From positions 533,380-597,379 of the forward strand of contig OX030967.1 of the NCBI GenBank assembly GCA_943735955.1: 64,000 nt of DNA, written 5' to 3'. A model generated the notes under the pieces. That model saw nothing but the letters and a program-made list of their open reading frames with translations. It was not told the DNA's origin and searched no databases. Source of the stretch: Piscicola geometra (taxonomy: Eukaryota > Annelida > Clitellata > Hirudinida > Piscicolidae). Made by a program: the position numbers and the translations under genes. The number at the start of each line of letters is the position of its first letter. Position 1 is the first letter of the stretch. Of this stretch, positions 1-64,000 are shown in pieces.

Positions 1-116
1 CTCCCACCTTCCTATCACTACTCCCTCCCACCCTCCTATCACTACTCCCTCCCACCCTCCTATCACTACTCCCTCCCACCCTCCAGTAACTACTCCCTCC
101 CACCCTTCAAACTCAC
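1..116. repeat. About 26-bp minisatellite at the start of an intron
   Basis: Tandem copies of a unit containing CCTCCTATCACTACTCC fill the left edge. On the minus strand this is G-rich and begins a few bases after the splice donor of the gene at 117-3080, so it is the 5' part of that gene's first intron. The array continues out of the window. Confidence 0.85.
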
Positions 117-2341
117 CTCATCAGCATCGCCAGGAATTCCATCCGTCGTTGGAGATGACATCGACCCATCAAAACTATTACCATAACCAGTCCTTTTGAT
201 GGCAATAATACACTCCCTAGTGGGAGAATCTTCATTCATGTCGACAACAGCACTGCTACTCGTGCAGGACTCCTCCAAGTCTCCATTCGCCCAAACCTTG
301 TTGCTTCCTTCAGGCATGTCTTTCCTTCCTTGCACGTCTTTCTGGTCTTTGGAGTTGTTGCTAAGATTGTTGTTCCTCTTGTTTTCTTGAGTGATAATCA
401 GATTGGCATCGTAGATTGCATCTTCATTTCGGCCACTATCGAGAACAACACTAGTTTTCGCATCAGACTCTTCTTCTTTTTTCCCAAATGATTTGAACAC
501 TTCAACGAACTTGTTTTCCAAAGCTGACTTCAAGGTTTGTGGACTACTCACCACTTCCTGTTTCTCTTCTCCACCACCACCACGTACAACTTCTACTTCC
601 TCTCCAGCAGGGAACCTCTCGCAAGATCTTCTCTTCTGTTCGTTGCTCGCTTCGATCTGTTTATTGACTGAGTTGTCATCAGCAATGCTTGCAGCAAGAC
701 TGCACTTCTTGAGATGTATTCTCTTGACAACAGCAAAAGTTTTAACTTTTGATTGATGAATGTTTTCATTTTGGTCCTTGTCATCGTCTCGGTAAGTCTT
801 CATCTCAGTAGCGCGTGCATTCTCTCTTTCCACTTTCTCCTTCTCTTCCTCCTTCTTCTCCTGCTTCTCCTCCCCTTCCTTTTCCCCCTTCATGTCTTCC
901 TCGATCAGCCTTGACAGGAGGTTGGTGCACTTGAGGGAAAAGTTCAAGAACTCGACACTCTTCACGTCGATCTCGCCGTTGAAGCCGCCATTTTTGTGGT
1001 GCTTCATCGTCTTGGCTTTCAAATTCTTATTTTTGTTGTTTTTTATATTGTTGGAATTGGTGCTAGTGCTAGTTAGACTGCTGGTTTTGTTGCTTGAGAT
1101 ATTTCTGTCGTCGTTGTGGCTGTTTGTGAGGTTGTGGCTGTTTGTGAAGTTGTGGATGCTTTTGTGGTTTGTGTGGTTTGCTTCCCCATTGGTGGCAGGA
1201 TGAGACGTGTTTTGAAAAACTTCGTCAACATTATCGACACTGGCGTCGAACACGAAGTTCTCAGACTTCGAAGGCGACTTGACGCTCTTCAAGTTCTGCA
1301 GCAGCACGCTGAAGTCCACTTTGACCTTCCTCGGGTCCATTTCTTCCTTTCCTTCACTTCTCCACTTCTGGCCAACAGTTGCAGTTTTTTGTAGTTTTGG
1401 AATTAAATTGTTCTTCCAGCCAACACTTCTTGCAGGTTGGCCAAAACTATTACTAGCACCGCCACTCGAGCTAACCTCGGTAGAGAAAGCAGAGTTGCTC
1501 TTACAATTAGATGAATTTTTTCTACTACTACTACTATTACTACTACTACTCAAACTTCTACCAATTAAATTGCTCCCAACACTGGCATCTGCCCGGGCAC
1601 AGCCACTGTCGGCAGGGGCATCCACTGACGCTCCCAAGCGACCACTGAGCGCTTTCTCTTCGGTCGCTCCACTGCTCTGCCTCGCTGCCTTCAAAACACT
1701 CCCCAAGGGAGAAGCTTCTCGACGAGTATCATTATCAGCACCACTTCCCACCCGAAGGACAACAGTGCTTTTGTACTTTTTGTTCGTCTTGTTGTTGTTG
1801 TTGTTGTTGTTGCTGTTGTTGCTGTTGCACAATGTCGCCTTCTGAACGCCTGCATGTTTCTCAAGCTTTGGCGCTCTGGAGTTGTTCATCGTTGCACTGA
1901 TGGCGCTCATCTTGGAGGACTCAGCATTCGGACAGGCATTCGGACAGGCATTCGGACAGGCATTCGGACAGGCATTCGGACAGGCATTCGGACAGGCATT
2001 TGGACAGGCATTTTTGTGGTTGGGAGCGCTAGGAAGTGAGCTGAGGGAGTCAGTGTTCTTGCGTGGTTTCCCATTCCTCCTCTCATATCTGCTCTTATTG
2101 TTTATGTTTTTATTATTATTATTGTTTTTATTGTTTTTATTATTACTTTCAAACAATCTGGCCAACTCGACTATAGAAGGCAGTTTTATTTCTTCTAAAT
2201 CACCAAAATCATTATCATCACCATCGCCCTTGTCAACACCATCTCCTATATTATTACAACTAGTATTATTATTAGTATCAGTGTTCTTGTTGTAAGTAGT
2301 GTTGTTGTTGTTGTAAGTAGTGTTGTTGTTGTTGTAAGTAG

Positions 2342-2402
<61 letters not shown>

Positions 2403-3080
2403 CTTGTTGTAAGTATTGCTGTTGTCGTTGTTGTTGTTTTTGCAGTTGTTGTTCAGTAATTGGCTTTTAGTATTCTTGTTTTGCTTGCTCTCAACACTGG
2501 CGCTACTATAACTTCGGACAGCAGAAACCTTGTAGTTGATATTGAGGCTGTTCATAAGCCTAGAGTACTTCCCATTGCTACTTGTCGCAGTACCAACTGT
2601 CCCAGTACTACTTAAAACACTAGTATTCGAACCAGTACTAACTGCAGCGGTACTAGAACCACTTATAGAAGCAGCATTAACGCCACTCAATGAACTTTTT
2701 CCTATCTTTTCATTCGACCTGGCTTCCTTATACAGGCCTGCATCTCTCTCTCTCGCTGCTCTCTCGAAGCTGCCTTCTCCGATGCTCTCGCCACCCTTCG
2801 AAACATCAACTTTCCTCCCACTCTTCAAATTATTTAACAAACGATCTTTTTGAATTTTGAATTTCAATTTATTGTTAGAAGCATTACCATAAGAATTGTT
2901 GTTTTTGCTTTCACTGCTTTTTTCTTTATTGGCTGATTGTTCAAGATCATTGTCAGCATTGGGCTGGAACAACTGTCTGAGACTTTGCACAACTTTCCGG
3001 CTGTTTCCATGCTCCAGAATCCAATCCTCTGATTGGTCGTCTCCCAGGAAGACTTCTGCTGCTAGGTCGTTCGTTGCCAT
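117..3080 (-). CDS. First coding exon of an unrecognised Asn-rich protein (gene continues off the left edge)
   Basis: An open frame starts at the ATG at 3078-3080 and runs 988 codons to 117, where GATGAG is followed by GTGAGT, a strong donor. Reading on into the intron gives a stop within ten codons, so I end the exon at 117 in phase 0. I do not recognise the protein. The first 45 residues (MATNDLAAEVFLGDDQSED onward) look like ordinary globular sequence. The rest is mostly disordered: long poly-Asn tracts, a Ser-rich stretch, a 4-residue NACP repeat (about seven or eight copies), and a Glu/Lys-rich segment. Short patches that look less simple are SIVELARLFESN, VDFSVLLQNLKSVKS and ENKFVEVFKSFGKK. 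No membrane segment, signal peptide or enzyme motif is visible. Codon use outside the repeats is balanced, which favours a real gene over a chance ORF. Confidence 0.7.
1925..2013. repeat. Coding 12-bp tandem repeat (Asn-Ala-Cys-Pro)
   Basis: The unit GCATTCGGACAG repeats about seven times without a frame break. On the minus strand it encodes the tetrapeptide NACP inside the Asn-rich protein. The near-perfect copies point to recent expansion. Confidence 0.9.
2283..2450. repeat. Coding (GTT)n microsatellite, poly-Asn on the minus strand
   Basis: Uninterrupted GTT runs separated by short variants encode about 40 asparagines with a few Thr, Tyr and Lys residues. A shorter similar tract lies at 1791-1825. 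Confidence 0.9.
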
Positions 3081-3952
3081 GGTGATTGCCTAATCGCCTC
3101 TATAAATACAAATTTTGATGCGCAGTTGGTGAAGGGGATTGTAGATTGAATGGACGCTTGAGACTGTCCCGATTGAAGGATGCGTTTGAAGGTCTTGCTT
3201 CACTAATTACGAATTCTATCGAAGGCCTATTTTAATGGTTGAGGTGGGATGTGACTGGGATTCAACATTGTAAGTAGGGCAGATGTTGAATATTGGTTGG
3301 AGTCAACTTCTCAGTACTTCCTTATCAGGTGACCCTTTGGAGTTGTGTGCTTCAAGAGTTGTCGAAGAAGAAGTTATTTCGATGGGTTTTGAATATTTAG
3401 TTTGTTGGTGTCAGCAGTGGTGAGTTGTGAGTGATGGTTTAGTATTTAATGGCAAACTGAGATATCGATATCAAAGGTTAACTGTATCGAAATCACCAAC
3501 TTCCCGTAACTATACAATTATTTGATTTAATTTACCAACTTCCATCGTTTTAGGTTTTATGTGAAATTTATTATTTTAAAGATAATTAATTTTCATTTTC
3601 AAGTTTATAATAAAAAAACTTTTCATAGCTCTAAATTTAATTGTCAAGATTTGCAACTGGGTTTCTTGTTTCTTGAATAATTAGAAAGTATAGAGTGTTG
3701 CAAGGGGTTGCAATCTGAACGACTGAGCCACTATCTGCAGCCTATTGTGAAGCACTTACTACGCAAGACGTCCTTTACCTGTGAATGAGACCTATGAATG
3801 TCGCAAATATTAATAATAATAATAATTTGATCATTATTATTCTTTTTGTTCTTTTTGTTCTTAATAATGCTTTTTTCGTTGCTTGATAATTATTCAAGTG
3901 GCATAAACAATCTCAGAATCAGAACCGGGTAGAACGATGTGAATGGGCGAAG
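3081..3952. other. Intergenic stretch upstream of the Asn-rich gene; no gene seen
   Basis: This is ordinary AT-rich sequence upstream of the minus-strand ATG at 3080 and should hold its 5' UTR and promoter. I see no convincing ORF, RNA gene or repeat apart from a short AAT run near 3810. Confidence 0.5.
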
Positions 3953-4105
3953 AAGAAGAAGAAGAAGAAGAAGAAGAAGAAGAAGAAGAAGAAGAAGAAG
4001 AAGAAGAAGAAGAAGAAGAAGAAGAAGAAGAAGAAGAAGAAGAAGAAGAAGAAGAAGAAGAAGAAGAAGAAGAAGAAGAAGAAGAAGAAGAAGAAGAAGA
4101 AGAAT
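3950..4105. repeat. (GAA)n microsatellite, about 150 bp, with a (GAT)n run at 4183-4209
   Basis: A pure GAA run spans about 50 units. It is a purine mirror repeat of the kind that can form triplex (H-) DNA. The short ORFs over it are poly-Ser, poly-Leu or poly-Phe shadows. Confidence 0.95.
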
Positions 4106-4429
4106 AGACGAGGCATGAAGCAGAGACTTGCTTTTCATGTGCTGAACAAACACTCCCTCGTGGACACTCGACAATGAAGATGAGGATGATGATGATGATG
4201 ATGATGATGTTTAACATCAAATTTTATTTTTCATATTAAAGAATATAAATAGAAAGATTATCAGAAAAAATAAAAATTTTAATTATATTTTTTCTAATAA
4301 ATTTAAACAACAATTGACATGTTGAAACAGTGCCAAGTTTCAGTATATATATACTATATATATTTCCCCCTGGTGAATAAGAACTATTTATTCGTTTATA
4401 CTCTGAGCAAAAGTCAAGGCTGATATACA

Positions 4430-4580
4430 CATTCGCTCTCCTTGGGCGTTCCACAGAGCTCGTTGGGTGGCCAACCTGGGGTGATCCTGGGGCGATCCTG
4501 GGGTGATCATGGGGGGGTCCTGGGGGGGTCCTGGGGTCCCCCACTTTTTGGTGGTGAGGGGTTCATCTTAATGGTAGAAA
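4430..4580. repeat. Fragment of a dispersed G-rich repeat shared with 52.8-53.4 kb
   Basis: On the minus strand this reads ACCAAAAAGTGGGGGACC followed by CCAGGACCCCCC blocks. The same ACCAAAAAGTGGGGGA ... CCCCAGGACTCCTC pattern recurs near 53330-53390, and looser forms lie at 52785-52805, 52925-52965 and 53150-53210. It looks like a dispersed repeat rather than a gene. Confidence 0.5.
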
Positions 4581-5243
4581 CCCCAAGACCCTCTAAATAT
4601 TCTTGCTTCGTTTCTATTATTTTTTTATCCATAAATTGTTAGCAGAAGTCAGCCATGGTCGCAGCTCTCAACAAAAGCACGGCAGATCTTTATTGTCGCC
4701 TTGTCTTCATCCTGCTTACTTCAAATAAGGTTGTGTGACTTTGTGTCAGAACACTTTCTCTTCACAGCATTGGAAATACCTCAAGGATTCCTTTAAAGAG
4801 TCCTAACACATGTCTCAACTGTGACGAAAATGATGTTGTTGGTCAAAGGAGGGCAATGAGGCAATGAGGCAGCTGAGCGCGAAGTGGCTTCGATACAGGC
4901 GTTTAATGGGGTTTTCCAAAGCAAGATGATCAGAAACAATTCTGCTACAAGTTGTACAAAAACACCGACATCTGAACTCTAAAAATATCATTTTGATAAT
5001 GCTTTTGAAGATTAAAAAATCATATTCAAAATACATAACTTCATATAAGCATTTTTAATTGAAATCTGGCTTTTTCAACAAATTATTTTTTAATAAAGTA
5101 TATTTTCAATATAAAAAAAGATAAAGAAATGTTTAGAAAAATAAATAAAAAATATTGCGAAACTTTCATGGTGTTTATTCGACCCAATTAATTTAAATTT
5201 TATTATTCAGACATTTTTAAAGACCAATCATTTCATTTATAAT
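4581..5243. other. No gene seen
   Basis: This is AT-rich sequence with short open frames only. Nothing in it could be tied to a protein family or RNA gene. Confidence 0.4.
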
Positions 5244-6118
5244 TAGAGCTGTTCCACGATTACAAATTTTAATCGCCGTTAATCATTCGATTAAAATTTT
5301 GGATCATGTGTTAATCATATTTTAACGCATGTTTGACATTAGTATAGAATATTATTAATAATAATAATAATAATTAAATATTTTTGATAAAAAATGCAAT
5401 TGTCACACATCATTTTTGAGCCAGTTAATCAAGCAAACAAGTTTTTCGAAATAAGTTGGATCTAAAGAGACTCTTTTCTTGCTAACTATGTGTTCTGACA
5501 AGCTGAATAGACGTTCACATGGAACTGTAGTTGCAAGAGATGACAAGTACTTTCTTGGCAGTTTCGCAAGAGCCGGATATGCTTCTTTGTTGCCACCAAA
5601 CAAGAAGACAACTCTCAAAGCCTACTTCAGATTTGTGATTGACTTAGTAATCATTGAGTTATCTTCATCTTCAGAATCTGAATTTACATATGTTTGTAGT
5701 CTTTTGGTGAAGGCTGTAAAGTTTTTGAGGTTTTCTTTTCTTCTTATATTTTCTTTAACTCTTTTATTTTATTTAAAAATTTTAAATTTTTTAATCGGGG
5801 GTTTAATGATGGCAATTCTTGACCATTGGATATTCTGATTATTCAGCTGCTACTCCAATTTGGGAAGAAATGTTGTGTGTGAAACGAATGACATAAGCTG
5901 GATCATCTTCTGAAGTGCATATTTCTTGTGTAAAGTGACAAATTGCAAGTAACACTATTTAAAAATTATTTTTCACCCCCTAGAAGTTCTGTTGTAAATC
6001 TTCAAGAAATGAGAAGTTCTTTGGTGAAATCCAGTTTTTCCCATTCGTTTGTTGACAGTAAATTAGTAGTAATTTTGTTCACCTACTGACAATGTAACAA
6101 AAACAGCAAAAGCCGTTC
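5244..6118 (-). mobile_element. hAT transposon fragment, family 1 (3' end with dimerisation domain)
   Basis: The minus strand at 5403-5618 encodes a hAT C-terminal dimerisation segment: YPALAKLPRKYLSSLATTVP followed by [20 protein letters not shown]. The element end at 5244 starts TAGAGCTGTTCC and is followed by subterminal repeats built on TTAATCG/TTAACG. The same end and interior occur in the full copy at 33111-34311. The fragment stops near 6118, where a CR1/L2 3' tail begins, so its other end is lost. Confidence 0.8.
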
Positions 6119-6209
6119 AATTTGGATAAGCTTAAATGTGATATAATTTTTGGTTCTGTTTTACATTTCCGCCACAAACAAAGGTCTACGTTGAACTCGG
6201 TAATTTTAA

Positions 6210-7615
6210 ACAACAACAGCAGATGAAAATCAAATAAATTTCTATAACGCTCTTTCCTCAAATTCAAGAGCGCTCGTAAATGAATTTGTTAAACAGATAT
6301 GTCTTCAGATCCTTAGGAAAAGTAAATAATGATTTAGAAGTATTTAAATGAGAAGGTAATGAGTTCCAAATATATGGACCTGCATAATGGAAAGAACGTT
6401 TAGCAAAAGAGTTATTAATGGAAAGGATGAAATAATGATTTTGAGTGGATGATCTTAAATTACTTCTATGAGGGTGAGATTATAATGATTTGAGGTATAA
6501 TGGGGATACTGGAGAGTGATTATTTTAAACATAAAAACACAGATTTCAAATGTAATCCTAAATTTGATGGGGAGCCAATGTAATAAGATGAGAGAGGGTG
6601 TAATGATGTGATAAATAGGAGTACGGCTAACGACTCTAGCTGCAAAATTAAATACTTTATTTAATGGTTTTAAAGTAGTTTCAGGTAAATTATAATAGAG
6701 TGAATTACAATAGTCAATTCGAGATAAAACATCTTTAAAGAAGGGTCATCTAAGTAATAATAATAATAATAATAATAATGACGAGCATTATTATAGTGAC
6801 GTATAACCCGAACGGGCTTCCAGGCCACTTAGGCTGCATATTTTCATTTGCGCCTTTGGGTTACTAGGGCATTGGTTGCACTTGAACCTAGGACCTTTCA
6901 TTATTGGTCAAGCCGAGAGTCGTTGCCGACTCAGCTACCCGCTCACCAAGTAAGGTAATAATTGTCTGATACGTCTGAGATGAAAATAGCAAGATTTAGT
7001 AACTGATAGAATTTGGTTAATTTGGTTAAGGTTAATTTTTAGTAAAAAGTAAATCCTAAGCTACGACTATGATTAGATGGAACAATAGTATGAGTGGAAA
7101 AATTACATGGACCATTAATTATTTAACCATTTTTATCAAAAAATATAAGTTCAAACTTTAGTGGATTCAATTTTAAAGACGTTGAGCTAGACCAGTTTTC
7201 AATAGATAATAGATATGAAGATATAGATGACATAACAGTATTATATGATGATGTATCGAAGCTGACATATAACTGCGAATCGTCAGTATAGGATAGCGAG
7301 TTGAGAGGAAATAATAGAAAATAGTTCAGAGACGTATAGAATAAAGAACAAAGGATCAAGAATAGAACCTTGAAGAACACCATATGAGTAAGAAGATGGG
7401 GTAGAGGTACAGTGATTTAAAGAAACATCAACAGATCTGTTAGATAAATATGACTTAATCCATAAAAACGAGGAATCCTTAATATTAAACTTATTTTTGA
7501 GTTATAGCAGTAATAACGAGTGGTCTACAGTATCAAAAGCGGCCGAATAATTTAAGCAAACCGGTACAGAACATTTTTTATTATCAAAGGCATAACCACC
7601 GTTAAAATTGCTAAT
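6210..7615 (-). mobile_element. Decayed CR1/L2-like non-LTR retrotransposon, reverse transcriptase part
   Basis: Reading the minus strand from about 7600 down gives, across frameshifts, SAAFDTVDHSLLL, GVLQGSILDPLFFILYVSEL, then YTDDSQLYVSFD (the YADD box with T for A), the thumb segment SRIDYCNSLYYNLP ... LLHWLPIKFRI, and the C-terminal RSFHYAGPYIWNSLPSHLN ... LKTYLFNK. These are hallmarks of CR1/L2-clade reverse transcriptases. A 3' tail with a [24 protein letters not shown] end follows. Several frameshifts and a SINE at 6776-6957 show it is dead. Confidence 0.85.
6776..6957 (-). mobile_element. tRNA-derived SINE, family B, inserted in the CR1/L2 remnant
   Basis: On the minus strand the head reads GCGGGTAGCTGAGTCGGCAA (A box) and then a B-box-like GGTTCAAGTGC, with a body matching the copy at 45253-45420 and a tail of ATT repeats. 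It interrupts the thumb-coding part of the retrotransposon, so it is younger than that element. Confidence 0.8.
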
Positions 7616-8032
7616 TTTTGAAATGAAAAATTATATTTATATTAATTATATTTTAAAATTTAATGAGTTTAAAATAAGTTTATGAATTATATAAATATAT
7701 TAAATATTGAAAGATTAAAATAATTATTAAAGAAATGTCGCACATCACAAAGTGAAAGTAAAAGTTAAATCATAGAAAAACGTCAATTTATAACTTTATT
7801 TAGTAACTTTTAGTTAGATATCTTTAAAAGTAATTTTTCAGATTTTATGTGAAGATAAAAATATAAAATCTTTTTCATAACTCTAAATTTACATTTTAAA
7901 ACAAAAATAAGTATACACTGACATTCTGCAAAGTAATTTAGCATTTTAATAGAAAATTTTTAAACATTTGCAGTTTACCTACAACTACAAAATTTGCCAC
8001 ATGACAGACACTTCCTTTTCTTAATCTCCAAA
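7616..8032. promoter_or_regulatory. Region upstream of SMG8; promoter and 5' UTR expected here
   Basis: About 420 bp of AT-rich sequence separates the retrotransposon remnant from the SMG8 start codon. The reading frame is open for some distance upstream of the ATG but I saw no earlier in-frame ATG. No clear TATA box or CpG-rich block is visible, so the promoter is placed here only by position. Confidence 0.3.
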
Positions 8033-8085
8033 ATGCACATATTCACATTAAACAAAGATGAGCTTTTGAAAAGTAGCAATTTCAA
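8033..8085 (+). CDS. SMG8: SMG8 exon 1 (start codon)
   Basis: The ATG at 8033-8035 opens [17 protein letters not shown] and ends at a GTAAGT donor. The two leftover bases AA join the first base of exon 2 in phase, which is the main reason for choosing this start. The N-terminus is not conserved, so the start is inferred. Confidence 0.7.
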
Positions 8086-9800
8086 GTAAGTATTTTGTGA
8101 GATTTTTCTTTGGAAATGTAGTATTAACGTTTTTAAAAGTTTTCCATTTAACATTTTCAAGTATATAATATTTAAAGCTGATTAATTCAATTTGACCTAG
8201 ATGTATATTTATTAAATTCTAGTAAATGTGCGGATGAAGAAGCAGGTCTATGTGTGGTGTCTTTGATTGGGAAGTCGAATGTTGAATCGACTTCGCAAAC
8301 AGAACTCTTGCAAACCCTTGGTGTGAGTGCTGAAAACATTCCAAAAGTTAGTTTTTCATTTAATATTTTGAAAAGCAAATTATATCATTTAGAATCTCTT
8401 CAATTGAAGTTAAAATGTTTGAAAATCATTTATTGAAAATGATTGAATTAACAGAGTTCTTGCAAGATTGCCTCTAAAAGTGTGAGTGCAGTAGTGTGGT
8501 ATATAAGGGTTATTATCGTATAATATCTTCTCGAAGCCTTCATGAAACTCTGATGTATTCCAAACTACCAGTTATTGAAGAAATAAATTAATGAAATATT
8601 GAATATTTCAACTGTTGCCTGCATCCCTGCACCCCTCTGCAGTTCCACATTGAGGCTTACTACCTGCAGAAGGAGCGCATGGTTCTTTTGGATCTCAGCT
8701 CCCTTCTAAACGTCAGCAGTTTGACAGTTTTGTGTGAAGAAATGAAGGAGAGGAAGAACCCTGTGAGTCTATCCTCATAATCAACAATGCTTATTATCAT
8801 CATCATCATCATCAGTACCTCTTCCATCATCATCATCATCATCACTTTCATCATCATCATCATCATCAGTATCTCTTCCATCATCATCATCATCAACACC
8901 ACCACGACAGCTGGACAGCCTCAAAGAGATGGAGCACCAGCACGTCAAGGCCCTTCTCCTCCTCTTCTCCATCTCCCACCTCGTCCTCGTCAGTCCTTCT
9001 CTTCCGCTCAACTACTACTATCATCATCATCACCATCATCATCATTATCATCATCATCATCATCTTCATCATATCTTCATTACCATCATCATCATCTTCA
9101 TCATATCTTCATTACCATCATCATCACCATCATCATCATCACCATCACCATCATCATCTTCATCATATCTTCATTACCATCATCATCACCATCTTCATAA
9201 TATCTTCATTACCATCATCATCACCATCATCATCATCATTATCATCATCTGCATCATCATCATCACTACCGATAATCTCGACGGATTAAGTGTGGCACAC
9301 ATACTGAGTTGTATCGTGCAATACGATGAGTGAGGCTGCATGACGTGGTGGATGGATGGAAGAATGTATGGATGGAAGGATGGAGGGATGAATGAATGGA
9401 GGGATTTATGGATGGATGGATGGATGGATGGATGGATTGATGGGTAGATGGATGGATGGAGGTAAGGTCATGAGAGCAAGTCTTCCCCAGAGGGAAAGAC
9501 TCAGGTCTGCTAGGTCAAGAGATGTAGTTCCACAGAGCTACAAACTCAAGTATGCAGGTGCAAGAAGCTTTTTTGTTGCAGCGCCGACTCTTTGTAATAT
9601 TCTTCCCAATAGACTCAATTCCCCGAGCTCGACCGCGACATTCAGCCGTTCCCTGAAAACGTACTTGTTCGACAGATCACAATAACTTACAAATTTACTG
9701 CTCAATTTCCATTCATCAATTTCTTGCTTCCCAATTTCATTCTTATTTTTTTATTTATACTAATGGTCAATAATAATTTTAAAATAATTAAAATAAATAA

Positions 9801-9874
<74 letters not shown>

Positions 9875-12800
9875 TATATTGTTAACTTTCAATAATTTAC
9901 TTTACCTATACTTACCATTTATTCATCTATCATTATTAATATTATTATCAAATTTTCCATAACTAAGTGGTCTCGAAGCCAGTCCGGGTTTACGCCACGT
10001 TAATAATACTCGTCGTTGTATTGTATGATAGATGGATTAATGGATGGATGGATAAATGGATGGATGGATGGATGGGTGGATGGATGGATGGATGAATGGA
10101 TGGATAGATGGATGGATGGATGGAGGGGTGTGTGGATGATTGGATGGATGGAGAGAAGGATGATAGATGGATGGATGGATGGACGAAGCACTAACACACA
10201 GGTAAGAAATGCAGGCAGCACCTTCGACGTCAGCTGCATCCGTCTCCTGCAACTCATCGAGGCCCTCAGGTCACCTCTCTCTCTGTCGCTCTCTGTTGCT
10301 CTCTGTCGCTCTCTGTCGCTCTCTGTCTCTCTCTGTCTCTCTCTGTCTCTCTCTGTCTCTCTCTGTCTCTCTCTGTCTCTCTCTGTCTCTCTCTGTCTCT
10401 CTCTGTCGCTCTCTGTCTCTCTCTGTCTCTCTCTGTCGCTCTCTGTCTCTCTCTGTCGCTCTCTCTCTGTCGCTCTCTCTCTGTCGCTCTCTGTCTCTCT
10501 CTGTCTCTCTCTGTCTCTCTCTGTCGCTCTCTGTGGCTCTCTGTCGTTCTGTAGTGAGCCATCCTATCGCTCGTCTGCCTGCCTGCTTGTTGTCTGCCTG
10601 CTTGTTGCCTGCCTGCTTGTTGTCTGCTTGTTGTCTGCTTGTTGCCTGCTTGTTGCCTGCTTGTTGTCTGCCTGCTTGTTGCCTGCCTGCTTGTTGTCTG
10701 CCTGCTTGTTGCCTGCTTGTTGTCTGCCTGCTTGTTGTCTGCTTGCTTGTTGTCTGCCTGTCAGGTGATGATGATGATGATGGTGGTAAAAATGATGATG
10801 ATAATAAAATTATAATGGAATCGTGAGTGTTGTTGAATTAATAATAACATAAATATGTTTAAATGTGATGATGATGATGATGATGATATTTGGCAGGGTG
10901 CTGCTGAAGCCAGTGATGACACAGTTGTTCATGGCAGGTGAAAGCTCTGCATGTGGTGGCATGCACGACTGTTTTGAATGCTTGCATTGATTACTAGCAC
11001 TGGCCCGTCCTTCATTCCCACTCCCTCCCGATGGCAACCAGTCTTTGCAAACCCGTTTCCTCCCGATGGCAACCAGCCTTTGCAAACCCGTTCCCTCTCG
11101 ATGGCAACCAGTCTTTGCAAACCTGTTTCCTCCCGATGGCAACCAGCCTTTGCAAACCTGTTCCCTCCCGATGGCAACCAGTCTTTGCAAACCTGTTTCC
11201 TCCCGATGGCAACCAGTCTTTGCAAACCTGTTTCCTCCCGATGGCAACCAGCCTTTGCAAACCTGTTTCCTCCCGATGGCAACCAGTCTTTGCAAACCCG
11301 TTCCCTCCCGATGGCAACCAGTCTTTGCAAACCTGTTTCCTCCCGATGGCAACCAGTCTTTGCAAACCTGTTTTCTCCCGATGGCAACCAGTCTTTGCAA
11401 ACCCGTTTCCTCCCGATGCCAACCAGCCTTTGCAAACCCGTTCCCTCTCGATGGCAACCAGTCTTTGCAAACCCGTTCCCTCCCGATGGCAACCAGTCTT
11501 TGCAAACCTGTTCCCTCCCGATGGCAACCAGTCTTTGCAAACCTGTTTCCTCCCGATGGCAACCAGTCTTTGCAAACCTGTTTCCTCCCGATGGCAACCA
11601 GTCTTTGCAAACCTGTTTCCTCCCGATGGCAACCAGTCTTTGCAAACCTGTTTCCTCCCGATGGCAACCAGTCTTTGCAAACCTGTTTCCTCCCGATGGC
11701 AACCAGTCTTTGCAAACCCGTTCGCGAAACTTTTCGATCTATTCTCGCTCCCTAACTTGCTGCTCTTCACTTCTCTTTCAATCAAGCCTGTGTTGCTTTT
11801 CACAGGGGTTAAAACGTCAAGAGTTTTAGCTTTCAAATTAGATGATCTTGGGTCTGAAGTTGAACGACCACATGTTGACAAATTCCGTTCACAGTAGAGA
11901 CCGACCGAAACAGATATTTTTATTTCGGCCGAATTCGAAATAAGGCCGAAATTAAAATCCCATTTTCGGCCGAAACCGAAATTAAGCCGAAATTGTAATC
12001 AGATTTTCGGCCGAAACCGAAGCCGAAACCGAAATTTTTTCCAATTTTTATTAAATATGAAAAATTAGTATTTAACGATGACAATGCCAGTTTAATAAGT
12101 AAATCTAAACAAGCTTATATTTTAAGCCAAAAAATAAAAGTTTTTACCAGGCTTTGCTTTAGTCAGACTGACATTTTGTAAAAAAACTTTTAAATAAGAT
12201 TCAACGAAATTCTCTCAATTTATTTTTGAATTAATTAATCGAAGCCAAATCTTCTCGTTCTTTCGACTAATAGATAGTGTTTTTCAAAGAATGGATATCT
12301 AGAATTCCACATGCTTGTATATGTTATTTAAACAATTATTCTTATGTCACCCATAAATCAATTAACTTGGATATATAATACATATCTAATAGAGATGAGA
12401 ATCGAACCCAAACTTAATAATTCGCGTTCGATTGAGGATATAGATACTTACTTTTGACAATAACATTTTATTAAACAAATGTTTAAAAAAATAGAATTTG
12501 CTTAAAAAAAGTTTAGTTAAATATCATCATTGAACGTATCGCAATTTACTTAAATTTCAATTACATGATTGTTGTTCCAGATGCTTGTATATGTTCAATC
12601 AATCAATCAAATCAAATTCTATAGCGCTCTTTCCTCAAATTCAATGGTATTTGAATAATTAGTCTGATGACACCCATAAATCAATCAACCACGATAACTA
12701 ATAGATATCTAATAGAGAATCGAACCGGAACTTAATCAGATAAACTACATAAATAAATAAAAATTTCGGTTTTTCGGTAAATATGAGATCCATTTCGGCC

Positions 12801-15800
12801 GAAACCGAAATTGAGCCGAAATTACAAAATTATTTTCGGCCGAAACCGAAAAATTGCCGAAACTAAGAAAACTGTCACTTTCGGCGCCGAAACCGAAACC
12901 GAACCGAATTTCGGTTGGTCTCTAGTTCACAGGGAATAGAACTTGCAGATATGCTGAACAAAATGTTGGCTACTTCTTGTAGTATTGGAAAATTGCTCAT
13001 TTTACTCCAATAAAATAAAAAATCTTTATAATCTTCAATTTTGGTGGGACGTAATTGTGAATATTTGTAAAATTCATCCTCTTCTGAATTTTCTTCTTTG
13101 TTCATTATTATTAATTCCTCAATAATTTTAGAAATATGTTTTTTGACAACATTCCTATTCTTCACAACTGCAAAAATAAAATCATTCATACTATTCTTGA
13201 TGAACAAAATTTCGTAAATATATAAATATATCGATTCCCGATAAGCTGCTTCCAGTTCAGGATTTTTCCACTTCCGATTTAAATTTGATGGGAGGGCCGC
13301 GGGTGCCAAGTCAGATCAGGTGCCCACTCCGACCTCTACCGGTCACCCCGATGTTCTGACACGCTCATCTTTTAGTTTTGACGCAAATTTAAAAACTAGA
13401 ATTTAGGGGTGGTAAATAGGGCAAGCACTAATGAATTCAATAGTATTGAAGGATCAATGTGCAAGGAACTTCTACATTGAGAATGAAGTTGAGTTTTCGG
13501 ACTTAGTTGATCCGGTTGAACGCATTCGACAGAGAGCAGTGGTTTGCCGACAGACTGGGTGCAGGCGGGCAGACCCTGTTCTCCCCGGGTGCTCTTCGTC
13601 TTCCTCCGCTCCTGCACCGCTGCTGCTGCTGCTGCTGGCCAACTGCCCTACTCCGAGCAGCAAGTATGCGTTTGGTGTTCTCTTGCAGCAAGTCTTTTGT
13701 AGTTTTATTAATTCATAGAGGACGTTTGTTTTGCTGGTTCGTCGCTTGTTGCAAGCATCAATAGTGCCGCCACGAGCACTCGTTTGCAACTCTTGTTATC
13801 ACCAACCATGCAACCACAATCAACAACTACTATCATCACCACCAATCAACTACTACCAACACCACCAATCAACTACTACCACCACCACCAATCAACTACT
13901 ACCACCACCACCACCAATCAACTCTTACCACCACCACCAATCAACTACTACCACCACCACCAATAAACTACTACCACCACCACCCCTAATCCACAACCAC
14001 CACCACCAATCAACTACTACTACCACCACCATTCAACTACTACCACCACCACCAATCAACTACCACCACCAATCAACTACCACCACCAATCAACTACTAC
14101 TACCACCACCATTCAACTACTACCACCACCACCAATCAACTACCACCACCAATCAACTACTACTACCACCACCATTCAACTACTACCACCACCACCAATC
14201 AACTACCACCACCAATCAACTACTACTACCACCACCATTCAACTACTACCACCACCACCAATCAACTACCACCACCAATCAACTACTACTACCACCACCA
14301 TTCAACTACTACCACCACCACCAATCAACTACTACTACCACCACCAATCAACTACTACCACCACCACCAATCAACTACAATGCACGACGAAGAACACAAA
14401 GCACCACAACCAAACGACAGGCGTCAGACGAGGGGAGGAGGGAGGTGCAGTTGGCGCTGGAAGACATGATCTACACCCTCTTCAGAAAGGACCGAGTCGT
14501 CACTGACATCAGGTGCTGGCTGCCTGTGTGCTGGCTGCCTGTGTGCTGGCTGCCTGTGTGCTGGCTGCCTGTGTGCTGGCTGCTTGTGTGCTGGCTGCTT
14601 GTGTGCTGGCTGCTTGTGTGCTGGCTGCTTGTGTGCTGGCTGCTTGTGTGCTGGCTGCCTGTGTGGTGGCTGCTTGTGTGGTGGGTGGATGGGTGGTTAC
14701 TTAGCTGATACACGGCTTGACCGCTACACCCTCAACCCCCCCTCCCAGCACCAACTCTCTCTTCGCCATCCCTGCCAACCAGGAGTTCGTCTTCATCGTT
14801 CCTGACTCGGCGGACAAGGGCCCTCTGGCCTACCTCTCAAACGTCCTCAGCCACATGTGTGACTACACGTCCACCGGTACCTCCGTCTTTCTCTCCTTCG
14901 TGTGCTCCTTTCCTGACCTGTCGCTTTTTCACTTCTTTTCTTTTTTATAGTTGTATTTTTTGTTTTGTTTTTATTTATTTTGCCAAATTGATTTCAGAAC
15001 TTCTCCCAAAAATCAAAAAGTATTCGGCAAACAGGCCAAACCCCTCTTCTCAACAGCCTACCCAGGAGGCCACCACCAACCACCCAGCCCCCAACCACCC
15101 AGCCTCCAACCACTCAGCCACCAACCACCCAGCCTCCAACCACACCTCCAACCACACCTCCAACCTGCCTCTCCCCCCCTCGAAGCACCACACCAACTTG
15201 CATGCCTTCGTCAGAGCGCATGTGGATGTCGCCCTCTCCAGAGGTTTCCATGACAACAACTCGCGTACCATCGCCTCCCCGCCCCTCTTCCAGGTGGGTG
15301 GGTGCCTTCTTGGTGGGTGGGTGCCTTGTTGGTGGGTGGGTGCCTTCCAGGTGGGTGAGTGCCTTGTTGGTGGGTGGGTGCCTTGTTGGTGGGTGGGTGC
15401 CTTGTTGGTGGGTGGGTGCCTTGTTGGTGGGTGGGTGCCTTCTTGGTGGGTGGGTGCCTTGTTGGTGGGTGGGTGCCTTGTTGGTGGGTGGGTGCCTTCC
15501 AGGTGGGTGGGTGCCTTGTTGGTGGGTGGGTGGGTGCCTTCTTGGTGGGTGGGTGTGAGTTGTTGGTGGGTGGGTGCCTTCCAGGTGGGTGGGTGCCTTG
15601 TTGGTGGGTGGGTGTGAGTTGTTGGGGGGGGGGTGCCTTGTTGGTGGGTGGGTGCCTTGTTGGTGGGTGGGTGCCTTCTTGGTAGGTGGGTGCCTTCTTG
15701 GTGGGTGGGTGTCTTCTTGGTGGGTGGGTGGGTGCCTTCTTGGTGGGTGGGTGGGTGCCTTCTTGGTGGGTTGGTGCCTTGTTGGTGGGTGGGTGTGAGT

Positions 15801-18800
15801 TGTTGTGGGGGGGTGCCTTGTTGGTGGGTGGGTGCCTTGTTGGTGGGTGGGTGCCTTCTTGGTGGGTGGGTGCCTTCTTGGTGGGTGGGTGCCTTCTTGG
15901 TGGGTGGGTGGGTGCCTTCTTGGTGGGTGGGTGCCTTCTTGGTGGGTGGGTGCCTTGTTGGTGGGTGGGTGCCATGTTGGTGGGTGGGTGCCTTGTTGGT
16001 GGGTGGGTGCCTTCGTGGTGGGTGGGTGGGTGCCTTGTTGGGAGGGGGGGTGCCTTGTTGGTGGGTGGGTGTGAGTTGTTGGTGGGTGGGTGCCTTGTTG
16101 GTGGGTGGGTGCCTTCCAGGTGGGTGGGTGCCTTCCAGGTGGGTGGGTGCCTTCCAGGTGGGTGGGTGCCTTCCAGGTGGGTGGGTGCCTTCCAGGTGGG
16201 TGGGTGCCTTGTTGGTGGGTGGGTGCCTTGTTGGTGGGTGGGTGCCTTGTTGGTGGGTGGGTGCCTTTTTGGTGGGTGGGTGCCTTCCAGGTGGGTGGGT
16301 GCTTTCCAGGTGGGTGGGTGCCTTGTTGGTGGGTGGGTGCCTTCTAGGTGGGTGGGTGTCTTGTTGGTTGGTGGGTTCCTTCTTGGTGGGTGGGTGCCTT
16401 GTTGGTGGGTGGGTGCCTTGTTGGTGGGTGGGTGCCTTGTTGGTGGGTGGGTGACTTGTTGGTGGGTGGGTGCCTTGTTGGTGGGTGGGTGCCTTCTTGG
16501 TGGGTGGGTGTGAGTTGTTGGGGGGGGGGGTGCCTTGTTGGTGGGTGGGTTACTTGTTGGTGGATGGGTGTGAGTTGTTGGGGGGGGGGGGGTGCCTTGT
16601 TGGTGGGTGGGTGCCTTCTTGGTGGGTGGGTGCCTTGTTGGTGGGTGGGTGCTTTCGTGGTGGGTGGGTGGGTGCCTTGTTGGTGGGTGGGTGTGAGTTT
16701 TTGGGGGGGGGGGTGCCTTGTTGGTGGGTGGGTGCCTTTTTGGTGGGTGGTTGTGAGTTGTTGGGGGGGGGTGCCTTGTTGGTGGGTGGGTGCCTTGTTG
16801 GTGGGTGGGTGCCTTGTTGGTGGGTGGGTGCCTTCCAGGTGGGTGGGTGCCTTCCAGGTGGGTGGGTGCCTTCCAGGTGGGTGGGTGCCTTCCAGGTGGG
16901 TGGGTGCCTTCCAGGTGGGTGGGTGCCTTCCAGCTGAGTGGGTGTGAGTTGTTGGGGGGGGGGGGTGCCTTGTTGGTGGGTGGGTGTGAGTTGTTGGGGG
17001 GGGGGTGCCTTGTTGGTGGGTGGGTGCCTTGTTGGTGGGTGGCTGCCTTGTTGGTGGGTGGGTGCCTTGTTGGTGGATGGGTGCCTTCTTGGTGGGTGGG
17101 TGGGTGCCTTGTTGGTGGGTGGGTGCCTTCTTGGTGGGTGGGTGCCTTCTTGGTGGGTGGGTGCCTTGTTGGTGGGTGGGTGCCTTGTTGGTGGGTGGCT
17201 GCCTTGTTGGTGGGTGGGTGCCTTGTTGGTGGGTGGGTGCCTTGTTGGTGGATGGGTGCCTTCGTGGTGGGTGGGTGGGTGCCTTCTTGGTGGGTGGGTG
17301 CCTTGTTGGAAGGTGGGTGCCTTGTTGGTGGGTGGGTGTGAGTTTTTGGGGGGGGGGGGGGGGTGCCTTGTTAGTGGGTGGGTGGGTGCCTTGTTGGTGG
17401 GGGGGTGCCTTGTTGGTGGGTGGGTCCTTCTTGGTGGGTGGGTGCCTTGTTGGTGGGTGGGTGCCTTCTTGGTGGGTGGGTGCCTTGTTGGTGGGTGGGT
17501 ATGAGTTGTTGGGGGGGGGTGGGCTTTGGGGAGCCTAAGTGGTAGGGACTCAGCTTGAAGAACACTTCAAAAGACTGCACCACCACCACTGCACCACCAC
17601 CACTGCACTACTACCACTGCAGCACCACCACTGCACCACCACCACTGCACCACCACTGCAGCACCACCACTGCACCACCACTACTGCACCACCACTGCAA
17701 CCAGCACCACTGCACCACCACCACCACTGCAACCACCACCACTGCAACCACCACCACTGAACCACCACTGCAACCACCACCACTGCACCACCACTGCACC
17801 ACCACCACCACCACTGCACCACCACCACTGCACCACCACCACCACTGCACCACCACCACTGCACCACCACCACTGCACCACCACTGCAACCACCACCACT
17901 GCACCACCACCACCACTGCACCACCACCACTGCACCACTACCACCACCACCACCATTGCAACCACCACCACTGCAACTACCACCACTGCACCACCACCAC
18001 TGCACCACCACCACTGCACCACCACTACTGCACCACCACTGCAACCACCACCACTGCACCACCACCACCAACACTGCAACGACCACCACTGCACCACCAC
18101 CACTGCACCACCACCACTGCACCACCACTGCACCACCACCACTGCACCACCACTGCACCACCACCACTGCACCACCACTACTGCACCACCACTGCAACCA
18201 CCACCACTGCACCACCACCACCACCACCACCACCACTGCAACCACCACCACTGCAACCACCACCACTGCACCACCACCACCACTGCACCACCACCACTGC
18301 ACCACCACCACTGCACCACCACCACTGCACCACCACCACTGCACCACCACCACTGCACCTCCACTGCAACCACCACCACTGCACCACCACCACCACTGCA
18401 CCACCACCACTGCACCACCACCACTGCACCACCACCACTGCACCACCACCACTGCACCACCACCACTGCACCACCACCACTGCACCACCACTGCACCACC
18501 ACTACTGCACCACCACTGCAACCACCATCACTGCACCACCACCACCACCACCACTGCAACCACCACCACTGCAACCACCACCACTGCACCACCACTGCAC
18601 CACCACCACCACTGCACCACCACTGCACCACCACCACTGCACCACCACCACTGCACCACCACCACTGCAACCACCACCACTGCACCACCACTGCAACCAC
18701 CACCACTGCACCACCACCACCACTGCACCACCACCACTGCACCACCACCACTGCACCACCACCACTGCAACCACCACCACTGCAACCACCACCACTGCAC

Positions 18801-21800
18801 CACCACTGCACCACCACCACTGCACCACCACCACTGCACCACCACCACTGCAACCACCACCACTGCAACTACCACCACTGCACCACCACTGCACCACCAC
18901 CACCACCACTGCAACCACCACCACTGCACCACCACCACTGCACCACCACCACTGCACCACCACCACCACTGCACCACCACCACTGCACCACCACCACTGC
19001 ACCACCACCACTGCACCACCACCACCACTGCACCACCACTGCACCACCACCACTGCACCACCACTACTGCACCACCACTGCAACCAGCACCACTGCACCA
19101 CCACCACCACTGCAACCACCACCACTGCAACCACCACCACTGAACCACCACTGCAACCACCACCACTGCACCACCACTGCACCACCACCACCACCACTGC
19201 ACCACCACCACTGCACCACCACCACCACTGCACCACCACCACTGCACCACCACCACTGCACCACCACTGCAACCACCACCACTGCACCACCACCACCACT
19301 GCACCACCACCACTGCACCACCACCACTGCACCACCACTGCACCACCACCACTGCACCACTACCACCACCACCACCATTGCAACCACCACCACTGCAACT
19401 ACCACCACTGCACCACCACCACTGCACCACCACCACTGCACCACCACTACTGCACCACCACTGCAACCACCACCACTGCACCACCACCACCAACACTGCA
19501 ACGACCACCACTGCACCACCACCACTGCACCACCACCACTGCACCACCACTGCACCACCACCACTGCACCACCACTGCACCACCACCACTGCACCACCAC
19601 TACTGCACCACCACTGCAACCACCACCACTGCACCACCACCACCACCACCACCACCACTGCAACCACCACCACTGCAACCACCACCACTGCACCACCACC
19701 ACCACTGCACCACCACCACTGCACCACCACCACTGCACCACCACCACTGCACCACCACCACTGCACCACCACCACTGCACCTCCACTGCAACCACCACCA
19801 CTGCACCACCACCACCACTGCACCACCACCACTGCACCACCACCACTGCACCACCACCACTGCACCACCACCACTGCACCACCACCACTGCACCACCACC
19901 ACTGCACCACCACTGCACCACCACTACTGCACCACCACTGCAACCACCATCACTGCACCACCACCACCACCACCACTGCAACCACCACCACTGCAACCAC
20001 CACCACTGCACCACCACTGCACCACCACCACCACTGCACCACCACTGCACCACCACCACTGCACCACCACCACTGCACCACCACCACTGCAACCACCACC
20101 ACTGCACCACCACTGCAACCACCACCACTGCACCACCACCACCACTGCACCACCACCACTGCACCACCACCACTGCACCACCACCACTGCACCACCACCA
20201 CTGCAACCACCACCACTGCAACCACCACCACTGCACCACCACTGCACCACCACCACTGCACCACCACCACTGCACCACCACCACTGCAACCACCACCACT
20301 GCAACTACCACCACTGCACCACCACTGCACCACCACCACTGCACCACCACCACTGCACCACCACCACTGCACCACCACCACTGCTTCACCACCACCACTG
20401 CACCACCACCACTGCACCACCACCACCACCACCACTGCAACCACCACCACTGCAACAACCACCACTGCACCACCGCTGCACCACCACCACTGCACCACCA
20501 CCACTGCACCACCACCACTGCACCACCACTACTGCACCACTACTGCAACCACCACCACTGCACCACCACCACTGCACCACCACCACTGCAACCACCACCA
20601 CTGCACCACCACCACTGCACCACCACCACTGCACCACCACCACCACTGCACCACCACCACTGCACCACCACCACTGCACCACCACCACTGCACCACCACC
20701 ACTGCACCACCACCACCACTGCACCACCACCACCACTGCACCACCACCACCACTGCACCACCACCACCACTGCACCACCACCACTGAACCACCACTGCAA
20801 CCACCACCACTGCACCACCACCACCACTGCACCACCACCACCACTGCACCACCACCACCACTGCACCACCACCACCACTGCACCACCACCATTGCACCAC
20901 CACCACTGCACCACCACCACTGCACCACCACTACTGCACCACCACCACTGCACCACTGCACCACCACCACTGCACCACCACTACCACCACCACTGCACCA
21001 CCACTGCAACCGCCACCACTGCAACCACCACCACTGCACCACCACCACCACCACCACTGCAACCACCACCACTGCACCACCACTGCAACCACCACCACTG
21101 CACCACCACCACTGCACCACCACCACCACCACCACCACCACTGCAACCACCACCACTGCAACCACCACCACTGAACCACCACTGCAACCACCACCACTGC
21201 ACCACCACTGCACCACCACCACCACTGCACCACCACTACTGCACCACCACCACTGCACCACCACCACCACTGCACCACCACCACTGCACCACCACCACTG
21301 CACCACCACCACTGCAACCACCACCACTGCACCACCACCACCACTGCACCACCACCACCACTGCACCACCACCACTGCACCACCACCACTGCACCACTAC
21401 CACTGCACCACCACTGCACCACCACCACTGCACCACCACCACTGCAACCACCACCACTGCAACTACCACCACTGCACCACCACTGCACCACCACCACTGC
21501 ACCACCACCACTGCACCACCACTACTGCACCACCACTGCACCACCACCACCACCACTGCAACCACCACCACTGCACCACCACCACTGCACCACCACCACT
21601 GCACCACCACCACCACTGCACCACCACCACTGCACCACCACCACTGCACCACCACCACTGCACCACCACCACCACTGCACCACCACCACTGCACCACCAC
21701 CACTGCACCACCACTACTGCAACCACCACCACTGCACCACCACTGCAACCACCACCACTGCACCACCACCACCACTGCACCACCACCACTGCACCACCAC

Positions 21801-24800
21801 CACTGCAACCACCACCACTGCACCACCACCACCACTGCACCACCACCACTGCACCATCACCACTGCACCACCACCACTGCACCACCACCACTGCACCCCC
21901 ACTGCACCACCACCACTGCACCACCACCACTGCACCACCACTGCAACCACCACCACTGCACCACCACCACCACTGCACCACCACCACTGCACCACCACCA
22001 CTGCACCACCACCACTGCACCACTACCACCACCACCACCATTGCAACCACCACCACTGCAACTACCACCACTGCACCACCACCACTGCACCACCACCACT
22101 GCACCACCACTACTGCACCACCACTGCAACCACCACCACTGCACCACCACCACCAACACTGCAACGACCACCACTGCACCACCACCACTGCACCACCACC
22201 ACTGCACCACCACTGCACCACCACCACTGCACCACCACTGCACCACCACCACTGCACCACCACTACTGCACCACCACTGCAACCACCACCACTGCACCAC
22301 CACCACCACCACCACCACCACTGCAACCACCACCACTGCAACCACCACCACTGCACCACCACCACCACTGCACCACCACCACTGCACCACCACCACTGCA
22401 CCACCACCACTGCACCACCACCACTGCACCTCCACTGCAACCACCACCACTGCACCACCACCACCACTGCACCACCACCACTGCACCACCACCACTGCAC
22501 CACCACCACTGCACCACCACCACTGCACCACCACCACTGCACCACCACCACTGCACCACCACCACTGCACCACCACCACTGCACCACCACTGCACCACCA
22601 CTACTGCACCACCACTGCAACCACCATCACTGCACCACCACCACCACCACCACTGCAACCACCACCACTGCAACCACCACCACTGAACCACCACTGCAAC
22701 CACCACCACTGCAACCACCACCACTGCACCACCACTGCACCACCACCACCACTGCACCACCACTGCACCACCACCACTGCACCACCACCACTGCACCACC
22801 ACCACTGCAACCACCACCACTGCACCACCACTGCAACCACCACCACTGCACCACCACCACCACTGCACCACCACCACTGCACCACCACCACTGCACCACC
22901 ACCACTGCAACCACCACCACTGCAACCACCACCACTGCACCACCACTGCACCACCACCACTGCACCACCACCACTGCACCACCACCACTGCAACCACCAC
23001 CACTGCAACTACCACCACTGCACCACCACTGCACCACCACCACTGCACCACCACCACTGCACCACCACCACTGCACCACCACTACTGCACCACCACTGCA
23101 ACCACCACCACTGCACCACCACCACCACCACTGCAACCACCACCACTGCACCACCACCACTGCACCACCACCACTGCACCACCACCACCACTGCACCACC
23201 ACCACTGCACCACCACCACTGCACCACCACCACTGCACCACCACCACTGCACCACCACCACCACTGCACCACCATCACTGCACCACCACCACTGCACCAC
23301 CACCACTGCACCACCACCACTGCAACCACCACCACTGCAACCACCACCACTGCACCACCACCACCACTGCACCACCACCACTGCACCACCACTGCAACCA
23401 CCACCACTGCAACTACCACCACTGCACCACCACCACTGCACCACCACCACTGCTTCACCACCACCACTGCACCACCACTGCACCACCACCACTGCACCAC
23501 CACCACCACCACCACTGCAACCACCACCACTGCAACAACCACCACTGCACCACCGCTGCACCACCACCACTGCACCACCACCACTGCACCACCACCACTG
23601 CACCACCACTACTGCACCACTACTGCAACCACCACCACTGCACCACCACCACTGCACCACCACCACTGCAACCACCACCACTGCACCACCACCACTGCAC
23701 CACCACCACTGCACCACCACCACCACTGCACCACCACCACTGCACCACCACCACTGCACCACCACCACTGCACCACCACCACTGCACCACCACCACCACT
23801 GCACCACCACCACCACTGCACCACCACCACCACTGCACCACCACCACCACTGCACCACCACCACTGAACCACCACTGCAACCACCACCACTGCACCACCA
23901 CCACCACTGCACCACCACCACCACTGCACCACCACCACCACTGCACCACCACCATTGCACCACCACCACTGCACCACCACCACTGCACCACCACTACTGC
24001 ACCACCACCACTGCACCACTGCACCACCACCACTGCACCACCACTACCACCACCACTGCACCACCACTGCAACCGCCACCACTGCAACCACCACCACTGC
24101 ACCACCACCACCACCACCACTGCAACCACCACCACTGCACCACCACTGCAACCACCACCACTGCACCACCACCACCACCACCACCACCACCACTGCAACC
24201 ACCACCACTGCAACCACCACCACTGAACCACCACTGCAACCACCACCACTGCACCACCACTGCACCACCACCACCACTGCACCACCACTACTGCACCACC
24301 ACCACTGCACCACCACCACCACTGCACCACCACCACTGCACCACCACCACTGCACCACCACCACTGCAACCACCACCACTGCACCACCACCACCACTGCA
24401 CCACCACCACCACTGCACCACCACCACTGCACCACCACCACTGCACCACCACCACTGCACCACCACTGCACCACCACCACTGCACCACCACCACTGCACC
24501 ACCACCACCACTGCAACTACCACCACTGCACCACCACTGCACCACCACCACTGCACCACCACCACTGCACCACCACTACTGCACCACCACTGCACCACCA
24601 CCACCACCACTGCAACCACCACCACTGCACCACCACCACTGCACCACCACCACTGCACCACCACCACCACTGCACCACCACCACTGCACCACCACCACTG
24701 CACCACCACCACTGCACCACCACCACCACTGCACCACCACCACTGCACCACCACCACTGCACCACCACCACTGCACCACCACTACTGCAACCACCACCAC

Positions 24801-27800
24801 TGCACCACCACTGCAACCACCACCACTGCACCACCACCACCACTGCACCACCACCACTGCACCACCACCACTGCAACCACCACCACTGCACCACCACCAC
24901 CACTGCACCACCACCACTGCACCATCACCACTGCACCACCACCACTGCACCACCACCACTGCACCCCCACTGCACCACCACCACTGCACCACCACCACCA
25001 CCACCACTGCAACCACCACCACTGCAACTACCACCACTGCACCACCACTGCACCACCACCACTGCACCACCACCACTGCACCACCACCACCACTGCACCA
25101 CCACCACTGCACCACCACCACTGCACCACCACCACTGCACCACCACCACTGCACCACCACCACTGCACCACCACTGCACCACCACCACTGCACCACCACC
25201 ACCACCACCACTGCAACCACCACCACTGCAACTACCACCACTGCACCACCACTGCACCACCACCACTGCACCACCACCACTGCACCACCACCACTGCACC
25301 ACCACTACTGCACCACCACTGCAACCACCACCACTGCACCACCACTGCACCACCACTGCAACCACCACCACTGCACCACCACCACCACCACCACTGCAAC
25401 CACCACCACTGAACCACCACTGCAACCACCACCACTGCACCACCACCACCACTTCACCACCAACACCACTGCACCACCACCACCACTGCACCACCACCAC
25501 TGCACCACCACCACTGCACCACCACCACTGCACCACCACTACTGCACCACCACCACTGCACCACCACTGCAACCACCACCACTGCACCACCACCACCACC
25601 ACCACTGCAACCACCACCACTGCACCACCACTGCAACCACCACCACTGCACCACCACCACTGCACCACCACTGCACCACCACCACTGCACCATCACTGCA
25701 CCACCACTGCACCACCACCACTGCACCACCACCACTGCACCACCACCACTGCAACACCACCTCAGTTGGCCACCATCAGACAGCTCTTTTCAGCATCCAA
25801 TCAGCTGCACCGCTTGCTCTTCAGGCGTGACGTCAGCTTCGACGGGGTGGAGTTGAAGTATGCACAGGTGGATGCACTCTTGAGGGGCAGCATGCACCTG
25901 GAAGAGCAGTTCTCGCACAAGTCTGTCGCTGTGTGTTTGTGTGCGTGTGTGTGTGTCTGTCGCTGTGAGTTTGTGTGCGTTTGTGTGTGTGCGTGTGTGT
26001 GTCTGTCGCTGTGTGTGTGTGTGTATGTGTGTGTGTGTGTGTGTGTGTGAGTGTATATGTGATCATCATCAGCACTTCAAACCTCAAGCATCATCATCAG
26101 CACTAACGCACAACAGTCTCTGCTCGAAGCTGCTGCCTTTGGCGTTGAAGTTGTACCAGGAAGGCATGCCGTCCCACTACACCTCCGTCCTGCACGTGCA
26201 GAAGGTCAGGTGGACGGGAGGTGGAGGTGAGGTGGAGGTGAGGTGGAGGTGAGGTGGAGGTGAGGTGGAGAGGGTGTGGAGGTGAGGTGGAGAGGGTGTG
26301 GAGGTGAGATGGAGGTGGTGTGGAGGTGAGGTGGAGGTGAGGTGGAGGTGAGGAGGAGGTGAGGTGGAGGGGGTGTGGAGGTGAGGTGGAGATGTTGCTG
26401 GAGGGGTGAAGGGGGAGGGGTGTGGAGGTGATGTGGTATGGAGATGGTTAGAGGGTGGAGGTGGTAGAGGTGTGTTGATAGAAGAGGGATAGATGGTGTG
26501 CTGGTGGGAAGAAATGAGGATAGGTGGCTGAAGTCAATGAAGATCAAGTCATTGTTTGTTGCTTCAGAGACACTTTTCTGCCATCGTCAGTGAACAAAAC
26601 CTTTGCACTCCACGCAGCTGACTGCCACTCTCAAGTTCCTCTCGCTCAACAGTCGAGGTCTCCTTCCATTTCCCTTTAAATCGATATATAATCTTTAAAC
26701 TTGCCAATCCTACGTCATTCATTATACGTCATCTATTTTTAATTTATTATACGTCATCTATTTTAATTTATTATACGTCATCTATTTTTAATTTTTTATA
26801 GATCATCTATTTTAATTTATTATACGTCATCTATTTTTAAGTTATTATAGGTAATCTATTTTTAATTTATTATAACCTAAATATTTTGTCTCATAATAAC
26901 TAATTTATGTAAATTAAAAATAGACGACCTGTAAGTTATAAAACAAAATATTTAAAGAGTTTGTCAAGAGCATTGGCTTAGATGGCAAGTCTGCAACTCA
27001 GATGTCGCCTTGGCGCTCTGTTGCGTGCCTTGGCGCATTATAAATGGCCATCATTTATCATTGAAATACATTTTATAGATAGAACTTTTTTACATTCAAT
27101 AATTGTATGGTATTTAATCAATTAGTTTAAAAAAATAATTTGTATAAAAAATATTTCTATTTCAAGATTAGATAAGCTTATTGTAGCTTAAGAGACGTAC
27201 TTGCGTAATAGACTTCATTGCAGGATAAGGCAGTCTCCACTGCAACTCCCCTCTCTGCCGTGTCTCAGCACTCTCGCATCACATTCTTGGACCTTTCCTT
27301 CGTGTCTTGAAGATACTGCCATGCTGTTTTGCGCTCTTTGGTTTTTCCGTCCATCCATCCATCCATCCATTCATCCATTCATTCATCTACTCATCCATTC
27401 ATCCATTCATTCATTCATTCATCCATTCATTCATTCATTCATTTATCCATCCATCCATTCATCTACTCATCCATTCATTCATCTATTCATCCATTCATTC
27501 ATCCATTAATTCATCCATCCATTCATTTATTTATCCATCCATTCATTCATTCATCCATTCATTCATCCATTCATTCATCCATTCATTCATTTATTCATTC
27601 ATCCATTTATTAATTTATCCATCCATTCATCCATCCATTCACTCATCCATCCATTCATTCATCCATTCATTTATTCATTCATCCATCCATTCATTCATTT
27701 ATTCATTCATTCATCCATTCATTCATTCATCAATTAATTAATTCATCAATCCATTCATTCATCCCTTCATTCATCCATCCATTTATTCATTCATTCATTT

Positions 27801-30800
27801 ATTAATTTATCCATCCATTCATTTATCCATCCATTCATTCATCCCTTCATTCATCCATCCATTTATTCATTCATTCATTTATTAATTTATTAATTTATCC
27901 ATCCATTCATTCATCCATCCATTCATTCAATTATTCATTCATCCATCCATTCATTCATTTATTCATTCATCCATCCATTCTTTCATTTATTCATTCATCC
28001 ATCCATCCATCCATCCATTCATTCATTCATTTATTCATTCCTTCATTCATTCATTCATCCATCCATCCATTCATCCATCCATTCATCCATCCATTCATCC
28101 ATCCATTCATCCATCCATTCATTCATCAATTAGTTAATTCATCAATCCATTCATTCATCCCTTCATTCATCCATCCATTTATTCATTCATTCATTTATTT
28201 ATTCATTCATTCATTCATCCATTCATCCATTTATCCATCCATTCATTCATCCATTCATTCATTTATTCATTCATCGATTTATTAATTTATCCATCCATTC
28301 ATTCATCCATTCATTCATTCATCCATTCATTCATTCATTTATTTATTCATCTATCCATCCATTCATTCATTAACTTATTCATCCATTCATCCATTTATCC
28401 ATCCATTCATTCATCCATCCATTCATTCATCCATCCATTCATTCATCCATTCATTCATCCATCCATTCATTCATCCATCCATTCATTCATCAATTAATTA
28501 ATTCATCAATCCATTCATTCATCCCTTTATTCATACATCCATTTATTCATTCATTCATCCATTCATTCATTCATCCATTCATTCATTCATCCATTCATCC
28601 ATTCGTTCATTTCAAGTTACCGATTCTGATATCATCCATTCGGAGCACATGCCCTCCTCCATTCGTCTCTCTTGCGCACCCAACGAAACCTTCTGAATGT
28701 CTCCATTTCGAAAGCAAGCGGTTGTCTCCATTTCGGAAGCAAGCGGTTGTCTCCATTTCGGAAGCAAGCGGTTGTCTCCATTTCGGAAGCAAGCGGTTGT
28801 CTCCATTTCGAAAGCAAGCGGTTGTCTCCATTTCGGAAGCAAGCGGTTGTCTCCATTTCGGAAGCAAGCGGTTGTCTCCATTTCGGAAGCAAGCGGTTGT
28901 CTCCATTTCGGAAGCAAGCGGTTGTCTCCATTTCGGAAGCAAGCGGTTGTCTCCATTTCGGAAGCAAGCGGTTGTCTCCCTTTCGGAAGCAAGCGGTTGC
29001 CTCCATTTCGGAAGCAAGCGGTTGTCTCCATTTCGGAAGCAAGCGGTTGTCTCCATTTCGGAAGCAAGCGGTTGCCTCCATTTCGGAAGCAAGCGGTTGT
29101 CTCCATTTCGGAAGCAAGCGGTTGCCTCCATTTCGGAAGCAAGCGGTTGCCTCCATTTCGGAAGCAAGCGGTTGCCTCCATTTCGGAAGCAAGCGGTTGC
29201 CTCCATTTCGGAAGCAAGCGGTTGCCTCCATTTCGGAAGCAAGCGGTTGCCTCCATTTCGGAAGCAAGCGGTTGTCTCCATTTCGGAAGCAAGCGGTTGC
29301 CTCCATTTCGGAAGCAAGCGGTTGCCTCCATTTCGGAAGCAAGCGGTTGCCTCCATTTCGGAAGCAAGCGGTTGTCTCCATTTCGGAAGCAAGCGGTTGT
29401 CTCCATTTCGGAAGCAAGCGGTTGTCTCCATTTCGGAAGCAAGCGGTTGCCTCCATTTCGGAAGCAAGCGGTTGTCTCCATTTCGGAAGCAAGCGGTTGT
29501 CTCCATTTCGGAAGCAAGCGGTTGCCTCCATTTCGGAAGCAAGCGGTTGTCTCCATTTCGGAAGCAAGCGGTTGTCTCCATTTCGGAAGCAAGCGGTTGC
29601 CTCCATTTCGGAAGCAAGCGGTTGCCTCCATTTCGGAAGCAAGCGGTTGCCTCCATTTCGGAAGCAAGCGGTTGCCTCCATTTCGGAAGCAAGCGGTTGT
29701 CTCCATTTCGGAAGCAAGCGGTTGCCTCCATTTCGGAAGCAAGCGGTTGCCTCCATTTCGGAAGCAAGCGGTTGTCTCCATTTCGGAAGCAAGCGGTTGC
29801 CTTCTTCATATTTCCTCGCCTTTCACGCACATCGAGGACGAGCGGAATGACGAGTGAGTTGTGCAGTGCCAACTGCTCAACTGATTGCTGTTCTTCAAAT
29901 GCTGGTAAGATCACTATTAGGATCACTCATTGAACTCAAGGCTGTCCTCACTCTGATGGCTTCCGCACTGTCGCATGCTGAGGTCAGGGTCAATCTGAGG
30001 TATTTGAAGCTGTTTCATCAGTCATTGACTTCATCATCGTCCATTCTCTTTGGTGTCGCTCACTTCTTGTCGGGCTTTGAGCTGACATAGGCGTCCTATG
30101 CAGCAGTAGCTCTGCGTGACTCTGTAATGGTCAAAGCTTCAATTTTTTAAATCTGAACTTCAAAGAGATCACTGCTGATGATGATGATAATGCTGATGGT
30201 GATGATGATGGATAAAATTATTGTGATAACGAGGATGCATGTCTGAGAAGGCGATCAATTGTTGGAATAGTTAGTTGCCTTCTCGCCAATGACCTCCTCA
30301 CCACCTGCAAGGTTCCTCGGTGGAGGAGTACCGGAGGAGGCTGGTGGAGGGGTGCGAGAAGTGGTGGAGGGGTGGCAGGAGGGCTTGCGAGGCGGTCTCT
30401 GTCATGGGAAACGCCTGCGTCCACAAGGTGTCCTTTCCTCCTGCTTAATCATGCCTCCATTCATTCATTAGTTACTCAATCATGCCTCCATTCATCCATT
30501 AGTTACTCAATCATGCCTCCATTCATTCATTAGTTACTCAATCATGCCTCCATTCATTCATTAGTTACTCAATCATGCCTCCATTCATTCATTAGTTACT
30601 CAATCATGCCTCCATTCATCTATTAGTTACTCAATCATGCCTCCATTCATCCATTAGTTACTCAATCATGCCTCCATTCATTCATTAGTTACTTAATCAT
30701 GCCTCCATTCATCCATTAGTTACTTAATCATGCCTCTATTCATCCATTCATTAAACGATGCATGCTTGCATCCATTCATCCATTCATTAAACGATGCATG

Positions 30801-33800
30801 CTTGCATCCATTCATCCATTCATTAAACGATGCATGCTTGCATCCATTCATCCATTCATTAAACGATGCATGCTTGCATCCATTCCGCCCTACAGCTGCA
30901 CGAGGTGCCTGGGGAGGGGGAGGAGGAGGACGAGGAAGATGCGTTGGTCGAGAAGACGAAGAAGACGAAGGTTGCAAAGATGAAAAAAGAAAAGTTCAGA
31001 AGAAGTAGAAATTACAAGAATGATGATGATGATGATGGTGATGATGATGGTGGTGATGATGATGATGGGGCAGAAGATGGTTGCAATGACGAAGATAGCG
31101 AAGATGATGATGATGATGTTGATGGTGGTGGTGATGGTGATGATGATGTAGAAGACAGTGGTGGTGGTGATAATGATGGCGAGAGACTGCTGAGACTGAA
31201 GCACACGAGCAGGCAGAGGTACAGAGTGTCGTGTGACTGTGGAAGCATGCAGGCTCACCGGGATGACCCTTTCGTCGTCAAGGTGGGTGTGGGGGGGTGG
31301 TTAGTGGGTAGGTAGGTGGGTAGGTGGGTGGGTAGGAGGGTGGTTGATTGGGTGAGTGGTTGAGTGGGTGAGTGGGTGGGTGGATGGGTGAGTGGGTGGG
31401 TGGTTGAGTGGGTGAGTGGGTGGATGGTTGAGTGGGTGAGTGGTTGAGTGGGTGAGTGGGTGAGTGGGTGGATGGTTGAGTGGGTGAGTGGGTGGGTGAA
31501 TGGGGGGTGAATAAGTGAGTGAGTGGGTGGATATTGGATGGTGGTTGTATGTATAGTCAAGGTGGGTGTGAGGAGTGGTGGTCAAGATGAGTGTGTGGGT
31601 GGTGTGTATTGTGGTTATATGTGTGGTGGTGGTTGTGAGGAGGGGGTCAAGGTGGTGGAGAGGAGTGGTGGTTGTGGTTGTGAGGGGTGGTTAATCGGGT
31701 ATTGAGGGACAGTATTGTCTGCCAACACTATCAATCCTCCACTGACATTTCTTCACACTTTCACCATTCATCCATCAATCTACACAAACTTATTCACCCT
31801 CACTACCACTACTACTAAAACCACCACCACTATCATCACCACCATCACCATTCTCATCAGCACCCTTACCACCACTTCTATCATGACTACTACCACCACT
31901 ATCATCACCACACCACCACGACAGGACGCCAACCACCACCACTATCATCACACCACAACTATTAATATTATCAACACCACCATCACTACCAATATCACTA
32001 TCACTACTACTACTATCATCAGCACCATCACTACCACTATCGCTATCACTACTACTACTATCACCACTACGACAGGACGCCAACCACAGCTTTTTTGCTG
32101 CCCTGCGAGAGAGGTGTTGCAGACGCCATGGCACGCCCTACCTCTTCGACTGTTGGTGCTGATGATGATGCTTGACTGTTGGTGCTGATGATGATGCTTG
32201 ACTGTTGGTGCTGATGATGATGCTTGACTGTTGGTGCTGATGATGATGCTTGACTGTTGGTGCTGATGATGATGCTCGACTTTTGGTGCTGATGATGATG
32301 CTTGACTGTTGGTGCTGATGATGATGCTTGACTGTTGGTGCTGATGGTGATGCTCGACTGTTGGTGCTGATGATGATGCTTGACTGTTGGTGCTGATGAT
32401 GATGCTTGACTGTTGGTTCTGATGATGATGCTTGACTGTTGGTGCTGATGATAATGCTTGACTGTTGGTTCTGATGATGATGCTTGGCCGGTGGTGCTGA
32501 TGATGATGCTTGACCGGTGGTGCTGATGATGATGCTTGACTGCTGATGCTGATGATGATGCTTGACTGTTGGTGCTGATGATGATGCTTGACTGTTGGTG
32601 CTGATGATGATGCTTGACTGTTGGTGCTGATGATGATGCTTGACTGGTAGTGCTGATGATGATGCTTGTTTTTTAGTGGTGGTGGTATTTTTGTATTTTC
32701 TTTTAGTGATGGTGATAATGATGTTTCTAGTTTTTGAGCTTGTGATGATGGTTTTTTGAATGGTCAACGGAGAATGTAAGGTGTCTCTTTTCGGATGACT
32801 TGCATGCATTTCAGGTGTGGACAACAAGCGTTCCAAATCAAGCATGGTGGCAAGGAGGAGGAGGAGGGAGAGGGGGAGGAGGGAGAGGGGGAGGGAGAGA
32901 AGGGGGGAGAGGAGGGATGCCTCGAAGGAGAATTCGAAGGGCTCCAAGAAGCGCTTCCAGGATGAGCTCTCCATCTTCGCTGGTCAGTCTGCCTCCCTCC
33001 GCATGCACCGTCGTCGTCGTCGTTGCCTTCTTCGCTGTATTCATAGTGCATTTTATTATTTTTTATAAATTTGACTTAAATAATTTGAGCTTCACATTTT
33101 TTATTTATATTAGCGCTGTGCTCTTATTTACGTTAACTTTCGCTTAACGCCTTAATCAATTAACGACCGTTAAAATTTTTACCGCTGTTAAATATTTTAA
33201 CGCATTTTAAAAAAATTAACGCATTTTAAAAAAATTAACGCATTTAAAAAGAATTAACGCATTTAAAAAAAAGTAACGCATTTAAAAAAAATTAACTAAT
33301 TTTAAAATGTTAATGCGTTTAAACTTATCCAAATTGAACTGGATTTTTTGCTGTTTTGGTTACATTGCCAGCAAGTGAACACAAACACTACTAATTTACT
33401 GTCAACAAACGAATGGGAAAAACTGGATTTCATCAAAGAACTTCTAATTTCTAGAAGATTTGCAACAGAACTTCTAGGGGGTGAAAATAAATGAAATTTT
33501 CAATAGTGTTACTTGCATTTGTCACTTTACACAAGAAATATGCACTTCAGAAGATAATCCAGCTTATGTCATTCGTTTCACATACAATATTTCTTCCCAA
33601 TTTGGAGCAGAGAATGACCAATGGTGAAGAATTGCCACATCATTAGAACCCCGATTTAAAATTTTAAAATGTTTAAAAAAGAAAAGAGTTGAAGAAACTA
33701 TAAGAAGTGAAGAAACCTCCTAAACTATAAAAAATTCACCAAACAAAAGACTACAAACATATGTTACTTCAGATTCTGAAGATGAAGATACCTCAATGAT

Positions 33801-36800
33801 TAATAAGTCAATCATTAAAAGTTATAGAAAAGAATCTGAGGTAGGCTTCGAGAGTTGTCCACTTGTTTGGTGAACGTATATTCAGCTTGTCAGGACACAT
33901 AGTTAGCAAGAAAAGAGTCTCTTTAGATCCAACTTGTGTTGAAAAACTTGTTTGCTCGAGTAACTGGCTCAAAAAGGATGTGTGACAATTGCATTTTTTA
34001 TTATTTATGAATTCGTTTTTATTCTTTCATATGTGGATTACTTTTTTGCATGAGTAACTGGCCTAAAAATTATGTATGGCATTTGCATTTTTATAATTTA
34101 TAGATTCTATTTTTTCAAAATGGGGATTACTTTTATAAACAATTTCTGACAAAAATTTTATTTTATTTGTAAGGAAAAAAAATTTTAATACTATTTTATA
34201 CTGATATTAAATATCCTAAAAACATTGCATTAAAATACGATTAACGCACGATTAAAATTTATAATCGAACGATTAACGGCGATTAAAATTTTGAATTGGG
34301 GAACAGCTCTAATTTATAGTCTTTTCTGTTCGCATTCGGCGTTTCTCAAAACAATGTTTACTTGCTCAGACATGATCAGTTCTAATTGTTAGGTTTTGTG
34401 GGTCGACTTAAGTATTCTTGTGCATATTCATTACATTTAATTCAAAGATGAAAAGTTAGTTAATACTTTAATTTCAATTTCTTTTATTTAAAATAACTTT
34501 TAACACTTTTTCAATGCATTTAAAAGTCAATGTGGCGTTTTCGCAACTTTGGCGTAATATGATATCATATTATTTTGAATATGCCAAGTCATCATCTATG
34601 CAATATTCATTATCAAAATAATGAAAGTATTATTAATTCATTATGAAAGTTATAAAATTAATATTTAAATTTGAATTTTGTTGATGAATGTTGTTTATTT
34701 ATATTTTCAGCAAACACTTTAAAGAGCCGTAGCTTTTATTGAAGAAAATTCCAAGATTATAAGTTGTTGGCTAAATTGGGTAGAGGTTCCTCTGAGACAA
34801 TATTTGATCAAATAATAAAGCAGTAGCAGTTTGATTGGCAGATAACACGGTAGTTACTCTCTCAAGCAAGTTCAGAGCATATCCAATGCGAGGTTTGGCA
34901 GGAAAAACTGTATCGAACAACATCTTCTCATTCCATGCAATAACAAAGATATGTACGTTGTAGACAGTTAGGTTCACTATGTAAAGAATTTCCATCAAGG
35001 GTTCTGAGTGGTGTTGGCCTATTTTTGTTAATTATTTGGATGTATGTTTCCCAAATGCATGGCCTCACATAGGACCAGCTATAAATGCAATGATGAGTGG
35101 CTGCTGCAACTCCGAAGAAGCTTCTGCATAACTGACGACAAGTCGCAAACTCGAGGGTGAATCAAATGAAAAGCAGCAACAAATCCATCAGGGAAGGTTC
35201 ACATCTAAAAAGAGCACTAACGCTTAATAAATTAATAATATTATTATCTTAATAAGTTAAGACTCGTTTTGAACTTTTGAGAAATCTTTTAAAGTGAGAT
35301 TTATTTATGTTTAATAAATGTGGTTGGAATCAATTCATTCATGATGATTTCTTACTGCAAAGAATTTGTTCACACTTTCATCTCATGTTGCGTTTTCGCA
35401 ACATCTTGTCCACAAACAACTTATGAGCCATAGTTTTGAATTGTTCCTCAAGCACATATGCGAGTTCAAATGCAAGCACATATGCGAGTTCAAATGCAAG
35501 CACATATGCGAGTTCAAATGCAAGCACATATGCGAGTTCAAATGCAAGCACATATGCGAGTTCAAATGCAAGCACATATGCGAGTTCAAATGCAAGCACA
35601 TATGCGAGTTCAAATGCAAGCACATATGCAAGCACATATTCGAGTTCAAATGCAAGCACATATGCAAGCACATATGCGAGTTCAAATGCAAGCACATATG
35701 CGAGTTCAAATGCAAGCACATATGCGAGTTCAAATGCAAGCACATATGCGAGTTCAAATGCAAGCACATATGCGAGTTCAAATGCGAGTTCAAATGCAAG
35801 CACATATGCGAGTTCAAATGCGAGTTCAAATGCAAGCACATATGCGAGTTCAAATGCAAGCACAAATGCAAGCACATATGCGAGTTCAAATGCAAGCACA
35901 TATGCGAGTTCAAATGCAAGCTCAATGCACGTGAGTTTGAGTCTTCTTTTTGAGCACACCTCCACCACACACCTTCCTCCTCCTGCCTCATTCATTCATA
36001 CCACCTCCACTTCCACCACACACCTTCCTCCTCCTGCCTCATTCATTCCTAACACGCCATTGTTGGAACAGACTCAGGGGCGAGTCAAGTGCTGAGTCTG
36101 CAACACAAGCTCTCCAGTCTCGTCCTCTCCTCCTGCCACCAGAAAGAACAGGCATCGAGGAGGCGGAAGCAGAAGGAGGAGGAGGAGGAGGAGAAGGAGG
36201 AGGAGGAGGAGGAGAAGGAGGAGGAGGTGTCAGGAGGGAGAGCTGTGTGCAGGGGAGGGAACGAGAGAGGTCACTGTGGTGGTGAAGAAGATGGATTGGA
36301 TAATGATGTCGTCTCGGATGATGATGATGATGATGAGGAGGAGGATGATGGTAACAAAGAGCTGTACAATGACTACAACAGCATGCTGAAGAAGAATGAT
36401 GATAATGAACACAAACAAAATGATGATGATGATGAAGAGGAAGAAGAAGAAGATGATGATGATCTTGAAATAAGGCCTTACGATGGATCGATAGTGGAGC
36501 AACAAGAAAGCAAAGTCCTCAATAAGGCTTATGAGGAGAGTGAGGAGGAGGAAGATGATGATGAGGATGATGATGATGATGAAGAAACTGATGATGATGA
36601 TGATGCTGATGCTGAGGATAAAGCGATGTTTTGCAGCTCGAATGTGAGTTTGGTGAGTTACTCGTCGTGGTCTCTGATGAGGATTGGAAAGTACGATCCG
36701 GAAAGAGGTTCGAGGCTCTTCACATCATTCACCCATCCATTTTTAATCTATCCATTCATCCATCCATTTTTAATCTATCCATTCATCCATCCATTTTTAA

Positions 36801-39800
36801 TCTATCCATTCATCCATCCTTCCATCCATCCATCCATCCATCCTTTAATTCATTCTTCCACCCATCCATCCTTTCATTCATTCTTCCATCCATTCTTCCA
36901 TTCTTCTATCCATTCTTCTATTCATTATACTATGCATCTTTCCTTTCATCCATCCACCCACAGGTATCCACCAGCCAAACTACACTCACCAGTCCAACTA
37001 CCTCTTCCCCATCAACCTCACTCTGCCCAGTCCTTCCTTACCTGGTCACTTGCATCCTACACACACACACACACCCGTACACACATGCAGAGACACACAC
37101 AAACACTCACACCCACACACACAGAGACACACACACACAGACGCACACACAAACCCATACACGCACGCATACACACAGACACACACACACAGACACACAA
37201 ACACACACACGCACGCATACACACAGATAAACACAAATTTAAGTGTATGTACACACACACACATACACACGCATACACACACACTCACACACACACAGAC
37301 ATACACGAAAACACACACACGCATGCATACACATAGACACAGACACACACACAGAGAGACACCCACACACTCACGCACACAGACACACACACACGCACGC
37401 ATACACATAGACACAGACACACACAAATTTAAATGTATGTACACACACATACACATACACACACACTTACACACACATACTCACACACACAGACACACAC
37501 ACACAGACATACACACATACAGGCAGCAAGCAGTTGAGGGCGTACATGGGGGTGGAGTACGAGTGTTGCAAGGGACACCGCTTCCTGCTCTCCTCGCCTC
37601 ACAAGATCTTCAAAGCGCCCCTGTCTGGTCTCTTCAAGGTGGGTGGGTGGAGTGGAGGGTGGGTGGAGTAGGGGGTGGGTGGAGTGGAGGGTGCTTCGAG
37701 TGGAAGGTGGGTGGAGTGGAGGGTGGGTGGACTAGTGGGTGGGTGGAGTGGAGGGTGAGTGGAGTGGCTGTTGCAGTTGGTGGGCAGCGGAATAGTTAGC
37801 GGTTAAACGTTGGCACTCGACTCACTAGCGTGGGTTCGATTCCTACGACGCCTAAGTGCAAGTGTCTCCTCCCATGGTTTAGGTCTGATGCGAGTGAAGG
37901 GTTCACGAATGGCCTCATTGCCTGTGATCTGGGCCAATGCACTTCTGGAGTCCTCTCGCCAGCCTTTGTTTCGCTTGTAGCGATTCGGAACATGCTTGTC
38001 AGCTGTCACACGTAGTGGTTGGTGTTCATCCAGCCTCAGCGTTCTCTCATAGGCTCTCAAAGTCAGCATACAACCCTTAATCCTTGCCGGCACAATGTCC
38101 GCCTCCCGCCACACTGCTTCATCGGGGCATGTCCTGGTTAGCCCAGCGAGGATTTTTGCCGCTCTCTTCTGTTCCCTTTCCAGAAGATCAAAGTTGGAAG
38201 CACTTATCCAAGGCATCCAGCTGGCGGCAGCATACCAGAGTACTGACTCCACCGTGGCGTTGTAGACCTTCTTCAGTGTCGCAAATTCACATCTCCAGTC
38301 CTTACCAGTGAGTGCTGCGATCACCTTAGTCCTTTCACGCATGGATGCTGCCACCAATTGGACGTGCTTGCCAAAATTGAGACCGTTGTTGATTGTCACA
38401 CCGAGAAACCTACAGTGGCTGCTGAAACGCAATTGCTTGTGACAAACCACGACCGAAGGGATGACTTTCCAGTCTTTATTGTAGCTGCTGTATACAATTC
38501 CCTCTGATTTGTCTGCGTTCAGTTCCACCTTGTTGGCTTTTGTCCAAGCTTCAACACTCTTGATCACAGACTGCACCCTGGATGCCGCTCATTGATCGTC
38601 CTGCTCGTGGCCCAGACTGCGATGTCATCTGCGTAGCCACTGATCTGCACTTCCGCAGTATCTTCCCTGAGCAGGTCACTGGTGTAGAGAAGGAAAAGGA
38701 TCGGGGACAACACAGCTCCCTGTGGCAGGCCCTGTGTCATCTTTTTCCATTTGCTCTCACCGTCACCAAGTCGAACCATTGCTTTGCGGTCTTCCAGGAA
38801 GCATTTGTTGTTGTTGTTGTATTTCGTTGTGTTGTTCAGCAGTCTGGGGAGAATAGTCTCGACCAGCTGCGCTGCCCTGCCAGGCTCTTGAGTCAGTTCT
38901 CTTGTGTTCTTGCCCAGCCCTTGCTCCAGGGCTGGGCAGTCTGTCCAGAGATGAGTTTGTTGTCTCCTGGGCTGTCTTGCAGAGTCTGCCCTGGTAGGGT
39001 GGCCGAAAGTACCCACATTTGAGGCGCAAGCGCACCCCACCGCACCGCGTGGAGGTTGTGGGTATGCGGTAGTTGTTGCAGTTGTTGTTGCAGTTGATGT
39101 TGCAGTTGTTGTTGTTGTTGTTTTAGTTCGTTTCGTTGTTCAGCAGTCTGGAGAGGATAACCTCAACCAGCTGCGCTGCCCTGCCAGGCTCTTGAGTTAA
39201 TTCTCTTGTGTTCTTGCCCAGCCCGTATACTGCCCTATCTGGTTCCAGGGCTGGGCAGTCTGTCCAGAGATGAGTTGTTGTCTCCTGGGCTGTCTTGCAG
39301 AGTCTGCACAAGTCATCTTGGTTTAGACCAATTCTGCATTGGTAAGCTCTGATCGCCGGGTGGTGCCCAGTACTGAACCTGCTCAGGCTGGTGCGAGCAG
39401 GTTTGGTGAGCTCCTCCTCAGCTTTCTTGAGCCTGCCTTTGTATATGCCATTCAGTCTGTCGTTACTGAAGTGGATTTCTTGTGGTCTGTGACTTGTGAC
39501 TGCTTGGCAGATCCCTGTTCTCGTTAGTTCCTGGTTTATCGGGTTTATCTGTGCCCTGATTCCTGTAGCTGCTTCTGCATCAGCCTCATCGTTTCCGATC
39601 AGATAACAGTGGCTTGGCACCCAGATGAAGAGAACCTTTTTGTTCTTGTTGGCACACTGTGCAGTTAGCTCTGAGATTCGATGGGAGGAGAGAGAGTTGG
39701 ATGCCATTAGCGAAAGAAGCGGCTTGCAATCGCACACAATCTTTGCCATGCTCCAGTTCTCTCTCTCACTCACCAGTTCAGAGCCTCTTCAACCGCAATT

Positions 39801-41788
39801 CTTTCAGTGTTCATTGGGTTACTCTTGATGTTGCAGTTGTTGTTGCAGTTGTTGTTGCAGTTGTTGATGCAGTTGATGTTGCAGTTGATGGTGGAAGGTG
39901 GGAGTGGTTGCAAGGGGGAGTGGTTGCAAGGGGGGTGGTTGCAAGGGGGAGTGGTTGGAGGGCTACATCACAATTTTAAAATCTTGACAGGAAACTGGCA
40001 ATCAGCTCCTGAAGAGGGACATGCCCCTGTACTTTCCTTGCACTTGCAGGTGCCATCTCCGTGCATCTATCCATGCATCCATCCATGCATCCATCCATGC
40101 ATCTATCCATGCATCCATCCATCTCTCCATCCATCTATGCATCTATCCATTCATCACTCACCCACCTTTTCACCCATGCAACACCCACCCACCCATGCAA
40201 CAACCACCACCCACCCACCAGGAGCGGCTCAAACTACATGGCACGACTGAGCAGACTGCATGTGGTTGTTCCAGAAGGGGTCGACTTGCTGGTGGTGCTC
40301 AAGGTGGGGTGGTGGAGGGATGGTGGAGTGGAAGAGGAGTGGTGGAGTGGTGGAGGAGTGGTGGAGGAGTGGTGGAGTGGAAGAGGAGTGGTGGAGGGAT
40401 GGTGGAGTGGAAGAGGAGTGGTGGAGGAGTAGTGGAGTGGAAGAGGAGTGGTGGAGGAATGGAGGAGTGGAAGAGGAGTGGGGGAGTGGTGGAGGGATGG
40501 TGGAGTGGAAGAGGAGTGGTGGAGTGGTGGAAGGATGGAGGAGTGGAAGAGGAGTGGTGGTGGAGGGATAGTGGAGGGAAGGTGGATGGGTAGTGGAGGA
40601 GTGGTTGTGTGGTGGAGAAGTGGAGGAACGAGAGAGGAGAGATGGAGTTGTGGAAGTTGAGGGAAATAAGTTGAAGTTCGTTCAGTTTTGTTGGGTGGGA
40701 GGCGTGTGATGGTGTTTGCGTCAGTTTCATATCAAAAGTTTCCTCCTCAACGGCCACAACTTCCACTCTGCTCAACACTCATTCCTCCTCTCCTCTCCTC
40801 CTTCACTCCTTTTTCACTACACTACCCTCACTCACCATTTCCCATCACCACTTCCTCTCATCTCTTCCTCACTCACTCACACACCTCCTCCTCCTCCTCT
40901 CGCAGGTGAGGGTGCGACCGAACCCACCTCCATGCGCTATCTTCAGTCCAGAGAACAAACACCCGATCCCTCTGAAGCCCGGGTGGTGGGTGCTCAGACT
41001 GCCGTGAGTGGAGGAGGCTTGGACGAGCGGGTTGGCTTAGTTGGTAAGTCGTTGGACCTGCAACTTAAAGGTCGCCAGTTCGAATCCCTGTTGAGCTAAC
41101 CTATCAGATACCTTATGTATATGATGCGGTGTTTCACGACTTATGTTGTGTGAGTGGCGCCTCAGTTGCGTGCAATATAAATACGCATTATTGTTGTTAG
41201 GAGGGAGGAGGGTTCGTGAGGGTTTGTAGGGAATTGAGCAACCTATAATTTTTCTACTTTTCGTAACTGACTTTCAATAAAGCGCAGAAAATTATATTTT
41301 CTATGTTAAGTTTGATACAGACCACTCTAACAACCCTCCACAACCACCCTAACAGCCCTCCACAACCCTCCACAACCACCCTAACAACCCTCCACAACCA
41401 CCCTAACAACCCTCCACAACCACTCTAACAACCTTCCACAACCACTCTAACAACCCTCCACCTCCACTCCACAACCCTCCACCTCCACTCCACAACCCTC
41501 CACAACCACTCCACAACCCTCCTCCACAACCACTCCACCTCCACTCCACAACCCTCCACAACCCTCCTCCACAACCACTCCACCTCCACTCCACAACCCT
41601 CCTCCACAACCCTCCTCCACCTCCACTCCACAACCCTCCTCCACCACCCTCCACTACCACTCCTCCTGCTGCACAGACTGACCTACCACGACGGCAGACA
41701 CAGCCTGCACCAGCCCTCCGAAGACAGCCTCCTCGACCACTGCAAACTCCTCAGACGCTGGCTCGTCTTCATGCACGCCAAGCTGTAG
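8033..41788 (+). CDS. SMG8: SMG8, nonsense-mediated mRNA decay factor (24-exon model)
   Basis: SMG8 partners SMG9 and restrains the SMG1 kinase, which phosphorylates UPF1 in nonsense-mediated decay. Exon by exon the translation follows the animal SMG8 protein in order: G-like domain (IGKSN in place of a full P-loop), the [12 protein letters not shown] region, a helical middle, the CDCG...RDDPF motif, SSWSL, the NYLFPINL and GVEYE segments, DMPLY, and the C-terminal VVVP ... [10 protein letters not shown] block. Exons: 8033-8085, 8223-8322, 8643-8762, 8911-8992, 10215-10269, 10897-10937, 13554-13663, 14421-14512, 14749-14876, 14998-15293, 25766-25920, 26117-26204, 26618-26657, 30312-30427, 30896-31282, 32076-32151, 32815-32982, 36072-36707, 36964-37044, 37523-37638, 39991-40049, 40222-40303, 40906-41003, 41677-41788. 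The sum is 3291 nt, 1096 residues, against about 990 in human; the excess is mostly acidic inserts in exons 15 and 18. Exons 4, 16 and 17 have the least certain ends. Confidence 0.93.
8223..8322 (+). CDS. SMG8: SMG8 exon 2, G-like domain
   Basis: After the acceptor TTCTAG the frame reads [12 protein letters not shown], matching the start of the SMG8 G-like fold, where a degenerate P-loop (GxxGK) sits. It ends at GGT|GTGAGT. Confidence 0.85.
8643..8762 (+). CDS. SMG8: SMG8 exon 3
   Basis: The acceptor is CTCTGCAG. The frame [20 protein letters not shown] aligns with the 'LLQAYYSQESKVLYLLL' segment of vertebrate SMG8. The donor is CCT|GTGAGT, phase 0. Confidence 0.9.
8785..9265. repeat. (ATC/CAT)n microsatellites flanking SMG8 exon 4
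   Basis: CATCAT runs with TTC variants occupy intron 3 and the start of intron 4, interrupted only by exon 4 at 8911-8992. Poly-His/Ser/Ile reading frames over them are composition effects. Confidence 0.9.
8911..8992 (+). CDS. SMG8: SMG8 exon 4
   Basis: The acceptor ACGACAG is followed by [20 protein letters not shown] and ISHLVLV. The phase of exon 5 requires the exon to end at GTCA|GTCCTT, a weak donor; a better-looking donor four bases earlier (CTC|GTCAGT) breaks the frame. Confidence 0.8.
9350..9465. repeat. (GGAT)n tetranucleotide repeat
   Basis: Imperfect GGAT/GGAATGGAT units in SMG8 intron 4, abutting the retrotransposon fragment. A second GGAT array lies at 10028-10190 in the same intron. 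Confidence 0.9.
9465..9690 (+). mobile_element. CR1/L2-like retrotransposon 3' end fragment
   Basis: The frame reads [20 protein letters not shown], then [20 protein letters not shown] and [18 protein letters not shown]. This is the typical C-terminus of CR1/L2-clade reverse transcriptases. It lies in SMG8 intron 4 on the sense strand, and the upstream part of the element is missing. Confidence 0.75.
9803..9871. repeat. (TA)n microsatellite
   Basis: About 34 uninterrupted TA units in SMG8 intron 4. Confidence 0.95.
9962..10016 (+). mobile_element. SINE family B tail fragment
   Basis: AAGTGGTCTCGAAGCCAGTC and GGGTTTACGCC match the 3' body of the SINE at 45253-45420. The tRNA-like head is absent. 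Confidence 0.55.
10028..10190. repeat. (GGAT)n repeat before SMG8 exon 5
   Basis: Imperfect GGAT units ending about 25 bp before the exon 5 acceptor. Confidence 0.9.
10215..10269 (+). CDS. SMG8: SMG8 exon 5
   Basis: [18 protein letters not shown] matches the conserved 'SFDITYDRVFRALDGLR' helix. The acceptor is AAATGCAG and the donor CTCAG|GTCACC. Confidence 0.9.
10270..10546. repeat. (CTCTCTGT)n array starting at the intron 5 donor
   Basis: Units of CTCTCTGT with a CTCTGTCG variant begin about six bases after the donor CTCAG|GTCACC. The array is a long pyrimidine-rich run inside the intron. Confidence 0.9.
10560..10765. repeat. CTGCCTGCTTGTTG-type minisatellite
   Basis: Imperfect tandem copies of TGCCTGCTTGTTGTC follow the CTCTCTGT array in SMG8 intron 5. 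A GATGAT run (10766-10890) then leads up to exon 6. Confidence 0.85.
10897..10937 (+). CDS. SMG8: SMG8 exon 6 (41 nt)
   Basis: This short exon encodes [13 protein letters not shown] between TTTGGCAG and GCAG|GTGAAA. It aligns with the 'VLPLLKTAIKDCP' segment, and both junction phases fit. Confidence 0.85.
11028..11722. repeat. 35-bp minisatellite, about 20 copies
   Basis: The unit contains GATGGCAACCAGTCTTTGCA and varies mainly as CCTGTT/CCCGTT. It lies in SMG8 intron 6. The unit lacks all six stop trinucleotides counted on both strands, so all six frames are open for about 230 codons. Confidence 0.95.
11895..12924. mobile_element. Non-autonomous hAT-type element with perfect 8-bp target duplication
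   Basis: The 1030-bp element starts TAGAGACCGACCGAAA and ends with the inverted form GGTCTCTA. It is flanked on both sides by GTTCACAG (11887-11894 and 12925-12932). An 8-bp duplication is the hAT signature. Both ends are built of TTCGGCCGAAA subterminal repeats, and the interior holds a roughly 130-bp sequence present twice. It is inserted inside the dimerisation-domain codons of the family 2 hAT at 11740-13338. A second copy lies at 56912-57916. Confidence 0.92.
12594..12646 (-). mobile_element. Very short CR1/L2 3' tail insertion
   Basis: CAATCAATCAATC followed by TCTATAGCGCTCTTTCCTC is the 3' tail seen in the retrotransposon fragments near 6230 and 61850. It interrupts the hAT-type element at a place where the other copy (near 57245) is uninterrupted, so it is an extreme 5' truncation of about 50 bp. 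Confidence 0.6.
13554..13663 (+). CDS. SMG8: SMG8 exon 7
   Basis: After CCGACAG the frame gives [17 protein letters not shown], close to the conserved 'DWKLNCRPCPPRLLFLF'. Six GCT codons encode a poly-Ala run. The donor is CAA|GTATGC. The acceptor 11 bases downstream (GTGCAG) would break phase with exon 6. Confidence 0.9.
13840..14377. repeat. CAACTACTACCACCACCA-type minisatellite in SMG8 intron 7
   Basis: Imperfect copies of a 23-bp unit, with a longer higher-order unit of about 61 bp in the second half. It is C-rich on the sense strand and ends about 40 bp before exon 8. Confidence 0.9.
14421..14512 (+). CDS. SMG8: SMG8 exon 8
   Basis: [19 protein letters not shown] matches the 'ALEDQIYRIFRKSRVLTN' helix. 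The acceptor is AACGACAG. The donor ATCAG|GTGCTG is also the first unit of the intron 8 minisatellite. Confidence 0.95.
14513..14690. repeat. 15-bp minisatellite beginning exactly at the SMG8 intron 8 donor
   Basis: The unit GTGCTGGCTGCYTGT repeats about 12 times, and the first copy is the donor site itself (ATCAG|GTGCTGG). Confidence 0.95.
14749..14876 (+). CDS. SMG8: SMG8 exon 9
   Basis: [20 protein letters not shown] is the most diagnostic SMG8 match in the window ('LFTVPANQAFVYIVPGS' in vertebrates). The acceptor is CTCCCAG and the donor ACCG|GTACCT. Confidence 0.97.
14998..15293 (+). CDS. SMG8: SMG8 exon 10
   Basis: A lineage-specific Asn/His/Pro-rich linker (repeats of NHPA/NHTS) precedes the conserved [19 protein letters not shown]. 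The donor TTCCAG|GTGGGT opens directly into the G-rich array of intron 10, which carries many copies of the same donor sequence. Confidence 0.95.
15294..17520. repeat. 19-bp G-rich minisatellite starting at the SMG8 intron 10 donor
   Basis: About 2.2 kb of GGTGGGTGGGTGCCTTSTT units starts at the first intron base. About 15 copies of the variant TTCCAGGTGGGTGGG repeat the genuine donor sequence of exon 10. G-runs of up to 13 occur in the variant units. Long Gly/Trp/Val/Cys frames here are not genes. Confidence 0.95.
17578..25755. repeat. 8.2-kb CCACTGCA / CACCACCA satellite-like array with higher-order structure
   Basis: The array is built from CACCACCACTGCA blocks of slightly varied length. 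Rare markers show higher-order duplication: the ACCATTGCAACC block recurs near 17950, 19375 and 22035, and the TGCTTCACCACC block near 20384 and 23452. The sense strand lacks stops in one frame for 6.7 kb because the repeat has almost no TAA, TAG or TGA. It ends about 20 bp before the exon 11 acceptor. Confidence 0.95.
25766..25920 (+). CDS. SMG8: SMG8 exon 11
   Basis: [19 protein letters not shown] and the later MHLEEQFSH match the 'TYQKWISAASKLY ... DIDTKFSENRC' region. The acceptor CACCTCAG lies about 20 bases after the last CCACTGCA repeat unit. The donor is ACAA|GTCTGT. Confidence 0.92.
25921..26055. repeat. (GT)n-rich run starting at the SMG8 intron 11 donor
   Basis: GTCTGTCGCTGTGTG and GTGTGTGT blocks follow the donor immediately and fill most of this 196-bp intron. 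Confidence 0.9.
26117..26204 (+). CDS. SMG8: SMG8 exon 12
   Basis: [20 protein letters not shown] and YTSVLHVQK match the conserved 'CQKALPMAHSAYQSNLPHNYT'. The donor is CAGAAG|GTCAGG. Confidence 0.95.
26205..26425. repeat. GGAGGTGAGGT array starting at the SMG8 intron 12 donor
   Basis: GGTGGAGGTGAG units begin within ten bases of the donor CAGAAG|GTCAGG. Many units contain AGGTGAGGT, an excellent donor-like sequence. Confidence 0.9.
26618..26657 (+). CDS. SMG8: SMG8 exon 13 (40 nt)
   Basis: [13 protein letters not shown] aligns with 'LAQALRVYSQHAR'. It lies between CACGCAG and CGAG|GTCTCC. The leftover G joins exon 14 in phase. Confidence 0.9.
26660..27345. other. Unique part of SMG8 intron 13
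   Basis: AT-rich sequence with a TTATACGTCATCTATTTT motif repeated about six times (26715-26880). It also contains a SINE-family A tail fragment at 27003-27045 (TTGCGTGCCTTGGCGCATTA). Confidence 0.6.
27346..28612. repeat. (ATTC/ATCC)n tetranucleotide array, 1.3 kb
   Basis: Mixed CATT/CATC tetranucleotides in SMG8 intron 13, with larger internal duplications such as the ATTAATTAATTCATCAATCC block near 27735 and 28495. Confidence 0.95.
28697..29800. repeat. 25-bp minisatellite, about 44 copies
   Basis: The unit contains CATTTCGGAAGCAAGCGGTT and varies almost only as TTGTCTC/TTGCCTC. It has no stop trinucleotide on either strand, so all six frames are open for about 390 codons. It lies in SMG8 intron 13. 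Confidence 0.97.
30312..30427 (+). CDS. SMG8: SMG8 exon 14
   Basis: [19 protein letters not shown] and [17 protein letters not shown] match 'HKYAMQLHEDCYKFWSNG' and the 'CVHKFH' end in order. The donor is CACAAG|GTGTCC. Confidence 0.95.
30440..30885. repeat. Two adjoining minisatellites of about 31 and 36 bp
   Basis: ATCATGCCTCCATTCATT repeats about ten times, then CATTAAACGATGCATGCTTG repeats four times, up to about ten bases before the exon 15 acceptor. Confidence 0.92.
30896..31282 (+). CDS. SMG8: SMG8 exon 15, with acidic insert and CDCG motif
   Basis: The exon starts [15 protein letters not shown], passes through about 60 residues of Asp/Gly-rich sequence encoded by GATGATGAT-type repeats, and ends with the conserved [20 protein letters not shown]. 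The Cys motif and DDPF are SMG8 signatures. The acidic run is an in-frame microsatellite expansion absent from the vertebrate protein. The donor is GTCAAG|GTGGGT. Confidence 0.95.
31283..31530. repeat. GGGTGAGTGG array starting at the SMG8 intron 15 donor
   Basis: GTGGGTGTGGGGGGGTGG leads into GTGGGTGAGTGGTTGAGTGG units. Many copies of GGTGAGTGG resemble perfect donor cores. The intron then switches to a C-rich array at 31790. Confidence 0.92.
31790..32070. repeat. C-rich ACC/ACT/ATC array at the 3' end of SMG8 intron 15
   Basis: CACCACCACTATCATCACCA-type sequence runs to the acceptor of exon 16. At 31918-31936 it contains a copy of the acceptor plus first codons of exon 16 (GACAGGACGCCAACCAC). 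Confidence 0.9.
32076..32151 (+). CDS. SMG8: SMG8 exon 16
   Basis: [20 protein letters not shown] matches 'ANYDFYQLLEEKCCGKLDH'. A stop codon lies four codons past the chosen end, so the exon must close inside the first unit of the 26-bp repeat. GACT|GTTGGT fits the phase of exon 17 but is a weak donor. Confidence 0.85.
32152..32670. repeat. 26-bp minisatellite that begins in the last codons of SMG8 exon 16
   Basis: The unit contains TGCTGATGATGATGCTTGAC and GTTGG, about 20 copies. The first copy overlaps the exon end and its donor, so each unit carries a version of that junction. Confidence 0.93.
32815..32982 (+). CDS. SMG8: SMG8 exon 17 (tentative)
   Basis: The acceptor ATTTCAG and donor CGCTG|GTCAGT enclose 168 nt. 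The chosen frame is Arg/Glu/Lys-rich and ends [12 protein letters not shown], and phase closes on both sides. There is no clear homology because this is the poorly conserved linker of SMG8. Confidence 0.5.
33111..34311 (+). mobile_element. hAT element, family 1, 1201 bp, full-length but dead
   Basis: The ends read TAGCGCTGTGCTC at the left and, inverted, TAGAGCTGTTCCCC at the right. The flanks are ATTTATAT and ATTTATAG, an almost perfect 8-bp target duplication. The interior matches the minus-strand copy at 5244-6118, including the hAT C-terminal [24 protein letters not shown] codons near 33880-33985 with disrupted frames. Subterminal TTAACGCATTT repeats are prominent. It lies in SMG8 intron 17. 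Confidence 0.85.
34312..35450. other. Unassigned part of SMG8 intron 17
   Basis: AT-rich sequence. A minus-strand frame at 34771-34998 reads [20 protein letters not shown] and looks protein-like, but I could not assign it and it has no extension on either side. It may be another transposon relic. Confidence 0.3.
35455..35930. repeat. 24-bp minisatellite with 12-bp half units
   Basis: CACATATGCGAGTTCAAATG repeats about 20 times, with occasional loss or gain of the CACATATGCAAG or GAGTTCAAATGC half. It lies in SMG8 intron 17, about 140 bp before exon 18. Confidence 0.95.
36072..36707 (+). CDS. SMG8: SMG8 exon 18, long acidic linker and SSWSL motif
   Basis: The exon begins after GGAACAG. It carries a KRK-rich start, then about 150 residues of Asp/Glu runs encoded by GAG and GAT repeats, and ends with the conserved [17 protein letters not shown]. 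The donor is AAAGAG|GTTCGA. The vertebrate protein has a much less acidic linker here. Confidence 0.85.
36725..36955. repeat. CATCCATTTTTAATCTATCC repeat and CCAT microsatellite
   Basis: Three copies of a 32-bp unit and then imperfect CCAT/CATT repeats fill SMG8 intron 18. Confidence 0.9.
36964..37044 (+). CDS. SMG8: SMG8 exon 19
   Basis: [19 protein letters not shown] matches the 'DQQGFIPGTNYLMPWDIVI' segment. The acceptor is CCCACAG and the donor ACCTG|GTCACT, with phase 1 on both sides. Confidence 0.93.
37057..37520. repeat. (CA)n-rich array reaching the SMG8 exon 20 acceptor
   Basis: Imperfect ACACAC with GACACA and GCATAC variants fills almost all of intron 19, up to ATACAG at the acceptor. 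It is internally duplicated; ACACAAATTTAA recurs near 37222 and 37424. Confidence 0.93.
37523..37638 (+). CDS. SMG8: SMG8 exon 20
   Basis: [19 protein letters not shown] matches 'ARAFVGFEYEDSRGRRFMC'. The donor TTCAAG|GTGGGT is followed at once by a GTGGGTGGAGTGGAGG array. Confidence 0.95.
37639..37778. repeat. GTGGGTGGAGTGGAGG array starting at the SMG8 intron 20 donor
   Basis: About seven imperfect units of GGGTGGGTGGAGTGGAGG begin at the first base of the intron. Confidence 0.9.
37781..37855 (+). mobile_element. tRNA-derived SINE head, family C
   Basis: GGAATAGTTAGCGGTTAAAC provides an A-box-like region and GGGTTCGATTCC a B box about 45 bp later. It is tRNA-like but lacks a body, and it abuts the 3' end of an antisense LINE. 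I treat it as a SINE relic rather than a working tRNA gene, since it does not fold into four clean arms. Confidence 0.5.
37803..38815 (-). mobile_element. I/Jockey-like non-LTR retrotransposon fragment, reverse transcriptase
   Basis: On the minus strand [20 protein letters not shown] and [14 protein letters not shown] are the palm motifs. After a frameshift, [40 protein letters not shown] and [20 protein letters not shown] give the thumb. The YADD catalytic box is intact, but the frame is broken once and the 5' part is missing. It lies in SMG8 intron 20, antisense. Confidence 0.88.
38816..39040 (-). mobile_element. 3' end fragment of a second I/Jockey-like copy
   Basis: It encodes the end of the zinc-knuckle region ([10 protein letters not shown], then in another frame [20 protein letters not shown] and [17 protein letters not shown]), followed by an AAC-type tail at 38805-38825. 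It parallels the longer copy at 39123-39773. Confidence 0.8.
39123..39773 (-). mobile_element. I/Jockey-like 3' end, RNase H domain and zinc knuckle
   Basis: [14 protein letters not shown] and [20 protein letters not shown] are RNase H motifs, with catalytic Asp residues in DCK and [25 protein letters not shown] is the terminal CCHC-like knuckle. The frame is open for 216 codons and is followed by a CAA-rich tail (39050-39122). Only the 3' third of the element remains. Confidence 0.88.
39826..39890. repeat. GTTGTTGCA repeat, probably another LINE tail
   Basis: GATGTTGCAGTTGTTGTTGC units resemble the CAA-type tails of the neighbouring LINE ends and may mark a third insertion. Confidence 0.6.
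39991..40049 (+). CDS. SMG8: SMG8 exon 21
   Basis: [16 protein letters not shown] matches 'ALKALNSDMPLYILSSS'. The acceptor is CTTGACAG and the donor TGCAG|GTGCCA. Confidence 0.93.
40060..40220. repeat. CATCCATGCATC array, C-rich at the 3' end of SMG8 intron 21
   Basis: CCATGCATCCATC units change to CCACCCACCCATG units that run to the exon 22 acceptor. Confidence 0.88.
40222..40303 (+). CDS. SMG8: SMG8 exon 22
   Basis: [20 protein letters not shown] matches 'HYAQLMRLFVVVPDAPLQI'. The acceptor is CCACCAG and the donor CTCAAG|GTGGGG. Confidence 0.95.
40304..40620. repeat. GGTGGAGTGGAAGAGGAGT array starting at the SMG8 intron 22 donor
   Basis: G-rich units start at the first intron base. The opposite end of the intron is a CTCACTCACACACCTCCTCC pyrimidine-rich stretch. 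Confidence 0.92.
40906..41003 (+). CDS. SMG8: SMG8 exon 23
   Basis: [20 protein letters not shown] and WWVLRL match 'PPPCPVFYPEKQEITLPPDG' and 'LWVLRF'. The acceptor is CTCGCAG and the donor TGCC|GTGAGT. Confidence 0.96.
41025..41201 (+). mobile_element. tRNA-derived SINE, family A
   Basis: GAGCGGGTTGGCTTAGTTGG carries the A box and CCAGTTCGAATCCCTG the B box, 35-40 bp apart. The body has ATGATGCGGTGTTTC and GTGGCGCCTCAGTTGCGTGC. Related copies are at 56515 and 62216 (+), 53400 (-) and a tail at 27003. It lies just inside SMG8 intron 23. Confidence 0.85.
41330..41660. repeat. CCACAACCCTCCAC array at the 3' end of SMG8 intron 23
   Basis: C-rich units (AACCCTCCACAACCACCC, then CCACCTCCACTCCACAACCC) run to about 15 bases before the exon 24 acceptor. 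Confidence 0.92.
41677..41788 (+). CDS. SMG8: SMG8 exon 24 (stop codon)
   Basis: [20 protein letters not shown] and [16 protein letters not shown] end at TAG 41786-41788. This matches the position and length of the SMG8 C-terminus ('FPYAYVTERG ... YKVLRGVLKAV'). Confidence 0.93.
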
Positions 41789-42083
41789 TCGGTGTGGCAG
41801 TGCTGCTGCTGGTGCTGGTGGCGTGGTGATGATGACGTGGTGATGGTGGTGGTGATGATGATGATGACGTGCTGGGGGTGGTGGGGATGATGATGATGAT
41901 GACGTGGTGATGACATCGTCGTGTTTGTTTTTGTGGGTGGTGGTACTGGCGATGGTAATTTAGTGAAGGCTGCAATGGTGGGGAGTGAGGTTATGATGAT
42001 GATGCTTGTAAGGGGGCTTGTAGTGACCCAAAGGTGCTTGTGGAGTAGTGGTTCAGGCATGATTTTTGGCTTTGGTTGCTGTG

Positions 42084-42182
42084 AATAAATAATTTTTTTA
42101 AGTAAAGTGAAATTCTTATAAAAAAAAAGACTTGTCAATTCATTAAAAATAAACGGTTCGCTTATAATTTTCACGTCAATAA
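42084..42182 (+). promoter_or_regulatory. Candidate SMG8 polyadenylation signals
   Basis: AATAAA occurs about 295 bp after the stop codon (42084) and again near 42178. Either is at a reasonable distance for a 3' UTR that includes the GATGATGAT run at 41825-41905. Confidence 0.35.
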
Positions 42183-42622
42183 ATGCTTTATTGGAGTGAT
42201 GGCATGGTCGAACTCAACATCCATTCGAGGCCAGCTGTCGAGAAACTAAAAATGACGTGAGTAAACTGATTATCTGCTGCGACTGGACGTTCCCAATTGG
42301 GAGCAAACATACAGTCTCACCAGGCGCAGGAAGCAAGCGAATATGAAGCGATCTCATGCTTTATTTATTCATTAGAAGGTTTGTTTAATCATTCCGTGCG
42401 TTATTTCCGCTTTCGACACTTTTTTCATTACATACCAGTAGTTCAAAAACAGTGAATTTCAAAAATGTTAAGTGTTAAAATTTTTTTGAGTGCCATCTAG
42501 CAACAAGAAACTTTCAAGTTGTCAACTTTTAGTATTTCAAAGAGGCCTCATTATAGTTCCTTTTCAGAAAGAGATTTTAATCGTAACTTTGCTTCAAGTA
42601 TCATTGTTTTACCCTTTTATTG

Positions 42623-42680
42623 GCACAACCACTATAGAGGTCGAAAGACCTGCGTTGGTTTGAACTGCTTAAACCAGTTT
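42623..42680. repeat. Short dispersed repeat also found at 56748-56800
   Basis: ACCACTATAGAGGTCGAAAG followed by ACCTGCGTTGG matches ACCATTATAGAGGTCAAAAG followed by ATCAACGTTG in the hAT element at 55757-58339. It is probably part of a SINE or of the hAT element itself. Confidence 0.45.
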
Positions 42681-42824
42681 TTTTAACACTTTTGAAGCAA
42701 CAGACCCCTTTTTATAGTCTCCACGGCCCACTTACACCAAACATGAAAACGGGAAAGCAATATCTAACTGAAATTCTAAATTAATGCAGTAATAGTCATC
42801 AGTAATGAGACGTGTGAGTTTTTG

Positions 42825-44338
42825 GGTTGTTCTCGCTTGGAGACCCCCGCCTTCATACAAACATATACCCATACATTTATAAGTAGTTTGATTGGCCGAG
42901 CGTTAATATATGCATGACTTTGATTGGTCACTACTTATGTAAAAACATGACTAAAACATATATTACGCAGCTTTAAGATTAACATTTTATAGCTAACGGC
43001 ACTGTTTATTTACTAATATCAGCTGATGTATGTAAGACATGAAAATAATGATAAATAAAAGCGGCCATTTTTTTTAAATCTTTCGGTAACTATTTGATAC
43101 GAGATATATCGTAAAATGAACAAGAATTATGGCTTATTTACTTCTAGAATATGACCTGAATGAAAAAGATAGAAACAATCAAAGTCGAAAAAATTTCATC
43201 GAAATGATTTATTGCTCTAATAATTAGAGTCTAATATGCAGCATATCCTTTGCAGCTTTAACAAATTAAAATCTGTTCACAGTCGTTTGAAAATTAAGTT
43301 TTTACCACTTTATTAAACTCGATATGATAAAAATGTAAAAATATTGTGAAATTGTTCACTAAAAAAATGTTGGCATAATATTGGTCAGAGGACTAAAAGT
43401 CATCAGCATGTTTTACTAATAAAACGTGGGTAGATGTTTCATAATTTTAAAGTATTTTCTTTTGCTTATCAGCAGTCAGAATATTTCTTCTTGGATAGTC
43501 CTGACATGTTTTATTTTAAATCTTCTTTTTATCAATGTCAGCTACCATGATACAAAATAGGTGGTTAAATTAAGTTGATAATGGGTTTGAAAATATTATA
43601 GAACAGTGTCATAATGTTGAAAAAAAGACCTATTTCACTGTTAGTGGGCAAGTCACTTCAAAACCCAACAGGCCATAGGCTGCTCCATTCTCTTGACTGA
43701 TCTCTTTTGCTTCTGCTGGTGCACATGGAATGTGCTTGGTTTTCTTTAGCTCAAATCTCTTCTAGCCCTTTGTATTTTGTTTCTATTGAATGAGTGAGAA
43801 TGAATAAGCCTTATTCAATAAGGAAGGAACATACTCTCTCAGTGGGATGGTTTTCGAGAATAAAAACAATTGATGCACTATCTTTTACGTGAAATACTTA
43901 ATAATAGGTTTTTATTACCTTCAATTAAGTTTAAACTTTTAAAAATTAAGTTTTACGTGAAATACTTAATAATTGGTAAAATAGAATATTTTAAATTTAT
44001 AAGATATTTTTCACCATATTACTAGTAAAACATTTTTAATAAATTAAAAAATATTATGTGAAATTTTTCAATAAAAAAGTTGTTGCATAATATTGGTCAG
44101 AGCACTAAATGTCATAGGCAAAATTTAAATTATTTTATTTTGCCTATTTGCATTACCACACAGCTATTTAAACATTGGAAACTTGTCTTCAATAATTGTT
44201 ATGGATGTGTGCTTGTGTGTATGTGCATTTTATGTTTGGTGGACTAATCAAATACATGCATACTAATCAACGCTGGGCCAATCAAACTATATGAGTATAT
44301 GTTTGTATGAAGGCGGGGGTCTACAAGCGAGAGCATCC
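42825..44338. mobile_element. 1514-bp inverted-repeat DNA element with 8-bp target duplication
   Basis: The left end reads GGTTGTTCTCGCTTGGAGAC and the right end, inverted, GGATGCTCTCGCTTGTAGAC. Both continue with CCCCGCCTTCATACAAACAT, so the inverted repeats exceed 40 bp. AGTTTTTG flanks both sides (42817-42824 and 44339-44346). The interior is AT-rich with no coding frame, and a GCATAATATTGGTCAGAG block occurs twice (near 43373 and 44090). It is a non-autonomous element; the 8-bp duplication suggests hAT or a relative. Confidence 0.85.
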
Positions 44339-44346
44339 AGTTTTTG

Positions 44347-45252
44347 TTTAGGAACGAACGATCAAATCATTTCGAGGTTTGGTGTCAGCCAAGGACATTC
44401 GAACATGATTTTGTCCTTATAAGGAAGCCCTAATTCACATGTGTAGTTCAGAATATTCAAGATGCACGCTGATCCAACTGCCAAACTTTTCTAAACACTG
44501 CTTTTAAACCATTATCATTTTTAATTCAATTAGTTAATCACCAAGCAGATGATCTTCATCAAGGATAAATGGTTTCCATTACTTTCCAGCAGGTGGATCA
44601 TCAGAAATTATTCTTCAAACATATTCAGAAGGATTCTTCATTGAAACAGTTAGCAACGCCATTGCGGAAATGTTGTTCATTTCAATTGCTCCTGAAACTT
44701 ATGGAACCTTCTCCCCTGCTGGTCAGCCACAACTGGAGTGCAGGGGTTAACCCGTGAGACGGAACAAGCTGGTTCTCTTGCCTTGCGAGATTGACGATTC
44801 CACTCATTCCATTTTTGAGCCATTTCAATTCTTTTAGCAACAAATTAATTAATAAAAAAGTAAATTAATTATACAAAACATTTTGTGACCCACTGAACAG
44901 AGCACCACTTAAGAAACCTAAGAGGAAAGAAAAGAGATGGAGGAGTGTTCGAAGATTTGTGCCGCATGCGAATTGAAGTTGGTGATCCATTTGGAAAACG
45001 AACCAATGAATGCATTATATCGGTCTTTTATTATTCAATAATAATTATTAGAAATGAAAGAGTGAATCGTTGCGGAGAGAGAATAGGAGATCATAACTTG
45101 AACAAGCTCGCTCTTATAGTCCTTTGGAAAACGAGAGCGCAGATATTTGAGGAAAAGAACAGTTGAGGATTGAATGGAAAAACTAAATTTAAGATTTTGT
45201 AGAACTCAAAATCTTAGTGCTATTGATATCGCTGACACAATTGATAAGGGTA
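44347..45252. other. No gene seen
   Basis: Short frames at 44569-44757 and 44945-45166 have no recognisable motifs. The rest is AT-rich. Confidence 0.4.
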
Positions 45253-45420
45253 GTGAACGGGTAGCCGAGTCGGTAACGACTCTCGGCTTGACTAATAATG
45301 AAAGGTCCTAGGTTCGAACGCATCCAATGCCCTAGTAACCCAAAGGCGCAAATAAAAGTATGCGGCCTAAGTGGCCTGGAAGCCCGTTCCGGTTATACGC
45401 CGCTATATACGTCATTATTA
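45253..45420 (+). mobile_element. tRNA-derived SINE, family B
   Basis: GAACGGGTAGCCGAGTCGGT holds the A box and CTAGGTTCGAACGC the B box. The body AAGTGGCCTGGAAGCCCGTT and the ATTATT end match the copy at 6776-6957. Confidence 0.85.
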
Positions 45421-45765
45421 ATTGCAATATTTATAGCAAATTTAAGCCTTTACCCTGAGAAACACGTTGGTTTGGGCATTATTAATTTTACTCATTTCAA
45501 CCTGCACTACCAGCACTGTAGAACGTTCATTCAGCTTCCTTTAGTAAAATAAAAGATGTTACAGAATAAAATGTTAAAAGATGCAGGAGATTACGTGGAC
45601 AATCTGAATATAGATTTGAATGGCTGAAAAGCACTGTTAGGGGAAACCGACTCAGTAGATTGGCTGTGTTGAGAATTCATTGTCAATGGGTTTCAGCAAA
45701 CAAAAATCAACTTATCGGAAAGTAATTGTGAATTTACTCTCTAAAGTTTCTTTTTAAAGAATTAC

Positions 45766-46045
45766 TTTGTCTGTATATTATGTAAATAAAGATTTTGTCT
45801 GTATATTATGTAAATAAAGATTTTGTCTGTATATTATGTAAATAAAGATTTTGTCTGTATATTATGTAAATAAAGATTTTGTCTGTATATTATGTAAATA
45901 AAGATTTTGTCTGTATATTATGTAAATAAAGATTTTGTCTGTATATTATGTAAATAAAGATTTTGTCTGTATATTATGTAGATAAAGACTTAGTCTGTAT
46001 ATTATGTTAATAAAGATTTTTTCTGTATATTTTGTAAATAAACTA
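45766..46045. repeat. 28-bp minisatellite, about 10 copies
   Basis: TTTTGTCTGTATATTATGTA followed by AATAAAGA repeats with almost no change in the first seven copies and some in the last three. Each unit holds an AATAAA. Confidence 0.95.
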
Positions 46046-47947
46046 ATTTATTCACAATATATAAAAAATTAACGTTTTAAATAAATAATAAGTATATCAG
46101 TTTGTCTGTGTGTTAAGTGGTGCAAACATTTTTTAGCAAATTCGACAAATAATAGCTGCCCTCCCCCTTTTTATTTGGGGCTGGATACCAGGGGCGGCGA
46201 GCTGCGGAAAATCTTGGGGGGGTCCTCCCCAGGGTTGGAATCAAAGAACCGGTATCGGCCAATACAGTACCAGCGATACTATTTAGTATTTTTTGCTGTA
46301 GTGCAAATTATTTGTGTATCAACTAATAATATTTGTATCACCAAACATTTAGAAAAAAAGTGTGATACTCAATAAAAATACTTTTCTATTGCCCCTTTGA
46401 GCGATCTGAAGAAAAACAATAGCGATTTCAGTACCTTTTATTATTTTTCATCTATATAAATTCAATCACAACAAGCCATCAAGCCATCAAATAAATGTTA
46501 TAACATCATGTTTTCCATTCATTTCTGAGTACAATAGTTTAAAAAATTACAAATAGATTTAAATTTGCCAAAGTTATAAACAAATATACATTGGAAATTT
46601 TTTTATACTCAGAGTGTATATTTAGATAACATAAAATACCCTCTCTGCCTGTCCTCCTGCCCTCTCCCCACAGCTCTTTTACTCCAATTTCCAAAAAGAC
46701 CCCTTCGAATGTCTGACCGACTAGCAAATTCTTCTGCTAACCTTTTCAAATCCAGACTGTCAAGTATATCCTGATGTGCATGACAAACGGCCAGTGAATT
46801 CAAGCGAGGCTGTGTCATAGGTGCACGCACCTGAGTCTTAAGACGCCGCACAGCACTAAAAGATTTTTTTTGCAGTACATGACGTTATTGGACACACAAG
46901 CATCAACCTGATCAATCTTTCAACCTAAGATAACAGATTTCTGACTTCGGTGATCATAGCTTGCATTATTGTGCTAAAGTTCATTCTGGTCTTTAAACAT
47001 AGTTAACTGTGAACAAAGACCAGTTTATATTAACTCACGATACTGCTTGCAAATATCATGGTTCACTTCACCAGTTAGCAAAATTGTCTCCAGCTGCAAA
47101 TAGGAACGCAAACCAAGAGAATCTCGATTGAACCATTTTGTGAGTTGCATGATTGCAATGTCTATGACAGCGTAATATGCTGCTCGATAATGTTCCTCTG
47201 ATAATGCCGGTCGATTTTTCAAACCTATTTAATATTTATAAAAAAATATTCAAAAATTAAAATGTGATAAAAGAAATTGAATGACGATAAATTTTTTTAT
47301 TTAATTTTGACCCGTTTAGAAGTTATGTCACTTTTAATGCTAACTTTTCATGCATCAAGTTACCATTGCATAGCGTTAAAAATATAGGCGGTGCGCACGG
47401 ACCCGTGTGGAAGGCATAAAAGTACTATTTGTACTATAACTTGAGTTTTAAATAACTAAATTCATTCAAACTTTTCATTTATTTGTATTTTCTAAAGAGA
47501 CAAAACTTTTGTTGTTTAAATAATTTTTCTTTAAAAAAAACATGAGTTATAGCGTTTTGAAAGAGATTATTTAGATTAAATAATATCGTTTTGCACAAAT
47601 AAACGTTTATTGAGTCGAAACTTGTTATGTATATGTAATAAGAGTTTAAATATTTTATTTATATTTTATAAATTCACAATTTGTATAAAAAAAAATATTT
47701 TTAAAAACACTTTTAAAAGACTTTTCAACAGTTTATTCAACATTAGGACTTGTCAACAACATTTGAGTCTTTTTAAACTTCTTTGCGAGTGAGTGGCTCT
47801 GAAAAGAGCCTTTTTGTATAAGGAAGAAAAGATAGCAACTATAAAGAATTAAAATGATAAAAGTATTGAAAACATTATATATAACGGTGCGCCTTATAAG
47901 TGCTTTTCAAAGGTAAACCCACAGTCCACTCTATAAATTATTGTTAT

Positions 47948-50334
47948 TTACTTAGTCTTTTCTTTCTTTTTAGCCTGATGCTCTTCAATCTGACTTGAGA
48001 GTGCTCCCCAAACCTGTCTTTCATGCTCTTGGTGGGTTTTCCGCAGTTCTAGTCCACCTTTTTGGGCTGCCTTCCAGAGTAACCTTTTTTTCTCATGAGT
48101 TAAGCCGTTGAACCAGTGTTTCAACTTAATTTGATTTCTCTTCAGCAAGTGAATGGAAGACAAATGAAAAAGTGAAGCATGTGGACGCCTTCTTTGACTG
48201 TTGTCCAAGTCTCCGAAGTGGTGCTCGCATGCCAGATTTGTCACATGTCCAAACTTTGTGGCGACAAAATCTGATCATTTGGTCTTTCTCCGAAATCACC
48301 ACCAAGCAGAAAATCAGCCAATTGTTTCTGCATAGTCCTTAGCATAGCCTTACAGCACGTTTCGACTGCAGGGAAGAGGATATCTTCCCTGCAGTCCACT
48401 GTCTGTGAAGAACTTGCCAAAAGAAACTTCTTTGAAACAGTTAACTCTTCTCCACACCAGTCAGGCTTATTCTCTAAGAGAAGACTAGGAGTCTCAATAC
48501 ACCTCTGTAAGAAAGACTCTAGCTTCTGGATAAAGGTGTACAACTGTAAATAGGGAATATCACCTCTTGTGACCAGCTCCCAATAAGGTCCAGTTACGGA
48601 AACATAAACTGAAGAAAACACCACAAGAAGATTTAGCACGATAGGACATTTCAGGTCATTCAATAATTTTTTAAGCTTTTTATTTAAAACCGTTACTGAG
48701 GTTAAAACTTTCCCAAACTCTTCATAATGAACCAATACTTCTGCCGCGGTCTGAAAAAGGCAATTAAACCTATTATCCCTATAATCACTTATAATTGATT
48801 TGATCTTATTCTTAGCACAATAAGCCTCCCATTGATCCCTTAAACCAGTATGCTTGCCTGAAGGGCCAAAACTATCAGACGCAGACCTAACAACCCTTTC
48901 AACAATGGTTGTTCCTTTCCTCCAGCATTTACTAATAAAACCTATTGAGCCTAAACCTACTCTCATTTTTTCTTCTAATAGTCTAATGTCTTGACAAACA
49001 TAGCGATTGAACCCTAACAATACATGAGCCATGCAATGAAAATGCATGACTTTTGTCTTTTCTTGTTGGTCTTGACAGCTTTCCAGCAGAAGATCCCTCC
49101 ACTCAATCAGTAGTTTGTCTGCCAGCTTCTCATTGCTGGCTCTGTCAGTCATCGTGAAGGAAAGCTTCTTCAAAGCCAATACGATGAAATTATCTGAGGG
49201 TTCTACTTGAGCTATCGCTTCTGCTACTTCTCCAAATCTTGTCTCAGTCACTTTTTGTATTGTCAATGCAGTCTCTCTTGCAACATGTGTAAATCCTAGA
49301 CTGACAACTTCCCCATTATCTAAAGTCACTAATGTATCGACTATTTTTCTTTTATTTCTTGATGTGCCATCTCGACTAAGACCGATGTGTTGTCCATCTT
49401 TTATTCTTTTACCTATGAAAGCCTTAGTTACAAACTGTGCTTCATTGCAAATAGTTTGGACTGTGGTTTTCCCTGGGAGCTGTTTATTGAGAAAAATTTT
49501 TATAAATATGTGCTCACTCACTGATTGAATTATTGGTCTTACTTTTTCTGTAGCCACTTCTAAACTTACTAACTTAATTACACATTCTCTTATATTATTT
49601 GGAAACAAACCACTAGTTGTTTTCGTAATAATATTACTTTTAATTGCTTTGAGTTTAACTAGTTTTTCATTAATTTCTAAAAGCTCTTCATTCCTATCAC
49701 AAAGAAGACTTTTAAGTTGTTCTAATTTTTCATTATTTATCTTTTTTTGGAATCTCCAAAACTTTTGATTAGCTCTATCTTTATTCACTAATCTTGCATT
49801 TAACTTTTGGACAGCTATTTTTCTTATCCTCTCAGAGACTAATTGAGAATTCAGGCTCAAAATCTTACAATTTTTATCAGTTAATTCACTAGTTAATAAC
49901 TTTAGTTGATTTTTATTTGGTTCAAATTTAATATTAATTACTTTTAACTTATGCAAAAGCTTTTTGTTATCACTTAAGGTTTTTATTAGCTTTTTTCTAA
50001 TATAGTGTGAATTTTTATCTCTTTTGTTAACGTTTTTAATAGAATAATGACCATTTCGTTTCTTAAGCAACTCATACTCAGAGATTTGCGTTGTAATATT
50101 TATTTCATTTAATTTTATACGTTTATTAATTAAATGTAGACTCAAACTCACCTTTTTGGAGTCAGTGTCTATTACAGCCATATTTTCAGTTTGTATCTCA
50201 ACAGTTCTAAAAGTTGTAGACAAAACTTTTTGCACATTTAAAGTAGGAGCAAATTCTTTATTTAAAAAATTAGCTAAATTATTACATCTATTTAGTTTAT
50301 TACTTCTAATAAGCTTCTTCTTTTTTTCTCCCAA
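47948..50334 (-). CDS. Transposase-like gene of unassigned superfamily, one frameshift
   Basis: A 697-codon frame (50334 to 48241) begins with a Lys/Asn-rich region and coiled-coil-like stretches. It then carries GQHIGLSRDGTSRNKRKIVD, FTMTDRASNEKLADKLLIEW and VMHFHCMAHVLLGFN. Close to its end the homologous sequence jumps one frame, to FVATKFGHVTNLACEHHFGD and RRRPHASLFHLSSIHLLK (48270-47948). The two Asp residues in SRDG and TMTDRA are candidate catalytic residues. From memory this resembles a family of uncharacterised proteins common in cnidarian and other invertebrate genomes; I cannot assign a superfamily. It sits inside the split hAT gene, so it arrived later. The start at 50334 is TTG and follows a possible acceptor (TTTTACAG), so an upstream exon is likely. 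Confidence 0.7.
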
Positions 50335-50339
50335 ACGAA

Positions 50340-50597
50340 CTATTTTACTGTAAAATTTTTACACCATATCGATTTAGAATTTGAATTAAGGATAGAGTCA
50401 CTCAAACATTTCAAAATGTCTATTAGCTTTATATCAGTTAAATTATTTTTCTTACAATAATTATATAACTCTAGCACCAAGCCAACGCTCAACACTTTCA
50501 GTTTTGGCAACTTTTCATTTTTTAAATTATCAAAACTAATGCCATATATTTTACATAATGGGCCAGGATATTCCATTTTGAAAATAATTTGCTTCAA
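50340..50597 (-). CDS. Small ORF, possible 5' exon of the transposase-like gene
   Basis: The 85-codon frame reads KIYGISFDNLKNEKLPKLKV and SVGLVLELYNYCKKNNLTDI and ends six bases before the long ORF. The LKV...LELYNYCKKNNL segment is loosely like a SAP-type helix pair. It shares strand with the long ORF, so it may be its first exon. I do not recognise it. Confidence 0.35.
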   Translation of the reverse strand: MKQIIFKMEYPGPLCKIYGISFDNLKNEKLPKLKVLSVGLVLELYNYCKKNNLTDIKLIDILKCLSDSILNSNSKSIWCKNFTVK

Positions 50598-52559
50598 CTC
50601 GTTCGGATTAGAATCAATTTGAACTAGAAGATTTAAAGCGTGTTGAACGTGTAGATCTCAAAGTCAAAGGAAAGACAAAGACGCACGAGCGCTGGACTCT
50701 AAAATTTAAAGGTCTTGGTATGTCCAAAAGTAACAAATTAAAAGGTAAATGATTTAGTCAATGAAATGAATTTTTTAATATTTTATTCAAAAGATATATA
50801 ACATAAATTTTCATAAAAAGGTGGCTCTTTAAAAAATATTTTATTTTGTAGATGTTATGCGGGTTTTACCACTAAAACGCAATTTGGAAGAGTTGATTTC
50901 AACTTACAGATTAGCGCCATGTCACAAAATGTAGACAATTCAATTTTTAATTTTAAAATGTATCATTTTTTAAAATCAATTAATTCTTTCACTAGCGTAA
51001 TAATTAAATAAAAAGGTATACGAGGTGCCGTTGTTTAACAGCGTTTCTTGAAATCGTATACTCTTTGTTTGAATCGTTTAATTTTAGATAAAAAAAGTAA
51101 AATAAATGATAGAAATTAAATGCATTAAAAAGGTTATTTAATTATCTATTTTTTAATAATAATTTTATTTAGTTACAAAATATCGTTACTTAAAAAAAGG
51201 TACTTTACATGTTGAAAATGACGTTTTCTGAAAAAACCCACTTTTAGCTCATTAACATAACGTCTACCGGCATTGCTATTGCTACATAAGCTGGGCCCAG
51301 CCCACAATACTTTTGTGGCGGCTTTTACACCCGAGGTAAAGCAATCGGCTCGAGATCATATGCCAAAACCATACTGTTGACATTTTTGAAAATGGCATTA
51401 AACAGTTCATCTGATCGTAGGTGACGCAGTTCTTGCACAACTGAAAAGTCGCTGCAACCATTCCACTTGCTAATTGCAACGACTTGTTTAACTGTTCCAG
51501 AAATGAAAACACCAAAACAACTACCTTGAGGGCCAGTGCAGTAGTGCCTTGTTGAAAAAAGGCCTCAAGCCTTTACAGCTGTTTCATCAGCAGTACCAAT
51601 GGAAGCAAATGATTCCAAGCTAACAAGTACACCTTCATAATTTTCAAGCACAAAAGACACTGTAGATACTCTGGTAAGCCATCTTGTAGGACAAGGAAGT
51701 TTTATACTATACTTTTTATTCAGTGGCTCATCAGCAAAGGCAATTATAAGAGACACTAAAGCATCACTGAACTGTTTGTTGACCTTCCCTGAACGATTGT
51801 AAAAAGCACCTAACTCTTGGACAAAGGGATTTGCGGCAGCTGTGTGCTGGGCAACAAGATTTGCACACTGTGCAAAACAGGGAAAAAACATTGCAAGCGG
51901 ATGCTCACTGCTGGTAATAGCCTAACAACCATTATATCGGCCTTTCATGTTAGAAGCGCCGTCATAAGTCTGAGCTTTTAGTTTTTCTATAGGTAGCATA
52001 ATTCTGATCAGAACATCTTTTTCTACAGCATATAATGTTTTTCCGATCGTGTCTAGTGGGCTGAATAAACCAATAAACTGTTCCTTAATATTCAGAGCTT
52101 CATCAAAAAACGAATGCCTATCGATTCCAACTCTAACCCATTGTAGTCTTGTGTGCCGTCAACCACAACACGAAATTGGCTTGATTCGGCATTAACAGTG
52201 CACACTGTGTTCCTAACGATAGAATGAGCTAAAAGCCTCAGCATTTCTTTTTTGGCAGTTATGCGATGTAAAACTTGTAGTTTGATTTAACCAAAACTTT
52301 AGTTAATTTTTGAAGCCTTTTAAAATTCTTTAACTTTGGTTCATCTAAAAAATTGAAAGGGTCGTTATTAAGGTGGACCTCAGAATCCCCCGATGAATAT
52401 CGCCTATGCAATATAAGTACCACAATATGAATGATTTTTTTATAAAAATGTAAATCTGTCTGCTTGCATAAAGTGAACCGATGTTTTCTGAAAATCATCC
52501 TGAATGTCTGCTTGCGAAAATTGAACAATCAGAAATTCAATTTTATAAATATAATTTAT

Positions 52560-53470
52560 TAATTTAAATTTATAAATATAAAAAGAAGAGTAAGTGGGTG
52601 AGTATTTTAGTAAGCAAAGAATAATTTTGCTTTAGGCAGCTATCACTGTAACTACTCCTACCCAAAATATATTACTGAATAAAAATTCTGTTTCATGCTA
52701 TGGTTGACGATTATTCTTGTATTAAGATAGGAGTTGAAAAATTATTGTATTTGTAAAACTGAAGGGTGACCATGTTAAGATGAACCCCAGAACCCCCCTA
52801 GCATTCCCGCCCATACATACTCACAATGTATTACTGTATTAGCATTTTGTATCCCATGGTTGACGATAAGGCTGGTATCAAAATGAGTTGAGAAATGTGT
52901 ATTTTTAAGAGTGAGAAAGTTCTTGTAGAGGTGGATCCCAGGACTCCCTCAGGATTCCCGCCTACGCCATAGTGATAAAAAAAGTAAGCGAAAGAGTATT
53001 TAAGTAAGCAAAGAATATTTTTGTTTTAGACAGCTATCACTATAACTACATATACTCACAATGTATTACTGAATAAACATTTACTTTTATGCCATGGTTG
53101 ACGATTATGCTCATATCCAAATAGAAATTTTTGAAAACAAAAAGGGGAAAAAGTGGGGGTTCCTAAAAATGGGGGGTCTTGACCCCAGGACTCCTCCAGG
53201 ATCGCTGCCCATGCTGGATACACCCATGTATTACTATATAAACATTCTGTTTTATGCCATGGTTGACGATTATGCTCCTATCAAAACAAGAGTTTGAAAA
53301 TATTTTTATTGAAAAAAGTGGGAGAAGGACACATCACTACCAAAAAGTGGGGGATGGAGGGCCAGACCCCAGGACTCCTCGAGGACTGCCTGCCCACAGT
53401 TGGCTGAACAGGGATTCGAGCTGGCGACCTTTAAGCTGCAGGTCCAACGACTTTACCATTTAAGCCAACC
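52560..53470. repeat. Degenerate tandem duplication, four to five units of about 160-240 bp
   Basis: The segment TATTACTGAATAAA followed by ATGCCATGGTTGACGATTAT recurs near 52670, 52830, 53063 and 53230, each time followed by a GATCCCAGGACTCC-type block. The CCATGGTTGACGAT core is the best kept. Confidence 0.75.
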
Positions 53471-53472
53471 AA
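53400..53472 (-). mobile_element. SINE family A head, antisense
   Basis: On the minus strand GGTTGGCTTAAATGGTAAAG (A box) and AGCTCGAATCCCTG (B box) match the family A copies. Only the tRNA-like head remains. Confidence 0.75.
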
Positions 53473-53759
53473 TAAGCTGCTTTTTTGAGCCATTTCAACA
53501 ATTCTTTTAGTGAAACGTTTTAAAAAATTAATTAGTCTATAAAATGTGTTTTATGCAAAAAATATCGCGGCCCATTGAATTGAGTTCCACGACTTGGGCG
53601 TGCCCTAAACTAAATTATTGGAAAATAGTTTGTAATTTTTCATCAAAGTTTTCATAAAAAAATATTTTCCAATTCATTATAATTGAATAAATTTGTCTAA
53701 CTTAGAGTTTTATTAATAAATTGAATGAATTGAACGCTTTTTGAAAGACACTATTTAAA

Positions 53760-53843
53760 ATGGCGGACGTAGTCATTTTTAGTCGTAAATTACAAAAGTT
53801 TGCAAGGTGGAAGATATCATCTAAAGAAAAAAAAGAATTATTG
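53760..53843 (+). CDS. REC114: REC114 exon 1 (start codon)
   Basis: ATG 53760-53762 opens MADVVIFSRKLQKFARWKIS, 28 codons, ending TTG|GTAAGA. Confidence 0.85.
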
Positions 53844-56800
53844 GTAAGAAAATAAAGATAGTTTTAATTTAAAAAAAGATCTATAAAATAATTTTCCAGG
53901 AAATTGATGGGTCAGTTAAGAATTTGACGATCACTCTTTACAACACTCATCATTTAGTCGTGAATTGCGAAAATGTAATTCAAGTGAGTTTTTAGTGCTT
54001 TCGCCCAAATATTATTTAGATTTAACAAGGCAATAAAAGGATGTTTTTATTCATTTCAAAATGTGTTTCGAAAATTAAAATTAATTTTAATAGTTTCGTA
54101 AAGTAATCAAAAAATGTAAGTAGTTAGAATAGATTAAGAATATTTTAAAAATATCTATAAAATATTTAAACTATTTCATAATCATAATTCTAAATAGATT
54201 ATGTGTAATAAAAGGAAAACGTTTTCTTGCTGAAAGAAGAGGACGGAATCCAAGTGCTTTTCCACGAAGAAAACATGCAATTCCACATCAAATTCAAGGT
54301 TTTGTTCAAAGCATTCTTCTTCTTTCTGTAATTTTCTTTCAAATTTCAAGGTGTCTTCTCTAACTTTCGTTTCGTCAAAAATGTCCGGTAATCAGTCATC
54401 TATGTCAAAACAATGTCCGCTTTTCGCATAATTGATGAAGGGAAGTCACAAAGCCTTTCAAAGCTCGCCTCACAAGAACCTCTGCACCACCAAAGGCGCA
54501 CATGCACAAGTTCCGCGTGAAGTTCTGCGCCAGAGGACCCCAGCAGAGCGCCTCTCAAGTTTGCGGCCAGTGCTGCAGTCTCTTGGCTTCGTACGTGCCC
54601 GTGAAGTCTCTCAAGACACGCTCTTCAGAGGTAGGAGTGCTGGTGGAAGAGGGTGGTGGTAGGGTGGAGAGGGGTTGGGAGGGTGGTGGTAGGGTGGGGA
54701 GGGGTTGATGAGGGTGGTGGTAGGGTGGGGAGGGGTTGATGAGGATGGTGGTAGGGTGGAGAGCGGTTGATGAGGGTGGTGGTAGAGTGGAGAGGGGTTG
54801 ATGAGGGTGGTGGTAGGGTGGAGAGGGGTTGATGAGGATGGTGGTAGGGTGGGGAGGGGTTGATGAGGGTGGTGGTAGGGTGGGAGGGGTTGATGAGGGT
54901 GGTGGTAGGGTGGAGAGGGGTTGATGAGGATGGTGGTAGAGTGGAGAGGGGTTGGGAGGGTGGTGGTAGGGTGGGGAGGGGTTGATGAGGGTGGTGGTAG
55001 GGTGGAGAGGGGTTGATGAGGGTGGTGGTAGGGTGGAGAGCGGTTGATGAGGGTGGTGGTAGGGTGGAGAGGGGTTGATGAGGATGGTGGTAGGGTGGGG
55101 AGGGGTTGATGAGGATGGTGGTAGGGTGGAGAGGGGTTGATGAGGGTGGTGGTAGGATGGAGAGGGGTTGATTGATGATGGGGTGGGAAAAGGGTGGTGG
55201 TGGGAAGGGTGGGAGGGGGGAAAGTTGGTTGATGATGGTGGGGGAGGGGAGGGGGGGAGGGAGTCTAATGAAGGGGTTCGAGGATGCATTAGATAGCATT
55301 GAGATAGAGCGTGAGGCCAGATAGATGCATCAGTGATGGCAATGACGACTGCATTGGCTGCAGCTGCGACAGTGCCATAGTGGTTTGTCGGTGAGAGCAT
55401 GCTGCATGCTTGGCAGATCGGACAGGAAAACCTAAGCGAATGATGCATGTGCAGATGCAAATTGCTCGACATAAAGATGGATATTAATGAGTACCTGCGT
55501 GAATATTAATGAGTACCATCATTAATATTAATGGGTCCTTTGCATGTTTTATTGTTGACGAATTTTGAACGAGCGAGTGTGAGTGAACATGAGGAACCGA
55601 CAGAACGCAGAAGTGCCTTGCTACACACCCGCTGGCCGACAGAGTCCCACCGTCTCCCTTTCGCGCCTGTCGCAGGTTCCTACTCGTTCTCAATCTCTGC
55701 TTTGTTCTTAGTCGTTCTCAATCTCTTCTTTGTTCTTTGCAATAACTTGTATGCAGTAGAGGTCGGACCGGGTGCCCGCTGGAACGGGAATGAAAATTAA
55801 GTTCGGGACGGAAAAGTCGGGAACCGGGAATAGGTTTTCGGGACGGAAACGGGAATTAATATTCAAATCGGGAACAGGAAAAACGGGAATACAAGTTATT
55901 GGGAGTGGATTTTTTAACAATTATACTTCAGCAAACTCCAAAGTATGGAAATCTCTATTTCATCGATACTCCGTACTTAAAATAAGTATTAAATGCAATG
56001 GAAATGTATAACGAAGCCACCATTGCGGTGTCAATGTCAAAATCTCCAACACTACATTTGAAGTTGTTATGGCGAGTCCAAATATTAGGGAGATTAGAAC
56101 AAATGGGTGATGATGAAAACTTGTTAGATGAAATCAAAATGTTCAGTTATATTATTTTTATTTTATAAAATAATACTTTGAATTTGGATGATTATGTTCC
56201 AAGTGATTGCTCAGCTGATCATTTTGACAAAAGAAAAGGTGCCCATTTATCTTATTCATATGGCAGCATCCCCAGTATGAAAAAATAATAAGAAAAGAGT
56301 TTGGAATAGAAAAAGAAATAAATACCAAGACTTTCATTAGAGAAAGTTTAATTCCGTTTTGTACAGCCAGACCAAGCTGCAGTGCTGTTGAGAAAAAAAC
56401 AAATGATGGTTATTTAGACCTATTTTTATACTCTCAAATTATAAGAATGATTTTATTTTTGCAGTTGTGGAGAATAAGAATATTGTCAAAAAACATATTT
56501 CTACCATTATTGGCGAGCGGGTTGCCTTAGATGGTAAAGTCGTTGGACCTGCAACTTAAAGATCGCCAGTTCGAATCCCTGTTCAGCCAACCGTGAGCTA
56601 TCATATACCTAGTGTGAGTGGCGCCTCAGTTGCGTGCCTTGGCGCATTATTTTTATTGAGGAATTAATAATAATGAAAGAGGAGAAAAATTCAGAAGAGG
56701 ATGAATTGTACAAATATTCACCATTTTTTTATTTTTTTAAAAATAACCATTATAGAGGTCAAAAGATCAACGTTGTTTTTAACTCCCTAAACTAAACTAA

Positions 56801-58867
56801 ATTACATCCCACCAAAATTGAAGATTATAAAAAAAATTCTTTTATCGGAGTAAATGAACAATTTTCCAATACTACAAGAAGTAGCCAACATTTTGTTTAG
56901 TATACCTTCAAGTTAGAGACCGACCGAAATTCGGTTCGGTTTCGGCGCCGAAATTGCCAATTTTCTTAGTTTCGGCAATTTTTCGGTTTTGGCCGAGTCT
57001 AATTTTACAATTTCGGCAATTTTTCGGTTTCGGCCGAAAATAATTTTGTCCTTTCGGCTCAATTTCGGTTTCGGCCGTAATAGGTCTCATATTTACCAAA
57101 AAACCGAAATTTTTATTTATTTATGTAGTTTATCGGATATATCTGTGTCCTCAATCGAACTATTAAGTTTGGGTTCGATTCTCTATTAGATATCTATTAG
57201 TTATCGTGGTTGATTGATTCATGGGTGTCATCAGACTAATTATTCGAATAACATATACAAGCATCTGGAACAACAATCATGTATTTGAAATTTAAGTAAA
57301 TTGGGATGCGTTCAATGATGATATTTAACAAAACTTTTTTAAGCAAATTCTATTTTTGTAAACATTTGTTTTAAAAATTTTTATTGTCAAAAGTAAGTAT
57401 CTATATCCTCAATCGAACTCGAATTATCAGGTTTGGGTTCGATTCTCATCTCCATTAGATATCTATTAGATATCGTGGTTAATTGATTTATTGGTGACAT
57501 AAGACTAATTGTTCGAATAACATATACAAGCATGTGGAATTATAGATATCCATTCTTTGAAAAAAAATTATATTTAAGTCGAAAGAACGAGAAGATTTGG
57601 CTTCGAATAATTAATTCAAAAATAAATTGTGAGAATGTCGTTGAATCCTATTTGGAAGTTTTTTTACAAAATGTCAGTCTGACTAAAGCAAAGCCTGTCA
57701 TCGCTAAATACTATTTTTTCATTTTTAATAAAAGTTGGAAATATTTTCGGTTTCGGCCGAAAATCTGATTACAATTTCGGTTTAATTTCGGTTCCGGCCG
57801 AAAATTGATATTCACTTTCGGCTTAATTTCGGTTTCGGCCGAAAATGGAATTTTAATTTCGGTCTTATTTCGGTTTCGGCCGAAATACAAATATCTGTTT
57901 CGGTCGGTCTCTACTTCAAGTTCTATTCTATGTGAATGGAATTTTTCAACATGTGGTCCTTTAACTTCAGACCCAAGATCATCTCATTTGAAAGCTAAAA
58001 CTCTTGACGGTGTAACCCGTGTGAAAATCAATATAGACTTGATTGAATTACTCAAAAACAATGATATACTTCAATACTTTCATTTCAATAAATATATGAA
58101 ATATTTATTTTTGTAAAGAAATATTTTCTGTTTTTCAACTAAGAAATTTTGAGAAATCTTAGGACTAGCAAGTTTGGGACCGGTGAAAACGGCAGTGAAA
58201 ATGAATGGAAGGACTTTTTTTCGGAAACGGGTTGGGACCGGGAATCGAGTTGCGGGGACGGGTCGGGATGAGAATCAAAATTTTGATGGCCCATCGGGGA
58301 CGGGACCGGGAATGAAAAAGCGTCCATGTCCGACCTCTAGTATGCAGGCTGACGAAGCATCCGATGCATCGTTTGGAAGCATGCATGCGACCACTGATGC
58401 GAGCTACTGCGCACTGAATACCAAGACTGCCTCAAATCTTTCAATCGAGCATTGCTTATATTCAAGTGAAGAAGCAAGTCGTAGGCAGGTATTGTGCTGA
58501 CATACATCTTTCCGTAGCGCCATCAACCTGCCAATGACAGATGGTGCTTAGCATGCCGAGCTCTGGAATTGCTTCCAACAACAACAACAACAACAACAAT
58601 AACAACAACAATAGTAGTAGTAGTACTGCAAAAAGGGATGAGAGAGACAAGATGGAGCAGTTGCCCTTAGCGTACCAGAGCGCTGAGTTGTGTTGCATGC
58701 AGGCAGGAAGGGCGGATGCAGATGGATGCATGCAGGACGACTTGCGCGTGAGTGATGCACAACACCTGCGGAGCGTCTTGAGTTTGTGCATGTGTGACGC
58801 GAACTTCCCTTCCTTCGTCGCCGAGGTTGACAAGGCGCTTCAGGCTATGATGGAAAGCCAGCTATGA
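53760..58867 (+). CDS. REC114: REC114, meiotic recombination protein (six-exon model)
   Basis: REC114 with MEI4 and IHO1/Mer2-type partners activates SPO11 to make meiotic double-strand breaks on chromosome axes. The N-terminal half is a PH-like domain and the C-terminal helices bind MEI4. The translation follows that plan: KLQKFARWKI, two beta-rich exons, HMHKFRVKFCARG and ASQVCGQCCSLLASYVPV (the RVQFSG...CCSCVQKLAQYI part of vertebrate REC114), a variable linker, and a C-terminal helix QHLRSVLSLCMCDANFPSFV followed by VDKAL. Exons are 53760-53843, 53900-53983, 54215-54298, 54454-54630, 58348-58488 and 58541-58867, all in phase 0, 897 nt, 298 residues. The vertebrate protein has about 260-290. 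Exon 4's start is the least certain boundary. A hAT element separates exon 5 from its original upstream intron. Confidence 0.85.
53900..53983 (+). CDS. REC114: REC114 exon 2
   Basis: After TTTTCCAG the frame EIDGSVKNLTITLYNTHHLV ends at CAA|GTGAGT, 28 codons. It matches the 'GYLVLTIVISGHFFI' strands. Confidence 0.85.
54215..54298 (+). CDS. REC114: REC114 exon 3
   Basis: ENVFLLKEEDGIQVLFHEEN, 28 codons, ends AAG|GTTTTG. The acceptor AAAAG lacks a strong polypyrimidine tract, but upstream in-frame TAA forces it. Confidence 0.75.
54454..54630 (+). CDS. REC114: REC114 exon 4
   Basis: RTSAPPKAHMHKFRVKFCAR and ASQVCGQCCSLLASYVPVKS are the most diagnostic REC114 match. The donor is TCAGAG|GTAGGA. 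The start is chosen at ACAAAG|CCTTTC to keep phase 0 and could shift by a few codons. Confidence 0.85.
54631..55180. repeat. 27-bp G-rich minisatellite near the REC114 intron 4 donor
   Basis: GGTGGTAGGGTGGAGAGGGG followed by TTGATGA repeats about 20 times, starting within 25 bases of the donor TCAGAG|GTAGGA, whose GGTAGG core is echoed in every unit. Confidence 0.93.
55181..55748. other. Unique part of REC114 intron 4
   Basis: No gene seen. A 90-bp stretch at 55590-55677 ends CGCAG|GTTCCT and could be read as a cassette exon, but it has no homology and is not needed for phase. The last 60 bases (TCTCTTCTTTGTTCTTTGCA and onward) are a good polypyrimidine tract leading to GTATGCAG. Confidence 0.45.
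56515..56655 (+). mobile_element. tRNA-derived SINE, family A, nested in the hAT element
   Basis: GAGCGGGTTGCCTTAGATGG (A box), GCCAGTTCGAATCCCTG (B box) and the GTGGCGCCTCAGTTGCGTGC body match the copy at 41025-41201. Confidence 0.85.
56912..57916. mobile_element. Second copy of the non-autonomous hAT-type element, nested
   Basis: It starts TAGAGACCGACCGAAA and ends GGTCGGTCTCTA, flanked by CTTCAAGT on both sides. It is an inverted-orientation relative of 11895-12924, with the same TTCGGCCGAAA ends. A 78-codon frame at 57532-57768 ([20 protein letters not shown]) is a protein-like relic of an autonomous ancestor. Confidence 0.92.
58348..58488 (+). CDS. REC114: REC114 exon 5, directly after a hAT insertion
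   Basis: The frame ADEASDASFGSMHATTDASY runs to SRRQ|GTATTG, 47 codons in phase 0. The acceptor GTATGCAG is also the target duplication of the hAT element. The linker is not conserved, so support rests on phase, splice sites and position. Confidence 0.65.
58541..58867 (+). CDS. REC114: REC114 exon 6 (stop codon)
   Basis: After AATGACAG the frame has a 12-residue poly-Asn tract from (AAC)n, then VSDAQHLRSVLSLCMCDANF and PSFVAEVDKALQAMMESQL, ending TGA 58865-58867. The C-terminal helix is the MEI4-binding part in the vertebrate protein. Confidence 0.82.
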   Translation: MVLSMPSSGIASNNNNNNNNNNNNSSSSTAKRDERDKMEQLPLAYQSAELCCMQAGRADADGCMQDDLRVSDAQHLRSVLSLCMCDANFPSFVAEVDKALQAMMESQL

Positions 58868-59600
58868 GGATGATGATGATGGCGATGATGATGATGGTGG
58901 TAATGATGATGATGGTGGTAATGATGATGATGATAATGATGAAGAAGAAGGTGATAGGGGAGTAATGCTGGGGAGGATAGTGAAGGTGATGGTGTAGTCT
59001 GTTGATGCGCCTGGTGGTTAGGGGTAGATGTAAGTTGTGGGAGGATGATGAAGCAAACGATGAACACTGGAGTTGTTGGGATTGTGAGAAGAAGAAGAAA
59101 GTGATAGGACGAATTGCGAGCTTATTACATTAAAAATGTTTTTTTAAAGTTTTTTTATTTATTAGAACTTAATTTTTATTGGTTTAAATTTAAATTGAAT
59201 GTCATTTGAATTCATAAAAAAATAAAATTCGGAAAAAGATTCAATTTAAAGAGCATTTATACTTGTTCCGTATAAGTTATATTATAACACAAATGAAGAA
59301 GGCTTCATCAGCTACATCAGTACGAACGACCCTCACACGCTGCGACCTTCACCTCAGTCTATAGCCGCCTTCTCTTATCTTGGAGTATCTGCATTTTTCA
59401 TGTTCCCAAATCTTAAATCAATCAAAAAATTTCGTCTTTCAATTGAAACAAACGACCCTAAAATACCAATATCTTTGTACAGATATTAAACTAACTACCA
59501 AAAATTCTAAATCGATAAATATTTTTGTGATAAACTATTTTCTTTTTTAATAAAATACAATTTAGTTGTTTTTGATAAACTTTTTGAAAAAGTAATGAAA
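58868..59600. other. REC114 3' flank and unassigned sequence
   Basis: GATGATGAT repeats (58868-58945) follow the stop codon, and AATAAA at 59221 is a possible polyadenylation signal. A plus-strand frame at about 59293-59430 (NEEGFISYISTNDPHTLRPS, then AAFSYLGVSAFFMFPN) looks protein-like but I cannot identify it. Confidence 0.35.
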
Positions 59601-60450
59601 TGTCTCCAACTGCGCCTCTCCAACTGCACTTCTCCAACTGCACCTCTCCAACTGCGTGTCTCCAACTGCACCTCTCCAACTGCACCTCTCCAACTGCATC
59701 TCTCCAACTGCACGTCTCCAACTGCACCTCTCCAACTGCACCTCTCCAACTGCACCTCTCCAACTGCATCTCTCCAACTGCACGTCTCCAACTGCACCTC
59801 TCCAACTGCACCTCTCCAACTGCACCTCTCCAACTGCACCTCTCCAACTGCACCTCTCCAACTGCACCTCTCCAACTGCACTTCTCCAACTGCACCTCTC
59901 CAACTGCACCTCTCCAACTGCACCTCTCCAACTGCACCTCTCCAACTGCACCTCTCCAACTGCACCTCTCCAACTGCACCTCTCCAACTGCATCTCTCCA
60001 ACTGCATCTCTCCAACTGCACGTCTCCAACTGCACCTCTCCAACTGCACCTCTCCAACTGCACCTCTCCAACTGCATCTCTCCAACTGCACCTCTCCAAC
60101 TGCACCTCTCCAACTGCACCTCTCCAACTGCACCTCTCCAACTGCACCTCTCCAACTGCACCTCTCCAACTGCACCTCTCCAACTGCACCTCTCCAACTG
60201 CACGTCTCCAACTGCATCTCTCCAACTGCACCTCTCCAACTGCACCTCTCCAACTGCACCTCTCCAACTGCACCTCTCCAACTGCACCTCTCCAACTGCA
60301 CCTCTCCAACTGCATCTCTCCAACTGCACCTCTCCAACTGCACCTCTCCAACTGCACCTCTCCAACTGCACTTCTCCAACTGCACCTCTCCAACTGCACC
60401 TCTCCAACTGCACCTCTCCAACTGCATCTCTCCAACTGCACCTCTCCACT
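59600..60450. repeat. 14-bp minisatellite, about 60 copies
   Basis: The unit CAACTGCACCTCTC varies as CATCTCTC, CGTCTCTC or CTTCTCTC. It contains no stop trinucleotide on either strand, so all six frames stay open for about 280 codons. None of those frames is a credible protein. Confidence 0.96.
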
Positions 60451-60470
60451 CATTCGTGCAGCAACGAGTT

Positions 60471-60825
60471 TTAAAAGACTGCCACAAGATTTGGTGACGA
60501 TGCTACACGATCTCTGCATCAAGGCTATTCGAAAGTTTACCTTGCTGCATCAAAGTCTGTTAAGGATTTTTTTAGTTAATATTAAATATGCAATGTGAGT
60601 CCAATTTAATTGAACAACTTGATTTGAGAAAGCTTTCACGTATTTGAAGGAGCTGAGAAGAATACTGCCACGTGGTGCAGGAGGGATCTCCTCCATGGCA
60701 CAGCATCGAGAAGTCTGTCAGACGGCTGCATGGCGGCAAGATCTATCGAGGTGTTGGCTGCACAAGACATGCAATATCTCACCTTTGCCTCGCAACCCCC
60801 TATTCACTACCCTTCAAGGTGATTC
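60471..60825 (+). CDS. Two candidate exons of an unrecognised gene
   Basis: The first (about 60476-60550) can be read RLPQDLVTMLHDLCIKAIRK or, in another frame, TATRFGDDATRSLHQGYSKV. The second runs from GGTGCAG|GAGGGA (about 60682) to TTCAAG|GTGATT (about 60821) and reads IEKSVRRLHGGKIYRGVGCT then ISHLCLATPYSLPFK. Both look like protein and have usable splice sites, but I do not recognise a family and cannot fix the frame of the first. Confidence 0.25.
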
Positions 60826-61199
60826 ATGCTTCTTGAATATTTCTATTCAATTTCATTTTAATAATTTTGCCATTTCAAAATTGAACATTTCATTTGAATA
60901 TACATGGACTTGTAAAAGAAATTAATCCAAAAACAAAAATAATTTTCGTTTTTACATTTATGATAAAAACTACTTTTCACACTTTTAGTTTTATCAATCC
61001 TTTGGCAGATTTTCGTATTTCTAACAATTATCTCAGCCACTCGCGTGCTTTCATTTTGGATCAATTCTCATCCCATGTCTTTTTCATTCTCATCCCATGT
61101 CATCTCTACATGCCACGTCAACAACTGCACGGCTTTCATCTTTCTTAACAAATCATACAGGACTCACTCTAAAAGTGCTAATATTAATAGTGTGTATCA

Positions 61200-61263
61200 C
61201 GGCCTATATACATATACTATATATATATATTGTGTGTACCATATATCCCGGCCCATACATATA

Positions 61264-61299
<36 letters not shown>

Positions 61300-61300
61300 T
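61200..61300. repeat. (TA)n-rich microsatellites
   Basis: TATATATA runs with interrupted GTGTGTACCATATA and TGGTGTGTACACGAT partners, which make the two blocks an imperfect duplicate. Confidence 0.85.
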
Positions 61301-61381
61301 GTGTACACGATTTATATGCTGCAAAAAACATAAAAGTGAATTTAGTATTCAAGAGTACGCAACGGTTGATGTACGTATTTA

Positions 61382-61512
61382 TAGAGCTTTGCTTAATCCA
61401 AGTTAACTTTCCATTAACACGTTAATAGATTAACGCAATTAAAAAAATACCGCAATTAAAAAAATAACGCAATTAAAAAAAATTAACGCAATAAAAAAAT
61501 TAAGGCAACTAC
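61382..61512 (+). mobile_element. hAT family 1 terminal fragment
   Basis: TAGAGCTTTGCTTAATCC followed by GTTAACTTTCCATTAAC and repeated TTAACGCAATTAAAAAAA matches the left end of the element at 33111-34311. The preceding bases TATTTATA resemble the targets of the other copies. Confidence 0.6.
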
Positions 61513-61539
61513 CTTATCCAAAAGACAAGACTTATAATG

Positions 61540-61885
61540 ATAGACTTAAAGCAATAAGTCGCCAACATTGAAGTACCGAAGACTTGGCGAAGGTTTTATA
61601 GAAACTTATAAAAGACTTGTGGGCAGCGTGGAGGCTCATGTTGAAGGACTTCAGGTCGCCTCTAGGGGGGACGCCATGTCAGTTTGGGACGACCTCTGGC
61701 ACGCCTGCAGTCTTGGTAGAATGGCGAGAAGTGTCGAAGCCGTCTGGAAGGCGAGAGCAAACAGCTTCAGCCTTTTCTTCTTGATCATGTTGGAGATTTG
61801 AAAATGTCGTTGTGAAGGAATGATGGCGTGGATGATAAAAAGCGCTATATAAATACTTTTGATTGATTAATTGATTGATTAAAAT
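61540..61885 (+). mobile_element. Decayed CR1/L2-like 3' end
   Basis: MKYRRLGEGFIETYKRLVGS resembles the 'KYRRxRGDxIETYK' segment of CR1/L2 reverse transcriptases, and the end AAAAAGCGCTATATAAATAC followed by TTGATTGATT repeats is the usual 3' tail. The rest is too eroded to align. Confidence 0.5.
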
Positions 61886-62215
61886 TAATATTTACAAATA
61901 TTGAACTAGTTCATGAATATTTAGAATCTAAATGTCAGTTTAAAAGACGTAATAAATTAAATGAGCTTAACTTTAGTTGGATTTTTTGGAGACAATTTCT
62001 ATGCGTGTATCTACCGTATGAGTTTGTCTCTAAGACATGACTGGGCAGACAAAGGGATCAAGCTGAGGAAATGTACTTGAAGTGAGAGTGGGGAGGGATG
62101 TCTCGACTGGTGAAGAGAAAGCATCAAGAAGATGGAGGGAGTAATGGAAGAAAGTAAGAGAAAAAAAGTTGTTCGGAAAAAAGAATAAACTCAAAATCGA
62201 TTGTTGCAGGTAGAG

Positions 62216-62390
62216 GAGCGGGAATGGCTTAGATGGTAGACGTCGGACTTGCAACTTAAAGGTTGCCTGTTCGAATCCTTGACAAGCAACCGTGAACTAT
62301 CATATACCTAGTGTATATGATGCGGTGTTTGCGACGTATGCATTGAGAGATGTGTTCGTCGTGTGGAGTGGCGCCTCGGCGCATAAGAAC
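62216..62390 (+). mobile_element. tRNA-derived SINE, family A
   Basis: GAGCGGGAATGGCTTAGATG (A box), CTGTTCGAATCCTTG (B box), ATATGATGCGGTGTTTGCGA and GTGGCGCCTCGGCGCATAAG match the other copies. It keeps the longest body of the family here. Confidence 0.85.
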
Positions 62391-63260
62391 CATGGTTCTC
62401 AGAACCATTGTAACATGGCCTGCGTCTGTCAGGCTGTGAACAGTATTGACCACACAAAAAAGAGGCACCCAAGGTGGTTGAGCGTGCATGCCATCAACTA
62501 ACTTCATCATTTAAACTCACCTATTGTCGTGTTTCCCTATTTGATGAGACTTTAAAAGTAGCAACGGAGAGTGAGAATGCTTCGAATGGTCCTCTCGCCA
62601 TTTTGTGTTCCCACTCAACAGATGTGATAATGTGAGTGGATGTGTTGGTGAATGCCGAAAGTGCAGAGTGTGTTGCCTCCAATATGTGTTTGGCGTTGAG
62701 AAAAAGAATAAATATTCAAATAATTAAATAATTTGAAGACTGAATACTTGGAGATGGAATGTGTGAATAGTGGCGAAAAAATGCTCAATGGTGTTAGAAG
62801 CATCTAGAAAATGGGAAAGAGAGGATTGAGTTGTGGGATAACACTTGATAGCGACGTGCAAACGAAGATGGATGGATAGGATGAAAATGCATGAACATTT
62901 ATTCGAAGCAGTTCCATCAAGCAGGAAAATATTTTTGGAAATAAAATTTAAAAAAATGAATTTTGCAAATTTTTGAGAAGAAGTAAAGAAAGGCACGGTG
63001 GATCTAAAAACGTTTTTAGATTTAAACAGGATGGAAAAAAATTTATAAAAGATTTTGCATGACAAACTTTAAAATTAAAAAAAGAATACACAGAGAATTG
63101 GAACGACAGAAAGATTAAATGAAAAATTGGAGGAAAAGATGAGACGACATGTGAGGGTGAGTTGGAGAGTGAGTACGTGGAGAGGCGACAAATCGAAGCA
63201 TTCGGATGAAGGCTCCATGTAATGAGTGTTCTGCCATAGTCGTTTTTTTCATCAAGTCTT
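62391..63260. other. No gene seen
   Basis: AT-rich and purine-rich sequence. Minus-strand frames of about 60-110 codons are Phe/Leu/Ser-rich and have no family match. Confidence 0.4.
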
Positions 63261-63264
63261 TTTT

Positions 63265-64000
63265 TCATGTTGTTTTGTTGTTGGTATTGTTAACGTTGTA
63301 GATGTTGGTTTTGATGATCTTCTTTCTCTTTCTCACTGCTCGTGCCATCCCAGAAGGGGTCTGCATTATCCTCCATCTCTCCACACAGCTCAAGAGATCC
63401 TCTCTCGTCCTACTAAGCGGCGGATCGTCGAATCTTGCTGGGTTCCGTAGGCTTTCGACACTTCCTTTACTGTCGCTGAAGATGGTCGCTCTGCCTGGCT
63501 GGTGCTCCACGATCCACTTCGCTGCTAAGCTGATGGCTCGGAGTTCAGCATCATGGGCTGCACAGAATACACCTGCTGCTTGCATCCAGACGTCCCTAAC
63601 CATCTCACCCTCCATAACCACCTTATGTGCCATCGAATCTTGATCTTCATTGCAGAGTCTGCACAGGTCCTCTTGGCTTAGACCAATTCTGCATTGTTAG
63701 GCTCTGATCGCCGGGTGGTGCCCAGTACGGAACCTACTCAGGCTGGTGTGAACAAGTTTGGTGAGCTCCTCATCAGCTTTCTTGAGCCTGCCTTTGTAGA
63801 TGCCATTCAGTCTGTCGTTACTGAAGTGGTGTTCTTGTGGTCTGTGGCTTGTGACTGCTTGGCAAATCCCAGATCTTGATACAGCTTGATTGGCAGGGAT
63901 TCCCTATGACTTTCTTTCTGTAGCTGCCTCCGCATCGACTTCTTCGTTCCCACTCAAAGTGCAGTGACTTGGCACCCAGATGAAGAAGACCTTTTGGTTG
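63265..64000 (-). mobile_element. I/Jockey-like retrotransposon 3' region, rearranged RNase H
   Basis: From the right edge the minus strand gives the second half of an RNase H domain ([18 protein letters not shown]) and a zinc-knuckle start (CRIGLSQEDLCRLC), matching 39123-39773. It then runs at 63633-63265 into HDAELRAISLAAKWIVEHQP and RATIFSDSKGSVESL, which is the first half of an RNase H domain. The halves are in the wrong order, so two copies or a rearrangement are joined near 63645. The element continues off the right edge. Confidence 0.8.

What the first reader, a model, noticed from the sequence alone, without database searches (positions are those of the whole stretch)
55749..58347. 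hAT element inserted exactly on the REC114 exon 5 acceptor, duplicating the AG
The 8-bp target duplication GTATGCAG is the last eight bases of the intron. One copy stays next to the original polypyrimidine tract (55749-55756) and the other sits directly before exon 5 (58340-58347). The insertion therefore separates the exon from its branch site and tract by 2.58 kb yet preserves an AG at the exon border. Splicing must use element-supplied signals, exonise part of the element, skip exon 5 (in frame, phase 0), or the gene is damaged.
Basis: partly seen in the sequence, partly recalled or inferred. Interest (0 to 1): 0.8.

Follow-up and report, generated by a model that had tools for sequence, protein, structure and literature searches.

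The report
Transposon parked on a splice acceptor
In a genome that is very likely that of the fish leech Piscicola geometra, a hAT transposon sits exactly at the start of a predicted exon of the meiosis gene REC114 and has duplicated the last eight intron bases with their AG, so the exon is probably still spliced, likely with signals supplied by the transposon's own end.

Summary
A 2,583-bp element (55757-58339) has 12/12 terminal inverted repeats and 8/8 duplications GTATGCAG at 55749-55756 and 58340-58347. It is a hAT: three of four sister-copy ORFs tested carry the hAT dimerisation domain above Pfam's cut-off. The gene is REC114 (46.7 bits, cut-off 27). The assembly is very likely Piscicola geometra. 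Exon 5 (58348-58488) is inferred: a homologue has a linker at the same place, but the sequences do not align above shuffles. The copy differs from the majority of its sisters at 8.4% of sites and holds nested insertions, yet exons 5-6 stay open. Joining exon 4 to the original acceptor reads TAG at once; a new AG at the element's edge (58340) leads to a stop after three codons; 58348, skipping exon 5 and three rarer routes stay in frame. The context that the element gives to the exon-5 AG lies inside the range of acceptors inferred elsewhere in this genome. Most likely exon 5 is still used with element-supplied signals, and the original acceptor is a poison decoy. Maize Ds1 is the close precedent. 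No RNA was available. New member of a known kind.

The parts
54496..54630 (+). REC114 exon 4 (phase 0; donor GAG|GTAGGA)
   Evidence: start set to agree with homologue P0001; translation
54631..55748 (+). intron 4 up to the insertion, with the original pyrimidine-rich stretch at about 55676-55740
   Evidence: intron length before insertion 1,126 bp
55749..55756 (+). TSD copy 1, GTATGCAG: the original acceptor AG, now followed by TAG; also a weak GT donor candidate (CTTGTATGC, 5 of 9 consensus positions)
55757..58339 (+). hAT element, 2,583 bp with nested insertions; TIR TAGAGGTCGGAC / GTCCGACCTCTA
55760..55942 (+). possible exonised hAT end: second AG of CAGTAG, open in phase, donor candidates at 55895 and 55943 (135- or 183-nt exon)
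   Evidence: hypothetical
56513..56652 (+). SINE-like repeat inserted in the hAT
   Evidence: absent from sister copies; 8 repeats aligned; no tRNA or Rfam match
56914..57913 (+). nested hAT-like element, TIR 16/16, TSD CTTCAAGT (56906-56913 and 57914-57921)
   Evidence: 24 of 29 related loci show paired ends with an 8-bp TSD of at most one mismatch
58306..58339 (+). right end of the hAT: candidate branch-like ATGAA (A at 58315) and pyrimidine-rich TCCATGTCCGACCTCTA
   Evidence: function inferred
58338..58340 (+). TAG made by the element's last bases and the first G of TSD copy 2; competing acceptor, stop after three codons
58340..58347 (+). TSD copy 2, GTATGCAG: AG directly before exon 5
58348..58488 (+). 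predicted REC114 exon 5 (47 codons, phase 0, donor CAG|GTATTG)
   Evidence: homologue has a linker at this place
58541..58870 (+). REC114 last exon with the conserved C-terminal motif and stop codon

Best explanation
A hAT transposon carries duplicated copies of GTATGCAG, the predicted last eight bases of REC114 intron 4, on both sides, and the gene probably still joins exon 4 to predicted exon 5 at 58348, likely using a branch site and pyrimidine stretch supplied by the transposon's right end. Shown by sequence: the insertion, the duplicated AG, the families, the open frames. Inferred: exon 5 itself, the branch site, the use of 58347, and that the gene still works. On this reading the transposon's end replaces the old branch site and tract. 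The original acceptor (55756) survives as a decoy whose use would give an immediate UAG and a 129-residue protein with only the N-terminal domain. The AG at 58340 would be a second decoy. REC114 would keep its full-length product, perhaps at reduced yield.
For: Exons 5 and 6 remain open although the element differs from the majority of its sisters at 103 of 1,224 sites with 15 indel events; if all of that came after insertion and the exons were neutral, the chance of both staying intact is about 0.005, or 0.07 if half is older. The AG at 58347 has 60% pyrimidines in the 20 bases before it, the same figure as the original acceptor, and a TGA branch-like site 32 nt upstream; REC114 introns 1, 2 and 5 have 55, 35 and 55%, and 17 acceptors inferred in four myosin genes range from 35 to 90%, median 50%, 10 of 17 below 60%. 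The element's last 34 bases, with these signals, are nearly the sisters' majority (1 change). Only 58348, skipping and a few rarer routes keep the frame.
Against: An AG at 58340 lies seven bases before the used one and would compete. The original acceptor and its longer tract survive upstream as a competitor. The branch-like site lacks the full yUnAy motif. In the cleanest 7 of the 17 inferred introns the median is 65% and only 3 lie below 60%. Exon 5 alone being open is weak evidence (0.20; 7.6% of shuffles are open), and its sequence does not align to homologues above shuffles. Low divergence of the right end is not significant as a sign of selection. Part of the 8.4% may predate insertion. 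No RNA evidence.
Confidence: 0.5

Rival explanations
1. Exon 5 is skipped: exon 4 joins exon 6 at 58541, losing 47 residues of a poorly conserved linker and leaving a 237-residue protein.
For: Exon 5 is 141 nt, phase 0; the skipped product is open. The linker differs in length and sequence among the three leech proteins.
Against: Exon 5 still has an open frame and a donor, and 58347 has an ordinary acceptor context for this genome.
Confidence: 0.2
2. The insertion damages the gene: the old acceptor is still used and REC114 ends at the TAG that starts the element, so that this allele makes only the N-terminal domain.
For: The intron side of the old acceptor is untouched; exon 4 | 55757 reads a stop at once, 129 residues. 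REC114 is single copy in the assembly.
Against: Exons 5-6 are intact in spite of the element's age; a protein search with exons 1-4 found no truncated relative, which is weak because no protein of this species turned up in any of the three searches.
Confidence: 0.1
3. Stwintron: the GT of TSD copy 1 (55749) and the TAG at the element's right edge (58338-58340) first splice the whole element out as an internal intron, restoring the old tract directly before TATGCAG and exon 5, which a second reaction then uses.
For: Both sites exist; the sister copies' TSDs begin GT in 11 of 17 and the element ends in CTCTA, so that such GT...TAG pairs come with many insertions. The donor GTATGC matches 5 of 9 consensus positions, like exon 3's GTTTTG. 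Introners that recruit the 5' site from the TSD and carry the 3' site are known (PMC9860276, passages).
Against: The donor is weak on its exon side; no intermediate RNA seen; a two-step route is not needed if 58347 works directly.
Confidence: 0.07
4. Exon start is inside exon 5: the AG at 58425 is or has become the acceptor, giving a 21-codon exon.
For: AAG at 58425 is in phase with 55% pyrimidines before it; the homologue's linker is 24 aa.
Against: The CAG|GCT that follows the strong pyrimidine stretch at the joined empty site would then have no purpose.
Confidence: 0.06
5. The left end of the hAT is exonised: the old tract drives the second AG of CAGTAG (55759), and 45 or 61 codons of hAT sequence stand before or in place of exon 5.
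For: The frame is open from 55760 and two donor candidates (6 of 9 positions each) keep phase 0.
Against: The first AG (CAG, leading to the stop) would normally be preferred (recalled); the donors are weak.
Confidence: 0.05

Closest known systems
Maize Ds1 (Ac/Ds, hAT superfamily) exonisation
   Same: A non-autonomous hAT whose termini supply splice sites to the host gene (3 donors, 2 acceptors within 35 bp of the ends) and which begins with a TAG stop codon (PMC5432752, passages read).
   Different: Ds1 sites are used in the reverse orientation and supported by RT-PCR in part; here the AG comes from the duplicated target itself, the intron existed before, and no RNA was seen.
Introners derived from DNA transposons
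   Same: TSD and TIR together can supply splice sites, including families that carry the 3' site and take the 5' site from the TSD (PMC9860276, passages read).
   Different: Introners make new introns within exons; this insertion lies in an existing intron. The paper's main text does not use the word hAT.
Stwintrons (intron within an intron)
   Same: An insertion that interrupts the acceptor region of an existing intron; acceptor-interrupted stwintrons are described as a class.
   Different: Described in fungi (PMC8469720, passages read); internal splicing here is hypothetical.

Membership tests
hAT superfamily | 8-bp target duplication with T at 2 and A at 7 (nTnnnnAn, recalled) | tested here: met
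   GTATGCAG 8/8 fits; 14 of 17 sister copies fit
hAT superfamily | short terminal inverted repeats | tested here: met
   12/12 TAGAGGTCGGAC
hAT superfamily | hAT transposase with C-terminal dimerisation region | tested here: met
   met in decayed form in 3 of 4 sister ORFs (26.2-31.3 bits, cut-off 21.4); not found in the window copy, which is interrupted; none of 8 genome loci with the domain (L040-L047) showed this TIR within 2 mismatches
REC114 | Pfam REC114-like over its cut-off | tested here: met
   46.7 bits against 27 for the spliced model
REC114 | match to solved REC114 N-terminal domains | tested here: met
   profile of the three leech proteins, E 4e-05 to 5e-05 to 6hfg, 7qwv and 6nxf
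Introner | element forms a whole new spliced intron in coding sequence | tested here: not met
   the insertion lies inside intron 4
Stwintron | two consecutive splicing reactions | not testable with these tools
   needs RNA; only the site sequences could be seen

The most novel reading that the evidence does not exclude
An animal hAT made its own intron on arrival: the GT that starts its target duplication and the TAG formed at its right edge let the whole element be spliced out first, restoring the old acceptor of REC114 intron 4. Because this family favours GTnnnnAY targets and ends in CTCTA, it brings ready-made GT...TAG ends to many of its insertions: a latent Introner in a leech.
Probability: 0.07. 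Interest if true: 0.75.

Novelty: new member of a known kind. Interest (0 to 1): 0.42.

Why it matters
It is a clean natural experiment on what a gene needs at a 3' splice site: branch site and tract were exchanged for transposon sequence while AG and exon were kept, in a gene whose mouse counterpart acts in starting meiotic recombination (recalled). If the exon is still spliced, the ends of this abundant family (1,356 and 1,367 first-look candidate places for the two ends, 40 of each scored) can act as acceptors, which would explain how such insertions are tolerated.

Tried and rejected
Second REC114 copy or empty allele: the exon 5-6 search found one place only and the junction pattern one place; the deposited alternate haplotype could not be read here. 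Truncated REC114 products: a protein search with exons 1-4 gave none at E up to 10. Conservation of the element's right end as a sign of selection: 1 of 34 changed against 45 of 382 in the rest of the right piece, while 18 sister copies show 18 of 610 against 410 of 7,097, so a quiet end is a family trait and proves nothing. Homology of exon 5 to the homologues' linkers: not above shuffles (0.19 and 0.57 of 2,000 shuffles reach the score). RNA fold of the new acceptor: ordinary (z 0.60). The other sister copy whose TSD ends in AG (L038) is followed by sequence with stops in all three frames. tRNA origin of the 140-bp insert: not confirmed.

Limits of counts. The sister copies were found by similarity to the window's ends, so the divergence values are relative. 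In one search the coordinates of exon 4 and acceptor 3 were off by one or two bases (its exon 4 translation, joined proteins, product lengths and intron-3 row are wrong); one search has the corrected model. In one search I left out three match rows (one each in L079, L080, L081) before pairing; of the 27 neighbouring pairs that remained, 17 gave a candidate intron, one of them flagged ambiguous and two (the CGAAG|GGC acceptors in L078 and L080) doubtful. Only 4 of the 17 myosin regions I had listed were read.

Full report
Setting. The window is C13:533380-597379 of the held assembly, 171,024,195 bases in 66 contigs. Held contig lengths of 9,301,023 (C7) and 6,573,335 (C16) equal the N50 and N90 printed for Piscicola geometra wrPisGeom1.1, and most other lengths seen agree with its table (PMC11134150, Genome sequence report section read whole, other parts as passages). 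The held copy is 71 kb shorter in all than the printed 171,095,250 bp, with C1, C10 and C17 slightly short. I take the species as very likely, by inference.

The gene. Six exons, all phase 0: 53760-53843, 53900-53983, 54215-54298, 54496-54630, 58348-58488 and 58541-58870 with the stop. The spliced model has 284 residues and matches REC114-like at 46.7 bits, cut-off 27. Protein searches with the full model and with an alignment found two homologues: P0001, 270 aa on a 997-bp contig and therefore presumably from spliced RNA, and Helobdella robusta P0002. P0001 agrees with the joins of exons 2-3 and 3-4 (the start of exon 4 was set to agree with it), then has 24 residues between SSE and MV, where exon 5 stands in the window with 47. 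The linker sequences do not align above shuffles. So an exon at this place is likely; its extent is inferred.

The insertion. TSD 8/8 and TIR 12/12. First-look candidates number 1,356 for the left end and 1,367 for the right end, of which 40 each were scored. Of 36 sister loci examined, 17 gave paired ends with a TSD of at most one mismatch: T2 with A7 in 14, GT start in 11, AG end in 1. Three of four sister ORFs carry Dimer_Tnp_hAT over the cut-off. Against its sisters the window copy holds three extra stretches: 56513-56652, 56726-56799 and a nested hAT-like element at 56914-57913 with its own TSD. The nested element is less diverged (K2P 0.040, median 0.016 for 29 others) than the outer one (0.060 to 0.135 by piece), in line with the order of insertion. 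With about 1,350 places in 171 Mb and, as an assumption of mine, some 100,000 acceptors, about one insertion of this family per genome would end exactly at an acceptor, so the coincidence needs no special cause.

What the insertion does to splicing, from the sequence. (a) 55756 keeps its intron side but is followed by TAG: 129-residue product. (b) 58340: the element's final CTCTA plus G makes a TAG acceptor; the product adds YAG and stops (132 residues). (c) 58347: full length, 284. (d) Skipping exon 5: 237 residues. (e) 55759, the second AG of CAGTAG: in-frame exons of 45 or 61 codons. (f) 58425, an AG inside exon 5, in phase. Two further in-phase AGs inside the element's right end (58272, 58320) have only 30 and 20% pyrimidines before them, and one at 58449 in exon 5 has 65%. 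Product (a) ends near the end of the stretch that matches solved REC114 N-terminal domains (profile 36-127) and lacks the conserved C-terminal motif.

Which is likely. The outer element differs from the majority of sisters at 103 of 1,224 sites with 15 indel events (five pieces, 22-30 copies each). If all of this followed insertion and exons 5 and 6 were neutral, both would stay intact with probability about 0.005, or 0.07 if half is older; exon 5 alone is uninformative (0.20). Hence the last exon is likely still in use, which leaves (c), (d) and the rarer routes. The new context of 58347 has 60% pyrimidines in 20 bases and a TGA branch-like site, not the full yUnAy motif, 32 nt upstream; the same scan found no branch motif 15-50 nt before the original acceptor. 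Seventeen acceptors inferred in four myosin genes range from 35 to 90%, median 50%; the cleanest seven have median 65%. REC114 introns 1, 2 and 5 have 55, 35 and 55%. The replaced context is therefore ordinary for this genome. The main weaknesses are the extra AG at 58340 and the survival of 55756 as a competitor, so I expect mixed products.

Relation to known systems. Maize Ds1 supplies acceptors close to its end and begins with TAG (PMC5432752, passages); Introners recruit splice sites from TSDs (PMC9860276, passages); stwintrons can interrupt an acceptor (PMC8469720, passages). In six literature searches none of the titles and abstract openings listed described a hAT on an acceptor in an annelid, and a search for REC114, MEI4 and leech together gave no paper. 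These cover one open-licence library only.

Verdict. Observation confirmed, interpretation supported with additions; a new member of a known kind, of moderate interest because cDNA would settle it directly.

Noticed in passing
55757-58339: The right piece of the hAT copy is about twice as diverged from its sisters as the left piece (48 of 415 against 22 of 380 sites); unexplained, possibly a mosaic of subfamilies.
   Followed up: partly
56914-57913: The nested element belongs to an abundant family (819 first-look candidates, 40 scored) with 8-bp TSDs in 24 of 29 loci examined and no obvious GTnnnnAY preference.
   Followed up: partly
56513-56652 and about 53400-53470: A SINE-like repeat with a B-box-like motif appears inside the hAT and, inverted, upstream of REC114; no tRNA or Rfam match.
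   Followed up: partly
54640-55230: Intron 4 is largely a G-rich minisatellite (units like GGTGGTGGTAGGGTGGAGAGGGGTTGATGA) just after the exon 4 donor.
   Followed up: no
59600-60450: A long CTCCAACTGCAC minisatellite downstream of REC114 is open in several frames on both strands.
   Followed up: no
48241-50358, minus strand: A 705-codon open frame without a Pfam match at E up to 0.1.
   Followed up: no
47771-47815, minus strand: Histone 3' UTR stem-loop just over Rfam's gathering score (34.3 against 34).
   Followed up: no
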